A stretch of 46,996 nucleotides of DNA from a virus, in IMG/VR virus record IMGVR_UViG_3300042882_000414, positions 1-46,996 of that record; one strand, written 5' to 3'. The notes under the pieces are model-generated. The model did no database searches. It was not told the origin of the DNA and saw nothing but the letters and a program-made list of their open reading frames with translations. The position numbers and the translations under genes were made by a program. The stretch's first letter is position 1. Each line of letters begins with the position of its first letter. This document shows, in pieces, positions 1 through 46,996 of this stretch.

Positions 1-175
1 AACCGCCGACCTCAATCTTGACCAAGGTGTTGATGACGGTGGAAAGCGGGTCAAGAATCTCATTAAGGTTGTTGGCAATTAAAGACAGCGCCTCGGCCAG
101 TTCTTTCGATGCCCCATTGGCCTGATCCGTTTGCCCCACATACGCCGTCATGGCATTCTGAATCTGCTGAAACGC
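1..175. repeat. Terminal overlap, left copy
   Basis: Positions 1-175 match 46822-46996, with mismatches only at 128, 151, 152 and 161. The offset is 46821, a multiple of three, so the tape-measure frame continues across the join. This is the signature of a circular assembly rather than a phage terminal repeat, because both copies lie inside one gene. The mismatches cluster in the last 48 bases, which suggests two sequence variants in the source. Confidence 0.93.
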
Positions 176-916
176 GCCAGATATCGTGACCGGCATCTGG
201 GTATATTCACGCTTGATGGCCTCTGACTGCGAGAGGATGGCATTGACGACCTTATCGGCAGTCAATTCACCCTGGGCGGCCATTTCGCGGAGCGAGGCTA
301 TCGGCACATTCAGCCCATCGGCCAGTGCTTTGGCGAGACGTGGCGAGTTTTCCATCATGCTGTTGAACTCGTCGCCACGCAGCACGCCGGAACCAATCGC
401 CTGGGAGAATTGCAGGATACCGGCTGCCGCACTGGAGGCATCCGCACCGGAAATGCGAATGGTTTTGCCCACCAGATCGGTGATGGCCAGGGTGTCTTTC
501 TGCGACCGCCCCAGATCCCGCATCGACGTGGCCAGCCGCGAATACAACTGCACGGTTTCCGCAAGCGGCGTCATATTGCGCTGGCTGATTTCAAACAGTT
601 GTGACTGCGCAGCGGCAAACTCTTGGGTGGACCCCGAGACGAGTTTGAGCTTGGCGACGATGCCGGAATAGGCATCGGCGGTCTGAATCAATTGACGGGC
701 CGAAAAGGCCACCCCCAACCCCGCTAAGGCGCGGCCTGCGGTAGACGCCGCGCTGCTGAGTCCCTGGGTGGCTTTTTCAATCCCGCCGAGACTGGCACTG
801 GCTTTGCGGGAGGAGTCCCCGACTTTCTCGATGGTCCGGTTGAGGCTGTTGATCGTGCCTTCGGCTCCTTTGCCGTCCGCCGTGATCCGAATGCCTAACT
901 GGATAGAGTCTGCCAT
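1..916 (-). CDS. Tape measure protein, N-terminal part (continues at window end)
   Basis: This is the first part of the tail tape measure protein, which sets tail length and is packed inside the tail tube. The ATG at 916-914 lies three bases after the stop of the tail-chaperone fusion, the usual place for this gene. The residues match the conserved tape-measure N-terminal domain (TIGR02675 type). That domain covers roughly the first 250 residues and has Ala-rich helices and an ITADGKGAE-like start. The frame runs off position 1 and resumes at 46821, giving a joined product of 2138 aa. It is cut only by where the circle was opened. Confidence 0.93.
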   Translation of the reverse strand, partial: MADSIQLGIRITADGKGAEGTINSLNRTIEKVGDSSRKASASLGGIEKATQGLSSAASTAGRALAGLGVAFSARQLIQTADAYSGIVAKLKLVSGSTQEFAAAQSQLFEISQRNMTPLAETVQLYSRLATSMRDLGRSQKDTLAITDLVGKTIRISGADASSAAAGILQFSQAIGSGVLRGDEFNSMMENSPRLAKALADGLNVPIASLREMAAQGELTADKVVNAILSQSEAIKREYTQMPVTISGAFQQIQNAMTAYVGQTDQANGASKELAEALSLIANNLNEILDPLSTVINTLVKIEVGG

Positions 917-919
917 GTG

Positions 920-1665
920 TCACTTACTCGGCTTGTTGAGAATCGGCAGGGCGGTGGCTTCCATCACGCGCAACCCGTCAAAAATATCCTTCTGCTGCTT
1001 CTGGTGGCCCATCATCCTGATGACCACCTCGGCCTCGGTGTACCGGAGGCCGTGCCAGATCATCTGTCCGGACATCGCGGGAATTTCCCGCCGCCATTGC
1101 GTCTGAAGTGCCAGGAACACCATCACCGTGTTCCAGTTCTCCGGTTCTACTTTACAGTCGGCCTCCTCGATGTCCTCAACGTCATCGAAAGCGTCGGGCG
1201 GGAGGCCAAAGGCGGCGATGTCGTTTTCGAGTGCGCTGGCATCGATGCGCGGTGGCTGGCACCAATACTCAGCGCACTGGATCAGTTTTTTCTCTTGCCA
1301 CCGCCCAAAGTCGCTTCAAAGAAAGCGGCGACAATCACGCTGGCCGCGTTGGGGTAGTTGTTCAGCATGAGCCAGACGTTAGCGCGGTTGAACGGCAAAT
1401 CCTCAGCACCGTCCGTTTCAGTGACGTACCGCCAGCCTTCAGCAATATCCATCACATAGTCGGTGTCCCGTTCCAGGCTATCGACTATCACCTCGGATTC
1501 CGTCATCTGCTCCTGGGCCTTTTGCAGGTCGTTGAGCTTGGAGCGGCTGACCCGCTTGAACTTCATTTCGAACTTGATGGCCTGCGATGCGCCGGACTCG
1601 TTGACGACGGGGAGAATTACCCCGTAATAAAAGCCTTCGCTTTTCGGTTTGAGGACAAATGCCAT
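920..1665 (-). CDS. Tail assembly chaperone GT fusion made by -1 frameshift
   Basis: A product of about 248 aa is predicted if ribosomes slip back one base at the A AAA AAC heptamer (1291-1285), immediately before the G-like stop. The extension runs 121 aa from 1285 to the stop at 922-920 and contains FLALQTQWR. That segment is typical of the DUF1799 tail-chaperone extension, equivalent to lambda T. The extension has no well-placed start of its own. As in lambda, a small fraction of GT would coat and recruit the tape measure, encoded three bases downstream, while G alone is the major product. The slip site and frame are seen directly; slippage frequency is inferred. Confidence 0.85.
1282..1665 (-). 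CDS. Tail assembly chaperone, G-like
   Basis: A protein of 127 aa lying between the tail tube and tape measure genes, the standard position for lambda gpG-like tail assembly chaperones. It is an acidic, mixed alpha/beta protein ending in GGGKRKN. The last codons, AGA AAA AAC TGA, embed a canonical slippery heptamer in the correct phase. The family is poorly conserved in sequence, so the call rests on position, size and the frameshift architecture. It is expected to help tail tube subunits polymerise around the tape measure and to be absent from the mature virion. Confidence 0.85.
   Translation of the reverse strand: MAFVLKPKSEGFYYGVILPVVNESGASQAIKFEMKFKRVSRSKLNDLQKAQEQMTESEVIVDSLERDTDYVMDIAEGWRYVTETDGAEDLPFNRANVWLMLNNYPNAASVIVAAFFEATLGGGKRKN
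1285..1291 (-). other. Slippery heptamer A AAA AAC
   Basis: On the minus strand the G-like gene reads AGA AAA AAC TGA, so the heptamer has the X XXY YYZ phasing needed for simultaneous -1 slippage. After slippage the ribosome avoids the TGA and reads 121 further codons with chaperone-like sequence. Confidence 0.88.
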
Positions 1666-1693
1666 TTGCGTTACCTATCTGTCAGATTGAGGA

Positions 1694-1728
1694 AAATAGT
1701 CCCGGCCTATATCGCCCGCTGGCCGGGA
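1694..1728 (-). terminator. Possible terminator or attenuator after tail tube gene
   Basis: On the minus strand TCCCGGCC and GGCCGGGA form a perfect 8-bp stem with a 13-base loop, followed by CTATTTT. It sits in the 117-base gap between the tail tube gene and the chaperones. It would lower expression of chaperones and tape measure relative to the abundant tube protein. The T tract is short, so termination is probably partial. Confidence 0.5.
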
Positions 1729-1782
1729 AGCGGTAGACAGCCCCGTGAACAGGGTCGCGATTTGCGTTGCCTGTCCGGGCGT

Positions 1783-2712
1783 TTACTTGAAGGCGATGGT
1801 GAACTCGTCGTTTCCGGTGTTCGGGGTAAAGATGAGGTTCGAGTTGAGCATCGCGATGCCATCGCTGTCGCTGTACGACAGGCCGTCTAGCTGCACTTTC
1901 GGCGCGGCGATTTCGACCTTGAAGCCATCTGCCGTCCCGTGAATCAGTGAAAGCGCACCAAGGGTGTTGGCCTTGCTGATCGTGAACCAGTCCTTGGTGG
2001 CAATGGTGGTGGCTTCAAAACTGACAGAGCCAGTCGGTTTGCGATCCGTGATCAGCACCTGCTCGGCACCCCCAGGAAGTGACCGGAAGACCAGGCTGTT
2101 GGCGATGTCCATGCTGAACGACTCCATCGGGCTGGAAGCCCCGTGCAGGGAGAAGGTCGGCGTGTTCTGGACATTCGGGCCGAGCGGTGCCCTAAATGCC
2201 GTGAAGGTCGGTGTCAGCGCAGCGGTATCGGTCGGGGTGGTATACAAACCCTGGAAGCTGAAGCTCAACGTCGGGATCGCGCCTCGGGCGACAGACACCG
2301 ACACAGACCCACGGGCGCCGGTCATCTTGTGCAAGACGCCATCCATGTTGAAGTAGATGGTGACGGCATCGAAGCTGGTGCTGACGGGGGTGTAGGTGAC
2401 GCTGGTCGCGGCAACGGTGGTCGCGGCCATGCCGCAGGCCAGCAGCGCATCACCGAACGCAGGCACCGTGCCTTTCGTCCCGGACGATTGCAGTTCCACC
2501 TCAAACTGGCACTCAACATGCGTGTCAAGCGCGATGTTTTCAAAATTGCCGTAGTAAGGCCGCACCAGATCGCGGCTGGCGCTGGTGTTGGCCAGTGGTG
2601 TGATGGAAAGATTGCGAACCAGATAGGCTTGGGTGCCGGTCGGCACGGAATCGGTGCCGTAGGTGGTTTCCTTTTTAACGGCTAGGAGAGCCTTTCTCAT
2701 AAACAGGGGCAT
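1783..2712 (-). CDS. Major tail tube protein
   Basis: A protein of 309 aa rich in Thr, Ser, Ala and Gly, with alternating beta-strand patterns and a start like many phage tube proteins (KALLAVKKETTYGTD). It lies between the tail terminator region and the tail chaperones, the canonical place for the tube subunit that polymerises into the non-contractile tail. The ATG at 2712 has GGAG seven bases upstream; an internal Met four codons later is possible. At 309 aa it is longer than lambda gpV and may carry an extra surface domain, although no clear Ig-like boundary is visible. Confidence 0.88.
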   Translation of the reverse strand: MPLFMRKALLAVKKETTYGTDSVPTGTQAYLVRNLSITPLANTSASRDLVRPYYGNFENIALDTHVECQFEVELQSSGTKGTVPAFGDALLACGMAATTVAATSVTYTPVSTSFDAVTIYFNMDGVLHKMTGARGSVSVSVARGAIPTLSFSFQGLYTTPTDTAALTPTFTAFRAPLGPNVQNTPTFSLHGASSPMESFSMDIANSLVFRSLPGGAEQVLITDRKPTGSVSFEATTIATKDWFTISKANTLGALSLIHGTADGFKVEIAAPKVQLDGLSYSDSDGIAMLNSNLIFTPNTGNDEFTIAFK

Positions 2713-2806
2713 AGCGGACTCCGGGGTGTGAATCCGGGGTCGCTATGTCCTGAGTGCCTTCAGCGAAGGGTGGTCTGGACGGGTGCCCGAGGGGTTTCTA
2801 ACTAAG

Positions 2807-2908
2807 TCAGTTCGGTGCTGATTCCTTCAGCCAAGTCTCCCATGCGGCCACCACACCCTTCACACAGCGGATCAGGGTTTCGTGGAGCTTGCGAGTGTGT
2901 GGTTTCAT
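2807..2908 (-). CDS. Small conserved-type tail-region peptide, 33 aa
   Basis: This 33-aa frame begins with an ATG that overlaps the stop of the upstream 59-aa gene as ATGA, so translation is coupled. It contains a short amphipathic helix (CVKGVVAAWETWLKE). Peptides of this look occur beside tail tube genes in other siphophages, as far as I recall. No function is known. The frame is too short for coding statistics, so the support is the overlap and position. The 94 bases after it hold only a weak CCTTC/GAAGG hairpin. Confidence 0.5.
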   Translation of the reverse strand: MKPHTRKLHETLIRCVKGVVAAWETWLKESAPN

Positions 2909-3084
2909 TTATCGATGAAGTTTTCAATGATCGGTGCAGCCGGTGCCGGTTCTACTGCCGGTGTGCCACGGTCATAGGTCTTGTCATAGGTCGGCGGGTC
3001 AATCAGCGTTTTTTTGCCCGTTGCCGGGTCCAGCAGATAACTGCCGCCTGCGCCTTCAACGATGGGGGTTTCAGTTTTTGCCAT
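2905..3084 (-). CDS. Hypothetical protein, 59 aa
   Basis: The ATG at 3084 is preceded by AGGAG at good spacing and starts just after the tail terminator gene. The product is 59 aa, hydrophilic and Pro-rich in its second half (TPAVEPAPAAP). Its N-terminal GGSYLLDPATGKK motif resembles small proteins often encoded between tail terminator and tail tube genes. It has no membrane segment. Coupled to the next peptide by ATGA. Function unknown; a minor tail or assembly role is a guess from position. Confidence 0.65.
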   Translation of the reverse strand: MAKTETPIVEGAGGSYLLDPATGKKTLIDPPTYDKTYDRGTPAVEPAPAAPIIENFIDK

Positions 3085-3085
3085 G

Positions 3086-3481
3086 TCAGGCTCCTAATTT
3101 GTCAAAATAAAAGGTGTAGGCATACTCATCGCGCCATACCGTATAGCCCGCATCCAGAAATTCCATGCGGCCTGCCCGGTAGGTGATCGGGTCACCATTG
3201 CTTTCGGGTTGGTAGTCGATAATCGCGTCCCGGACTGCATCGCGCAGGGGCAGCAGGTCATCCAGCGTCGCGGTCCCCATCACCAGTCCGAGGCGAACCT
3301 CGATGCGCTGGAGCGCGGGGGCGTTGATGCGCTGATTGCCGCCTGCGGCTTCGGCCAAGTCGGTAATCCAGACGGTGGGGCCGTTGGCTAGGCTGGCCGT
3401 TTCCGGGGGTAAGCCCACCACGACCTTGCCGCTAAGGCCTTCAACCGTTTCCAACTGCGTCACGATGCCGTCGATGTTCAT
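3086..3481 (-). CDS. Tail terminator protein
   Basis: A protein of 131 aa with an N-terminal helix (NIDGIVTQLETVEGL) and a mixed alpha/beta body, matching the size and layout of lambda gpU/Gp37-type tail terminators. These cap the finished tail tube and provide the surface that docks to the head. The start at 3481 overlaps the end of the head-tail joining gene by four bases. The order head-tail joiner, terminator, small protein, tube is the usual siphophage order. The call is from position, length and fold-like pattern rather than catalytic residues. Confidence 0.75.
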   Translation of the reverse strand: MNIDGIVTQLETVEGLSGKVVVGLPPETASLANGPTVWITDLAEAAGGNQRINAPALQRIEVRLGLVMGTATLDDLLPLRDAVRDAIIDYQPESNGDPITYRAGRMEFLDAGYTVWRDEYAYTFYFDKLGA

Positions 3482-3777
3482 GCCGGGGCCATCCTGGCTT
3501 TGCGAATGCCTGCCGAGTCCACGTCATCGATTTCGATCACGGTGTACTCGGTATCGCCCACGGTCACGGCTGACCGCACTTCGATTGCAGGGAAATCCGC
3601 TGCACGAAACATCAGGTGAGCGCCATTGACCATCTGCACCGTATTGCCCAGCATCATGTCGTCTTGAGGCGTGACAATCGCTGTTCCATCGACGCCATCC
3701 ATCGTGATGTCTGAGCCGAAGGTGGCCTCAAGCGCGAGATGCGCTTTCGCCGCGAGTTGGTCAAAGGCGCTGGCCAT
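3478..3777 (-). CDS. Head-tail joining protein, FII-like
   Basis: A protein of 99 aa, rich in beta strands, with an N-terminal amphipathic helix (AFDQLAAKAHLALEATFG) followed by short strands such as GDTEYTVIEIDDVD. This layout, and the position after the decoration protein and before the tail terminator, fit the lambda FII/Phage_attach family. Members bind the head completion ring and form the docking site for the tail. Overlaps the terminator gene by four bases. Confidence 0.72.
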   Translation of the reverse strand: MASAFDQLAAKAHLALEATFGSDITMDGVDGTAIVTPQDDMMLGNTVQMVNGAHLMFRAADFPAIEVRSAVTVGDTEYTVIEIDDVDSAGIRKARMAPA

Positions 3778-3782
3778 CAGTC

Positions 3783-4148
3783 TTAGGCGACGGTGCCGAT
3801 ACGACGGTTGAAGTGGGCGAGGATGGAGGTGACTCCATTACCTGCTGCCTCCCAAGCCACGACGCAGTTGCTGACATCGCCGGTCGCCGGTGATGCTGCG
3901 TTGTCGTCAAACTTGCCTGCCGATGCGTCCCAGATGATGTTTTCACCCTGAACGATGACGGCTGCAGATACCTTCGGCACCGTGAAGACGCCTTCGAGAT
4001 ATACAGAGCCACTGGCACCGTTGGCGATATCCACCGCCGCGATACCCATCAGCTTGCCGATAACCACGACATCGCCGGAGGCAACTGCCGATCCGGTGCC
4101 GTTGGTCCAGGTGATGACATCACCATCCGTTTTGAAATTGTTAGCCAT
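3783..4148 (-). CDS. Capsid decoration protein (DUF2190-like)
   Basis: A protein of 121 aa starting MANNFKTDGDVITW, with repeated Gly/Val/Ala beta motifs (ASGDVVVIGKLMGIA, GSVYLEGVFTVPKV). This is the pattern of DUF2190 capsid cement proteins, which trimerise on the outside of the expanded capsid. It lies directly downstream of the capsid gene, as in many phages where decoration and capsid proteins are needed in similar amounts. The gap of about 60 bases to the capsid gene contains no other frame. Confidence 0.82.
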   Translation of the reverse strand: MANNFKTDGDVITWTNGTGSAVASGDVVVIGKLMGIAAVDIANGASGSVYLEGVFTVPKVSAAVIVQGENIIWDASAGKFDDNAASPATGDVSNCVVAWEAAGNGVTSILAHFNRRIGTVA

Positions 4149-4209
4149 TTGCGTTCCTCAATGAGTTAGCTGGTGGGGCGGCGTACCGCCCCGTTCAGTC
4201 CGCTGGGGA

Positions 4210-6135
4210 TCAGGCCCCATCGTTCCAGTAGATGCCGCGATAATCGACAATGCCGACACCGAAGGGCAGTTCAACCGACCAGGACAAGCCCTTGGTGCGG
4301 AAAGACTCTTCCTGCTGGATGCGCGGGTTTTGGTTGCCGTCGAGGAACACCACTTCGATGACGGGTGCATCGGTCGGGTTTGCCAGCAGATACCAGCCAG
4401 TGGAAAGGCGTGGTGTGTCGATGACGGTGCTGATGAGGCCGTTGACCTTGTTCGGCACCAGCAGGCGAGCCGCAGAGTCCGGGTCATACTGAGATCCAGC
4501 AACCACGCGGGCAGTACCGCCCATGCTGATCGGACACAGCAGAATCGACGGCCTGATGTTCAGGTAGTCGTTGCTGTCGTTATCCATCTGCTGCGCCATG
4601 GCGACGCGGCCAGCATCCACAGTGGCGACGCTGATAGCGCCACCAGAGGTCTGGATGTTGCCGTGAGCGGAACTCAACAGGGCGTTTCCGTCCGACATAT
4701 TCGGATTGGCAATCAGCTTGGCGTAAACCGCAGCTTCGATGGTGCGAGCGGCAGCGCGGCCCAAGGCAGATGCCTGGTTAGCGATCCAGTCGAAGTCATC
4801 GTTGACGATGGTTTCCGGCGTGATGCTGATGATGTTGCCGAAGCGGCTGGCCTGTACGCTTTCAGCGGTGGCGTCGCTGATCGGCATGTTGGTCAGTTCG
4901 CCTGCTTCATTGACCGCAGTCAGGTTAGCCAGCGAGCCACCGCGCAGACGCTTCCAAGCGCGGAAGTCGGACACCGAACCCACGCGGGCAATCTGCCGCC
5001 AGGTGTCGGGTGCCGTCTGATACGCCGCCAGCAGGGTCTTGTGCATGACGTTTTCCAGCAGGACCGGGAAGTCACTGGTGGTTTGGCCATTACGCAGAAC
5101 CGCCTGGGCCATGCTGTCATAGCTCATGCCACGAACATTCTGGCCGGACTTTTCCAGAGACATTCTGGCGAAGTCAGACAGGCGCATGCCTCTGAACTCG
5201 TTGCCGTTGAGGTCTTCGTGCTTGACCAGACCGGCACGGGCCAGCAGGGCTTCTTCCATGCCGCGCAGGGCTTTCTCTTCATGGGTCTTGCCCATTTCGA
5301 ACTGGCTCGGCGTGGCGCTGGCGTCAGACTTGGCAGCCATCGCATCCAGCACGGAGGCGCGGGCTTCGTCGATGCTGATGCCTTTGTCGATCAGCTTGTC
5401 GGCAAAGGTGTCATCCAGTTTGGCCTTGCGAACGGCGTCACGGATAGCGGCAATACGGGACAATTCCTGACTGCGAACCTGGGCGCGGATTTCGTTCGCG
5501 TCGGGTGCAACAGGGGTTTCGATTGGGTCCGGCTTTTCTTCTACCGGAGTGTTTTCTACGGGATCGGACATGGCCGTACCTCTGTAAGTTAAAGAAACAG
5601 GATGCAGTTCTTCCGAACCACGTATTTGCGCGGAAGAATCCGCAGGGATGGTTACGATGGAGAGTTCCATCGGTTCCCAATCAGTTGCCCGATACGTCGG
5701 CATGCCGCCGCGTTCGGTAGATTTTTCGACTTCGTAGGAATGCACCTGGTAGCCGACGCTGATATTTCTCAAGACGCCTGAGCGGACATCGCTGATGATG
5801 GGCGCCACTTCCTCGCGGTCGCTAAAGCGAACGAGTGCATGGCCCTCGTTGCCGTCAATCCATGCTTTCTCGACAACGCCGAGAACATCATTCAGCGAAT
5901 AGCTACGATGGTTTGAAAGTAGTGGCGCTCCGTTGTTGAGTCGCTCCATGCGAATCGACTTTTCATCAACGGTTAGCTCTTCAAAGTAGGCTTGGTCTTC
6001 CCACCAGTCGTAACGACGTACTTGAGCGCCGGTCGTCCACACCAGCTCAACGGTGCGGTTTTCTTCGCTGTAGGTTTGCGACTGAACTGCTGCCCGTGTC
6101 GAAAGCATGGGCAGTTGCTTGGTTTTTTCAGGCAT
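4210..6135 (-). CDS. Prohead protease fused to major capsid protein
   Basis: A protein of 641 aa. Residues about 10-200 are an HK97-type prohead protease: catalytic His76 in LLSNHRS, Ser126 in RNISVGY, then ELSIVTIPAD. A linker rich in Pro, Glu and Asp (about 205-240) and a helical scaffold-like stretch follow. The rest is an HK97-fold capsid subunit (TPETIVNDD, LLVPNKVNG, GIVDYRG). The ATG at 6135 overlaps the portal stop by eight bases and has GGAG upstream; an upstream extension of the frame lies inside the portal gene and is rejected. Protease, scaffold and capsid are therefore made as one chain, which presumably self-cleaves after prohead assembly. Confidence 0.92.
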   Translation of the reverse strand: MPEKTKQLPMLSTRAAVQSQTYSEENRTVELVWTTGAQVRRYDWWEDQAYFEELTVDEKSIRMERLNNGAPLLSNHRSYSLNDVLGVVEKAWIDGNEGHALVRFSDREEVAPIISDVRSGVLRNISVGYQVHSYEVEKSTERGGMPTYRATDWEPMELSIVTIPADSSAQIRGSEELHPVSLTYRGTAMSDPVENTPVEEKPDPIETPVAPDANEIRAQVRSQELSRIAAIRDAVRKAKLDDTFADKLIDKGISIDEARASVLDAMAAKSDASATPSQFEMGKTHEEKALRGMEEALLARAGLVKHEDLNGNEFRGMRLSDFARMSLEKSGQNVRGMSYDSMAQAVLRNGQTTSDFPVLLENVMHKTLLAAYQTAPDTWRQIARVGSVSDFRAWKRLRGGSLANLTAVNEAGELTNMPISDATAESVQASRFGNIISITPETIVNDDFDWIANQASALGRAAARTIEAAVYAKLIANPNMSDGNALLSSAHGNIQTSGGAISVATVDAGRVAMAQQMDNDSNDYLNIRPSILLCPISMGGTARVVAGSQYDPDSAARLLVPNKVNGLISTVIDTPRLSTGWYLLANPTDAPVIEVVFLDGNQNPRIQQEESFRTKGLSWSVELPFGVGIVDYRGIYWNDGA

Positions 6136-7597
6136 TGATCGCTCCGGTTTGCGTGTCGGTGGCGCTGACTTTTGGCTTGGCATCGAAGCGGTAATCGCTC
6201 TCGACAATCACGCCAGCGGCATCGAGTTTTTGGAGGTATTCGGCTTGTTCAGCCAGAACGGTGTCGGGGTCGTAGCCTTGCGAACGGATGGCCTCGGGTA
6301 GCGTCATGAATCCGGCCCTGACGGCAGTCAGTAGCGCGTTCCATTCCTTGTTCGGGTCCACCAGGGTTCTGGCGGGCGGTGTCCACTCAGCGGTGAGGTC
6401 GGTGGTGTTGACGCCTTGAATGGCAATGGTCTGCTTGAACCAGGCAAACACACCGTGACAGAAGCGCGGAATAAACAAGCCCCACTGCCAGGATTCGACG
6501 TTGCGGCCCATTTCCATTGCGCCGAGACGGGCAGAGGAGAAATTGACTTCTGACAGATTGCCGGTCAGCGCCTCGAAGGTAATGCCCAGGCCAGCGGCGA
6601 CACGGCGCAAGCAGGCATCGCGGAATTGCGGGTCTTCAGCGGCGGGGGGTGGTGAGGAGAACTCAATCCGCCGCCCGCTCTTCATCATGTAGATGGTGCC
6701 GGGTTGCAGATCGGGGATTTCGTCATCCATTTCGTCAGCCATGTCGCTCGGATCGTCCGAGTACATGAAGCCCGCAAACAGGTTTTGTATCTGCGCCTTT
6801 TTCAGCATGGCGTCGTCGTAGATGCCCAGCTCGCGCAGGGTGACGATGACGGAGGCCAGCCACGGCACGCCGCGTTCCTGACCGGGCCTATCCTTCCGAT
6901 AGAGATGAATGATGTCCTCTGCCGGGACGCGGGTGTATTGCGCAGGCGAGAGGTTAATCAGGTCAGAACCGGGGTGGACTTTGTAGAGGTAATACGCCAC
7001 GCGACGACCGAGCGGGTCATACTCGATGCCGCGCTGAATGACGTTGTTGCCAACGGCACCGGAAAGCTGAACGGTGGTGATGCCGCTGAGGTCATCTACC
7101 AGCAAATCCGGTTCAATCACCTGAAGCTGGAACGGGACCGGGAGGTTGTCTTCTGCACGGCGGGAGCGCATGCGAATCAGGCATTCGCCGGATTCCGCCA
7201 GCGAGCGCATGGCAATGGCTTGCAGTCCATACAGGTCGTGCATGCCGTCCGCATCGCAAGCGGTGGTCTCTGCCCAGGCATTCCACAGGCTTTGCGCTTG
7301 CCGGGTGCGTAACGCGCTCGGCGCTTTGAGTTGGGCGCGGATACCGTAACCCACCGTGTTGTTGACGATGACGCCGATGCCTTTGGCCGCCCACGGGTTA
7401 TTGCGGACCAGATCGCGGGATCGGTTGCGGAGTGCGCCGGGGGTCTGAATCGCGGCATTGGCATCCGTGGCGGGTGCCAGCCAGTTCGAGAGACGGGGGG
7501 CGCGAGAGCCGCCGTCATAACGGCGAACATCGGTCGTCGGACGCGGCGGGGCCACCTTATCGGCCACTACCTTGACGAAATCAATCATGGCACTCAT
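6128..7597 (-). CDS. Portal protein, lambda family
   Basis: A protein of 489 aa of the lambda gpB portal family (Phage_portal_2). Diagnostic parts are NRSRDLVRNNPWAAKGI near the N-terminus, LAESGECLIRMRSRR and QLQVIEPDLL in the middle, and NFSSARLGAMEMGRN further on. The dodecameric portal is the DNA entry and exit channel and docks the terminase. I chose the ATG at 7597 because it overlaps the gpW-like stop as ATGA; the frame is open a few codons further upstream inside gpW. The C-terminal end overlaps the protease-capsid gene. Confidence 0.93.
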   Translation of the reverse strand: MSAMIDFVKVVADKVAPPRPTTDVRRYDGGSRAPRLSNWLAPATDANAAIQTPGALRNRSRDLVRNNPWAAKGIGVIVNNTVGYGIRAQLKAPSALRTRQAQSLWNAWAETTACDADGMHDLYGLQAIAMRSLAESGECLIRMRSRRAEDNLPVPFQLQVIEPDLLVDDLSGITTVQLSGAVGNNVIQRGIEYDPLGRRVAYYLYKVHPGSDLINLSPAQYTRVPAEDIIHLYRKDRPGQERGVPWLASVIVTLRELGIYDDAMLKKAQIQNLFAGFMYSDDPSDMADEMDDEIPDLQPGTIYMMKSGRRIEFSSPPPAAEDPQFRDACLRRVAAGLGITFEALTGNLSEVNFSSARLGAMEMGRNVESWQWGLFIPRFCHGVFAWFKQTIAIQGVNTTDLTAEWTPPARTLVDPNKEWNALLTAVRAGFMTLPEAIRSQGYDPDTVLAEQAEYLQKLDAAGVIVESDYRFDAKPKVSATDTQTGAINA

Positions 7598-7803
7598 AGC
7601 CCGCTGCTCGTCAGCGGACGCCAAGCGCGGCCACGGGCCGTTGCGGGCAACGCGACACCCAACTCGGCCTTCATCTGGTCGCGGAGCTTGGTCAGTGCCT
7701 CCAGCGATTGATACACCACCACCCGCCCGTCGATTTCAACGCGCAGGGTGCCGGAAGCGATCGCCGCCTCAATGGTGTCAAGCTGGGTTTGGGTGTATGC
7801 CAT
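7594..7803 (-). CDS. Head-tail joining protein, gpW-like
   Basis: A protein of 69 aa with the pattern of lambda gpW: an N-terminal helix (TQLDTIEAAIASG), a short beta hairpin (LRVEIDGRVVVYQS) and a second helix (LEALTKLRDQMKAEL). gpW seals the portal after packaging and forms part of the neck. As in lambda it lies just upstream of the portal gene. Length and secondary structure match closely. It ends in ATGA shared with the portal start. Confidence 0.85.
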   Translation of the reverse strand: MAYTQTQLDTIEAAIASGTLRVEIDGRVVVYQSLEALTKLRDQMKAELGVALPATARGRAWRPLTSSGL

Positions 7804-7850
7804 GCCGCATCATTGCGCGGCAGGCGTCAAGACTTACAGGGGGAAACTTT

Positions 7851-8129
7851 TTACAGAATCGCGGAGGATTTGCGGGCGTTGTGGACGGTTTGCCGGGTCA
7901 CGCCCAACTTGGTCGAGATTTCTTTTGGAGAAAGTCCTTTTGCCGCTAGTTCAGCTATCTTTGCCTGTCTTGCAATATGCGCCCGCCGCGCCACATAGAC
8001 TTCCTCGCCGCCGAACCGCATGCGCCATGACTGAATCTTGGCGCGAATCTCGGACACGACGCCTTCAGCCTGGGCGGCTTGCAGGGTGTCGCAGATCATG
8101 CTTTCCAGCGCGTCTATCGGATCAGCCAT
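7851..8129 (-). CDS. Small helix-turn-helix protein, Mor-like
   Basis: A protein of about 92 aa. The C-terminal half has GGEEVYVARRAHIARQAKI followed by a helix-turn-helix (LAAKGLSPKEISTKLGVTRQTVHN). This resembles the C-terminal part of Mor/C-type activators of Mu-like phages and resolvase-type HTH domains. The ATG at 8129 overlaps the DksA-like stop by eight bases. Its place just before the head genes could suit a late-gene regulator, but a packaging or nicking accessory role is also possible. No target site can be assigned. Confidence 0.6.
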   Translation of the reverse strand: MADPIDALESMICDTLQAAQAEGVVSEIRAKIQSWRMRFGGEEVYVARRAHIARQAKIAELAAKGLSPKEISTKLGVTRQTVHNARKSSAIL

Positions 8130-8334
8130 ATTGCGCTTGGTGTCTTTCCCAGTCTTGTTGGCACTCAATGCAGCGGAGCGTGTGAGGGGCGGCTTTCAAG
8201 CGTTGCGGCTCGATCAGCTCCTGGCAGTCCACGCAGTAATCCGAGGCCCGCATAACATGCTTGCGGCGATGCTTGATGCGGTATTCCTCCAGCCACTCGG
8301 CTTGCGCCTGAGCCTTGTCGGCATCATCGGCCAT
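8122..8334 (-). CDS. TraR/DksA-type zinc finger protein
   Basis: A protein of 70 aa with a four-cysteine zinc finger (YCVDCQELIEPQR ... LRCIECQ), matching the TraR/DksA C4 family. An N-terminal helix (DADKAQAQAEWLEEYRIKHRR) could enter the RNA polymerase secondary channel, as TraR does. I chose the ATG at 8334 because it overlaps the upstream gene; a TTG four codons earlier is less likely. Phage DksA-like proteins are thought to adjust host transcription. Here it is coupled to a small HTH gene, so the two may act together; that link is inference. Confidence 0.75.
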   Translation of the reverse strand: MADDADKAQAQAEWLEEYRIKHRRKHVMRASDYCVDCQELIEPQRLKAAPHTLRCIECQQDWERHQAQYG

Positions 8335-8539
8335 CGCGGGTAGCAATCAACCGGGTCAGGGAAAGGTCAATTTCGCGGAGCGCTTTATGGATATCCCTGT
8401 ATTGCTCGTCATGTTTATCGAGGTGGTCTTTGAAGGATGCCTCTAATTGTCCCAATCGGTATTCATGCTGCTGGACCGAGGCCCAGGTAATGACGGCAAA
8501 GCCCGCCAGTGTCAGCCCGATCTTCAACCAGTCGCCCAT
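8324..8539 (-). CDS. Single-span membrane protein with coiled coil, lysis region
   Basis: A protein of 71 aa. An N-terminal membrane helix (LKIGLTLAGFAVITWASV, about 5-22) is followed by a charged helical segment with heptad spacing (LGQLEASFKDHLDKHDEQY, HKALREIDLSLTRL). The ATG at 8539 has TAGGAG at eight bases; the longer frame upstream lies in another gene. The layout of a short cytoplasmic N-terminus, one span and an outer coiled coil suits an inner-membrane spanin or an XhlA-like holin accessory protein. It follows two lipoprotein-like genes, so it may be one partner of the spanin complex. Confidence 0.6.
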   Translation of the reverse strand: MGDWLKIGLTLAGFAVITWASVQQHEYRLGQLEASFKDHLDKHDEQYRDIHKALREIDLSLTRLIATRDGR

Positions 8540-8549
8540 TTTTCTGCTC

Positions 8550-8729
8550 CTAATCCATTTCACAAGAGAGGTGAGCCATGAGTCCGTACTGTCTGAGATT
8601 CGGTGCGTGATACTCGCCATCAGGTTTATCCTCGGGGTCTTCGATTACTGCGGGATTGATGTGGCAACTGCACCCGGTTTGAGTAATGATCGCGCCCGCA
8701 CATAGCCACGCAGCAGCGTATCGCCGCAA
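8550..8729 (-). CDS. Small lipoprotein-like protein, possible outer-membrane spanin
   Basis: The frame from the TTG at 8729 gives 59 aa: a positively charged start (RRYAAAW), a hydrophobic stretch (LCAGAII), then TQTGC, a passable lipobox. The mature part (INPAVIEDPEDKPDGEYHAP) is short and Pro-rich like Rz1 proteins. It overlaps the preceding gene by about 85 bases in another frame, the usual arrangement of spanin gene pairs. No ATG or GTG fits, so the start is uncertain. Confidence 0.45.
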   Translation of the reverse strand: MRRYAAAWLCAGAIITQTGCSCHINPAVIEDPEDKPDGEYHAPNLRQYGLMAHLSCEMD

Positions 8730-8971
8730 TCGTTGGCGGTTACTTTGTCGCCCTGGACGTCGAGCAGGCAGTCGGTGCCGATGGGTGGCATCACCAATGT
8801 TGGGCAGGCTTTCGCGGGCTTTTGGCCGAGTGAAATGTCCAGCACTTTGTCCACCTTGGTCTGGGCGCATCCGGATAAAAAACCGAACAGCGCCAGCAGG
8901 GTGATGAAGACGCAAGCGCCGATAAAGCAGAAGGCGGCGGCAATGGCGGAATCAAGCACTTCGCGATTCAT
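8645..8971 (-). CDS. Lipoprotein-like spanin candidate
   Basis: A protein of 108 aa. The N-terminal hydrophobic stretch (IAAAFCFIGACVFITLLALFGF) ends in FLSGC, a good lipobox, so it may be lipid-anchored at Cys34. The C-terminal part (KVTANDCGDTLLRGYVRAR) resembles motifs in phage Rz/Rz1-type proteins that I recognise only loosely. The ATG at 8971 overlaps the stop of a 32-aa membrane peptide as ATGA. It lies two genes after the endolysin. Which gene in this cassette is the inner and which the outer spanin is not settled by sequence alone. Confidence 0.6.
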   Translation of the reverse strand: MNREVLDSAIAAAFCFIGACVFITLLALFGFLSGCAQTKVDKVLDISLGQKPAKACPTLVMPPIGTDCLLDVQGDKVTANDCGDTLLRGYVRARSLLKPGAVATSIPQ

Positions 8972-9066
8972 GACAGCGCCCAATACAGGACGGCAGCGAG
9001 TCCGAAGGCGATGCAGGTGACGATGCCGACACCGATCAGGATTTGATTGAGGAAGTCGTCTGTCAT
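8968..9066 (-). CDS. Small membrane peptide, 32 aa, lysis cassette
   Basis: A 32-aa frame with one membrane helix (LIGVGIVTCIAFGLAAVLYW) after an acidic start (TDDFLNQ). Its ATG overlaps the endolysin stop as ATGA, and its own stop overlaps the next start the same way. It is therefore embedded in a chain of translationally coupled lysis genes. It could be a small holin, antiholin or holin partner. Too short for family assignment. Confidence 0.55.
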   Translation of the reverse strand: MTDDFLNQILIGVGIVTCIAFGLAAVLYWALS

Positions 9067-9503
9067 GACAGGTACAGCTTTCGTTCCGCATTGCGGCGGC
9101 GGGTCAGTCCAGCGAGGACGCGGCCAGCGGCTTTGTTCCAGAGCAGAAAGGAATCAGCGGCTTTCTGATAATTGCGGGCTTTGTGAAAGCGCAGCATGGA
9201 CGACTTGGCCAGATTGCCGGGGCCAGCGTTGAAAGTGAACGACACCAGTGCATCGAACTGGTTTTGCGTGACTGGCGATCCAGCCAGCTGCTGAACCACA
9301 GCCCGCTCGAATTTCTGAATGTCCTTGTGGAAGTAGGCCCACGCCTGCGCTTCCGTGATCTTCATCTTTGGCTTGACTTCCGGCCCAGTGTGGCCAATGC
9401 CGATGGTCCATGGATGACCGCCCGTGCCGGGATCAGGGTAGGCGGTGAGCCGCATTCCCTCAAACTCTCGAATCAGGTTAGCGCCCTTCGGTGAGATGTT
9501 CAC
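9063..9503 (-). CDS. Endolysin, T4-lysozyme type (GH24)
   Basis: A protein of 146 aa with the GH24 catalytic triad: Glu15 in EFEGMRL, Asp24 in AYPDP and Thr33 in WTIGIGHT. It should cleave the glycan backbone of peptidoglycan between MurNAc and GlcNAc. The C-terminal RRNAERKLYL motif is also typical. There is no signal peptide or signal-anchor, so it should need a holin to reach the wall. It starts with GTG at 9503, overlapping the holin stop as GTGA. Length is normal for the family. Confidence 0.93.
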   Translation of the reverse strand: MNISPKGANLIREFEGMRLTAYPDPGTGGHPWTIGIGHTGPEVKPKMKITEAQAWAYFHKDIQKFERAVVQQLAGSPVTQNQFDALVSFTFNAGPGNLAKSSMLRFHKARNYQKAADSFLLWNKAAGRVLAGLTRRRNAERKLYLS

Positions 9504-9754
9504 TCCCGGCCCTCTTTCAGCACGTCCTGAATGTCTTCCTTGCCGAGCGTGTTGAGTTCATGCGCGATATCCGGCTGGGTGTTGCCGCGGATCAGGAAGA
9601 AGACGACGATCAGCAGCGTCCACAGGGTTGGCAACAGCCATTTGCGGGTGTCTTCGTCAAAGTCCTTGCTGAACTCCATCGCGGCTAGTAGCAGCGCGAC
9701 GATGTTGGTGCCGGAGTAGGTGCTGAGTCCGTACTGCTTGATGAGGTTTCCCAT
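9500..9754 (-). CDS. Probable holin
   Basis: A protein of 84 aa directly upstream of, and coupled to, the endolysin. It has a strong membrane helix (WLLPTLWTLLIVVFFLI) and a weaker hydrophobic stretch (NIVALLLAAMEF), followed by a charged C-terminal tail (GKEDIQDVLKEGRE). Small size, hydrophobic segments, charged tail and position are what define holins, which lack conserved sequence. The ATG at 9754 has AGGTG five bases upstream and overlaps the preceding stop by one base. Confidence 0.7.
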   Translation of the reverse strand: MGNLIKQYGLSTYSGTNIVALLLAAMEFSKDFDEDTRKWLLPTLWTLLIVVFFLIRGNTQPDIAHELNTLGKEDIQDVLKEGRE

Positions 9755-10014
9755 CACTTCACCTCAATCTGGCCGGTCGCCTTGGCGACCCAGAGGACCG
9801 TGTGAATCACCCAGTCCACCACGACATCGGCCAGGTCGCCCGCCAATTCATTGATGAGGTCCGCCGCCCGTTGATGCTTGATGGCGTTGCTGATGGCTTC
9901 GTTTGATTGCCCGACGATGAAGTTCTTGATGCGTTCGACGTTGGCCTTGTCGAGCGCCTGGTCGGTGATGGCCTCGATGACCAGCATTGCGGCCCATTTG
10001 AGAAATGCGTTCAT
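9754..10014 (-). CDS. Small protein at head of lysis operon, holin-like or unknown
   Basis: A protein of 86 aa. It begins with a mildly hydrophobic helix (AFLKWAAMLVIEAITDQAL), has a polar middle and ends in another hydrophobic stretch (ADVVVDWVIHTVLWVA). It is the first gene after an internal promoter and is joined to the holin gene. The ATG at 10014 has GAGGG nine bases upstream; the open frame continues further upstream but through the promoter. I do not recognise a family. A second holin or holin regulator is possible. Confidence 0.6.
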   Translation of the reverse strand: MNAFLKWAAMLVIEAITDQALDKANVERIKNFIVGQSNEAISNAIKHQRAADLINELAGDLADVVVDWVIHTVLWVAKATGQIEVK

Positions 10015-10041
10015 GCGGAAACCCTCGTGAGATTTCCGCCG

Positions 10042-10068
10042 ATTATAATACATGTTGTGGTTTGTCAA
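10042..10068 (-). promoter_or_regulatory. Sigma-70-type promoter for lysis genes
   Basis: On the minus strand TTGACA (10068-10063) is followed after 15 bases by TATAAT (10047-10042). Both hexamers are perfect, although the spacer is short. The predicted start lies just upstream of the first lysis gene. It sits in an otherwise non-coding, AT-rich gap of about 80 bases. Confidence 0.75.
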
Positions 10069-10095
10069 TATATAAAGCACTAGATGTTGTGGTTT
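10052..10095 (-). repeat. 12-bp direct repeat at lysis promoter, possible operator
   Basis: AAACCACAACAT occurs twice on the minus strand, at 10095-10084 and 10063-10052, spaced 32 bp apart, about three helical turns. One copy fills most of the promoter spacer and the other lies upstream. This is what a repressor or activator binding pair would look like. I did not find another exact copy. Confidence 0.65.
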
Positions 10096-10852
10096 AGCGT
10101 GATAGGGTGCGGTTGAGTTGTTTGTCAGAGGCGATGGCATTACGCAGATGCTTGGCGAATGTCGCGCTGACATTCACGCCAGCCCGTGCGGCAATGTCCT
10201 CCAGTTGAATCACGCGGTCGTATTGGCCGGGTTTGACGAACGCCACGACCATCTGCACGGCGGTGCCTTTGCCTGCGCGGATGCGTCGATATACGCCGGG
10301 TTCCAGCCCCTTCTGGTTGCGCGTCGGAATCATGAAATAGCCGATGGCGGCGGCTCGCTTGCCGCGCCCACGGGTGATGGTGGCCGAGAAGCCCTTGCTG
10401 ACACGATCCATGCGCCACGATGCCGACATGATGGCGCGGATCTCACTTAATGCCTGGTTGCCATAGGCGTCTTTGCGTGCGTTATCGGTAGCCACCGCAA
10501 TGATGCCGGTGCTGATGACATTCATGGCCCGCAGCCAGCCTTCAAACTTTTTGAAACGCCGACCGCCGCCCATGAAGTGATGACTCAGTGATTGACGGAA
10601 GCCGCCATCTTTGCGCAGACCCACCCAGGCCGATGGATTGCCCTTGGTGGCTTTTTCAACCACGATGGAACGGAGGGTAAAGTTGGGCTTTGGCCGGTCA
10701 AATACCCCGCCCATTGCCTGATGCACGTCTTCCCGCACCTTGAAAGCCAGATCATTGATGGTTCGCATCAAGGCAAACGGCATCTGACGTTTGGCAACGC
10801 CCTCGAAATAGCTTTGGACGCCCTTGCTGTCAGCGGTGATCTCAATTTTCAT
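10094..10852 (-). CDS. Putative minor tail protein, gpZ-like
   Basis: A basic protein of 252 aa. The N-terminal half (FALMRTINDLAFKVREDVHQ, NFTLRSIVVEKATKGN) resembles lambda gpZ-type minor tail proteins, with a conserved early helix followed by a basic region. The C-terminal part is Arg/Lys-rich and beta-like. The ATG at 10852 overlaps the terL stop as ATGA. gpZ-like genes normally sit near the tail genes, so a location between terminase and lysis is odd. The family call is tentative. Confidence 0.55.
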   Translation of the reverse strand: MKIEITADSKGVQSYFEGVAKRQMPFALMRTINDLAFKVREDVHQAMGGVFDRPKPNFTLRSIVVEKATKGNPSAWVGLRKDGGFRQSLSHHFMGGGRRFKKFEGWLRAMNVISTGIIAVATDNARKDAYGNQALSEIRAIMSASWRMDRVSKGFSATITRGRGKRAAAIGYFMIPTRNQKGLEPGVYRRIRAGKGTAVQMVVAFVKPGQYDRVIQLEDIAARAGVNVSATFAKHLRNAIASDKQLNRTLSR

Positions 10853-12693
10853 AAAATGGCGCTCGATGTGCGTCTGGTCGCGGGTGGACGGGGTGGCGCT
10901 GTCTCGGCGTCTGGGGTGGCTTTGGGTTTGGGGGCTGAATACTGCGGGCGGGCAAAGCGCAACAGGTTGGGCTTCATGGATTCCAGCATTTTCAACGCAG
11001 CCAAGGCATAGACGAAACAGTCGAGCGCCTCGTTGCGGTCGCCGGATTTCTTCACCCAAGTGCGAGTGGTAAAGCCGGACTTGTTGACCTTGGGCACCCG
11101 CCGCTCGGCCACCAATTGAGGGAAATAGTCATCGGGTAATCCGGCTGAAAAGGCCACGTACTTGGGCAAATCAGGATCTAGGACGGACAGGCTGGAATGA
11201 ATCACGTCCTTGGCCGTATCTACGCCGATGATATGCAGGCTGGCGCCGTGCTTGAGTTTCTTGCGGCTGAGTTTGGTCGGCCAAATCGGCAATGCCCCTG
11301 CCCTGCCCTTGATGGCCATGACCCGACGACCGGCCCGTTCGCCACAGAACTTGTAAACCTCCTGCGTGTGATGACCGCCCGAGTCGATACAGGCGGCGCG
11401 AATCGACATGAGCGCCCCAGTTTCGGTCATCAGCGGTTGCAGGAGCAGGTCATCCAGCGTTTGCCAGATTTTCGGTTCACCGGGATTGCCGTAAAGGCGG
11501 AGGTGATGCAGCACGCGGCTCTGGTCTTTGGCGGTGTACCCAATGATCGAGACTTCCAGGCGGTCACCCTGCACGTCCACGCCCGCCGTTATCAGCACCA
11601 CGTCCTCGGGTACGTGGTCCCATTGTTCGCGCCGTGCCATGAGGCCGGATTGGTCTATCTTTTCGCCGGTGCGGTCTTCAAAACACTCGCCCAACTGAAG
11701 GTTGATAAAGGTCTTCAGCGTTTCCGGGTGATCTTTCTTGTCGAGAAATTCTTGAACAACATCGGCAAAGGTTTGCCAAGGCGAGTACAGGGCGCTGATG
11801 TGAAACCCGGCCACACGCGGATTCTGGTTATGCGCCCGCCATTCGCCTGCGGCCAGCATTTTCAGCTTGTCGGCATTCTCATAGATGGAACCGCACTCAG
11901 GACACACGGCACGCGCTGAACTGGCGTCGCCTTCATCCCACACAATCTGCGGCCACTTCAGCGTGTGAAACTCGCCGCAATGCGGACAGGGCAGGTAGAA
12001 GTAGCGCATATCGCTGCGCTCGAACTCGCGCCAGATCCGCGAGGCTCCTTCCATCGTGGGCGTTGAGGCCATCACAAACTTGCGGTTCCAGAAAGTGACG
12101 GACCGCTGACGCGCCAGAAACAACGGGTCACCTTCACTGCCAGCACTGACCGGGTAGCGGTCCACCTCATCGGCAAACACAATGCGAATGGGTCGGCTGG
12201 CCAGATCAGACGGCGCATTCGCCCCGATCATGGTGATATGGCCACCGGGAAAGGTCTTGTGGTCGATGGTGTTGCCGCTGCTACGGCTTTTCGGGTCGGC
12301 AATCAGTCGCTTGAGAACCGGGGTATCCCGCACCATGGGCGACAATCGGTCTTTGCTGAACGTCTCGGCAATCTTCACCGTCGGCTGCATGACGATGATG
12401 GGGCCGGGATCTTGATGGATATGGTAGCCGATGATGCACTTACTCAGCAGCGTCTTGCCGATCTGACTGGAGGTGCAGTAGACGACTTCCTTGATGTTGG
12501 GATCGCTGACGACTTCCAGCATCTCGCGCTGATAGGGGGCGCGGTCGGTGCGGTACTTGCCCGCTTCGGCAGAATCTTCGGGTGACAGAAACAGGTACTC
12601 ATCGGCCCAATCCGCGACGGTCAGCAGCGGCGGCGGCGTGGCAATCCGTGCCGAGGCATTGGCGACCTTGTGTAGTACCTCAAGGAACGCCAC
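10849..12693 (-). CDS. terL: Terminase large subunit, GpA family
   Basis: A protein of 614 aa of the lambda gpA family (PF05876). The packaging ATPase has a P-loop CTSSQIGKT (about 73-81) and Walker B VFADEVD (about 172-178). A zinc-ribbon pair CPHC...CPEC follows, then the nuclease domain with acidic residues in AGVDVQGDRLE, CIDSGGHHT and EALDCFVYAL. I chose the GTG at 12693 because GGAGGAGGTGG lies eight bases upstream; an ATG 81 bases earlier is buried in terS. It cuts the concatemer at cos and pumps DNA into the prohead through the portal. Confidence 0.95.
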   Translation of the reverse strand: MAFLEVLHKVANASARIATPPPLLTVADWADEYLFLSPEDSAEAGKYRTDRAPYQREMLEVVSDPNIKEVVYCTSSQIGKTLLSKCIIGYHIHQDPGPIIVMQPTVKIAETFSKDRLSPMVRDTPVLKRLIADPKSRSSGNTIDHKTFPGGHITMIGANAPSDLASRPIRIVFADEVDRYPVSAGSEGDPLFLARQRSVTFWNRKFVMASTPTMEGASRIWREFERSDMRYFYLPCPHCGEFHTLKWPQIVWDEGDASSARAVCPECGSIYENADKLKMLAAGEWRAHNQNPRVAGFHISALYSPWQTFADVVQEFLDKKDHPETLKTFINLQLGECFEDRTGEKIDQSGLMARREQWDHVPEDVVLITAGVDVQGDRLEVSIIGYTAKDQSRVLHHLRLYGNPGEPKIWQTLDDLLLQPLMTETGALMSIRAACIDSGGHHTQEVYKFCGERAGRRVMAIKGRAGALPIWPTKLSRKKLKHGASLHIIGVDTAKDVIHSSLSVLDPDLPKYVAFSAGLPDDYFPQLVAERRVPKVNKSGFTTRTWVKKSGDRNEALDCFVYALAALKMLESMKPNLLRFARPQYSAPKPKATPDAETAPPRPPATRRTSSAIL

Positions 12694-13108
12694 TTTTGGC
12701 CACCTCCTCCAAGGCTTCACGGACCAGCAGCATGGCTTCGCGCTCGGCATCTTGCAGAGTGTCGGTGCCGACAACTTTGGAAGCCAGCCGACCGGGTAGA
12801 TTGAGCAGCTTCCCCCGCATGTTGCCGATCATCGACTCCCAATGCGTCTGGACCGCATCAGCCGGGATCAGGTTCTTGCGCTTGATCTCTTCCTCAAGGC
12901 CGGCGATGTTCGCTTGGTGATGGGTAAGCCGGGCTTTTTCAGTGTCGTAGTCGTAGTCGTTCTCAACCCCGTAGATCATCGCCAGCGCCTGGGTAGATTC
13001 CACCTCGGCACCGCGCACGCCTTCGGGTATCAACTCAGAACAGCGTTTTCTGATGGTATCGCGGTGGATTCCAGTCAGTTCCGCCAGTCGGTTGATGGTT
13101 ATCAGCAT
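12680..13108 (-). CDS. terS: Terminase small subunit, Nu1-like
   Basis: A protein of 142 aa. An N-terminal winged helix-turn-helix (ITINRLAELTGIHRDTIRKR) is of the Nu1 DNA-binding type, followed by a long helical region (KARLTHHQANIAGLEEEIKR) and a C-terminal region that would contact the large subunit. It lies 40 bases downstream of a lambda-like cos site and overlaps terL by 14 bases. It should recognise cos and recruit the large subunit. No strong ribosome site precedes the ATG at 13108. Confidence 0.88.
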   Translation of the reverse strand: MLITINRLAELTGIHRDTIRKRCSELIPEGVRGAEVESTQALAMIYGVENDYDYDTEKARLTHHQANIAGLEEEIKRKNLIPADAVQTHWESMIGNMRGKLLNLPGRLASKVVGTDTLQDAEREAMLLVREALEEVAKSGVP

Positions 13109-13134
13109 TTTGACGCGTTATGTGACATTGTAAC

Positions 13135-13190
13135 TAGCGAAAGCCCGAGGTTCGCACTACCCGCCTGCTAGGTCGCCGGGAAGGACCCGC
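13135..13190 (-). other. cos site (lambda-like cosQ and cosN)
   Basis: Read on the minus strand, this has GGGTCCTTCCCGGCGACC, then CAGG, then GTGCGAACCTCGGG and TTTCGCTA. Lambda has the same blocks in the same order: cosQ GGGTCCTTT, CCGGCGATC, CAGG, cosN GGCGACCTCGCGGG, TTTTCGCTA. By alignment the staggered cut would leave about 12 bases near 13148-13159 (TAGTGCGAACCT). Its place directly upstream of terS agrees. This sets the real ends of the packaged genome. Overhang length is inferred. Confidence 0.85.
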
Positions 13191-13207
13191 GCTTTTCTGC
13201 CGCGACC

Positions 13208-13267
13208 TCACCACCACAGCGCCAACAGCATCAGGCCCAACGGAATGAGCAAGAGAAAGTCAGTCAT
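13208..13267 (-). CDS. Possible membrane micropeptide, 19 aa
   Basis: A 19-aa frame, almost entirely hydrophobic (DFLLLIPLGLMLLALWW). Its ATG overlaps the end of the preceding gene by eight bases, and it ends just before the cos site. Very short frames arise easily by chance. The support is the overlap and a composition unlike the surrounding sequence. No function can be given. Confidence 0.35.
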   Translation of the reverse strand: MTDFLLLIPLGLMLLALWW

Positions 13268-13553
13268 GGCTTACCTCTGATCCCTCCATCTTCACCCTGC
13301 ATTCACCCAACAGCGCAAAGTACGCCGCACCGTCGATGAGGTCATCGATATGCAATTGCCCTTGCGATTCACGCGCCATCTTCACGGCCATGAGACAACG
13401 CCAGACATCTGACTCAACCCAATCTTTACCAGTCCATGCCCTGAGTATTGATGCGGCCCGTGCTGCGCTTCTCTCGCCAGTTGGCTGATCTCTGACGGCT
13501 GCTCTTTCCTTCATTGCGTCGAGTCCTGCTTGCAGGAAGTCAGCAGCATTCAT
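13260..13553 (-). CDS. Phage protein resembling DUF6378
   Basis: A helical protein of 97 aa. The segment WRCLMAVKMARESQGQLHID, followed by DLIDGAAYFALLGE, matches the pattern of small phage proteins with a conserved K-R helix and a D-x-x-D-G-A-Y helix (DUF6378-like). Their function is not known. The ATG at 13553 overlaps the preceding stop as ATGA; the frame upstream of it is ignored. It belongs to the accessory early cluster with DUF2513 and MazG-like proteins. Confidence 0.65.
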   Translation of the reverse strand: MNAADFLQAGLDAMKERAAVRDQPTGERSAARAASILRAWTGKDWVESDVWRCLMAVKMARESQGQLHIDDLIDGAAYFALLGECRVKMEGSEVSHD

Positions 13554-13903
13554 AGAGCCTGATCCACCAACCACTTAGCCACTGCCACAATCCCGTCAAA
13601 GCTCATATCAACCCCTCGTTCACGCACCGTCGTCTTGATGCGATTCCATGTGCCGTCATTGCGGATGCGGTCCAGAAACTCATGGCCATGCCACGTAAGG
13701 CCTGTCGCATAACACCAGGCTGGCCCAAGCGATTCACGGCAACCACCTGTAATCAACCCTGCATCCCGCATAAGCCGCATGTGATAAGCGGCCTCATCCG
13801 GGTCAATGCCGGTCAATTCGTGGCTGCTGATCTGGCTGGCTTCATCCGGCAACTGCTCAACGGCAATCAGGATGCGTCGCACCGTGTCCCAGTTGCGTTT
13901 CAT
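13550..13903 (-). CDS. DUF2513 family protein
   Basis: A protein of 117 aa with the DUF2513 layout: an N-terminal helix (KRNWDTVRRILIAVEQL), then AAYHMRLMRDAGLITGG, and a TWHGHEFLDRIR motif. The fold is probably a winged helix, so DNA binding is plausible. Members occur in many phages and prophages without known function. It overlaps both neighbours by four bases. Confidence 0.78.
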   Translation of the reverse strand: MKRNWDTVRRILIAVEQLPDEASQISSHELTGIDPDEAAYHMRLMRDAGLITGGCRESLGPAWCYATGLTWHGHEFLDRIRNDGTWNRIKTTVRERGVDMSFDGIVAVAKWLVDQAL

Positions 13904-14286
13904 AACGATCCAAACCCCGCACGATCCAGCATCCCTTCCAACTGCTTCTCAGGCCCGTACCAGCCGGGTGGCTTACCAATCTGTCCGTCAGCGCGGCGGT
14001 ATACCTTCCCATCCACAACCTTCCGCATGTTGGCCTGATGCACCGCGTTCCAGGCTTCATTCGGGTTGATGCCCATGCTGCGAATCAGGCCGATGCAGAC
14101 GACGATGGTATCGACCGCCCCATCCAACACCTTCAGCATGTCGCCCTCGGCCCAGGCATCCTCGATCTCGTTAGCCTCCTCAATGATGTGGTGCTTGTAG
14201 CGCTCCATTTGATCCTGATTGATCCGGTTGACGGTTTGCCCGCCCGCCAGCATGAAATGCGCTTGATCTTCTGCCCAATTACTCAT
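13900..14286 (-). CDS. MazG-like nucleotide pyrophosphohydrolase
   Basis: A protein of 128 aa. The segment IIEEANEIEDAW followed by KVLDGAVDTIVVCIG gives the EExxE and ExxD-type acidic residues of the MazG/PRA-PH all-alpha NTP pyrophosphohydrolase fold, with D-G-A-V-D as the second metal site. Such enzymes hydrolyse NTPs or dNTPs to monophosphates and may lower ppGpp or abnormal nucleotides during infection. The C-terminal YRRADGQIGKPPGWYGP is typical of phage versions. The ATG at 14286 shares one base with the preceding stop. Confidence 0.82.
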   Translation of the reverse strand: MSNWAEDQAHFMLAGGQTVNRINQDQMERYKHHIIEEANEIEDAWAEGDMLKVLDGAVDTIVVCIGLIRSMGINPNEAWNAVHQANMRKVVDGKVYRRADGQIGKPPGWYGPEKQLEGMLDRAGFGSL

Positions 14287-14555
14287 CACTGTCCCTCGTA
14301 AGGTTTACCGTCTGAATATCTACCCGTGCCTTTTGCTTGCCACGATTCTCTAGTGTCCATCGAGTTAATCAGCACGCGTTCCACGACGAACGAATGCGCC
14401 TCGCCTTCCTGTACTTTTTCCCGTGCGATCTCGGTGGCGCGCACCAGTCCGAGATTGCCAAGCCAGACCTTAGCCAGCTTTGCGCCGCGTTCGTTGAATA
14501 GCGTCAACGAATACGAATCCGTTCCGTACTTTGCTTGGCCTAATTCATCCTGCAT
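14286..14555 (-). CDS. Hypothetical protein, 89 aa
   Basis: A mixed alpha/beta protein of 89 aa with SYSLTLFNERGAKLAKVWLG near the start and EAHSFVVERVLINS towards the end. No motif identifies it. It overlaps a membrane peptide gene at its start and the MazG-like gene at its end, so it is part of the coupled early cluster. The ATG at 14555 has an AGAGAGG-like ribosome site upstream. Confidence 0.6.
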   Translation of the reverse strand: MQDELGQAKYGTDSYSLTLFNERGAKLAKVWLGNLGLVRATEIAREKVQEGEAHSFVVERVLINSMDTRESWQAKGTGRYSDGKPYEGQ

Positions 14556-14679
14556 CTCGATTCCTCTCTGTCTGATTCAATAACCCCAACAACAACGCCA
14601 CCGGCATCAGCGCCACAATCGCCAACAGTGTCAGCATGACGAGCGCGGTGGATAGCATGTGGGTGAGGATGGGTTTCAT
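14545..14679 (-). CDS. Small membrane protein, 44 aa
   Basis: A 44-aa frame whose ATG overlaps the stop of the methyltransferase-locus frame as ATGA. It has one long hydrophobic helix (STALVMLTLLAIVALMPVAL, about 10-29) and a charged C-terminus (NQTERNRDAG). It overlaps the next gene by 11 bases. Coupling and the clear membrane span support it. Function unknown. Confidence 0.58.
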   Translation of the reverse strand: MKPILTHMLSTALVMLTLLAIVALMPVALLLGLLNQTERNRDAG

Positions 14680-15989
14680 CTCAGCGTTTCCCATGCTGTT
14701 GCAACCACTCTTGGAACTTGCCCATTACCAAGGGCCTTAAGTCGGTCCACCCGATCCTTTTTTTCCTCGGTTACACGAGGGATGCCATCTTCCCACCTAC
14801 CATCCGCCCAACACGCCGGGCCGTGGTATGCCAAAAGTCGTGACAATGCTTGCATAGGGTTTGAATGTTCTCCGGGACATTGTTCGTTGGGTTTTGGTCT
14901 ATGTGATGCGCTTGCAGTTTTCTGTCGTATCCGCACGCCTCGCATCTCTTTTTCAAATGTTTTCGCGCACGCCATGAATATCCGTGCTTCGTAAGGTCTG
15001 TTCTCGTGTTCGCACAACTCAGAGAGCAGAACCGCCGTCTCTGGAAGACTGAATAATCTTCCAGTCGCGTCCCAAATCTCTTGCGTGACATTTCCTTCCC
15101 GCAACACTCGCAAAACTTGTTCTCTTCCTGTTTCTTCATCACGACAGAACCCCATAAACCAAAAGCACATTTTAAAACGGCTAATGGGGTTAACCGCTGT
15201 CCACGAATCCGGCCAGCCCATGAGTTTTTCAACCCACGTCGGATTCAGGCGCATCGGCGGGGTCTTCTGGCCACGCTGGTAGGCTTCCCGTTCCACCGTG
15301 TAATCCAGCCGGTCGTCCGTGTCGGCCCGGTTGTGATTTGGACTCCAGCGTTTGTGCTGAGTCGCTGTTGCTGTCGGCCACATCACCTGAGCCTCTAGTC
15401 CTCTGTTTGAGCTGATCCCGTTTGGACGCATGTGACGTACTGATCCGGTCGATGTCTGGTATAGATTCCCGCCTGTGATCGGCTTCGCATCTTGAGCGCA
15501 TGGAGTAACCCACAATCCACATCCTGTCCCGCTTGTGAGGTGCGCCGGTTTCTGCCGCTGATATGCAGCCCCATTCCGCATCGAACCCCAGCGAGGCCAA
15601 ATCTCCAAGGACGGTTCCAAGTCCTCGAATAGCGAGCATTGGGCTGTTTTCCACAAGGACGTAGCGAGGTCGTACTTCGCCAATAATCCGGGCCATTTCT
15701 GACCAGAGTCCTGACCGTTCACCGCTGATGCCTGCGCCTCTTCCGGCGGCGCTGATGTCCTGACACGGGAATCCGCCAGTGACAATATCCACGCATCCAG
15801 CCCAAGGTCGCCCGTCGAATGTGGTGATGTTGTCCCAGATAGGGAACGGCTCAAGGCATCCGTCATCCTGGCGCTGCATGAGTACCCTGCGACAGTAGTC
15901 GTTGATTTCGACGGCACAGACCGTTCTCCAGCCGTTGAGGATGCCTCCAAGGATTCCGCCGCCAGCTCCTGAGAAGAGTGCAAGTTCAT
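14676..15989 (-). CDS. Overlapping-frame protein carrying methyltransferase C-terminal motifs
   Basis: A 437-aa frame, +1 relative to the methyltransferase catalytic frame, which it overlaps for about 760 bases. Its ATG is four bases after the GTG of that gene. It contains SWKTAQ-like and IWPRWGSMRNG stretches, then LNPTWVEKLMGWPDSW (a motif of many phage cytosine methyltransferases). At the end comes RLKALGNGQVPRVVATAW, which is methyltransferase motif X. So the part of the enzyme missing from the catalytic frame lies here. It may be a separate subunit, the product of a +1 shift, or in its first part only an antique overprint. The HNH gene lies inside it in the third frame. Confidence 0.6.
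   Translation of the reverse strand: MNLHSSQELAAESLEASSTAGERSVPSKSTTTVAGYSCSARMTDALSRSLSGTTSPHSTGDLGLDAWILSLADSRVRTSAPPEEAQASAVNGQDSGQKWPGLLAKYDLATSLWKTAQCSLFEDLEPSLEIWPRWGSMRNGAAYQRQKPAHLTSGTGCGLWVTPCAQDAKPITGGNLYQTSTGSVRHMRPNGISSNRGLEAQVMWPTATATQHKRWSPNHNRADTDDRLDYTVEREAYQRGQKTPPMRLNPTWVEKLMGWPDSWTAVNPISRFKMCFWFMGFCRDEETGREQVLRVLREGNVTQEIWDATGRLFSLPETAVLLSELCEHENRPYEARIFMACAKTFEKEMRGVRIRQKTASASHRPKPNEQCPGEHSNPMQALSRLLAYHGPACWADGRWEDGIPRVTEEKKDRVDRLKALGNGQVPRVVATAWETLR
14771..15139 (-). CDS. HNH endonuclease embedded in methyltransferase locus
   Basis: A protein of 122 aa with two zinc pairs (CECCGKEM; FCSLSCA), then CEACGYDRKLQAHHIDQ and a closing LCKHCHDFWH: a complete HNH nuclease core with AHHID and the final His. 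The frame is open from a TTG at 15232, but the ATG at 15139, just before KKQEENKF, is the likely start. It lies within the methyltransferase C-terminal frame in another frame. It looks like a free-standing homing-type HNH gene that entered this locus. Confidence 0.82.
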   Translation of the reverse strand: MKKQEENKFCECCGKEMSRKRFGTRLEDYSVFQRRRFCSLSCANTRTDLTKHGYSWRARKHLKKRCEACGYDRKLQAHHIDQNPTNNVPENIQTLCKHCHDFWHTTARRVGRMVGGKMASLV

Positions 15990-15993
15990 TCAC
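15229..15993 (-). CDS. DNA cytosine methyltransferase, catalytic part (motifs I-VIII)
   Basis: A protein of 254 aa. SAM-binding motif I is LFSGAGGG (6-13), the catalytic Pro-Cys is GGFPCQDIS with Cys77, motif VI is ENS (115-117) and motif VIII is KRDRMWIVG. It should transfer a methyl group from SAM to C5 of cytosine in a specific site, perhaps protecting phage DNA from host restriction. It starts with GTG at 15993, overlapping the VRR-NUC stop as GTGA. It ends (ESDVG stop) without motifs IX and X, which appear in the overlapping +1 frame downstream, so on its own it is incomplete. Confidence 0.88.
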   Translation of the reverse strand: MNELALFSGAGGGILGGILNGWRTVCAVEINDYCRRVLMQRQDDGCLEPFPIWDNITTFDGRPWAGCVDIVTGGFPCQDISAAGRGAGISGERSGLWSEMARIIGEVRPRYVLVENSPMLAIRGLGTVLGDLASLGFDAEWGCISAAETGAPHKRDRMWIVGYSMRSRCEADHRRESIPDIDRISTSHASKRDQLKQRTRGSGDVADSNSDSAQTLESKSQPGRHGRPAGLHGGTGSLPAWPEDPADAPESDVG

Positions 15994-16277
15994 GCCGCCT
16001 CCCCAGCAATCCGCAACACGTCATCCACTGTTGCCACGATATGCACAACGCCGCGCCACTTACCGATGAACCGCTCTTGGTCATCAGTCAGCTTTCTTGC
16101 GCTGGGTGGCTTGTTGCCGTCTTTCACTTCCACAAGCGCCGTGTGCCCGTTCTTGGCCACCAGCAAATCTGGCACTCCCTTGCCGATGCTGTGCAGATGC
16201 GTGACAGAGAACCCGCACTTTCTAAACGCGCTGACGATCTCTTCCTGGTTGGCATCCACTCTGGCTTTTCGGGGCAT
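15990..16277 (-). CDS. VRR-NUC domain nuclease
   Basis: A protein of 95 aa: an entire VRR-NUC domain with the PD-(D/E)xK signature in KGVPDLLVAKNG and TALVEVKDG. Phage versions of this size are thought to act on branched or flap DNA, much like Holliday-junction resolvases. It ends with KLTDDQERFIGKW and a hydrophobic strand. It lies between the SSB-like protein and the methyltransferase, so it probably serves replication or recombination intermediates. Start at 16277, two bases after the preceding stop. Confidence 0.85.
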   Translation of the reverse strand: MPRKARVDANQEEIVSAFRKCGFSVTHLHSIGKGVPDLLVAKNGHTALVEVKDGNKPPSARKLTDDQERFIGKWRGVVHIVATVDDVLRIAGEAA

Positions 16278-16279
16278 GG

Positions 16280-16597
16280 TTAGAACGGGATGTCGTCGTC
16301 ATACGGCACTGCCGAAGGGGCTGCACCGATAGTCGTCACGCTTGCAATGGGCGCAGACGTGGCTGGTGTAAACCCGCCCTGCCCGTCCCTTTCCTTGGGC
16401 TTGAAGAAGTTGACGCGAACGCCCCGGTCCCCCGGACAACCAGCCGGGTTGAACCACTTCTCCAGAATCAAGCACTGCCCGCCATCCTCGAATTGCAGGA
16501 CGGCCCCGACATTCACCCAGTTCTTCTTGGTGCTGCCATCGCGGGCCTGATATTCGCTAGTGGCGACTGCCGCGTCATAAATCTTCTGTGCTGCCAT
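16280..16597 (-). CDS. Single-stranded DNA binding-like protein
   Basis: A protein of 105 aa. A beta-rich N-terminal body (KNWVNVGAVLQFEDGGQCLI) is followed by a flexible Ala/Pro linker and an acidic tip DDDIPF, the same C-terminal hook by which bacterial SSBs recruit partner proteins. It is shorter than standard SSBs and its OB-fold is not obvious by eye. Position among replication genes and the tail support an SSB role. Confidence 0.75.
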   Translation of the reverse strand: MAAQKIYDAAVATSEYQARDGSTKKNWVNVGAVLQFEDGGQCLILEKWFNPAGCPGDRGVRVNFFKPKERDGQGGFTPATSAPIASVTTIGAAPSAVPYDDDIPF

Positions 16598-16600
16598 GTG

Positions 16601-16840
16601 TTACTTCCAGTGGTTTGAATCGAGAATGAGTCCGGTGTCATCCTTCACGCGAATGCGCCGGATGTCGCCGGGTTGCTTGAAGACCGACGTAAAGCCCGCC
16701 AGAAAGTCAGCCATGTCGGGATGGTGGTTGCGCACGTAGGCTTTCTCTTCGCGTTGCTTTTGGCGCTTGGGTTCACGTACCGAATTGACGGTATCGGTCA
16801 GGCGATTGAGCCGCGCCGTGATATCGACTAACTCACCCAT
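16601..16840 (-). CDS. Hypothetical protein, 79 aa
   Basis: A basic protein of 79 aa with a helical first half (VDITARLNRLTDTVNSVREP, then a Lys/Arg/Glu-rich stretch) and a C-terminal part with DIRRIRVKDDTGLI. It overlaps the helicase-loader-like gene by 13 bases. It may be an accessory replication protein, but only the position suggests this. No family recognised. Confidence 0.6.
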   Translation of the reverse strand: MGELVDITARLNRLTDTVNSVREPKRQKQREEKAYVRNHHPDMADFLAGFTSVFKQPGDIRRIRVKDDTGLILDSNHWK

Positions 16841-17379
16841 GCGCGCACTGTCCGCATCGTCATGTCAAAGTCGCTTTCAATCCGGCCCGCGTTCGCCTTC
16901 AGCCAATCCTTGAAGCGGCCCTCTTCGCGCAGACTGGCCAGATGCGCTAATCCAACCGCCTTGCGCTGCGCCCGGTGTTCTTCCGGTTCTGGCAGGCGTT
17001 GGTAGATTTCATGCGCCACCTCGCGAATGGGTCGGCATAGCGTCCGAAACTGCGGCAACGTCGGAGGCCATTCGGGTTCCCACGTCATGCACGCCACCAG
17101 CCCGGTGCGTAACTCTTCCGGCGTCATATCCACCAATCCAGCCAGCCATGTTTCGGATGGCAGCGCCCCGTAGGACGAGATCCACTTCTGGCCGAAGGTC
17201 GCGGACATGTGCTGCCATAGCCGGTCAATATGCGACTGCCCAATAGTCGCCCGATCCAAGTTCGATGAAGTCGTCTGGCGGAACGCCTGGGCCAGCCGGT
17301 TGACGGGCGGCGTCTCGTTCGGCAATGGCCCTCGCGACTTTTGCGGGAGCCGAGTTGTCAGTTCGCTGATGGGTTGCAT
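16828..17379 (-). CDS. Replication protein, lambda P-like helicase loader
   Basis: A protein of 183 aa. The core HIDRLWQHMSATFGQKWIS, then MTPEELRTGLVACM and EWPPTLPQFRTLC, matches phage replication P-like proteins that load the host DnaB helicase. I chose the ATG at 17379 because GGAG lies eight bases upstream, although it overlaps the O-like gene by about 155 bases; a shorter start at 17208 would lose part of the domain. Being next to an O-like gene with iterons is the lambda O-P arrangement. Confidence 0.75.
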   Translation of the reverse strand: MQPISELTTRLPQKSRGPLPNETPPVNRLAQAFRQTTSSNLDRATIGQSHIDRLWQHMSATFGQKWISSYGALPSETWLAGLVDMTPEELRTGLVACMTWEPEWPPTLPQFRTLCRPIREVAHEIYQRLPEPEEHRAQRKAVGLAHLASLREEGRFKDWLKANAGRIESDFDMTMRTVRAWVS

Positions 17380-18100
17380 GGTGTGCTCCGTTGCGTGGTT
17401 GTTGCCCATTCCTTTGGGTTTGCCCATACGCCGCGCTAGTCGCCGGTTTCGGGATTTCCTGGTCATGCTCGTCCTGCCAGCCTTTCGCGTTCAGCCACGT
17501 CGAGGCGTTCGGTGTGTACCGTTTTTCGCCTGTGAATCGTGTGTCCGAAGTCATGGCCCGCTGTAAGCCGAGGAGGATTTCGGCTAACAGTTGCTCGTTC
17601 GGTTTGAGTTGCGCGAATGTTCTCTCGGCCTGTCCCTTCGAGAGCTTTTTCGGGTATGCCGCCCAGAAGCGTGCGAAGAGTTCGCTCGCTTCGCGTTTGG
17701 GGGGTTTGGGGGGTATCTCTATCTCTATTCCTGGTTCTTTTATTGGATTGAGTACGGTTTTCCGTACCGGTTCTTGTCGGTTTTCCGTACCGGTTCGGTT
17801 TTCCGAACTGGTATGGTTTTCCGTACCGGTTTCCAGCCCAACAAGGACGTAATGAGAAGACGCGCCAAAGGCCCGCGAGACTTCCACGAGTCCTAGCTTT
17901 TCAAGGTCACGAATAGACTCAGGGATGGTCGTCCGATGACACCCGGTCTTCTTTACCAAGGTGTTGAGGGATGGGTTGCACTGCCCAGTCTCTTTGTTGT
18001 GGGCGTCAGCAAGCGCAAGCAACACAATTCGCCGGGTCACGGAAATATCATTCCGCTCATGGACAACATCCCAGGCCCAGCGTGTTGCTTCGTAACTCAC
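17225..18100 (-). CDS. Replication initiator, lambda O-like
   Basis: A protein of 291 aa. The N-terminal winged helix-turn-helix (SLNTLVKKTGCHRTTIPESI, about 43-65) would bind the iterons that lie inside its own gene; these encode the TENR-type repeats at about residues 90-112. The C-terminal half (ELFARFWAAYPKKLSKGQAE, then NASTWLNAKGWQDE) resembles the helical domain of phage and plasmid initiators that contacts the helicase loader. Starts with GTG at 18100, right after the preceding stop. It should open the origin and recruit the P-like protein. Confidence 0.85.
   Translation of the reverse strand: MSYEATRWAWDVVHERNDISVTRRIVLLALADAHNKETGQCNPSLNTLVKKTGCHRTTIPESIRDLEKLGLVEVSRAFGASSHYVLVGLETGTENHTSSENRTGTENRQEPVRKTVLNPIKEPGIEIEIPPKPPKREASELFARFWAAYPKKLSKGQAERTFAQLKPNEQLLAEILLGLQRAMTSDTRFTGEKRYTPNASTWLNAKGWQDEHDQEIPKPATSAAYGQTQRNGQQPRNGAHHATHQRTDNSAPAKVARAIAERDAARQPAGPGVPPDDFIELGSGDYWAVAY
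17756..17832. repeat. Iterons: probable origin of replication
   Basis: Four 18-bp repeats of GGTTTTCCGTACCGGTTC lie at 17756, 17779, 17797 and 17815. The first, second and fourth are near-perfect; the third is degenerate (GAACTGGTAT). The last three are directly abutted. Each contains a partial dyad around GTAC. On the minus strand they are followed by an A/T-richer stretch that could melt, as in lambda ori. They lie within the O-like gene. Confidence 0.88.
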
Positions 18101-18712
18101 CTATGCCGCCCTCGACTTCGCCAGCCATGATTGAACGGCTCGAAACTCTCCTGGTGTTAGGGCGGTGAGTAGTTCGCAGACGGCAGAGATACGCGAGTCT
18201 GCCTTGAGAGCCACCGTGATGGCGTCTAGGGCTGATTCAGGCGTGCGGATAGGTGGTGGTGACGGTTTGCGGAATCCGGCCTCAATTGCCGCAGCATTGG
18301 CCGTCATATCTCCACTGATAACCTTTTCGTAGAGGTCCGGCCTATCCCGCTTTAGCCGGCGTTTCCAATGGTCTGCTGTTCCCTTCTTTGTAATGGTTGT
18401 ATTGCAACCTTTTTCTGAAGGACGCCCAACACTCCCAAGCTCCCCTCGATTCTCCTCCAGCGCCCGGACGCACTCGGCATCCTTGCGGCAGAAGTAAACG
18501 AGGTCATCGTATGGAGTTTCCAAACCCCACCATAGCTTGTACTCAACAAGTTCACGAAATGACACAAATGACGATCCGTCCTGCTTAGTGTGACTAAGCC
18601 AGCACTGATCCTCGATCATGTTCTTGATAACCACTGGCAACGTCCCGAATAGGGACTGGTCGCCATTGATAAGGATGCGTTGGGCTTCCTTAACGGGATC
18701 AGGCTGCTTCAT
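18101..18712 (-). CDS. Phage protein of unknown function, 203 aa
   Basis: A protein of 203 aa. The central part (FVSFRELVEYKLWWGLETPY, DDLVYFCRKDAECVRALEEN) and the basic stretch (TADHWKRRLKRDRPDLYEKV, then ANAAAIEAGFRK) are familiar from prophage proteins beside replication genes. Their function is unknown. The basic C-terminal region with a possible helix-turn-helix suggests DNA binding. The start overlaps the helicase gene by 14 bases, and its stop is next to the O-like start. Confidence 0.7.
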   Translation of the reverse strand: MKQPDPVKEAQRILINGDQSLFGTLPVVIKNMIEDQCWLSHTKQDGSSFVSFRELVEYKLWWGLETPYDDLVYFCRKDAECVRALEENRGELGSVGRPSEKGCNTTITKKGTADHWKRRLKRDRPDLYEKVISGDMTANAAAIEAGFRKPSPPPIRTPESALDAITVALKADSRISAVCELLTALTPGEFRAVQSWLAKSRAA

Positions 18713-20585
18713 GGATATCCACCTGCTTCAGGATTGATTCCAGCAAGCCAATGGCCGCATCAATCTTGGCGATGTCGTGGTTATCAAACAGGTCGTCCAC
18801 GCTGTTTACGCCGATTGCCGCAAATACCCGAGAATGCACCAATTTGAAATCAGGCTTGTCGGAATTCATTTTTATAGCCACGCGGCGCGCCAGGGTGTTG
18901 TAGGTTTTGCGCTTCTGCATTTTCTGGACATGCAGCGGCATACCCGCGCCCGAGTCCGGTTCTGGTTGTACGCCGGCCTTTCGCAAGATATGCGCAATAG
19001 CGGCAACGGATACGTTTGATAACTGCCGATCGCCACGCTTGAAGACTTCGGCAAAGTTGATTTCCAGTGCGGCAAACTGTTCGCCCAATGACGAAACGCC
19101 GCCGCCATCTTCATGGGTTGAGCCGATGGCCGTGAAATTAGACGATGCCTGCTGTTCGCCGCGCTCTCCTGGTTTGCGCTCCTTCTTCAGCTTCATCCCG
19201 GCATCAGCTTCTTCCGAGATCCGATTGGCAAACTCAACCAAGCGCGGGAACTTGGCCATGTAGACGGTGGCATCCTCTGAGGCAGAGGGATCTTCGACGC
19301 GAACAACTCGCCCAACAACCTGGCGAAACAACAACTCAGTGCCGGGGTACGATGCCAGCACCAACACCCGCAACCGCTTAATATCGACGCCTTCAGAAAT
19401 CTTGCGGACAGCCACGATCCAACGGTCCTGACTCTTACGGAAGCGTTCAATTTTGGCGTTTGCGTCGGGATCGTCATGCTTTACGATGACTGGATCGGTT
19501 CCGGTGATTTCCCGCAATGATTTGGCAACTTGTTCAAGGTGCCTGTCGTCATCGTCAGAAGTTCCAGGGCGGCAAATGACCAAGCCACCCGCATTCACAT
19601 CGGCTATGCGATATTCATCAAGCTTTTCATCGGCCTTGGCCAAAACAGTATTCAGCCACTCAGCATCGCGCCTAAATATGACGCTTGAAACCTTTGCAAC
19701 CTGCTCCTCTTCAGCAGCAGAAATCATGACGCTCTGCTCTTGCTCATCAAGGATGTATTCCGCAACGCCATCATCGTGGATAAACAACACGCGACGGCAG
19801 ACGTCCTCGGCTACTGCCTGCTTGTAGGCATAGGCAAAATCAGCAACAGCTTTTCCGCCGTCGTAACGAACAAAAGAGATTTGTCGGCCATCACCACGAA
19901 ACGGGGTGCCAGTCATGCCGAGAATCTTGGTGGCTATACGCCCGCATGACTCAGCAGCCGATCCCCAGGTATTCTGTTCGGTTGCGTGGTGTATTTCGTC
20001 AAAGATGAAAAACAACCGCAGGCCATTTCTTGCCCACGTTTCAAACGTGGTCGTCATGTTTGGCAGTTGGGCATAGGTGATGACAGCGCCAGAGAATTGT
20101 TTAGGTGCTGCCCTGCCCTCTTTCAATACAGTCGTGATCTCGACGCCGGCCTTGTGAAAGTCGCCAAGAAATCCAGCCGACGCATCGCCCTTCAATGCCG
20201 TTGTAGGAACCACGCACACGACAAAATCCACCATCTCGTTGTCCAGAAGATGTTGGGCGCACAGACCTGAATAAATTGTTTTGCCTGCTCCTGGCGTTGC
20301 TTCCAATAGAAAACAAAGGCCACGCGATTGCGTGAATCTGTCAATCGCTTCAACCTGCCAGCCTCTAGGCGTGATAAGTCCCATTGAATTACCTCGATGA
20401 AGTTCAACATGGCAACGGCGACACAACGCCACTGCATTGGTGAGAGACGTTAGGCCGCCATCGGCATAACGCTTGACGTGATGCGCCTCCCAGTCATCTA
20501 GGAGATCGCCTCGACATTTGGCGCACCTTCCATCTGCCACCAGATAAAGGTGCTTTCGATCTTGTTTTGAAAAGCAGCGATTCAT
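18699..20585 (-). CDS. HNH nuclease fused to SF2 helicase
   Basis: A protein of 628 aa. Residues about 5-65 are an HNH nuclease: GRCAKC, WEAHHVK and CRRCHVELHRG. Then comes a DEAD/DEAH-type superfamily 2 helicase: Walker A EATPGAGKT (95-103), DEIHH (196-200), GMTGTPFR (motif III) and QVVGRVVR (motif VI). The C-terminal 150 residues are helical and unassigned. I chose the ATG at 20585 because it overlaps the preceding stop as ATGA. It may remodel and cut DNA during replication, or act against competing DNA. The domain fusion is seen directly; its role is not. Confidence 0.88.
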   Translation of the reverse strand: MNRCFSKQDRKHLYLVADGRCAKCRGDLLDDWEAHHVKRYADGGLTSLTNAVALCRRCHVELHRGNSMGLITPRGWQVEAIDRFTQSRGLCFLLEATPGAGKTIYSGLCAQHLLDNEMVDFVVCVVPTTALKGDASAGFLGDFHKAGVEITTVLKEGRAAPKQFSGAVITYAQLPNMTTTFETWARNGLRLFFIFDEIHHATEQNTWGSAAESCGRIATKILGMTGTPFRGDGRQISFVRYDGGKAVADFAYAYKQAVAEDVCRRVLFIHDDGVAEYILDEQEQSVMISAAEEEQVAKVSSVIFRRDAEWLNTVLAKADEKLDEYRIADVNAGGLVICRPGTSDDDDRHLEQVAKSLREITGTDPVIVKHDDPDANAKIERFRKSQDRWIVAVRKISEGVDIKRLRVLVLASYPGTELLFRQVVGRVVRVEDPSASEDATVYMAKFPRLVEFANRISEEADAGMKLKKERKPGERGEQQASSNFTAIGSTHEDGGGVSSLGEQFAALEINFAEVFKRGDRQLSNVSVAAIAHILRKAGVQPEPDSGAGMPLHVQKMQKRKTYNTLARRVAIKMNSDKPDFKLVHSRVFAAIGVNSVDDLFDNHDIAKIDAAIGLLESILKQVDIHEAA

Positions 20586-20836
20586 GCCCACGAACCTGTT
20601 CTGATCCGATGCGGGCTGTTATGCGGCCCACTCTCAATCCCCACCTGAAATCGCCTCGGCAGCGCGTCGCAAATCATCTCGACGGCCATGCGTTCCGATG
20701 ACTTGTGCAAGTCCAGGCGCTGGCAAATGTCGTTTACCAGCATCCCGGCACGGCGCAGGCTCACGACTTGCGCCCGTAGTTGCACGTCAATCGGCATCGG
20801 GCCGCGAAATCCACCGTGCTTGCGCCCTTTCCGCAT
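20582..20836 (-). CDS. Small basic helix-turn-helix protein, 84 aa
   Basis: A basic protein of 84 aa (RKGRKHGGFRG at the start) with an HTH-like segment (VVSLRRAGMLVNDICQRLDL). It overlaps the helicase gene as ATGA. It could bind DNA as a regulator or replication accessory. No closer family recognised; the C-terminal 25 residues have low complexity and may not be conserved. Confidence 0.6.
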   Translation of the reverse strand: MRKGRKHGGFRGPMPIDVQLRAQVVSLRRAGMLVNDICQRLDLHKSSERMAVEMICDALPRRFQVGIESGPHNSPHRIRTGSWA

Positions 20837-20839
20837 CGC

Positions 20840-21073
20840 CTAGTTCTTCACCAGACGCATCGGTTGCGCGGGTGGGTTGCCCTCAATGAAGTCGCACTTG
20901 TCATTCATGCCGCCGACTTGGCGGATGTAATCGACTTCCACCTTCGCGCTGGCGACCAGGGTTTGCGCCAGGTTGTTGATGGCTTGCGCCTGGTGAATCT
21001 CGATTTCGCCTGACTTCAGCATCTCGATGGCTTCAAACAGGTGGTTGCGCAAATCAGGCAACTTGTTCTTCAT
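20840..21073 (-). CDS. Conserved phage protein, 77 aa
   Basis: A helical protein of 77 aa starting LPDLRNHLFEAIEMLKSGEI, with NNLAQTLVASAKVEVDYIRQVGG. This pattern (LRNHLFE...AKVEVD) is common in small proteins encoded in early regions of prophages of Gram-negative bacteria, function unknown. It overlaps the HNH gene upstream by 20 bases and lies three bases before the next gene. Confidence 0.78.
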   Translation of the reverse strand: MKNKLPDLRNHLFEAIEMLKSGEIEIHQAQAINNLAQTLVASAKVEVDYIRQVGGMNDKCDFIEGNPPAQPMRLVKN

Positions 21074-21848
21074 GGGTGTCCGCCCTCTTCTTGTTGTTGA
21101 TAATTCGATTCAGCACGCCGCGCAGTTGGATGACGGCATTGAGTTCTGGCGGCAGACGGTGGCGCGTGTTACGCAGCATCAGTTCGGCACGGGTGACGAG
21201 TAGCAGGTTGTCCAGGGTGATGTTTTGCTTGTTGCCATCGATAAAGATGACGGCATGACCGGGCGGCAATGGCCCGTTGACGGACTCCCACAGGATCAGG
21301 TGGACAGCGCGGTAGTTCTTCACGCCTTGCAGGTCGGTAATTTTGCGTTCCAGGTAGCCGTCCTTGCTGATGCGTTCAAAACCAAGCGGCTTCCAGTTTT
21401 GTGGAATCTGGCCTTTCTTGAATTGCGTCAATTCGCAGCCTTCACCACACCAGCCCTTCTTGCCCTTGTTCCACGGTGTCTGCGCCGAGTGAAAGCGATG
21501 CGCCTTGCCTTTTTCCGACAGGTTAAGATTTGTGCGGGCCTGGACGCGGGCCTTGTATTCAGGGGACTTGTGCAGGTTCAGCAGGAAGGCGTGGTTGTAG
21601 ATTGAGTCGATGGACCGGCCAAAATGTGCAGCCAGTGCAGGCGTGTCCATGTCTGGATAAAGCCGGATGAACTCGGCGGATTCTGCGTCCGTCCACCAGC
21701 GTCCCGTCTTGATGTCCAGCTTCTTCGCCCGGCCACGAATACCCATGATGGAACGGCCCATCAGCACGGCCAGGTCACTCGTCGGCATCTGCCCGTATTC
21801 ACGGCGCAGCAGGTCGTCTTCTTCGGGTGTCCAAAAGCGGTGTCTCAT
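21054..21848 (-). CDS. HNH endonuclease with Myb/SANT-like DNA-binding repeats
   Basis: A protein of 264 aa. The N-terminal part has two SANT-like helix sets (FWTPEEDDLLRREYGQMP; WWTDAESAEFIRLYPDMD) with GRS motifs that would read DNA. A Lys-rich linker with NKGKKG follows, then an HNH_3 nuclease core (YRAVHLILWESVNGPLPPGH, FIDGNKQNITLDNLLLVT). This is a typical free-standing homing-type endonuclease of phages. The ATG at 21848 overlaps the small Cys protein stop as ATGA. Confidence 0.88.
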   Translation of the reverse strand: MRHRFWTPEEDDLLRREYGQMPTSDLAVLMGRSIMGIRGRAKKLDIKTGRWWTDAESAEFIRLYPDMDTPALAAHFGRSIDSIYNHAFLLNLHKSPEYKARVQARTNLNLSEKGKAHRFHSAQTPWNKGKKGWCGEGCELTQFKKGQIPQNWKPLGFERISKDGYLERKITDLQGVKNYRAVHLILWESVNGPLPPGHAVIFIDGNKQNITLDNLLLVTRAELMLRNTRHRLPPELNAVIQLRGVLNRIINNKKRADTHEEQVA

Positions 21849-21973
21849 GCCGCCTTTCCCGTCTCGGCCCAATACTCGAAGCGATAGCACTGAATCGGAC
21901 AGGCCGCGCAGCGTTCCCGCCGAAAGCAGGTTTCGCATGGGGATGGTGTTTCTTGTTGGGTGTCTTCCTTCAC
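21845..21973 (-). CDS. Small cysteine-rich protein, 42 aa
   Basis: A 42-aa frame starting with GTG at 21973, with GAGGTGA five bases upstream and coupled to the HNH gene by ATGA. Five cysteines (CETCFRRERCAACPIQC) suggest a metal-binding knuckle. Similar tiny CxxC proteins are frequent in phage early operons. Function unknown. Confidence 0.6.
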   Translation of the reverse strand: MKEDTQQETPSPCETCFRRERCAACPIQCYRFEYWAETGKAA

Positions 21974-22076
21974 GCCATCACCTCAAAAAGATCCCGCCGT
22001 CTGTCTGCCCGACGGGGAGTGAGGAGAGAAGGATCTGCCGATACTGATCCGCCTCGGCAGCAGGGCGGTGAAAGGG

Positions 22077-22132
22077 TGGAAAGCCCTGTGCCAGAATGCG
22101 AATTCTCAACAACACATTCAGAAGGCTTTCCA
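22077..22132 (+). repeat. Inverted repeat around start codon
   Basis: TGGAAAGCC (22077-22085) and GGCTTTCCA (22124-22132) form a perfect 9-bp stem with a 38-base loop. The A of the start codon at 22132 is the last base of the stem. In a transcript this could hide the start of the plus-strand frame that follows, and it would fold equally on the opposite strand. Confidence 0.5.
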
Positions 22133-22401
22133 TGGAAAACAATGCAACAGCGGCGATGCTCGACCTGATGAAAGACATGCAGCAGGTCATCCTTAAACAC
22201 GAGCGGGAGCTGCGTGTGACACAGGCCATACTCACGGCTTTATCCCGCCAAGGAGAACTTGACCGAGAACGGCTTCTGCTTGACGCAGACGCTGCTCTAG
22301 GTAGTCAATACGACACACTAGAGTCATCACATTGGTCTCGATCGCATCAAACCGAGGCAATGAAGACCCTGTACCAGTGGTTAGGCCACCGATCCGCGTA
22401 A
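22132..22401 (+). CDS. Possible small helical protein, 89 aa, convergent to early operon
   Basis: A plausible coding frame with a helical N-terminal part (AAMLDLMKDMQQVILKHERE, then AILTALSRQGELDRERL). The last 170 bases lie antisense to a minus-strand gene that has better neighbours. No ribosome site is visible, and the start is in a perfect inverted repeat. The N-terminal half looks protein-like; the C-terminal half does not. It may be a real small gene with an overlapping end. Confidence 0.4.
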   Translation: MENNATAAMLDLMKDMQQVILKHERELRVTQAILTALSRQGELDRERLLLDADAALGSQYDTLESSHWSRSHQTEAMKTLYQWLGHRSA

Positions 22402-22531
22402 GCCTTTCATCCAGAGCCAGCATCTTGTCTGTGATGGTCGTCGCGACCATGCCTGCTGGTTTTGTCACGGCTTTAAGCTCGGCAGTCATGGCCTTCAATG
22501 CTGCAACCTGGTCAGCGTCTTCAGCGCTCAC
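22232..22531 (-). CDS. Coiled-coil protein, 99 aa
   Basis: A helical protein of 99 aa with heptad-like patterns (QVAALKAMTAELKAV; DAIETNVMTLVCRIDYLEQR). It starts with GTG at 22531, overlapping the preceding stop as GTGA, which supports it over the antisense frame on the plus strand. No family recognised; small dimeric coiled-coil proteins are common after cro in phage early operons. Confidence 0.58.
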   Translation of the reverse strand: MSAEDADQVAALKAMTAELKAVTKPAGMVATTITDKMLALDERLTRIGGLTTGTGSSLPRFDAIETNVMTLVCRIDYLEQRLRQAEAVLGQVLLGGIKP

Positions 22532-22704
22532 GTCCGCAACCTCAGCTCTCTCTTGATGGCTGCCAGTTCTGTCGTAACCTGAGCCAACAGCGATTTGAGC
22601 GTTTCAACCTCGGCCATCCATGCGCGCTTGCAATGTGGGCACGGCTGCTGTTCTAGGCTGATCAATTCAGGCCCATCCCTTCCTACCAAGGATTCATCGT
22701 TCAT
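22528..22704 (-). CDS. Small zinc-knuckle and coiled-coil protein, 58 aa
   Basis: A 58-aa frame: a CPHCKRAW metal-binding pair in the middle and a C-terminal helix with heptads (EVETLKSLLAQVTTELAAIK). The ATG at 22704 lies just after the predicted terminator downstream of cro. It is linked to the next gene by GTGA. A similar mix of CxxC and coiled coil is seen in other early phage micro-proteins. Function unknown. Confidence 0.6.
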   Translation of the reverse strand: MNDESLVGRDGPELISLEQQPCPHCKRAWMAEVETLKSLLAQVTTELAAIKRELRLRT

Positions 22705-22720
22705 CAGCCCATCCCCAAAT

Positions 22721-22739
22721 AAAAAAGCCCCACGGGAGC
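22721..22739 (-). terminator. Terminator after cro (tR1-like)
   Basis: On the minus strand GCTCC-CGT-GGGGC forms a 5-bp hairpin (one G.T pair) followed by TTTTTT. It lies about 70 bases downstream of cro and ahead of the rest of the early operon, the position of lambda tR1. The operon beyond would need read-through or antitermination. No N-like gene was recognised. Confidence 0.65.
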
Positions 22740-22807
22740 GCGGCTCGACCGGGAGGCAGGTAAGTAGTTGTACGAATAGCGCAGGGCGCGCTGGGGTGGG
22801 AGTATGG

Positions 22808-23029
22808 TCATGCGGCTTCAGTTGACCGCACGATGTGCCAAGGAATCTGAGGGCAAAGTTCCTCAGCTTTCACAAGACCGCCCGTGATGGACTCAATAAC
22901 CGGCGCGTACTCTGGTGGGACGTTGCGTCTACGGCACCAGTTGTTTACAGCCTGTGCGCTGGTCCCTAGCTGACGAGCAAGCTCTGATTGCCCCCCGACT
23001 GTTTCGATTGCTTTTTGAAGTGCGTCCAT
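22808..23029 (-). CDS. Cro-type repressor
   Basis: A protein of 73 aa with a helix-turn-helix (GQSELARQLGTSAQAVNNWC) of the YdaS/Cro type, divergent from the S24 repressor gene. It starts at the ATG at 23029. Its role should be to bind the shared operators and turn down the repressor during lytic growth. Length is usual for the family. Two overlapping promoters are possible upstream; if the one nearest the gene is used, the mRNA would be nearly leaderless. Confidence 0.85.
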   Translation of the reverse strand: MDALQKAIETVGGQSELARQLGTSAQAVNNWCRRRNVPPEYAPVIESITGGLVKAEELCPQIPWHIVRSTEAA

Positions 23030-23035
23030 GCCCTT

Positions 23036-23081
23036 ATGGTACACACCACGTTTAGACAATTCAACACACAGCGTGTATCAA
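23036..23081 (-). promoter_or_regulatory. cro promoter and operator
   Basis: On the minus strand two overlapping promoter candidates occur: TTGATA-17-TGTCTA (23081 to 23053) and TTGAAT-17-TACCAT (23064 to 23036). The motif TAAACGTGGTGT (23054-23043) lies within the spacer of the second. The same 12 bases lie in the spacer of the divergent early promoter at 24.45 kb, so this is a probable repressor operator. No strong promoter for the repressor itself stands out in 23030-23138. Confidence 0.7.
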
Positions 23082-23138
23082 CACCTTGTTTAATCGGCAT
23101 ACCATCCCAACATTACAACCAAAGAAACTTTTTGAGAC

Positions 23139-23810
23139 ATGGGCGTGGATTACGAACGACTGCTTAAAGCAGCAAAAGAACTGAAAGGTTGGCAAGCTGC
23201 CGCTGAAATATCCTCTGGGCTATCCAAGGGTGGATATGAGGTTTCAGCGCAAACCCTGACAAATTGGTCATCAAGAGGCGTCAGCAAAGAGGGTCGTTTG
23301 AATGCCTCTCGGATCATTGGATGCCGGCCTCTCTGGATTGAGACAGGCGATGGTGAAATGGTTGATGCGCCAAACGTCAATCTCGGCCTCAAGCTTTACC
23401 CAGACAGACGCGGCTATCCAATCATCAGCCCAATTCAAGCGGGACACTGGCGTGAGATCGTTGACAGCTTTCCGCGTGGTGGTGCCGATGAGTACATCAT
23501 GGGGTCAAACACCTATGGCAAGCACACCTTCGCGCTCCGCATCACGGGGAACAGCATGGAGCCGGAGTTCAAGGAAGGCGATATTGTGGTGATCGACCCG
23601 GATGTAATGCCTTCACCAGGCGATTTCGTGGTCGCGAAAAACCACGAGGAAGCCGCAACATTCAAGAAATACCGGCCCCGTGGCATCATGGATGGCAAGG
23701 AAGTCTTTGAGTTGATCCCGCTGAATGAAGATTATGCGGTCATGAGGTCGGATCAGCAGCCAATACACATCATCGGGACAATGATGGAACACACGCGCTA
23801 TCGGCGCTAA
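23139..23810 (+). CDS. CI-like repressor with S24 (LexA-type) autoprotease domain
   Basis: A protein of 223 aa. The N-terminal helix-turn-helix domain (about 8-60, GWQAAAEISSGLSKGGY, AQTLTNWSSRG) is followed by a peptidase S24 domain. The cleavage site is Ala101-Gly102 (SPIQAGHW), the catalytic Ser139 is in TGNSMEPEF and the Lys176 in ATFKKY. It should hold the prophage silent and be inactivated by RecA-stimulated self-cleavage after DNA damage. It is divergent from cro. It probably binds the TAAACGTGGTGT motifs at both early promoters; that is inference. Confidence 0.93.
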   Translation: MGVDYERLLKAAKELKGWQAAAEISSGLSKGGYEVSAQTLTNWSSRGVSKEGRLNASRIIGCRPLWIETGDGEMVDAPNVNLGLKLYPDRRGYPIISPIQAGHWREIVDSFPRGGADEYIMGSNTYGKHTFALRITGNSMEPEFKEGDIVVIDPDVMPSPGDFVVAKNHEEAATFKKYRPRGIMDGKEVFELIPLNEDYAVMRSDQQPIHIIGTMMEHTRYRR

Positions 23811-23828
23811 CAATCAAACGAGGGGGAT

Positions 23829-24353
23829 ATGAAACACATTGCATCACTTACGCTGGTCGCGATGCTTTCTGGTTGTTCTACAGGCAACATCATGGTCACT
23901 GTCAACGGTGAGCCAAACGCCGCCGCCAAGCTGAAACAGCAAACAATTTCAACGGCCACCAAGCCTGATGCAAGTTTGATGACTAAGGCTGCCGAGAAGT
24001 CGGTTCAGGCCGAACTAAAGCGAGAAGGCTTCAAGGTAATCCCAAAAGGTGGCGTAATCACGATGGATGTCAGCATGGACAGTGCCGGATACGGCGTTGA
24101 AAGCAGCAAGACATTTGGCCCAGTTTTCACATCTGCTGGCGAATACAACACGTACAACAAGCAGATCGGCATTGAGGAGCTGAGGCTGTCTGCATCTGAA
24201 CAGGGCAAACCATTCTGGCAGGCAAAAATTAGCGGAAGCGGAGAATACTTGAACAGCGATATCCAACCCGGATGTATACGCGAACTTCTTCGTAACCACA
24301 TAGATGAGAACACAACTCAAGAGGAGCGGTGCTACAAGCCTTGGTGGCCATAA
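23829..24353 (+). CDS. Lipoprotein, probable lysogenic-conversion gene
   Basis: A protein of 174 aa with a clear lipoprotein signal (KHIASLTLVAMLSGCS; lipobox LSGC, Cys16). The mature part is soluble and mixed alpha/beta (AEKSVQAELKREGFKVIP, VITMDVSMDSAGYG), distantly reminiscent of DUF4136-like lipoproteins. Two cysteines near the C-terminus (GCIREL, RCYKPWW) may pair. It lies 18 bases after the repressor, has an AGGGGG ribosome site and is followed by a strong terminator. It is therefore likely made from the repressor transcript in lysogens and may change the host surface or block superinfection. Confidence 0.8.
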   Translation: MKHIASLTLVAMLSGCSTGNIMVTVNGEPNAAAKLKQQTISTATKPDASLMTKAAEKSVQAELKREGFKVIPKGGVITMDVSMDSAGYGVESSKTFGPVFTSAGEYNTYNKQIGIEELRLSASEQGKPFWQAKISGSGEYLNSDIQPGCIRELLRNHIDENTTQEERCYKPWWP

Positions 24354-24398
24354 ATCTATGTTGGCAAAACCAATGTAGTCATTTGAATTAGCACTCAG

Positions 24399-24421
24399 AC
24401 CCGCTCCGGCGGGTTTTTTTT
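24399..24421 (+). terminator. Rho-independent terminator
   Basis: ACCCGC-TCCG-GCGGGT forms a 6-bp stem with a four-base loop, followed by seven T residues. It ends the repressor-lipoprotein transcript and separates it from the recombination operon, which starts at a new promoter 23 bases further on. Confidence 0.93.
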
Positions 24422-24443
24422 GCGCTTCGCAGTACACATCATG

Positions 24444-24472
24444 TTGACTTACACTTAAACGTGGTGTTTAAT
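24444..24472 (+). promoter_or_regulatory. Early promoter (PL-like) with shared operator
   Basis: TTGACT (24444-24449), a 17-base spacer and TTTAAT (24467-24472) form a good sigma-70 promoter pointing into the recombination operon. The spacer contains TAAACGTGGTGT ending at the -10, the same 12 bases that lie in the cro promoter region. The 40 bases between it and the first gene carry a GGAG ribosome site. Confidence 0.85.
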
Positions 24473-24512
24473 TCTCCCAACGCCGCAGAGACGGCATCAA
24501 CCGGAGAACCCC

Positions 24513-24659
24513 ATGACCACCCAATCAGAAAAATTCGCCTTCCTAATCATAGCCATCGGCCTCCTACTGGCCGGTTACATGGACGGACAAGACGCCAAGC
24601 TGATGGAAAAGCCTATTCAGGTGGCTTGTGTGACTTGCGCCGGTGGAGTTGGACGGTGA
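24513..24659 (+). CDS. Small membrane protein, 48 aa
   Basis: A 48-aa frame with GGAG upstream of its ATG. A hydrophobic helix (FAFLIIAIGLLLAGYM, about 8-23) is followed by an outer segment with a CVTC pair. Its stop overlaps the next GTG as GTGA. It is the first gene of the early operon under the promoter at 24.45 kb. Function unknown. Confidence 0.65.
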   Translation: MTTQSEKFAFLIIAIGLLLAGYMDGQDAKLMEKPIQVACVTCAGGVGR

Positions 24660-25078
24660 AACCAGAAACGATACGCAAGCTGAGCTGGCCGGTCCTTGAT
24701 GAAATGCCCGATGGATGGCGAATTGACAAAACGGCAGGCAGCCCGATGGCTGGCTGTGTCTTCATAACGAATGGTAGGAGCGTTATTGCAGGCCAGAAAA
24801 GAGCCTTACTAAAGGTACGCAAACAGCAGCCTATTTTTCTGAATGATGATGTAGTGCCGCGATTTCAGATTAATAGTCCAAAAAAACAGCCGGAAAAGGA
24901 AAGCCCAGAAACGGCCAGAACTATGAATGAACTGGCGCGAGCTAGCTTCAAGAAAAAGCTATTGGAAGACATTCTTGTTGATCTGATGATTTGCGAAATT
25001 CAAGGGTGGAGCAAACGCGAATACATCAAAGAGCTGCGTGAGCTGATAAACGGAATAGCGGTGAATAACAATGTTTGA
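24656..25078 (+). CDS. Hypothetical protein, 140 aa
   Basis: A protein of 140 aa starting with GTG at 24656. The first part (LSWPVLDEMPDGWRIDKTAG, VFITNGRSVIAGQKRALL) looks like a small alpha/beta domain; the rest is helical and charged (ARASFKKKLLEDILVDLMIC). No family recognised. It is coupled to the membrane peptide upstream and overlaps the next gene by eight bases. Confidence 0.65.
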   Translation: MKPETIRKLSWPVLDEMPDGWRIDKTAGSPMAGCVFITNGRSVIAGQKRALLKVRKQQPIFLNDDVVPRFQINSPKKQPEKESPETARTMNELARASFKKKLLEDILVDLMICEIQGWSKREYIKELRELINGIAVNNNV

Positions 25079-25313
25079 TGCAGATTATGGCCCGTATCGC
25101 GGAGACCCCCGCGACCCGAGATACGACGACAGCGAAGACCTCGCCCGCGAGGAATGGGAATCAGAAAACACCTATGCCGAGCGCATTGGTGAAGACGCGG
25201 TGGAGGAGATCCTTTACGCGCTTGAGAACTGGTCGGCTGCTGAAGCCGCCCGCGATCTGAAAAAGGCCGTCGATGCGGCTTGGGAACAAGAAAAGAAAAG
25301 ACAGGAGGACTAA
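25071..25313 (+). CDS. Small acidic protein, 80 aa
   Basis: A strongly acidic protein of 80 aa (DPRYDDSEDLAREEWESENT at 14-33) with a helical C-terminal part (AAEAARDLKKAVDAAWEQE). Such charge is typical of DNA mimics, but many harmless phage proteins share it. It overlaps the gene before by eight bases. Function unknown. Confidence 0.62.
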   Translation: MFDADYGPYRGDPRDPRYDDSEDLAREEWESENTYAERIGEDAVEEILYALENWSAAEAARDLKKAVDAAWEQEKKRQED

Positions 25314-25315
25314 AC

Positions 25316-25501
25316 ATGAGCGTCATTGACCTATACGGCTTGCGCCTTAAACAAGCCAAACCCGCATTGACCATTTGGAGCTGGCGCCCACGCTTTCACG
25401 GCGACATCGTGCGACGTGGCCGCAAGGCTTACCAGATTGTGGAGAAGGTCGGCTTCTTCAGCTACCTGGCCATTCCCTACAAGTGGCACGCGCACCGATG
25501 A
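25316..25501 (+). CDS. Hypothetical protein, 61 aa
   Basis: A protein of 61 aa. The ATG at 25316 follows an AGGAGG ribosome site near the end of the gene before. It is basic and beta-like (ALTIWSWRPRFHGDIVRRGR; IVEKVGFFSYLAIPYKW). The frame is open upstream, but the ribosome site decides the start. It joins the next gene by ATGA. Function unknown. Confidence 0.62.
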   Translation: MSVIDLYGLRLKQAKPALTIWSWRPRFHGDIVRRGRKAYQIVEKVGFFSYLAIPYKWHAHR

Positions 25502-25695
25502 GCGGTCTTATTAACCGACTGATGGATTGGGCCGGGCTGACTGACTTGGAACAACGCCACAAGCAATGGCGCAATCAGCAGATCAGCCTGGAACTGGAAG
25601 AGCTGCAAACAGAATGCGCTCAACTAGCCGCCCATATTGGGCGGTTGCAGGCGGAAAAGGCAGAACTAGAGCAGGAGTTAAACCGTGCCCATTAG
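25498..25695 (+). CDS. Small coiled-coil protein, 65 aa
   Basis: A protein of 65 aa. A short hydrophobic first part (GLINRLMDWAGL) is followed by a continuous coiled coil (ISLELEELQTECAQLAAHIG, RLQAEKAELEQEL). The ATG at 25498 overlaps the preceding stop as ATGA. It overlaps the exonuclease start by 11 bases. It could be an accessory factor for the recombination proteins encoded next; only position suggests this. Confidence 0.65.
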   Translation: MSGLINRLMDWAGLTDLEQRHKQWRNQQISLELEELQTECAQLAAHIGRLQAEKAELEQELNRAH

Positions 25696-26488
25696 ACACG
25701 ACTTTACAAACGCTGAATATCACGCGCATCCCGCCATCAGCAAAAGCGGACTCGACAAGATTGACCAGTCGCCCGCCCATTACCGCGCCTGGTTGGAATC
25801 ACCCCGCGAAACCACCCCGGCCTTGACCTTTGGCAGCGCGGCCCATGCCTACCTGCTGGAGCGCGATGTGTTTGACGAATCCTATGTCGTAATGAGCGAG
25901 AAGATTGACCGCCGCACCAAGGCCGGAAAAGAAGCTTGGGAAGCGTTTCAGGCAGACGCCAATGGCCGCGAGGTGCTGACACTGGATGACATGGCCACCC
26001 TGGCAGCGATGAATGCCAGCGTCGGCCAACACCCTATCGCGGAAGAACTACTGGATAGCGGCGCGGGCAAGGCCGAGGTGTCGTTTTTCTCGGAACTGTG
26101 GGGGGTCAACGTCAAATGCCGCCCGGATTGGTTGCGCGAGGATGGCATCGTCGTTGACTTGAAGACCACCGACAACGCGGGGCCGAATGCCTTTGCCAAG
26201 TCGTGCGCGAAATGGCGCTACCACGTCCAGGCGGCGTTTTATTCGGACGTGCTGGCCAATGAAGGGATTGACGTGAAGGCGTTTGTCTTCATCGCGGTTG
26301 AGAAAACCGCGCCGTATGCGGTGGGCGTCTATGAGTTGGATATGGACTCACTGGAGGCGGGCCGCGAGGCTTATCAGCGCAATCTGGATACCTACAAACG
26401 CTGCATGGACAGCGGCCGCTGGCCTGCCTACAGCAGCGCAATCGAAACCCTAACCCTGCCACGCTGGGCGATCCAGCAGGCCGCATAA
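25685..26488 (+). CDS. RecE-type exonuclease (PD-(D/E)xK)
   Basis: A protein of 267 aa. The N-terminal ISKSGLDKIDQSPAHYRAWL and TFGSAAHAYLLE are typical of the exodeoxyribonuclease VIII-like family (PF12684). The nuclease motif is KCRPDWL followed by GIVVDLKTTDNA, giving the D...DxK active site. It should degrade one strand at double-strand ends and hand the single strand to the RecT protein encoded next. Starts with GTG at 25685. Length suits the phage single-domain version. Confidence 0.9.
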   Translation: MPIRHDFTNAEYHAHPAISKSGLDKIDQSPAHYRAWLESPRETTPALTFGSAAHAYLLERDVFDESYVVMSEKIDRRTKAGKEAWEAFQADANGREVLTLDDMATLAAMNASVGQHPIAEELLDSGAGKAEVSFFSELWGVNVKCRPDWLREDGIVVDLKTTDNAGPNAFAKSCAKWRYHVQAAFYSDVLANEGIDVKAFVFIAVEKTAPYAVGVYELDMDSLEAGREAYQRNLDTYKRCMDSGRWPAYSSAIETLTLPRWAIQQAA

Positions 26489-26505
26489 CACCCAAGGATA
26501 ACATC

Positions 26506-27294
26506 ATGAGTACCACTGTTGCAGAACTGAAAAATCGCACCGCCGCACCCGTTAAAAACGACTTCCCGTCATTGCTGGAACGCTTCAAGCCGGAGATTGC
26601 CCGCGCTTTGCCGAGGCATCTTAATGCTGACCGCATGAGCCGCATCGCGCTGACCTCATTCCGGCGTAATCCCGGCCTGGGCAAGTGCGACCCATTGAGC
26701 GTCTTTGCAGCCGTGATCCAGGCCGCGCAGCTTGGGCTGGAGCCAGACACGCTAGGCCGTTCGTACCTGATTCCGTATGGCCGCGAGTGCCAGTTCGTTC
26801 CTGGCTGGAAAGGCATGGTGGATCTGGTCAACCGGACTGGTAACGCCACGGTTTGGACCGGAGCTGTGTTTCAGGGCGATGAGTTCGATTACGCGCTGGG
26901 TGATTCCCCTTTTGTGCAGCACAAGCCATCCGGTGAATCCGATCCCGACTTGCTGACGCACGTCTACGCCATTGGTCGCGTCAAGGGTAGCGAATGGCCG
27001 GTCATTGAAGTGTGGCCGATTGCCCGCGTCAAGAAGCACCGCGACCGTTACAACAAGGTCGGCAATCGCCACTACAGCCACCAGAACTGGGAAATGTACG
27101 CCCGCAAGGTGGTGCTGTTGCAGGTCATCAAGTACATGCCAGCAAGCGCCGATCTTGCGGCTGCGGTGGCGCTGAATGATGCGGCTGAAGTGGGTCATCA
27201 GAATCTGACGGTGCAGGATGCGATTGATGGGACATGGACGGTAGAGACGCAGACGGAAGGTGTGGACGTTGAAACGGGCGAGATTTTGCAATGA
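26506..27294 (+). CDS. recT: RecT-type annealing protein
   Basis: A protein of 262 aa of the RecT/Redbeta family: SLLERFKPEIARALPRHLNA and MSRIALTSFRRNPGL at the start, AVIQAAQLGLEPDTLGRSYL and FVPGWKGMVDLVNRTG in the core. It anneals single-stranded DNA, and together with the exonuclease upstream makes a complete phage recombination pair. Such pairs help circularise and repair genomes and drive exchange between phages. The ATG at 26506 has AAGGA upstream. It links to the next gene by ATGA. Confidence 0.94.
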   Translation: MSTTVAELKNRTAAPVKNDFPSLLERFKPEIARALPRHLNADRMSRIALTSFRRNPGLGKCDPLSVFAAVIQAAQLGLEPDTLGRSYLIPYGRECQFVPGWKGMVDLVNRTGNATVWTGAVFQGDEFDYALGDSPFVQHKPSGESDPDLLTHVYAIGRVKGSEWPVIEVWPIARVKKHRDRYNKVGNRHYSHQNWEMYARKVVLLQVIKYMPASADLAAAVALNDAAEVGHQNLTVQDAIDGTWTVETQTEGVDVETGEILQ

Positions 27295-27680
27295 CCACAT
27301 ATGCCAGCCTGACTGATTATCCCCGCATTTTTGAAAAAACCTATTGGGGTAGATTTGATGGTGATGACCCGCCTCACGCTATCATTGAAAACAGAAATAT
27401 GATGGTGCGTGAGTTTGGCATAGTCAAAAAAAGCGAAATAGCAAATTTTGTTATTCCTGTTGGGCAAGAATGGGATCACATGGAGTGTTACAAAGTCTAC
27501 GACGGGCTATATCTTGTCATCAATAGCCCATATATTGATTGCGATGAGTTCATGCGCGGCGCTGGATTCAAAAGACTTCCATACCGTGTTTATTCAGAAG
27601 CAGCTTTAACTTATTTCAGACTGTTTGATTCATCTGAATTCAAAAGTTGGGTAAAACTGCATCAGCCATTTTGGTCATGA
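27291..27680 (+). CDS. Hypothetical protein, 129 aa
   Basis: A protein of 129 aa rich in Tyr and Phe (SLTDYPRIFEKTYWGRFDGD; YKVYDGLYLVINSPYID). Its base composition is more A/T-rich than the recombination genes on either side, which may mean recent acquisition. Coupled to recT by ATGA and to the next gene in the same way. No family recognised. Confidence 0.65.
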   Translation: MTTYASLTDYPRIFEKTYWGRFDGDDPPHAIIENRNMMVREFGIVKKSEIANFVIPVGQEWDHMECYKVYDGLYLVINSPYIDCDEFMRGAGFKRLPYRVYSEAALTYFRLFDSSEFKSWVKLHQPFWS

Positions 27681-28402
27681 CCGACGACGAAACCAAGCCG
27701 CGCTATGGCAGCGTTTACGCCAGAGGCTATTACGACGGCCTGCGTGCGGCAGGTGTCGCCAATCCCTATGAGGTGCGATTTGTGAGTACAAAACCAAAGA
27801 AAGAACTAGACAGCCTCAATGCAGCATTGAACATGGCATCCAAGCAAGGAAGCACATCACCCTCAAATCAGGCGTTTAAGAAGCCGTCTGAGATTACTCA
27901 GGCGCGATTCACCAGCGTCTACAACGGACTGAGTGTTGTGCTTCAGAATCTTTATGAATGCGTGCCAATCACTGACCGATGGACAGTTGAGCAAGTTGCT
28001 AGCGAATTTAGCCGGAAGATAGGAACCAAGCCTGCATCTGAAATCAGGAAGATGCTCAACACGCTCGACTCAAACGGGCTGGTGATTAACGATTCAGGGT
28101 TGTTTAGGCGGGTAAAGGTGTCTGGGAATCCATCGTCGCTCAATTTGGCTAAGACGACTGTAATCACAGAAAAAAACGAAAAAGCACGTTTAGAAATTTA
28201 CCAATTAACACCAGCGCGTAATGTTATGGACATACTGTCAAAGATTGCAGCAAACGCCAGAACTTTGGCAGGTGACATGAAAGCCCTGGCCACCGAAATA
28301 GACGATGCCGCGCTTGAGATTGAGCAAGAGTTTCAGAACAGCGAAGCCAAGTCAGAAAAGCTTAAGCAGTTGCAACTGTTGCTGAAAGGAATCACGGACT
28401 GA
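27677..28402 (+). CDS. Hypothetical protein with possible winged helix and coiled coil, 241 aa
   Basis: A protein of 241 aa. It starts TKPRYGSVYARGYYDGLRAA, a small motif found in phage proteins. The middle (WTVEQVASEFSRKIGTKPAS, EIRKMLNTLDSNGLVIN) looks like a winged helix. The C-terminal half is a long helix with heptads (GDMKALATEIDDAALEIEQE). It may be a DNA-binding dimer. The start at 27677 is fixed by ATGA. The gene is A/T-richer than its neighbours. No family can be named. Confidence 0.65.
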   Translation: MTDDETKPRYGSVYARGYYDGLRAAGVANPYEVRFVSTKPKKELDSLNAALNMASKQGSTSPSNQAFKKPSEITQARFTSVYNGLSVVLQNLYECVPITDRWTVEQVASEFSRKIGTKPASEIRKMLNTLDSNGLVINDSGLFRRVKVSGNPSSLNLAKTTVITEKNEKARLEIYQLTPARNVMDILSKIAANARTLAGDMKALATEIDDAALEIEQEFQNSEAKSEKLKQLQLLLKGITD

Positions 28403-28659
28403 TGGCCACGCTAATCCATCCCGTCCCCAACCCCGGCACCCGCTACGGACGCTGGCAGGTCATCGGCGGCGAACGCCACACCAGCGACAAAACGCGGATC
28501 AGGCAGACGCTATGCCAGTGTGAATGCGGAACAAAACGCTGGGTTGCAATCATTGCATTGCGCCGTGGCAGCAGCAAATCCTGCGGCTGCCGCGTGAAAG
28601 AGCGCCACGCGGCGTTCATGAAGCGCAAGGCTGCGCTACCGAAGAGTTTCAGCCAATGA
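28402..28659 (+). CDS. Small zinc-binding phage protein, 85 aa
   Basis: A protein of 85 aa: GTRYGRWQVIGGER at the N-terminus, then QCECGTKRWVAIIALRRG and SKSCGCR. This is the familiar GxRxGxxxVI...CxCG...SCGC pattern of small phage proteins also found attached to HNH/AP2 endonucleases. The four cysteines bind a metal. It may bind DNA. It shares one base with the gene before and ATGA with the next. Confidence 0.75.
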   Translation: MATLIHPVPNPGTRYGRWQVIGGERHTSDKTRIRQTLCQCECGTKRWVAIIALRRGSSKSCGCRVKERHAAFMKRKAALPKSFSQ

Positions 28660-28796
28660 GTTACGGGCGGCGGGAACCTATTTTTAACGGTTCAATAAAA
28701 CGACCGCTGCCCACCCTTTTATGGCCGGGTACTACCCTTAATTTGGGTGGGCAGATTGATCTCTCCCGGCCACCCAAACCCCGCGCCAGCCGGTAG
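28656..28796 (+). CDS. Possible peptide, 46 aa, over structured RNA
   Basis: A 46-aa frame whose ATG overlaps the previous stop as ATGA. It is basic and Pro-rich (SIKRPLPTLLWPGTT, LSRPPKPRASR). The DNA under it contains several long inverted repeats, so the constraint here may be on RNA structure rather than on protein. It could serve as a leader peptide for that structure. Confidence 0.4.
   Translation: MSYGRREPIFNGSIKRPLPTLLWPGTTLNLGGQIDLSRPPKPRASR
28707..28778 (+). promoter_or_regulatory. Competing RNA stems, attenuator-like
   Basis: CTGCCCACCC (28707-28716) pairs perfectly with GGGTGGGCAG (28745-28754). TTTGGGTGG (28742-28750) pairs perfectly with CCACCCAAA (28770-28778). TGGCCGGG (28722-28729) pairs with CCCGGCCA (28765-28772). 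The first two stems share GGGTGG, so only one can form at a time. No T tract follows directly. This could be a regulatory switch or a structured RNA between the early genes. Confidence 0.55.
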
Positions 28797-28825
28797 CTGG
28801 CCGCGCCGGATAGCGTACACCGGAT

Positions 28826-29014
28826 ATGGAGAGTGGCAACCAAAAAACAAACAGCCACACGGTGCCCGCCACGATGGCCGACGGGAATCTGACGCAGACC
28901 AGATTTGAAGGACGCTGCCGGGTTGCATGGCCCGTCCTGTTAAGTCGCACACACTTGCATCTTGTCGCCAAGACGACACTGGCAGGGGAATCACCGCGCC
29001 GCAGCGACTGGTAA
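28826..29014 (+). CDS. Doubtful hypothetical protein, 62 aa
   Basis: A 62-aa frame in the 249-base stretch between 28796 and 29046. It has no visible ribosome site, a basic, unstructured-looking product and no motif. Nothing else is seen in this stretch except parts of hairpins near 28780-28810. I list it because the region otherwise has no gene; it may be untranslated. Confidence 0.28.
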   Translation: MESGNQKTNSHTVPATMADGNLTQTRFEGRCRVAWPVLLSRTHLHLVAKTTLAGESPRRSDW

Positions 29015-29045
29015 TCGTGGGCAGCACTATTTACAGGAAAGAAAA

Positions 29046-29078
29046 ATGCTTTGTGAAATATTGGAGGTAGAGGAATGA
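29046..29078 (+). CDS. Possible 10-aa leader peptide
   Basis: A good ribosome site (AGGAAAG) precedes ATG CTT TGT..., a frame of ten codons ending in TGA that overlaps the next ATG as ATGA. It encodes MLCEILEVEE. It may couple translation to the next gene. Very short frames arise by chance; the ribosome site and overlap are the reasons to note it. Confidence 0.4.
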   Translation: MLCEILEVEE

Positions 29079-29515
29079 GATGCCCTATATGCGGGAGTAA
29101 AGAATGCTGCGGCGGTGAAATAACTGAGAAAGTTGACCGGCAGCTAAACGCATACAAGACGCTGGTTGATAGCCTGGAAAATCGGATTAGCTCTCATAGA
29201 GGGCGTCAGAAGCAATATGAAGAAGCCGTAACCACGCTCGCGTCTGAACGCGAGTGCAACGCTATACTGACCAAAGCACTTGGAACGGAGTCTCCTACCA
29301 CTAAATTGACCGTGAACGCTGGAGAGCTACCGGCTGGCATTTTCTCCAGCGCCGGTATAACACCCCACACTTTCGTTACATTCGGGAAACAGGATAATCA
29401 AGAGATCATGAGGCTGGACAAAGATGGAATGGTATTTATGGGTGAGCGCATCACAGACGCGGGTGAAGCCTACGCAGCGTGGATGAAAACGATGGCAATG
29501 ATGCAGGGGAAATAA
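29075..29515 (+). CDS. Zinc-ribbon protein of unknown function, 146 aa
   Basis: A protein of 146 aa. It starts RCPICGSKECCGG, a metal-binding CxxC...CC knuckle, followed by a helical part (VDRQLNAYKTLVDSLENRIS) and a C-terminal beta/helix part (EIMRLDKDGMVFMGERITD, AYAAWMKTMAMMQ). The last part is reminiscent of small early phage proteins. GGAGG lies nine bases before the start. No function assigned. Confidence 0.65.
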   Translation: MRCPICGSKECCGGEITEKVDRQLNAYKTLVDSLENRISSHRGRQKQYEEAVTTLASERECNAILTKALGTESPTTKLTVNAGELPAGIFSSAGITPHTFVTFGKQDNQEIMRLDKDGMVFMGERITDAGEAYAAWMKTMAMMQGK

Positions 29516-29517
29516 AT

Positions 29518-29688
29518 ATGGAAGCTACGATGTCTTTTGTGGCTGGATTTATATTGGGCGTTACAGTGGCCATTGTAGGTGGCATCAAAATAGGTGAAAG
29601 CTCACTCTATAGACAATACTCCTGCACAGAATCCGCCATCGTCAACGGGGTGACTGAGTGTATTGAGTACAGGAGAAAAGAGAAATGA
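29518..29688 (+). CDS. Small membrane protein, 56 aa
   Basis: A 56-aa frame starting two bases after the preceding stop. One Gly-rich membrane helix (FVAGFILGVTVAIVGGIKIG, about 7-26) is followed by a tail with two cysteines (SCTESAIVNGVTECIEY). Its stop overlaps the next ATG as ATGA. Function unknown; a tiny inner-membrane protein of the early operon. Confidence 0.6.
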   Translation: MEATMSFVAGFILGVTVAIVGGIKIGESSLYRQYSCTESAIVNGVTECIEYRRKEK

Positions 29689-30017
29689 GAGCGTTCCACT
29701 TAGAGGCAGCACTAGCCGGACATCCGGTACAAACCCGTGACGGACGGCCTGTGACGCAGTTGGTGAAGTTTGACCTTGGCCTTTGCGAGATAGTCGCTGG
29801 AGTATTGGAGGGGGATGTGCATCACTGGAAGTTGGACGGCACGTTTAATAACTATAGCAGCGCGTCTGACCTTTTTATGGCCCCCATCAAAAAGACCGGG
29901 TGGGTTGCGAGGTATTCTGATGGTATGACTAGCCCTTGGGTGAGAGAAACGGAAGAGACAATAAGAGACGCTCATCCAGGCGCACTCAGCTACCACCAGA
30001 TCGAGTGGGAGGATTGA
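29685..30017 (+). CDS. Phage protein, 110 aa
   Basis: A protein of 110 aa starting FHLEAALAGHPVQTRDGRPV, a pattern shared by many phage proteins of unknown role (LEAA..G.PV.TRDGR). The middle has beta strands (FDLGLCEIVAGVLEGDVHHW). It may bind a small ligand or another protein. Coupled to the membrane protein by ATGA. Confidence 0.7.
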   Translation: MRAFHLEAALAGHPVQTRDGRPVTQLVKFDLGLCEIVAGVLEGDVHHWKLDGTFNNYSSASDLFMAPIKKTGWVARYSDGMTSPWVRETEETIRDAHPGALSYHQIEWED

Positions 30018-30019
30018 CA

Positions 30020-30220
30020 ATGAACAATAAAATTGACTGCTCGGCCCCCATAATTACGCGTGGCAAGCTTTTTCAACCGACGCCAATACTCAGATTCGTT
30101 GAACGCTTGGTTCCGAGAGGTGAGCACACTGATATAAAGGTTAGAGTCCTCCAGCAGCTATGGGCTGACATGAATTCACAAGAATCAGAGTGGCGAGATG
30201 TGCCGCTTGAGGAGGAATAA
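30020..30220 (+). CDS. Hypothetical protein, 66 aa
   Basis: A protein of 66 aa with a mixed start (KIDCSAPIITRGKLFQPTPI) and an amphipathic helix (DIKVRVLQQLWADMNSQE). It starts two bases after the preceding stop and its own stop shares one base with the next ATG. No motif recognised. Confidence 0.55.
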   Translation: MNNKIDCSAPIITRGKLFQPTPILRFVERLVPRGEHTDIKVRVLQQLWADMNSQESEWRDVPLEEE

Positions 30221-30489
30221 TGGATTTTCATAAAACCTACGGCATGGGCGGTTTGATGATAACTGCCGCATTTCGGTACTGCCTTGGCAGGCGCACCTAC
30301 ATAGCTGGAGAATGTGTTGATTGGATACTCGCCAACTGGAACGACTGGCCGGAAAACGTGCAGACAATCATCCAACGAGACTTAGAGCAGGAGTTCGAGA
30401 GAGCCGAGCAGAATCCAGACTGGAATCCGCTCGGCGATGACTGCGACAAACGGGAATGGGAAAAGGTGAGAGCGTTGTGGAGAAAATAA
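30220..30489 (+). CDS. Hypothetical protein, 89 aa
   Basis: A protein of 89 aa with GGAGG before its ATG. The segment ITAAFRYCLGRRTYIAGECV, then DWILANWNDWPENVQTIIQR, is a pattern found in phage proteins of unknown function. The C-terminal helix is acidic with Trp (DKREWEKVRALWRK). Could be an accessory of the excision genes downstream. Confidence 0.68.
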   Translation: MDFHKTYGMGGLMITAAFRYCLGRRTYIAGECVDWILANWNDWPENVQTIIQRDLEQEFERAEQNPDWNPLGDDCDKREWEKVRALWRK

Positions 30490-30639
30490 ATGACCACTGA
30501 AGAAAAGTTGGAATACCTGATCGAGAAAATCCGCGTGATGAACCAAGCGGTCGATAACGCAATGCCCAGTGAAGTGCTGCTGGAACTGCGGCGGACTCAG
30601 CAAACGATAGAGGGCTGGGACAATGCGCCTGCTGAATGA
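30490..30639 (+). CDS. Small helical protein, 49 aa
   Basis: A 49-aa frame starting one base after the preceding stop. It is a helical, acidic product (EKLEYLIEKIRVMNQAVD; EVLLELRRTQQTIEGW). It overlaps the next gene by 17 bases. Support comes from spacing and composition. Confidence 0.58.
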   Translation: MTTEEKLEYLIEKIRVMNQAVDNAMPSEVLLELRRTQQTIEGWDNAPAE

Positions 30640-30835
30640 CGTGTCCCGCTGCCTTGGCTCACTGGAAGAGTCGGGAATCTACCGAATCTGCGACCGCCGC
30701 CAATCCTGCGCCCGGTATGTGCAGAGGAATGCCGGTGGGGAACGAACGCCGATCACCAACATGATTTGCCGGGATGGAATTGATTTGTATATACAGGAGG
30801 AGCCGAATGGAACCGTTCTTTCTGACGGATATTGA
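30623..30835 (+). CDS. Small phage protein with paired cysteines, 70 aa
   Basis: A protein of 70 aa. The start RLLNDVSRCLG and the following ICDRRQSCARY, then RTPITNMICRDG, form a pattern familiar from phage proteins encoded near integrases. The cysteines suggest a metal site. It overlaps the DUF4224 gene by 29 bases. Confidence 0.65.
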   Translation: MRLLNDVSRCLGSLEESGIYRICDRRQSCARYVQRNAGGERTPITNMICRDGIDLYIQEEPNGTVLSDGY

Positions 30836-31013
30836 GGTGGCCCAGCTAACCGGCCTGAAGCGCAAAAGCGCCCAGGTTAAGTGGCTACGCGGTTCCGGCA
30901 TTCCGTTTCGGGAGAATGCCGCTGGTCGCCCGATTATTTGCCGGTCGGCTCTTGATGGCGGCAAGCCACAGCCGATATCATCCAGTGAGTGGTCGCCTGC
31001 GGTGTTGAGGTAA
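30807..31013 (+). CDS. DUF4224 protein, probable excisionase partner
   Basis: A protein of 68 aa matching DUF4224: FFLTDIEVAQLTGLKRKSAQ, then KWLRGSGIPFRENAAGRPII. Genes of this family lie immediately upstream of phage integrases and may act as directionality factors. The helix-turn-helix-like first half fits DNA binding. AGGAGG lies before the ATG at 30807; the open frame upstream is ignored. Confidence 0.85.
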   Translation: MEPFFLTDIEVAQLTGLKRKSAQVKWLRGSGIPFRENAAGRPIICRSALDGGKPQPISSSEWSPAVLR

Positions 31014-31016
31014 ACG

Positions 31017-32063
31017 ATGGGACGCAAGCCAAGCAAGAAAGCCAAGAATCTGCCGCCACGGATGCGGGCCAGGGCCAAGGCTGGAGGTGTCCTTTGGTAT
31101 TACTACGACTGCGGCGGCAAGCCACGCAAGGAAATCCCGCTAGGCAATGACTATGTGACCGCCATCCAGAAGTGGGTCGAACTGGAAGCCGCGCCCAAGT
31201 CTGTAGCGGATTCTATGAAGACATTCCCCGCCCTCTGGAACCGCTACGTCCGTGACGAACTCGACAAGCTATCCGCCGCCACCATTCGCACCCATCGCAG
31301 CGATATTAAGCATCTGCTGACGTTCTTTGGCGATCCGCCGGCACCGATTGAGCAAATCAGGCCGCTGCATATCCGCCAGTTCCTGGACTGGATGAAGGAC
31401 AAGAAGACCACTGGCAACCGCTGCAAGCGCTTATTTTCCAACCTCTGGAACCACGCCCGCGCCTGGGGCTGGACTGATTTAGAGAATCCATGCGTCGGCA
31501 TTACCGGCCATGCCACCGGGTCGCGTGATGTCTATGTCACCGATGCCGTCTATCAAGCCGTTTGGGAATGCGCCACGCCACCGATTCAGGATGCAATGGA
31601 TCTTGCCTACCTGACCGGCCAGCGCCCTGCCGACGTGCTGAAAATGAGCGAGCGGGACATTGCTGACAACAGCCTACCCATCAAACAGCAAAAGACCGGC
31701 GCAAGGGTCCGCATCCGCATCCAGGGCGAACTGGAAGCGCTTATCAAGCGCATCAAGGCTCGAAAGAAAGGCTACAAGGTTTGGGTAACGGCATTGCTGG
31801 TTCAGATGAATGGCAAGCCGCTGACACCAATGACGCTGCGGAATGGTTTTGTTGCTGCAAGAGACGCCGCCGCAGAAAACAACCCAGACCTTGCAGAAAG
31901 CATTCGCGCGTTCTGGTTTTACGATTTGCGAGCCAAAGCCGCCGATGACGTGGCTGAAATATCAGGCGAATCCGCCGCCCAACAACTCCTCGGACACACC
32001 GATGGAAGGACCACCGCGAAGCACTATTTAAGGCGTGGGAAGCTGGTTGACCCGACCCGCTGA
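31017..32063 (+). CDS. int: Tyrosine integrase
   Basis: A protein of 348 aa. A basic arm-binding N-terminus is followed by a core-binding domain (about 65-160, AATIRTHRSDIKHLLTFFGD) and a catalytic domain with Arg203 (TGQRPAD), the box II variant Y302-D-L-R305 (His replaced by Tyr), His327 (LLGHTDGR) and the nucleophile Tyr337 (TAKHYLR). It joins attP to the host tRNA-Gly attB. It lies last in the early operon and 75 bases from the attP core. Phages with DUF4224 usually have this integrase type. Confidence 0.94.
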   Translation: MGRKPSKKAKNLPPRMRARAKAGGVLWYYYDCGGKPRKEIPLGNDYVTAIQKWVELEAAPKSVADSMKTFPALWNRYVRDELDKLSAATIRTHRSDIKHLLTFFGDPPAPIEQIRPLHIRQFLDWMKDKKTTGNRCKRLFSNLWNHARAWGWTDLENPCVGITGHATGSRDVYVTDAVYQAVWECATPPIQDAMDLAYLTGQRPADVLKMSERDIADNSLPIKQQKTGARVRIRIQGELEALIKRIKARKKGYKVWVTALLVQMNGKPLTPMTLRNGFVAARDAAAENNPDLAESIRAFWFYDLRAKAADDVAEISGESAAQQLLGHTDGRTTAKHYLRRGKLVDPTR

Positions 32064-32073
32064 AGGTGCAAAC

Positions 32074-32300
32074 GCGGACCAGAGCGCGGACCAAAGACGA
32101 CAATCATTCTCGAAAGGCCCTGCAAGCCGCGTAAATGCTGGAGCGGGTGATGGGAATCGAACCCACGCTATCGGCTTGGGAAGCCTACCCGAAAATCCCT
32201 ACACGACGCGGCTTTGATCGCTGTTTCTGGTCCGCAACCGTACCAATTTGAAACCCGTACACATGGCGTCATTGTTGAAGGGCTAAATTAGACGCGGACC
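32074..32300. repeat. Probable integrase arm-type sites (GCGGACC)
   Basis: GCGGACC occurs at 32074 and 32086 (direct), at 32229 as the inverse GGTCCGC, and at 32294 (direct). Three of the four read GCGGACCA. Two lie on one side and two on the other side of the attP core, as expected for the arm sites bound by the integrase N-terminal domain. The spacing of the first pair is 12 bp. Confidence 0.65.
32124..32214 (-). other. attP: tRNA-Gly(CCC) 3' half as core
   Basis: The minus strand of 32139-32185 reads as the 3' half of tRNA-Gly: anticodon arm with loop TTCCCAA (anticodon CCC), variable loop, T arm with GGTTCGATTCC, acceptor CACCCGC and TCCA. The 5' half is absent, so it is not a tRNA gene. 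Flanking it are inverted 9-mers AAGCCGCGT (32124) and ACGCGGCTT (32206). Integration would rebuild the host tRNA. It is next to int, as usual. Confidence 0.9.
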
Positions 32301-32335
32301 GGAAGAGGAGCGATCTGGCCGCGCAAATGCGGTGA

Positions 32336-32518
32336 TTATTCGGCCTTCGGATACTTTTCCTTGACCGCCATGCAAGCATCCACCCATCCCTGCAACTCAG
32401 CAGGGACGTTATCCGGGTCTGAGGCGAAGTGGCGGAAAAGCGCATCAAGCTGATCGCCAACTGGCGGATAGGCTTCCTTCCTTGCCTCGCAATAATCTCT
32501 GACATGTCGAATCTTCAT
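32336..32518 (-). CDS. Small tail-end protein, 60 aa (XkdW-like)
   Basis: A protein of 60 aa: YPPVGDQLDALFRHFASDP, ending WVDACMAVKEKYPKAE. This YPxxGDQLDAL...VKxKYPK pattern is common among small phage proteins encoded beside tail fibre genes. The role is unclear, possibly assembly. The ATG at 32518 overlaps the preceding stop as ATGA. Last gene of the tail operon before attP. Confidence 0.72.
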   Translation of the reverse strand: MKIRHVRDYCEARKEAYPPVGDQLDALFRHFASDPDNVPAELQGWVDACMAVKEKYPKAE

Positions 32519-32877
32519 GGCACGACCACCTCCCCCTCCCAATCCTTATACGGCCAGCACTCCACCCGCAGGCTGTAGCTGCCGGGTAGCGGAAACTCAA
32601 GCTCGACCTCGCCTTCGGCAGGGTAACTTACCCCGTTAATCCACAATGTTGACCCGTTAGGAACTTCGAACAGGGTAAGGTCGGTGCGCGTAACGGGGGA
32701 AGCTGGGCGTTCGGTTGGTTGGCCGTTGAGGATGTAGTGAGTCCTGGCATCCCATCTGCCGACAGCATAACCAATACCTTCGCGGGCATTCAACTCCAAA
32801 CCTTCTAGGGTTGAGTAACCCCATGACATGCCAAGCTGTCCGGTTGCTGGGTCATACTCTGTTACTACATAGCTCAT
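32515..32877 (-). CDS. Tail fibre-associated protein, 120 aa
   Basis: A beta-rich protein of 120 aa (YVVTEYDPATGQLGMSWGYS; GEVELEFPLPGSYSLRVECW). It is placed after the large tail fibre gene and coupled to it by ATGA, like many small fibre chaperones or tip proteins. It may be a fibre assembly factor or a surface component. No family recognised with certainty. Confidence 0.6.
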   Translation of the reverse strand: MSYVVTEYDPATGQLGMSWGYSTLEGLELNAREGIGYAVGRWDARTHYILNGQPTERPASPVTRTDLTLFEVPNGSTLWINGVSYPAEGEVELEFPLPGSYSLRVECWPYKDWEGEVVVP

Positions 32878-35800
32878 CGTTTTAACTCAAAAATAGCAGC
32901 CGACAATGTTCTATAGAACCCGCCTGAAAAATCTCTGTAATACAACACATCAACATAGTAGGTAAATGCACTGGTAGGTGCAGATTCGTCGCACCAAGAT
33001 AGCGTGAGCGTGTTAAGCACTGAATTGTAGGCTGAAGTCAATAATGTTAAGCCGTCTCTGCGTAGTCTTAGATTGAGATATACAGGGCTTAATAGAGACC
33101 CGCCATCAGCAACCCAAAACACCTGCGTGAATACCTTCCCCCTGTTGCTGTTGGCTGGAATGGTCACCGCAAAAGAATTTATCCAGGTGCTGTTTGCTGG
33201 ATTCACAAAGCCTGGTTGTGCGGAGCCTGATACAGAATAACTGACTGCGCCTGCCGCCAAATTGGCGGTATCAACGCCGCCAATCGTGATCTTGCCGCCA
33301 GAAATGCTGTTGGCGGATATTCGGTCAACCGACAAGGTGCCGCCGGTAATGTTCGTCGCATTCAGGTTAGTGACGGTGACATTGTTGCCGTTTAGGGTGC
33401 CGGTCGTGATACTCCCGGCATTCAGATTGGTGACATTGACCAGACTGGCGTTCAGCGTCCCTGCCGTGATCTTGTCTGCCGACAGGTTCGGGATATTCGC
33501 CGCTGTCCAAGTACCCAAAAAGGTCGTCGTGGCTCTCAGCGTCCCGTTGACCGTGACGTTGTTGAATACGGCGCTGCCATCACCCAGAATCTGCCAGCCT
33601 GCCGAGGCGCTGTAGTTGCTGGACCTTAATACCGAGGTTGCGCCATTCATAATCAGCGTCTGAGCGCCGATGGTGCCGCCTGTGATCTTGTCGGCGGTCA
33701 GACTTGCTATCTTGGCGCTGGTGATTGTTGCGCTGGCAATGTTCGCATCAGTAATCGTTGCGCTGGCAATCTTTGCCCCGGTGATTGAGGCGTTCTGTAT
33801 GGCTGCGTTATTGATGAAGGTCGTATTGGTCCCAGTATCGACATAGAACGGAATCAGCGTCGATGCGCCCGGTTTTCCAATCGCAAACTTGTCGGCGTTG
33901 ATGAGGAAGCCGCTGGCCCCTGCCCCATCGTTATATAGCCCAAACCCAGCGGCATACCCATTCACATCCAGCTTGACGCTGTACTGGGCCTTCAGCGATC
34001 CGGTATCCGTCGCCAGCGTCGAGAGGTTAGTCTCCACCGAGGCCGTGCCGTTGGCATTGGTCACGCTGACCTGCTTGACGGCTGTAGCAAACGGCTGGTC
34101 GGTCCATGTGCCGCCCGCTGCCAGACACAAGGCCCGCGTGGTGTTGATGCCTGGGCTAATCGAACAAAAGCCGACCTTGGCCTCTTCCTTATTTGCGACA
34201 CTGGCTTGCAGGGTGGTGATGCGCGTGTCCGTCGTCTCTACCCAGGCGCTGCCTGAGTATCGATAGGGCTTGTTGCCGTCGTCGGTGTCAAACCACAAGT
34301 CGCCCGTCACCATGCCGGTGGTCGGTGCGGCGGTCTGATAATAGGTGCGCGTCTTGCTGGCGGCCGCCGAAATGCTGTTGATGCGCTGCGCCGCCGCCCC
34401 GGTCGGAGAAGCCGTGGCGCTGCGAATGTCCAAGATTTCGGCCCAGCTATCGGCTAAGCGGGTGTCACTGGTTTCAACCCACGCGCTACCGCTCCAGCGG
34501 TATGGTTTGTTCCCTTGATCCGTGCGGAATAGCAGGTCATTAGTCTTCAGCGTGTAGGACGCATCGGATACCGGGTTAGTGGCCAAGTAAAAGACGCGAT
34601 TCTTGTTGTCAGATAGTACCCGGACCACCTCAAGCTGGGCATAACTGGCTCCCGGCGCATTCCGGCCCACGCCCATCCAGTCAATGCTGAACGTGTCGCC
34701 CGAGCCGGTCCCCAGTTGCAGGCGAATGCCCGTGATCGTGTTGCCGATGTAATTCGCCTCGGCGGACATGTCCCAATCGGCTTCAACATAGTTTGAGCTG
34801 ATGTTGGTCGGCAGGGTGATGGTCTTGGTGCCACTGCTGCTGGCCCCGTAGTAATAGGTCAGCGTTCCGGTCCAGCCGGTGCCTGCCGTGCGCTTCACCC
34901 GCATCCGAATCAACTGGTACGCCGCGCCGTCAATGGCGAGGGTGCTGGTACGGAAAAAAGGCGTTGCGCCGGTGCCCGTCACGGTCAGATAGCCGCCCGA
35001 TACGGCCAGCGTGCAGCCGCCATTGGTCCAGCCGGTAATATCGGCACTGGTGTCGAAATACCAGATTTGCTTACCGTCGAATTGGCCGTTACCCACCGCG
35101 ACTTGATTGATCTGCTGCACTAATCCGGTGTACTGGTCAGCCAGTCTCTTGTTGACGCTGCCGTCCAGAGATGACGCGCCGTCAATGAGGTTGATCCGGC
35201 TCTGTAGGTCTGAGTACAGCTTGATAGTGGGGATGCCGTAGTCTGGCCAGTATTCAGGCTTTTCTGCCGCACCAAAGCCCCAAGGGGAGTAAAACGGCGA
35301 CGGGTCAGATTCGCGCCCGATCTGCTCTTCAAGCATGAGTCCGTCAAAGTCCAGTGCCACCGCTGTCGTGTCCAGAGACAGGCCGATCCGCGCTTCGGTA
35401 GCCGCATCTGCCGTGAGGTCAAATACGCCCGATAGCCGCTGCCAAGACGTACTGCCATCGGTGGTGCCGCTGACCGTATAGGTCGCCGTGGCCGTCGTCA
35501 GGCGGATGCTGGCGGTTCGGGCCACCGCCGTGCTGGGCTTGACGAACCACGACATGATCCACTTGCGGTTTGCCGTCAGCAAAATGTTGAACTGCCCGCT
35601 GGCCGATAGCCACGCCACGCCGCCCGCTGACGAGAGCGTGACGCGAGCGCACTTCTCGCCGTGGATGCGATTGGTCTGCTGACTGATGGTCGCATTGGTG
35701 GTGTGCGTCGGCGGCAATCCGGCGGGCCACTCAAAGCTGGCATAGTCATTCGGTAGGATGTTGATGCCCCGTCCGGCCCCGTCATCCGGCGCGGGTGATT

Positions 35801-35987
35801 CGGGATCGCCGGTTTGAAGGCTGGGATGCCATGCCGAGGTCAAGCTGCCCTTATCGACATCACGCCACCAGTTCACCCGGTTGGCGGTGGTGTCGGTCGG
35901 CTGGCTGGAAATCAGCGTATAGCCCGACCCTGGATTGCTGGCATGTTCTTGGACAAAGCCGGTTGCGGTTTCTCGATAGAGGCTCAT
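32874..35987 (-). CDS. Tail fibre / host-specificity protein
   Basis: A protein of 1037 aa. The first 250 residues include a carbohydrate-binding-like jelly roll (NRKWIMSWFVKPSTAVARTA). Repeated GDLWFDTDDGNKPYRYSGSA W-type segments follow in the middle. A shaft of repeats (ITGAKIASATITDANIASAT; NLNAGSITTGTLNGNN) leads to a C-terminal globular end. This is the domain style of lambda J C-terminal parts and central tail fibres. The ATG at 35987 overlaps the preceding small gene as ATGA; the open frame upstream is ignored. It is the probable receptor-binding protein. Confidence 0.85.
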   Translation of the reverse strand: MSLYRETATGFVQEHASNPGSGYTLISSQPTDTTANRVNWWRDVDKGSLTSAWHPSLQTGDPESPAPDDGAGRGINILPNDYASFEWPAGLPPTHTTNATISQQTNRIHGEKCARVTLSSAGGVAWLSASGQFNILLTANRKWIMSWFVKPSTAVARTASIRLTTATATYTVSGTTDGSTSWQRLSGVFDLTADAATEARIGLSLDTTAVALDFDGLMLEEQIGRESDPSPFYSPWGFGAAEKPEYWPDYGIPTIKLYSDLQSRINLIDGASSLDGSVNKRLADQYTGLVQQINQVAVGNGQFDGKQIWYFDTSADITGWTNGGCTLAVSGGYLTVTGTGATPFFRTSTLAIDGAAYQLIRMRVKRTAGTGWTGTLTYYYGASSSGTKTITLPTNISSNYVEADWDMSAEANYIGNTITGIRLQLGTGSGDTFSIDWMGVGRNAPGASYAQLEVVRVLSDNKNRVFYLATNPVSDASYTLKTNDLLFRTDQGNKPYRWSGSAWVETSDTRLADSWAEILDIRSATASPTGAAAQRINSISAAASKTRTYYQTAAPTTGMVTGDLWFDTDDGNKPYRYSGSAWVETTDTRITTLQASVANKEEAKVGFCSISPGINTTRALCLAAGGTWTDQPFATAVKQVSVTNANGTASVETNLSTLATDTGSLKAQYSVKLDVNGYAAGFGLYNDGAGASGFLINADKFAIGKPGASTLIPFYVDTGTNTTFINNAAIQNASITGAKIASATITDANIASATITSAKIASLTADKITGGTIGAQTLIMNGATSVLRSSNYSASAGWQILGDGSAVFNNVTVNGTLRATTTFLGTWTAANIPNLSADKITAGTLNASLVNVTNLNAGSITTGTLNGNNVTVTNLNATNITGGTLSVDRISANSISGGKITIGGVDTANLAAGAVSYSVSGSAQPGFVNPANSTWINSFAVTIPANSNRGKVFTQVFWVADGGSLLSPVYLNLRLRRDGLTLLTSAYNSVLNTLTLSWCDESAPTSAFTYYVDVLYYRDFSGGFYRTLSAAIFELKR

Positions 35988-36136
35988 GGCTTCACACACT
36001 CCATCCAGAACAAGCCTCGGACGTACTGCCCGCCGATATCGCGGCACTCAATGTAGCCAATTCCCAAATAAACCCACAGGAATACGACACTGCAAAGTAA
36101 AAGGGTGATTCGGATGTATATAAAGCGCGTACTCAT
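35984..36136 (-). CDS. Small membrane protein, 50 aa, within tail genes
   Basis: A 50-aa frame joined to both neighbours by ATGA. An N-terminal membrane helix (YIRITLLLCSVVFLWVYLGI) is followed by YIECRDIGGQYVRGLFWMEC, with two cysteines. The CR..GG.YVRGLFW.EC pattern is one I associate with small proteins at this position in other siphophages. It may be an exclusion or tail-tip accessory protein; this is not established. Confidence 0.65.
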   Translation of the reverse strand: MSTRFIYIRITLLLCSVVFLWVYLGIGYIECRDIGGQYVRGLFWMECVKP

Positions 36137-36900
36137 AGCACCTCCGCCACTTCCAACGCCGCTGAGTTTCTTAGCGGATAGGGATACTCAATCGAACTGA
36201 GCGAACGCATCCGACCGAGGAAGTTGCGCTGATCGCGAAAGGTGAGGTCCGCATCATCCGCGATCAGATAGACCTCGCGGCTGACATCCTGCTGCCGCAA
36301 CATGACCAGCAACATGCGGTAGGCTTCGGTGTTACTCAGCCAAGATAGCTGCCCGCGCCAGATGCGGCGATTGGGCCGCTCATCGAAGTATTCCGGTCCC
36401 GCCAGCGACTGCTGGACGACCGTCTGCGATTCCAGCTCCAGCGTCTCTCCGAAGTCATTGGTCACGGTCGGCATAAACCGCCAGCCGATAAAGAGGCGGG
36501 AGAGTTCCACGTAGCCCGCCGTGTTGCCGGTATCGCTGATGCTGATGCGCCAGTAGCGGGCATTAACGGCGGTGAAGTGCTTGGCATAATCCGTGGCGCT
36601 GTAGACCGTCTCGGCGGTCGAGTCATACAGCGTCGGACTCATGCCGGAATTGCTGGCCCCTTGGATACGCACGGTGGCCGTCGCAGACAGGTTATGGCCG
36701 ACCAGTGCTATCACGCCGATACTCTGCGCCGTGCCGAGATCAAGGTTGATGACGGTGCTTGCCGCCAGCGCGTTGCTGCTGCGGGTCTTCTGATAGAGGT
36801 AGCGCGTCTTCAGATTCGCCAGCGGATAACTGGCATTCCAGGTGCCGCCTGACAAGGTAGAGACATCGGTCTGATTTGCGTAGCCCAACACTAATGACAT
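36133..36900 (-). CDS. Tail tip protein with discoidin-like fold
   Basis: A protein of 255 aa. The first 140 residues are beta-rich (TVINLDLGTAQSIGVIALVG; ARYWRISISDTGNTAGYVEL), typical of F5/8 discoidin-like domains that bind carbohydrate. The C-terminal half (FGETLELESQTVVQQSLAGP, REVYLIADDADLTF) is like distal tail proteins. It lies between the tail hub and the fibre gene, fitting a tail-tip component. Coupled to the membrane peptide. Confidence 0.72.
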   Translation of the reverse strand: MSLVLGYANQTDVSTLSGGTWNASYPLANLKTRYLYQKTRSSNALAASTVINLDLGTAQSIGVIALVGHNLSATATVRIQGASNSGMSPTLYDSTAETVYSATDYAKHFTAVNARYWRISISDTGNTAGYVELSRLFIGWRFMPTVTNDFGETLELESQTVVQQSLAGPEYFDERPNRRIWRGQLSWLSNTEAYRMLLVMLRQQDVSREVYLIADDADLTFRDQRNFLGRMRSLSSIEYPYPLRNSAALEVAEVL

Positions 36901-36901
36901 A

Positions 36902-38638
36902 TCACCCCCAGAGTGTGAGATCGAGTGTGCCGGACTGGAAGTCGGCAGAGACAGAAATGACGGTCATCAAGCGCCCGGTGCCGTAACTCAGTTTGTCCGA
37001 CTGCACATTGACGACAGCACCCAGATCAAGCGTGGCGTAGCGATCCGCCGGATTAGCCAGCGTGACGGTGACGACATCCCGGCGCTGAGAGAACAACGCC
37101 AGTCGTCTGGCCGATTCAGCCTGCGCGATGGAGATGCCGTTGAGGGCCGAATCGTAGGTTTCGGTTTCGGCCAGCAATCGCTGGGTTTTGACATCCGCGT
37201 TCTCGGCCTTCTGGTCGCGTGACTCGGACGCAAACCACGCCGCCCGCAGTTCCGGCACCACACCCGCCAGTGACTTTTTATCTTGCGTGACATAGTTGAT
37301 GTCGGCTTTGAGGGTGGTCTGCCACAGCGGCAACTGGCCCTCCGGCTGGCGCTCAATCTCCAGCACCTCGTTATCGGTTAGCGTGGCAACGGGCGATCCA
37401 GAGGGCGCTTCGAAGCGGGCGATGCGGAAGCGGTTCAGTGAGTCAAAACCCCACCAGGCACCGACCGATTGGCAGAGGCGGTCAATGAGGCTGGCCGTGG
37501 TTTCTTCGCCTTGGACGACGATGCCCAAGCTGCCCGCGTTCTTGCTGTTGAGGGTGGTGAAATCAGCGGCCACCCAATCACTGGAGGTGTAGCCCTTCTC
37601 GGTGAGGATGCGCTGCACCAAACCTGCTGCTGTATTCGATAGGTAATCCCATTCCTCCGTCACAGACACGCTGATCTGGCCGTAGGGAACAGAGCCGAGA
37701 CGGAAGCACCCGATAGAGGGGCAAGCACGCCATGTGCCTTGCGCTGGCTCATTCGCCTCCATGTCGGCCTGATTTGTGTAGTCCGCACCCTTGGCCAGAT
37801 AAGCCCCCGCGTCGAACACGTTGAGAATGGCATCCACTGCGCCCGCGTTGACCATGTAGATCAGCTTGCTGGTATTCACCTGAACCGGCTGCATCAAGGC
37901 AATGCGCCCGAGGATGCGCGGTTTTGACTGATCCTTGATGTCATCCGCCGTGCCATCGATGCCATTCGGCAGCACATTGGTCCCGCCAAACTTGGCCGTG
38001 CTGAACGGCTTGTCCAGCGCCACCGACCGATCCCGCAGCCGCACGGAGATGCGCTCACGCTCCACGGCCACCGTCTCGATAGTGGCTTTCAGTACAGTGG
38101 TGAAGGCGCCATAGGCGGCGGTTGGATCTCCGATCTTGAGTGTCAGCGTGCGTCCGTCATAAAAGTCATCGGCCATCGCCGCGAGTTCACGGTCGATGTT
38201 GACCAGCGTCAGTTCACCGAAGGACACATTGGCCTTGCCGCCGGGTGAAGCACCCATGCCGCGAGTGAAGGTGGCCGGGTTCTCGATGCGCGGCTTGTAG
38301 AATGCCCCCGCATTGTCGAAGCCCTGCCCGCTGGCGAAGCGGTAGGTGATGACACTGGAGGAGGCCGGGTCATAGGCTTCGATTTCCGCCAGGAAGATGC
38401 GTGTGGCGCGCCGGTCATATCGCGGCTCAAAGCGAGTGAGGTTGAATTGCAGAACAGCCGCCTGCGCCTCGCCCATAGCCACCGCAAAGAAACCCACCCC
38501 GCGTTTGAATTGCAGTGCCTGTGCGCTGGCTTCTGCCGCAACCAACGCCGAAAACTGTGCCTCACGATCCTGGATTAGCGGATCATTGGCTTCCGTCAGC
38601 AGGCGTTCGCCAGTTTCTTGAAGGAGGTAGTTAGTCAA
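36902..38638 (-). CDS. Tail hub / baseplate-like protein
   Basis: A protein of 578 aa. Recognisable features are SFGELTLVNIDRELAAMADD in the N-terminal half, QRILTEKGYTSSDWVAADFT and a long C-terminal part (IERQPEGQLPLWQTTLKADI; PADRYATLDLGAVVNVQSDK). Proteins of this style form the central tail hub beneath the tape measure. It sits one base from the discoidin-like gene. Assignment is from position, size and general sequence resemblance. Confidence 0.7.
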   Translation of the reverse strand: MTNYLLQETGERLLTEANDPLIQDREAQFSALVAAEASAQALQFKRGVGFFAVAMGEAQAAVLQFNLTRFEPRYDRRATRIFLAEIEAYDPASSSVITYRFASGQGFDNAGAFYKPRIENPATFTRGMGASPGGKANVSFGELTLVNIDRELAAMADDFYDGRTLTLKIGDPTAAYGAFTTVLKATIETVAVERERISVRLRDRSVALDKPFSTAKFGGTNVLPNGIDGTADDIKDQSKPRILGRIALMQPVQVNTSKLIYMVNAGAVDAILNVFDAGAYLAKGADYTNQADMEANEPAQGTWRACPSIGCFRLGSVPYGQISVSVTEEWDYLSNTAAGLVQRILTEKGYTSSDWVAADFTTLNSKNAGSLGIVVQGEETTASLIDRLCQSVGAWWGFDSLNRFRIARFEAPSGSPVATLTDNEVLEIERQPEGQLPLWQTTLKADINYVTQDKKSLAGVVPELRAAWFASESRDQKAENADVKTQRLLAETETYDSALNGISIAQAESARRLALFSQRRDVVTVTLANPADRYATLDLGAVVNVQSDKLSYGTGRLMTVISVSADFQSGTLDLTLWG

Positions 38639-38641
38639 GGA

Positions 38642-38956
38642 CTAGCCCCACACCCGACGCCATACTTGCGGCTCGGGGTCTACGCGATAGGCTTCCAGGG
38701 GTGCGCCGTCCTCATCCGGCAGGGTGCGGACGTTCACATGCCAGCCGTCGATAGCGACGGGTTCTGGCGGATTCTCAGGGTCTTGGGTGGCCTGTTGCGC
38801 GTAGAGGGTGCCCAGCACGTCGATGTTGCGGAAATTGGACTTCAGCGTCGTCTCGGTGACGTGGCCTGCCTCATCCCATGCGCTCGGCTCCTCGGTGTAG
38901 AGGACGGCTTGTGCGTCCGCTTCAGACTCAAAGCGGAGGTAATAATCGGTGTACAT
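38642..38956 (-). CDS. Tail-region hypothetical protein, 104 aa
   Basis: An acidic protein of 104 aa starting YTDYYLRFESEADAQAVLYT, with GWHVNVRTLPDEDGAPLEAY near the end. Its partner genes are tail tip proteins. Small proteins with this start are found in the tail modules of several siphophages. Function unknown. Confidence 0.68.
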   Translation of the reverse strand: MYTDYYLRFESEADAQAVLYTEEPSAWDEAGHVTETTLKSNFRNIDVLGTLYAQQATQDPENPPEPVAIDGWHVNVRTLPDEDGAPLEAYRVDPEPQVWRRVWG

Positions 38957-38958
38957 AA

Positions 38959-40518
38959 TTAGCTCGTTATCGCTTGAAGTTGCGCGTTAGTGAGGCGTTT
39001 GGGGTAATAGGCGAGGCGGCGGATAGTGCCGTTGAGTGGTACGCCAAAATCAAGACGCGCTCCAATAGTTAAGACTGTAGCGGCGGCGACCGCAGTGTTT
39101 GATGCAGTGGCAACCGCACTGGCATCTAAGCAAACTGCATTACCTGATGCGCTATGATACCCAGCTACCTTAAATGGTACGTTTTGACTTCTAAGGTTAG
39201 AGGTGTTCGCCCCCCCAAAAACGACGTTATTAATAACATCGCCTATGTTGATACGTCTGGAGGTATCACTAGATAAAGTAAACCTGTTTATGGAAGTAGC
39301 ACCAAAATCACAAAGGCTTATAAAAGTTGAATTGGGCGCACTGGTTGTCGCCTCGATATAGGCCGTCCCCTCATCCTGCCGATACCAACTGCTAAAATTC
39401 GTCCCCGTCATACTCGCCGCATCGGCGGAGCGGGTCACTTGGCTGGCGACCGTGGGGATGTAGGACGTGGCAAAGGCACCGGCTTCGAGTTGTGCGCCCC
39501 AGAGGTAGATACCGGAGAAGCCGTCGCCTGTGTATGAAACATTTCCAGAAGAAGTCATCTGTATGTAGTAACCGGGTCTTGAACCAGCAGTGGCCGTGGC
39601 AGTGGCTGTAAATGAGCATCTATACCAACCATTACCAGCACTCACAATGCTAGCCGTAGCACTTGCCCCAGTAGAAACTATGGTTCCTGTTGATAAATCA
39701 TAAATAGCATTAGCGGCAGCAGGGAAAGTGGATGCCCCTACATCTGCTGCTATATTGATTCTGGAGCGACCGTTTTGTTTTGCAAAAAAAGTTAATGTAT
39801 ACGCCGTTCCAGAGCTAAACGATAAATTGCTTGATCGTGTCAGTTGATGAGAGCCAGTTGAAGTATCTTCAATCAGGACATCTGCTGTCAGCGTTCCATC
39901 AGGCGCGACAACCGTGTTCGCCGTGATACTAATGGCACTCTTTGTCCAAGCCGCATTATCAAACTGCTCCGAATACGTCAGTAAATTCACCCGCTGTTCT
40001 TCAATCTCCAGCCCCAGACTTTCACCCGTCAACGGATTGTGATCGAAGCGTGGCACCCCAGCGAGTGCGGTTTGCAGCGCGGGGACATAGTTGGTGATCG
40101 GCTGAGTGGTGGTGGGGGTGTAGGCCGTGGCGCTTGATCTGGCTTCTAGCTGTGCGTTTGAAACCGTGCCAGAAACCGTCAGCGTCAAAGTTCCAGCAGT
40201 AGGTGTGAAAGTCAGAGACACACGGTTGGATACTCCTGTGCCGACTAGCGGTCCCGCCGTGGACGCCCCCGATAGCGTGACGGACCCGGTATTCTGAAAC
40301 GACAGCGTATACGCCTGAGCGATGACCGCGACGTTTTGCGTGGCCAGCGTTGCGCTGTTCAGCAGCAAATTCTCTTCCGCCTTCGCCACTGTCTTGCCGT
40401 CGTAGAACGTGGCCGTACTCGCTCTGGTAAACGTCACCCGAGGGTCAAGCGTCTTGGTATTCGCAAAATCAAGATTCAGCGACGGGCGAATATCGGGGTA
40501 ATTGGATTGAATAGCCAT
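38959..40518 (-). CDS. Tail fibre / head-spike fibre domain protein
   Basis: A protein of 519 aa. It begins RPSLNLDFANTKTLDPRVTF, then RASTATFYDGKTVAKAEENL, a start often seen on phage fibres. Beta-sandwich segments like carbohydrate-binding modules follow (LTFFAKQNGRSRINIAADVG). The end (LDFGVPLNGTIRRLAYYPKR) is typical of LamG-like domains. It probably binds surface sugars. Parts (39050-39350 and 39540-39870) are clearly more A/T-rich than the flanks, suggesting exchange of binding domains. Confidence 0.8.
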   Translation of the reverse strand: MAIQSNYPDIRPSLNLDFANTKTLDPRVTFTRASTATFYDGKTVAKAEENLLLNSATLATQNVAVIAQAYTLSFQNTGSVTLSGASTAGPLVGTGVSNRVSLTFTPTAGTLTLTVSGTVSNAQLEARSSATAYTPTTTQPITNYVPALQTALAGVPRFDHNPLTGESLGLEIEEQRVNLLTYSEQFDNAAWTKSAISITANTVVAPDGTLTADVLIEDTSTGSHQLTRSSNLSFSSGTAYTLTFFAKQNGRSRINIAADVGASTFPAAANAIYDLSTGTIVSTGASATASIVSAGNGWYRCSFTATATATAGSRPGYYIQMTSSGNVSYTGDGFSGIYLWGAQLEAGAFATSYIPTVASQVTRSADAASMTGTNFSSWYRQDEGTAYIEATTSAPNSTFISLCDFGATSINRFTLSSDTSRRINIGDVINNVVFGGANTSNLRSQNVPFKVAGYHSASGNAVCLDASAVATASNTAVAAATVLTIGARLDFGVPLNGTIRRLAYYPKRLTNAQLQAITS

Positions 40519-40522
40519 TGTG

Positions 40523-40879
40523 TTACGCCAAAGTCAGGGTTGTCGAACGCACCGTGCCGTCAGTGCCTTTCACCTTGACGACGAGGGTGGTGTTGTTCGT
40601 CAACTGAAAGGTCATTTCGCCGATCCCTAGCGGATGCGCCGAGGTTTGCGGGCGGATGACAAACTGGTCTTCATTCTGATACGCCAGATCACCCAGATAC
40701 TGATTCAGCGGCACTTCGTTGGGGGCGGTGCCGATGTCGGATTTTGCGACGAGGGATGGATCGGTGGCGATGATGGCTCCGGTCGCTTTCTTGGTTTCAC
40801 CATCCTGCACAACGGCCAACACTTCAACCCCGGTCAGGGTGGTGGCTGGATTCAACTCTGAAATCTTTTTATCAGGCAT
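40523..40879 (-). CDS. Tail fibre-like small protein, 118 aa
   Basis: A protein of 118 aa: DKKISELNPATTLTGVEVLA and VVQDGETKKATGAI, the common start of phage fibre and tail proteins. The C-terminal half is a beta domain (HPLGIGEMTFQLTNNTTLVV). The ATG at 40879 is one base beyond the previous stop. It may be a fibre tip or connector. Confidence 0.75.
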   Translation of the reverse strand: MPDKKISELNPATTLTGVEVLAVVQDGETKKATGAIIATDPSLVAKSDIGTAPNEVPLNQYLGDLAYQNEDQFVIRPQTSAHPLGIGEMTFQLTNNTTLVVKVKGTDGTVRSTTLTLA

Positions 40880-40880
40880 G

Positions 40881-41321
40881 TCAGTTATCCAGTTGAATCT
40901 GCAACTGCCCCACCGGGATGGTGGGGGCGCTGTCACCGTTGGCGACGAGACGGGCGGTGGTCATGGCACCCCAGACCAGCAGGTTGCCACTGGTCAGGGC
41001 ATCGAAGATGCCGAAATGAGTGACGGTTCCCCAATCCGCCGTCGGATCGGGCCATTCGATAGCGTTGTTGTTGCTGGTGGTGCCGGAAGTGCCGGAAGAC
41101 GCGGCGGTGCTGTTCGCCCCTTGTGTTCCAGCCCAACTCACCAAGCTGCACGCGACACTCACGCGGGCATAGCTGCCGCCGCTGACTTCGGTGCCGCTGC
41201 TGCTATCCGAGGGGGCCGATGTGAGTAGGCCGACATACAGGATTTCCGGGAAGCTGTACGCTTGCCCGCGAAATACCCGATCAATCATTTTGTTTTCGAG
41301 ATAGTTGGAGAGTGCGGCCAT
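40881..41321 (-). CDS. Phage tail fibre-type protein, 146 aa
   Basis: A protein of 146 aa. It starts LSNYLENKMIDRVFRGQAYS, with LYVGLLTSAPSD, TEVSGGSYARVSV and WGTVTHFGIFDALTSGNLLV, all marks of a well-known family of small phage tail fibre or minor tail proteins. The ATG shares one base with the tape-measure stop. It likely decorates the tail tip. Confidence 0.85.
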   Translation of the reverse strand: MAALSNYLENKMIDRVFRGQAYSFPEILYVGLLTSAPSDSSSGTEVSGGSYARVSVACSLVSWAGTQGANSTAASSGTSGTTSNNNAIEWPDPTADWGTVTHFGIFDALTSGNLLVWGAMTTARLVANGDSAPTIPVGQLQIQLDN

Positions 41322-44300
41322 CAGGCTTGTATCCTCGCGTTGCGTTCCATTTTTGTGAGGCGCTGTTCCATGCCGGACAGCTTCTCGATAATCTGCGGGT
41401 TGGCATTGGATTGCGTGACCACCACGGCCCGCATTTCGGCCTTGAGTTCGGCAATCGCGGCGACAATCTTCTGGTCGTCGGCCAGCATGGCGCGGGTGTC
41501 GTTGGCATTGATAACTTGGCCGGGTCGATTAAAGCGGACCAGTTCCGGCCCTTGTTCACCGACAAGGGCGAGGCCGGGTTGGGCGAGTCCGCCTTTGGCA
41601 AATTGAGGCACCGGAATCGTATTGAGTCCCTGCCCAGCCAGGATGGCGTTGAGGGCTTCCAATTGCGCCGTGTTTAAGCGGGTGCCTGCCTTCAATTGCT
41701 CAAGCTGCCAATTTGCCAAGTCCAAGGCATCTTTCGCCATCTGTTCGGCTTGGGCCTTGGCCTCGTCCGCTTGCTTTTGCGCCTCAATGCGGGTGAGTTC
41801 GGCTAGTCGTTGCAGTTCTTTCAGATCGCGTTCAGCGGCTTCCCGTGCGGCCCGCATGGCGAGGTTCTTGTTCGGGTCACTCAGGTCCGCGATGCTTTGC
41901 TGAGTGGCTTTCTGCGCGGCTTCGATCTGGGCTTGCGCCGTTTTGCGAATTTCGTCCTGCACCGCCTGAGAGGCGGTCCGCAGGGCATCCAACCGATCTT
42001 GCTGCTGTTCGCGCAGCAGATCCATTTGCTCAGCCTGGATGTCTCGCAGGACATCCATCTGCTCGGATTGCTGCTCTCGCAGCAGGTCCATCTGATCGGA
42101 TTGAAGGTCGCGCAAGGCTTCAAGCTGGGATGCCTGCGATTCCCGCAGTTCGTCAATGCGCGATTGGATGGAGTCGGGATCGGGGGCGGACATGCCGCCG
42201 ATGGCGGTCATCGCGTTTTTGATGCCGTCAAAGATGCTGCTGTATTGAGTGCCGCTGCCGTAGTATTGCTTGGCGGCTTCAAGATACGCATCCGATGCAC
42301 CCGTCAGCTTGCCCATCGCCTCGGCATCGCCGCCTTGGGCTTTCAGCAGCAGGTCTTGATATTGCCGCTGGGCTTCGGCCAGCCGCTGTTCAGGTGACAG
42401 CGGACTGCTCCCACCTAGCGCCATGCCGCGCACGTAGTCCTGGATGTTGCGGATGGCATCACGCAGTTTGTTGGCCGCATCCAGTTCGTCGGTCAGGGCC
42501 TTCATTTGCACGTCATGCGCCTTCTGCAAGGCCTTCTGCTCTTGGTCGAACTGCTTGTTCAACGCCTTTTGTTCGGCGTCGAACTGCTTGTTCAGCCTTT
42601 TCTGCTCGGCATCAAACCGCTGGTTGAGCGCCTTCTGCTCGGCCTGATCCAATTTGCCTTGGGCCTTGATGGCGGCTTCCAATCGATCCGACTCGGCATT
42701 GATGGCGGCTTCGGTCGCGGCATTGATGGCGTCGATTTGCAGTTGCAGGCTGGCATTCAGCCGGTCGGTTTCAGCGGCGATATATTCGCGCTCGGCTTCC
42801 TGAATCGCGGCGATCTCGGCGTTGTAGCGGGCCATGACCGCGGCCTGGGCATCATTGATTAGCCCGACTTCCGTCTCGACATTGCGCCCTGCCCCGCCCT
42901 GCACACCGAGGATATAGTTGTCGATAGCGCCAAACGCGCTGTTGCGGTCGGCATTGGCCAGATCGAAAACAGCCCCCGGCCCTTGCAGTTGCGCCAGTTG
43001 CGAGGCCAGTGACTTCTGCACGGCGACCACCGATTGCAGCCGTTGCTGGCTGGCTTGAACGGTCTGGACGATCTGACTGAAGACATCTTCGAGTGTCGCG
43101 CCCATCGAGGTCACCGCGTCATCGATGATGGCCTGTTTCTCCAGGGAGACGCGGGCGATCTCGGCGGCTTTGTCCATGCCCTCTTTGGCCATGATCTGCG
43201 CTAGTTCCTCATTCAGCGCATTGAGTTCGCTGTTGAGGTTGGACCAGCGGGCAATCTTGGTCTTTAAGGTCTTGATGACTTCCTTGTTTTGCTTCTTGGG
43301 TGCCTTGGCCAGTTCGTCGGCCAGCTTGCGCTCCCAGTACGCAACCTGTTCATTCATCTGCGCCACGCCACCGAAGCGGGCCTTGATGCGCTTCATCAGC
43401 ACATTGCGTTCGGCAAACAGCGGATCGCGGGCATTATTGGCCCCGGTGGTGATGGCTTCCAATCGGCTGGTAGAGCCAGCCGTCACGCCGGTCAGCAAGG
43501 TAGCGAAATCGCTGCCCACTTCCTTGATCTGATCGCCTATGGCCTTGAACGGATCGAGGACGGCGGCGTACTTTTCGCGGATGGATTCGGCCTGATTGGC
43601 CATCTCGGCAAAGGCCGGGGCCAGTGCGATGAGTGCGCCAAACAATTTCTTGCCGGCGTCGGTGCTGGTGTCGATCCCGGCCACCAGATCGCGGAAGCCG
43701 TCCTTGCTGGTGGGTAAGGAGACGCCCAGACGGGCAAAGGATTCGCCCACATCGCGGACGGCCCCGGCATATTGCTCGGCGGGTGTCAGGAAGTTGTCGG
43801 TAAAGGACTCCATCGCTTCGACAAAGGCACTCAGCCCGCCTGCCGCGTTGGTCATGACGATGCTGAAGCCACTGTCCCCGATGCCTGCGGTCTTCAATAG
43901 GCTGGAAGCCCGCATGATGGTCTTGTAAGCCTCGACAATCTCCTCGGCCCCGCCTTGCAGGACGTTGATGTATTCGCGAACGCCTCCTGACAGGGTGGTC
44001 TGTGCCGCCAGCGATTGCCGAATGATTTCAGCGGCGACGTTGCCCTGGGCGTTGGTAATCTTCGTATAGCGGATGGCCTCGACACCCAGCCGTTCCAGTT
44101 CGCCCTGAGCGCGGCTGATGCCGGCGGATACGCGGAGGAAGGTTTGCGCCATGCCTTCGCCAGACTGACGGAATCGGTCGAGTTGCAGGCCGAGATTGCG
44201 GTCGAGGGTTTCGGCAATGCTGTCAGTGATGCTGGAGAAGACGGCATTGAGTGCCTTCGTCTGCTCTTCCAGCGTCATGTCCTTGAGGCTGATCTGCGTC

Positions 44301-46996
44301 TGGCCAATCGTGTAGCCTTCCAGCGCGGCCAGCACATCGTTACCGGCCACCCCAAAGGCTTTCGCGCCCTCTTGGAATGCGGTGACAATATCCTTGAAGA
44401 TGCGGATGATCTGGTCGCTGACCTCCTGCCCCGCTTCCCCGACATAGGTCTTGGTGCTGCTGGACAAGGCCATGCCGAAGACCTCGAAGGATTTCGTCAC
44501 GTCGGCATACAATTTCGCGCTGAAACCGCCCTTGAGAATGTCGCCCAGCGCGGTTTCAAACCAGCCGATGCCGGAATCGGTCAGTTGCTTGTTGAAGCCT
44601 GAGAAGAGACTGATCCGCGACATGCCAAACTTCATGCCGCTGTTTTTCAGGGCGGTATCAATCGCGGGCATGACCGACATCGTGACCTGGTTGGCCAGTG
44701 CCAGAATGTTCAGACTCAAGTCTTCCATCGCCCGCAGCATCGCGGCGGAGTAGTTCAGGTCGTTGCTACTGTTCTGCTTGATGATCTCAAGCGAGTTGGC
44801 GATGGAGTTGGACTGAGCGGCAGAATCACCGAAGACGGTGCCGGCGCCTTGGGTTTCCTGTCGTCTCTGCGTGGTCGCTGATGTGCCCTTGCCGCCGCTG
44901 GCCCCGGTCTGGATGCCGAGACTGGCCAACATGCCCGCCACGGCCAACGCCCTGGGGATGGCGGTATAGGGATCGCCCGACGACATCTGATGCACCACCG
45001 CCAGAATGCCCTCGGCCACGGCTGCAATTTTGGCCGCGACCGCAACGCCCGCCGCCATCTGCTCATACTTCTGGTATTCGGCGGACCCCTTGGCGTATTG
45101 GTCGCGCACCAAAATCAGCGATTGCGCCACCATGTTCAGACCGTTTTGAGCCTGTGCCATGCCTTCGGCCAGGTCCAGCGCAAAACTGCCGCCGCCGCTT
45201 TCACGCACGGCGTCGTAGGCTTTGCCGATCTGATCGACGTTCTTGATGAACTTGTTGGACGCCACCATCATCACGGAGAAGGCGTCGCTGCCGTTTTCGC
45301 CTATCTGATTCCAGATGTTGGCGTACTCTTGGGCGCGGCCAATCAACTGATCCCAGAAAGCGTTTTGACGCAATTGGGATTCTTTAACCGCCTGCTCCTC
45401 GTTTTTCTTTTGTGCGCCGGTCAACTCATCCACCGCACCCTTGAGCGCCTTGGTGGATAAGGTGTATTGCTCCATCCGCGCGATCTGATTGGGCGATACC
45501 AGTTCGGGTAGTGCGTCGGCGGACTGATAAAAGTCATTCAGTAATGACAACTGATCTGCCGATGCGCCCGCCTCCTTCGCCGCTGTCAATCGGGTCAGGA
45601 TGTCGAGTTGCCGCTGATAGGCACCGATGATGCCGTCAATGGCGCTGGCTTCGCCCTGCTTCAGGCTGATGGCTTTCTGGGCAAACTCGTTGGCTTTGCC
45701 GCTGGCCGCGATCTCGGCTTGGGCGCGATTCTGAGCCAGAATGGCCAGTTCGTTATCCGCCGCCCGTAAGGCTTGCTTGAGTTTGAATTGCTCGTCGATG
45801 GTGACGTTGTATTGGTCCGCTTGCGCCAGTTCATTGGCCAGTGCGGCCTGTCGGGCTTTGATGACGGCTTCCTGTGCATCAAACTCGGCTCGCACCATGT
45901 CCAGTGCTTCGGCGTTGTACGCCGCCGCCTTCTGTTGCGCAGCCTCGATGATGTCGGCTTTCTGCTGATAGGTTTTGGCCCCGGCCAATTCCTGCGTGGC
46001 CACATCCGCCGCCGCTTGCCGTTCCTGATCCATCGCCGCCAGTCGGGTCTTGATTTGCTCAACTTGGACCTTGGCGTATTCCTCGGCCTTTTTAACCTGA
46101 TCGTCCTGATGGGTTTTCAGGCGATTAAACGCGGTGCTGAGTTCATCGGCCTGGTCTTTGGCGGAGGTGAAGGACTCACCCTGCGCACCGAGGACTTTCT
46201 GCCACTTCTCATACAGCGCCCCGACCGAGACGACATAGTTCTGCGTCTCTTTGAACGGCGGCACGCCACCGAATTTCTGCACGTTGCCGGGGCCAGCGTT
46301 GTACGCTGCCGCCGCCAGTCGCAGGGATTTGAACTGCTTTTCCTGCTGGGCCAGGTACATGACCCCGCCCTTGATGTTGTCGTTCAGGTCGTTGAAATTG
46401 ACGCCCAATTGCTTGGCGGTTCCCGGCATCAACTGCATCACGCCCCGCGCACCCACAGCGGACTTGGCCAACTGGTTGAAGCCGCTTTCCTGCTGGGCAA
46501 TCGCCAGCGCAAAGGCCGGATCGACCTTGTAGGCTTTGGCCGTCTCGATGACAATTTGAGCGACGGCTTTCTGCTTTTCAGAGAGCTTGGTCATGGCCAG
46601 CGAGGCATCATTGGCCCCGCGTTTTACGCCGTCGAAAAACTCTTTCTGTGCGGCAGCGGCTTGCGGCGGTGGACCGGCGATTTCACCAATCGATGCTTGG
46701 CCTGAACCATAACGCATCAGTTTGACCACTTCGGGGTCGATAGCCCCACCGCCATCCTTTAGCCCCACCATCTCTTTGAGTTCCACCTTGGCGGCTTTGA
46801 TAGCATCCACCAGCGTCAACCAACCGCCGACCTCAATCTTGACCAAGGTGTTGATGACGGTGGAAAGCGGGTCAAGAATCTCATTAAGGTTGTTGGCAAT
46901 TAAAGACAGCGCCTCGGCCAGTTCTTTCGATGCCCCATTGGCCTGATCGGTTTGCCCCACATACGCCGTCAGCGCATTCTGGATCTGCTGAAACGC
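41321..46996 (-). CDS. Tape measure protein, central and C-terminal part, with transglycosylase domain
   Basis: This is the continuation of the gene beginning at 916. Joined residues about 392-492 form a lytic transglycosylase domain: catalytic Glu417 in AIAQQESGF, then GVMQLMPGTA and AAYNAGPGNV. It should open peptidoglycan as the tail tip enters the periplasm. The rest is long helix and coiled coil, with two sets of 11-residue repeats. The C-terminus has GLALVGEQGPELVRFNRPGQ, a typical tape-measure end. The apparent GTG start at 46960 is only a product of the window edge. The 2138-aa length predicts a tail around 0.3 micrometres at 1.5 angstroms per residue; that is an estimate. Confidence 0.93.
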   Translation of the reverse strand, partial: AFQQIQNALTAYVGQTDQANGASKELAEALSLIANNLNEILDPLSTVINTLVKIEVGGWLTLVDAIKAAKVELKEMVGLKDGGGAIDPEVVKLMRYGSGQASIGEIAGPPPQAAAAQKEFFDGVKRGANDASLAMTKLSEKQKAVAQIVIETAKAYKVDPAFALAIAQQESGFNQLAKSAVGARGVMQLMPGTAKQLGVNFNDLNDNIKGGVMYLAQQEKQFKSLRLAAAAYNAGPGNVQKFGGVPPFKETQNYVVSVGALYEKWQKVLGAQGESFTSAKDQADELSTAFNRLKTHQDDQVKKAEEYAKVQVEQIKTRLAAMDQERQAAADVATQELAGAKTYQQKADIIEAAQQKAAAYNAEALDMVRAEFDAQEAVIKARQAALANELAQADQYNVTIDEQFKLKQALRAADNELAILAQNRAQAEIAASGKANEFAQKAISLKQGEASAIDGIIGAYQRQLDILTRLTAAKEAGASADQLSLLNDFYQSADALPELVSPNQIARMEQYTLSTKALKGAVDELTGAQKKNEEQAVKESQLRQNAFWDQLIGRAQEYANIWNQIGENGSDAFSVMMVASNKFIKNVDQIGKAYDAVRESGGGSFALDLAEGMAQAQNGLNMVAQSLILVRDQYAKGSAEYQKYEQMAAGVAVAAKIAAVAEGILAVVHQMSSGDPYTAIPRALAVAGMLASLGIQTGASGGKGTSATTQRRQETQGAGTVFGDSAAQSNSIANSLEIIKQNSSNDLNYSAAMLRAMEDLSLNILALANQVTMSVMPAIDTALKNSGMKFGMSRISLFSGFNKQLTDSGIGWFETALGDILKGGFSAKLYADVTKSFEVFGMALSSSTKTYVGEAGQEVSDQIIRIFKDIVTAFQEGAKAFGVAGNDVLAALEGYTIGQTQISLKDMTLEEQTKALNAVFSSITDSIAETLDRNLGLQLDRFRQSGEGMAQTFLRVSAGISRAQGELERLGVEAIRYTKITNAQGNVAAEIIRQSLAAQTTLSGGVREYINVLQGGAEEIVEAYKTIMRASSLLKTAGIGDSGFSIVMTNAAGGLSAFVEAMESFTDNFLTPAEQYAGAVRDVGESFARLGVSLPTSKDGFRDLVAGIDTSTDAGKKLFGALIALAPAFAEMANQAESIREKYAAVLDPFKAIGDQIKEVGSDFATLLTGVTAGSTSRLEAITTGANNARDPLFAERNVLMKRIKARFGGVAQMNEQVAYWERKLADELAKAPKKQNKEVIKTLKTKIARWSNLNSELNALNEELAQIMAKEGMDKAAEIARVSLEKQAIIDDAVTSMGATLEDVFSQIVQTVQASQQRLQSVVAVQKSLASQLAQLQGPGAVFDLANADRNSAFGAIDNYILGVQGGAGRNVETEVGLINDAQAAVMARYNAEIAAIQEAEREYIAAETDRLNASLQLQIDAINAATEAAINAESDRLEAAIKAQGKLDQAEQKALNQRFDAEQKRLNKQFDAEQKALNKQFDQEQKALQKAHDVQMKALTDELDAANKLRDAIRNIQDYVRGMALGGSSPLSPEQRLAEAQRQYQDLLLKAQGGDAEAMGKLTGASDAYLEAAKQYYGSGTQYSSIFDGIKNAMTAIGGMSAPDPDSIQSRIDELRESQASQLEALRDLQSDQMDLLREQQSEQMDVLRDIQAEQMDLLREQQQDRLDALRTASQAVQDEIRKTAQAQIEAAQKATQQSIADLSDPNKNLAMRAAREAAERDLKELQRLAELTRIEAQKQADEAKAQAEQMAKDALDLANWQLEQLKAGTRLNTAQLEALNAILAGQGLNTIPVPQFAKGGLAQPGLALVGEQGPELVRFNRPGQVINANDTRAMLADDQKIVAAIAELKAEMRAVVVTQSNANPQIIEKLSGMEQRLTKMERNARIQA
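42015..42113 (-). repeat. 33-bp tandem repeats in tape measure (set 1)
   Basis: Three abutted 33-bp units at 42015, 42048 and 42081 encode an 11-residue coiled-coil repeat of the type QMDLLREQQSE. Units differ at several bases. Gain or loss of a unit would alter tail length by 11 residues. Confidence 0.85.
42531..42662 (-). repeat. 33-bp tandem repeats in tape measure (set 2)
   Basis: Four 33-bp units at 42531, 42564, 42597 and 42630 encode 11-residue repeats such as QKALNKQFDAE. The last unit is more diverged. They form part of a charged helical rod. Confidence 0.85.
46822..46996. repeat. Terminal overlap, right copy
   Basis: The same sequence as 1-175, with four substitutions in its last 48 bases. 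In the protein one changes Met to Leu and the other three are silent. This pattern of mostly silent changes fits natural variants in a population rather than random sequencing error. Confidence 0.93.

Follow-up and report, generated by a model that had tools for sequence, protein, structure and literature searches.

The split 5mC methyltransferase M.AquI carries motifs I–VIII in its large chain and motifs IX and X in its small chain, and the two-polypeptide 5mC methyltransferase M.EcoHK31I has motifs I–VIII and X in one chain and motif IX in the other (PMC3404938). In actinophages, the ShiLan domain, published in 2025, is an out-of-frame HNH found in a DNA methylase (PMC11855218; PMC9957025). 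With ShiLan, an out-of-frame HNH gene in an open phage methylase is already a known principle; what is new at the locus described here is the two-subunit setting, the transfer of motif X between chains and a rule that holds across a whole family. Our search of literature available without subscription found no paper on overlapping methyltransferase frames of this kind in phages or on a transfer of motif X.

The locus lies in a stretch of viral DNA of 46,996 nucleotides (IMG/VR record IMGVR_UViG_3300042882_000414), hereafter the window, in which three reading frames overlap on the minus strand. Our analysis indicates that the locus is real and that it is largely explained by the insertion of a hidden HNH gene into an older, overlapping and probably two-chain methyltransferase.

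Layout of the three reading frames

Frame A (alpha; 15229..15993, minus strand) encodes a 254 amino acid 5mC methyltransferase catalytic chain with motifs I–VIII. It begins with GTG, matches the Pfam model DNA_methylase (PF00145; E=2e-29, residues 5-182) and shows the signatures GAGGG, GGFPCQDIS, ENS and KRDR; the presence of the catalytic motifs I–VIII, including PCQ, identifies it as the catalytic part of a C5-cytosine DNA methyltransferase. In the window the frame stops at a TGA directly 3' of ESDVG and is without motif X. The initial annotation had read frame A as cytosine methyltransferase motifs I–VIII followed by a stop, which the Pfam match bears out, and had placed all three frames exactly, including their offsets.

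Frame B (beta; 14676..15989, minus strand) is an overlapping gene of 437 codons in the +1 frame relative to A, with an ATG start 4 nt past that of A. It encodes, in order, a variable target recognition (TRD)-like part, an IX-like element (LNPxWVExLMGWP), a spacer that overlaps the HNH gene, and motif X. Residues 69-308 match phrog_1008, and the C-terminus matches the motif-X segments of phrog_363 and phrog_32758, families in which motif X is found in the same chain as A-type sequence. PHROG 1008, labelled 'DNA methyltransferase', matches the overlapping frame B instead of the catalytic frame A; labels of this kind can thus refer to an overprinted gene. No Pfam model matched frame B, and its IX-like and TRD-like parts match PHROG families only; both assignments rest on resemblance and position. 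The naming of LNPTWVEKLMGWPDSW (15201..15248, minus strand) as motif IX likewise rests on resemblance and position; no Pfam profile finds it. AlphaFold models of B were poor (mean pLDDT 43-48), a model of B without the insert was uninformative, and a B profile gave no meaningful match to PDB sequences.

Frame C (14771..15139, minus strand) encodes a 122 amino acid HNH endonuclease in the +1 frame relative to its host frame. It scored 21.6 bits with the Pfam model (cut-off 21.4) and matched the PHROG HNH family (E=4e-13), and it contains zinc-ribbon cysteines and an HH...N...C..CH core, of which the Cys pairs, HH, N and C..CH are invariant in 20 sequences.

A Shine-Dalgarno-like GGGGAGG, recognized from the sequence (15998..16004, minus strand), lies 4 nt ahead of the A GTG and 8 nt ahead of the B ATG, a position from which one site may serve both. 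As context, the stop of an upstream VRR-NUC gene (15990..16277, minus strand) overlaps the A/B start (GTGAATG). The same phage encodes a 630 amino acid protein with an N-terminal HNH and a ResIII/DEAD helicase, a restriction-like fusion (18699-20591, minus strand), and a second HNH gene of another family, a free-standing HNH_3 endonuclease of 294 amino acids (21054-21938, minus strand).

The HNH insertion, its nested relatives and the fate of motif X

Comparison with HNH-free phages gave the borders of the insertion: window positions 15210-14754 are absent from four relatives (L005-L008) that are 96% identical on both sides. The HNH-carrying insertion (14754..15210, minus strand) thus consists of about 457 bases replacing 3 at the empty site, and its presence is disjunct between close relatives, with L001-L004 occupied and L005-L008 empty. 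These clean empty sites support the earlier proposal that an HNH gene invaded the methyltransferase locus. The further proposal that this event split the enzyme was not supported, as the A/B overlap is present in many HNH-free phages and the split is therefore older than the insertion. Next to the insertion, the TRD-like part (window 15380-15211) is 78-79% identical to the empty-site relatives, with 96-98% identity in both flanks, which suggests exchange or fast divergence of this putative recognition part.

The net gain of 454 bases (3 x 151 + 1) is 1 mod 3, and for this reason motif X, RVDRLKALGNGQVP (14712..14753, minus strand), continues from frame B in the window and not from frame A, in which HNH-free relatives read it. 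A remnant of the old B C-terminus, GWTDLRPLVMGKFQEWLQQHGKR (14681..14752, minus strand), is found in the HNH frame beyond the HNH stop. An IX-like coding segment (EKLMGWPDSWT) is supplied anew by the 5' part of the insertion, and the 3' part of the IX-like segment of the window appears to have come with the insertion, replacing the native one. Many relatives still show the original IX-like segment on the 3' side of the HNH gene, where it lies in the HNH frame (e.g., EWLMGWPLGWTDLNPLETDKF in L099).

Profile and single-sequence searches identified HNH relatives at about 80 viral and 11 bacterial-contig loci, nearly all of them immediately ahead of motif X in 5mC methyltransferase genes that belong to several subfamilies, and always in the +1 frame relative to the frame that continues. 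Across 58 non-redundant nested copies the host frame contains 0 stops vs 254 expected, and the other frame 212 vs 185 expected. Unlike the nested copies, free-standing phage HNH genes, which stand alone, have normal numbers of stops in their other frames (L129, 13 vs 14.3 expected; L141, 5 vs 6.0); ORF189 of Vibrio phage nt-1, a free-standing HNH, belongs to the same HNH/zinc-ribbon family by tblastn. Motif X lies downstream in the host frame at 85 of 92 loci. At 63 loci motif IV, searched with a pattern that includes SCPCQ variants, is in the same frame as the host, so that A reads through the insertion, and at about 20 window-type loci B reads through and receives motif X. On an HNH tree built from few alignment columns, the B-host arrangement requires 4 changes. 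Many HNH copies are preceded by a Shine-Dalgarno-like site at 5-8 nt (e.g., aaggaggaagtgaATG in L176), the match at the HNH start of the window being weak (4/6). A distant HNH relative occurs in Staphylococcus phage CUB-EPI_14 (L128:2501-2830), in the +1 frame of a 601 amino acid methyltransferase of a different type; there the host frame is open and the HNH, not annotated as such, lies just before motif IX.

The B frame is also open across the HNH gene (0 stops vs about 4.8 expected by synonymous-codon permutation in L092; p<0.001, 1000 shuffles). Four-fold sites inside the HNH gene are identical at a frequency of 0.327-0.361 vs 0.294-0.300 expected, close to the terminase control given below, and we rejected a conserved B protein through this region on that basis. 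Since amino-acid constraint is only weak there, the host-frame read-through stretch looks like a tolerated spacer that is kept open. Both frames had been described as open and protein-like over 14771-15139; the openness is confirmed, and only C is protein-like under normal amino-acid constraint. AlphaFold predicts mostly confident helices for B residues 271-359 (pLDDT mostly 82-91), for which a comparison with PDB folds gave no significant match, and a search with the B-frame sequence of the insert found its three closest relatives and no more.

Without motif X in A, part of the function may also have been lost. In one rival explanation the insertion broke the enzyme, and A without motif X and B with its 140-residue spacer would be decaying remnants that persist until they are lost; window-type A chains do lack motif X, and orphan methyltransferases of phages can be dispensed with and have a patchy distribution (PMC9957025). 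We consider this unlikely, given that the arrangement recurs in no fewer than 17 loci, many of which are divergent, and that none of the 58 nested copies has a host-frame stop. In 17 window-type loci motif X is 82% identical and free of stops in the B frame, whereas the adjoining freed frame relaxes: the old B tail is 56% identical, vs 61% in HNH-free loci, with a third-position divergence of 0.39 vs 0.32. The effect is modest, and this retention of motif X, be it in A or in B, is the best indirect indication that the two chains work together.

Group I introns often carry HNH genes, and deletion of the insertion recreates the empty-site arrangement, so that splicing out 454 bp from a self-splicing intron would restore both B and an A chain with motif X. 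This explanation is very improbable. An Rfam scan for a group I intron core gave no match at gathering thresholds or at E<=1; introns need not avoid stops in the exon frame, yet all 58 non-redundant copies do; and the unspliced frame needs the IX-like coding sequence that the insertion brings. Likewise, no intein model was among the Pfam and NCBIfam matches of B or C.

An out-of-frame HNH in an uninterrupted frame, the lack of intron or intein features and a disjunct presence are thus all found at this locus, as for ShiLan, whose HNH gene is out of frame within its phage DNA methylase host, with a host frame free of stops, no intron or intein signature and a patchy distribution. The ShiLan host-frame product is a predicted small helical bundle, similar to the helices of B 271-359. 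The likeness of the two HNH families is one of arrangement. The ShiLan HNH has 195 amino acids, a GTG start 18 bp into the insertion, an offset of +2 and no ribosome-binding site found, and it sits in a single-chain methylase. In contrast, members of the window family have about 122 amino acids, are always +1 to the host, often have a Shine-Dalgarno-like site and lie just before motif X; the window has an overlapping A/B pair as host, in which motif X changes chain.

The overlapping pair in HNH-free relatives and selection on both frames

The HNH-free loci (L005-L008 and L010) show the pair without the insertion. In L008, A extends through ESDVGRLVDGMARRVDRLKALGNGQVPRVVATAWETLR and thus holds motif X itself, and in the HNH-free relatives B is a second full-length ORF over the same DNA, with 316 codons and ending in LNPTWVDWLMGWPGGWTDLRPLVMGKFQEWLQQHGKR. 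Among 79 A loci examined, none has an IX-like motif in the A frame; it is located in B and precedes motif X in A by 14 codons in every case where both were found. One exception is L059, a rearranged locus: here the third frame holds the IX-like motif, motif X falls in the B frame, and there is no HNH match. The usual distribution, with motif X in A and the IX-like motif in B, would correspond to the motif partition of M.EcoHK31I. The small gene of M.EcoHK31I is nested within the large one in another frame. The predicted TRD of M.EcoHK31I is in the large chain (PMC3404938), whereas the TRD-like part of the window locus is read in B.

The A/B pair is found in phages of Acinetobacter, Salmonella, Mycobacterium, Microcystis and Pseudomonas and in E. 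coli prophages, with one of the two frames annotated. Matches to B fall in the +1 frame of annotated methyltransferases, and gene callers sometimes pick B instead, as in Pseudomonas phage phPA-G, where B carries the annotation and A has none. In Mycobacterium phage SG4, B is not open over its first part. One copy of the pair, in a prophage of E. coli PCP07014 (L280), has an internal stop in both frames and is a pseudogene in RefSeq.

Frames A and B are both under selection. We permuted the synonymous codons of 25 non-redundant A genes with the amino acids of A held fixed: the B frame, open in all of these 25 divergent families, contains 0-2 stops (essentially the terminal one) vs 3.7-9.4 expected, and the third frame of the same genes contains 10-34, about as expected. 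At conserved A positions, 0.557 of four-fold third bases are identical vs 0.289 expected, with values of 0.520 in codons 2-50 and 0.823 near motifs IX/X; the control, the terminase gene TerL, gave 0.326 vs 0.276 expected. Selection on B is therefore present upstream of position 15300, in line with the initial suggestion that B may be an overprint conserved right from its N-terminus. Past motif VIII, conservation is poor in the A frame (11-24%) and higher in B (13-30%), and around LNPxWVEWLMG the values are 82% for B and 70% for A; as B is better conserved than A there, the main message switches from A to B past motif VIII. In addition, the B start codon is kept in L023, L060, L062 and L075, where the position of the usual A start is TTA.

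These observations make it highly unlikely that B is untranslated and is open and conserved as a side effect of the A sequence. The first 160 codons of A are strongly conserved, and identity in the +2 frame is raised too, as such a side effect would have it; but the permutation, which holds A fixed, predicts several more B stops than are seen, four-fold sites are constrained far beyond those of TerL, the B start persists in loci with TTA in place of the A start, and conservation past motif VIII is higher in B than in A.

A sequencing or assembly frameshift, for which we found no support although in principle it could detach motif X from A, is refuted by independent contigs, since L001-L004, from other metagenomes, show the same three-frame structure as the window, L003 is 100% identical to it over C and over the last 296 residues of B, so that the three frames are not a base-call error, and A and B are fused into one continuous frame in none of the homologues examined.

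A proposed two-chain enzyme with a hidden HNH gene

Taken with the frames, their conservation, the insertion, the stop avoidance and the retention of motif X in the B frame, as read from the sequences, the evidence makes it probable that the locus encodes a two-chain 5mC methyltransferase in overlapping frames, into which an HNH gene was later inserted with a move of motif X to B. Two subunits translated from adjacent starts, one of the options of the initial annotation, is the best-fitting model; frameshifting, another option, is not needed.

In the proposed model, A (alpha) would provide cofactor binding and catalysis through motifs I–VIII, and B (beta) would provide target recognition and the IX-like element. 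With starts 4 nt apart, the two chains could have one ribosome-binding site in common, and we infer that both are translated and form one active enzyme. A mobile HNH homing endonuclease gene would have inserted at VGRVADG (A) / NPTWVEWLMG (B), just before motif X, bringing its own IX-like coding copy and leaving the surrounding frame free of stops. After the insertion, A would end past motif VIII and B would consist of the TRD, the IX-like element, the spacer and motif X, with ribosomes reading the host frame through the HNH region as a spacer. The HNH protein itself would be made from the third frame by internal initiation, and it would cleave empty sites and copy the element into them.

The resulting partition would equal that of M.AquI, whose chains are not described as overlapping frames in PMC3404938 and which has no HNH spacer. 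It differs from that of M.EcoHK31I, in which motif X is in the large chain and not, as in the window after the HNH insertion, in the chain corresponding to B.

On a broader scale, we lean toward the view that a whole family of phage 5mC methyltransferases is two-chain and fully overlapping, that it houses a dedicated 'frame-transparent' HNH lineage, and that the window represents a subtype in which motif X has moved to B. If this is true, the HNH lineage would persist with neither intron nor intein, through a coding sequence that evolved to stay open in the host frame, and the window subtype would have handed motif X from the catalytic to the recognition chain, using all three forward frames of a 1.3-kb stretch.

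Many phage 'DNA cytosine methyltransferase' annotations are indicated to cover only one of two overlapping genes, and the annotated frame cloned alone may therefore yield an enzyme without activity. Because motif X changes chains in nature, the two-subunit model can be put to a direct test. With no host-frame stop in 58 nested copies where 254 are expected, what was in 2025 an oddity of a few actinophages becomes a general rule, and it suggests that a selfish endonuclease gene has a third way of persisting inside a gene without destroying it.
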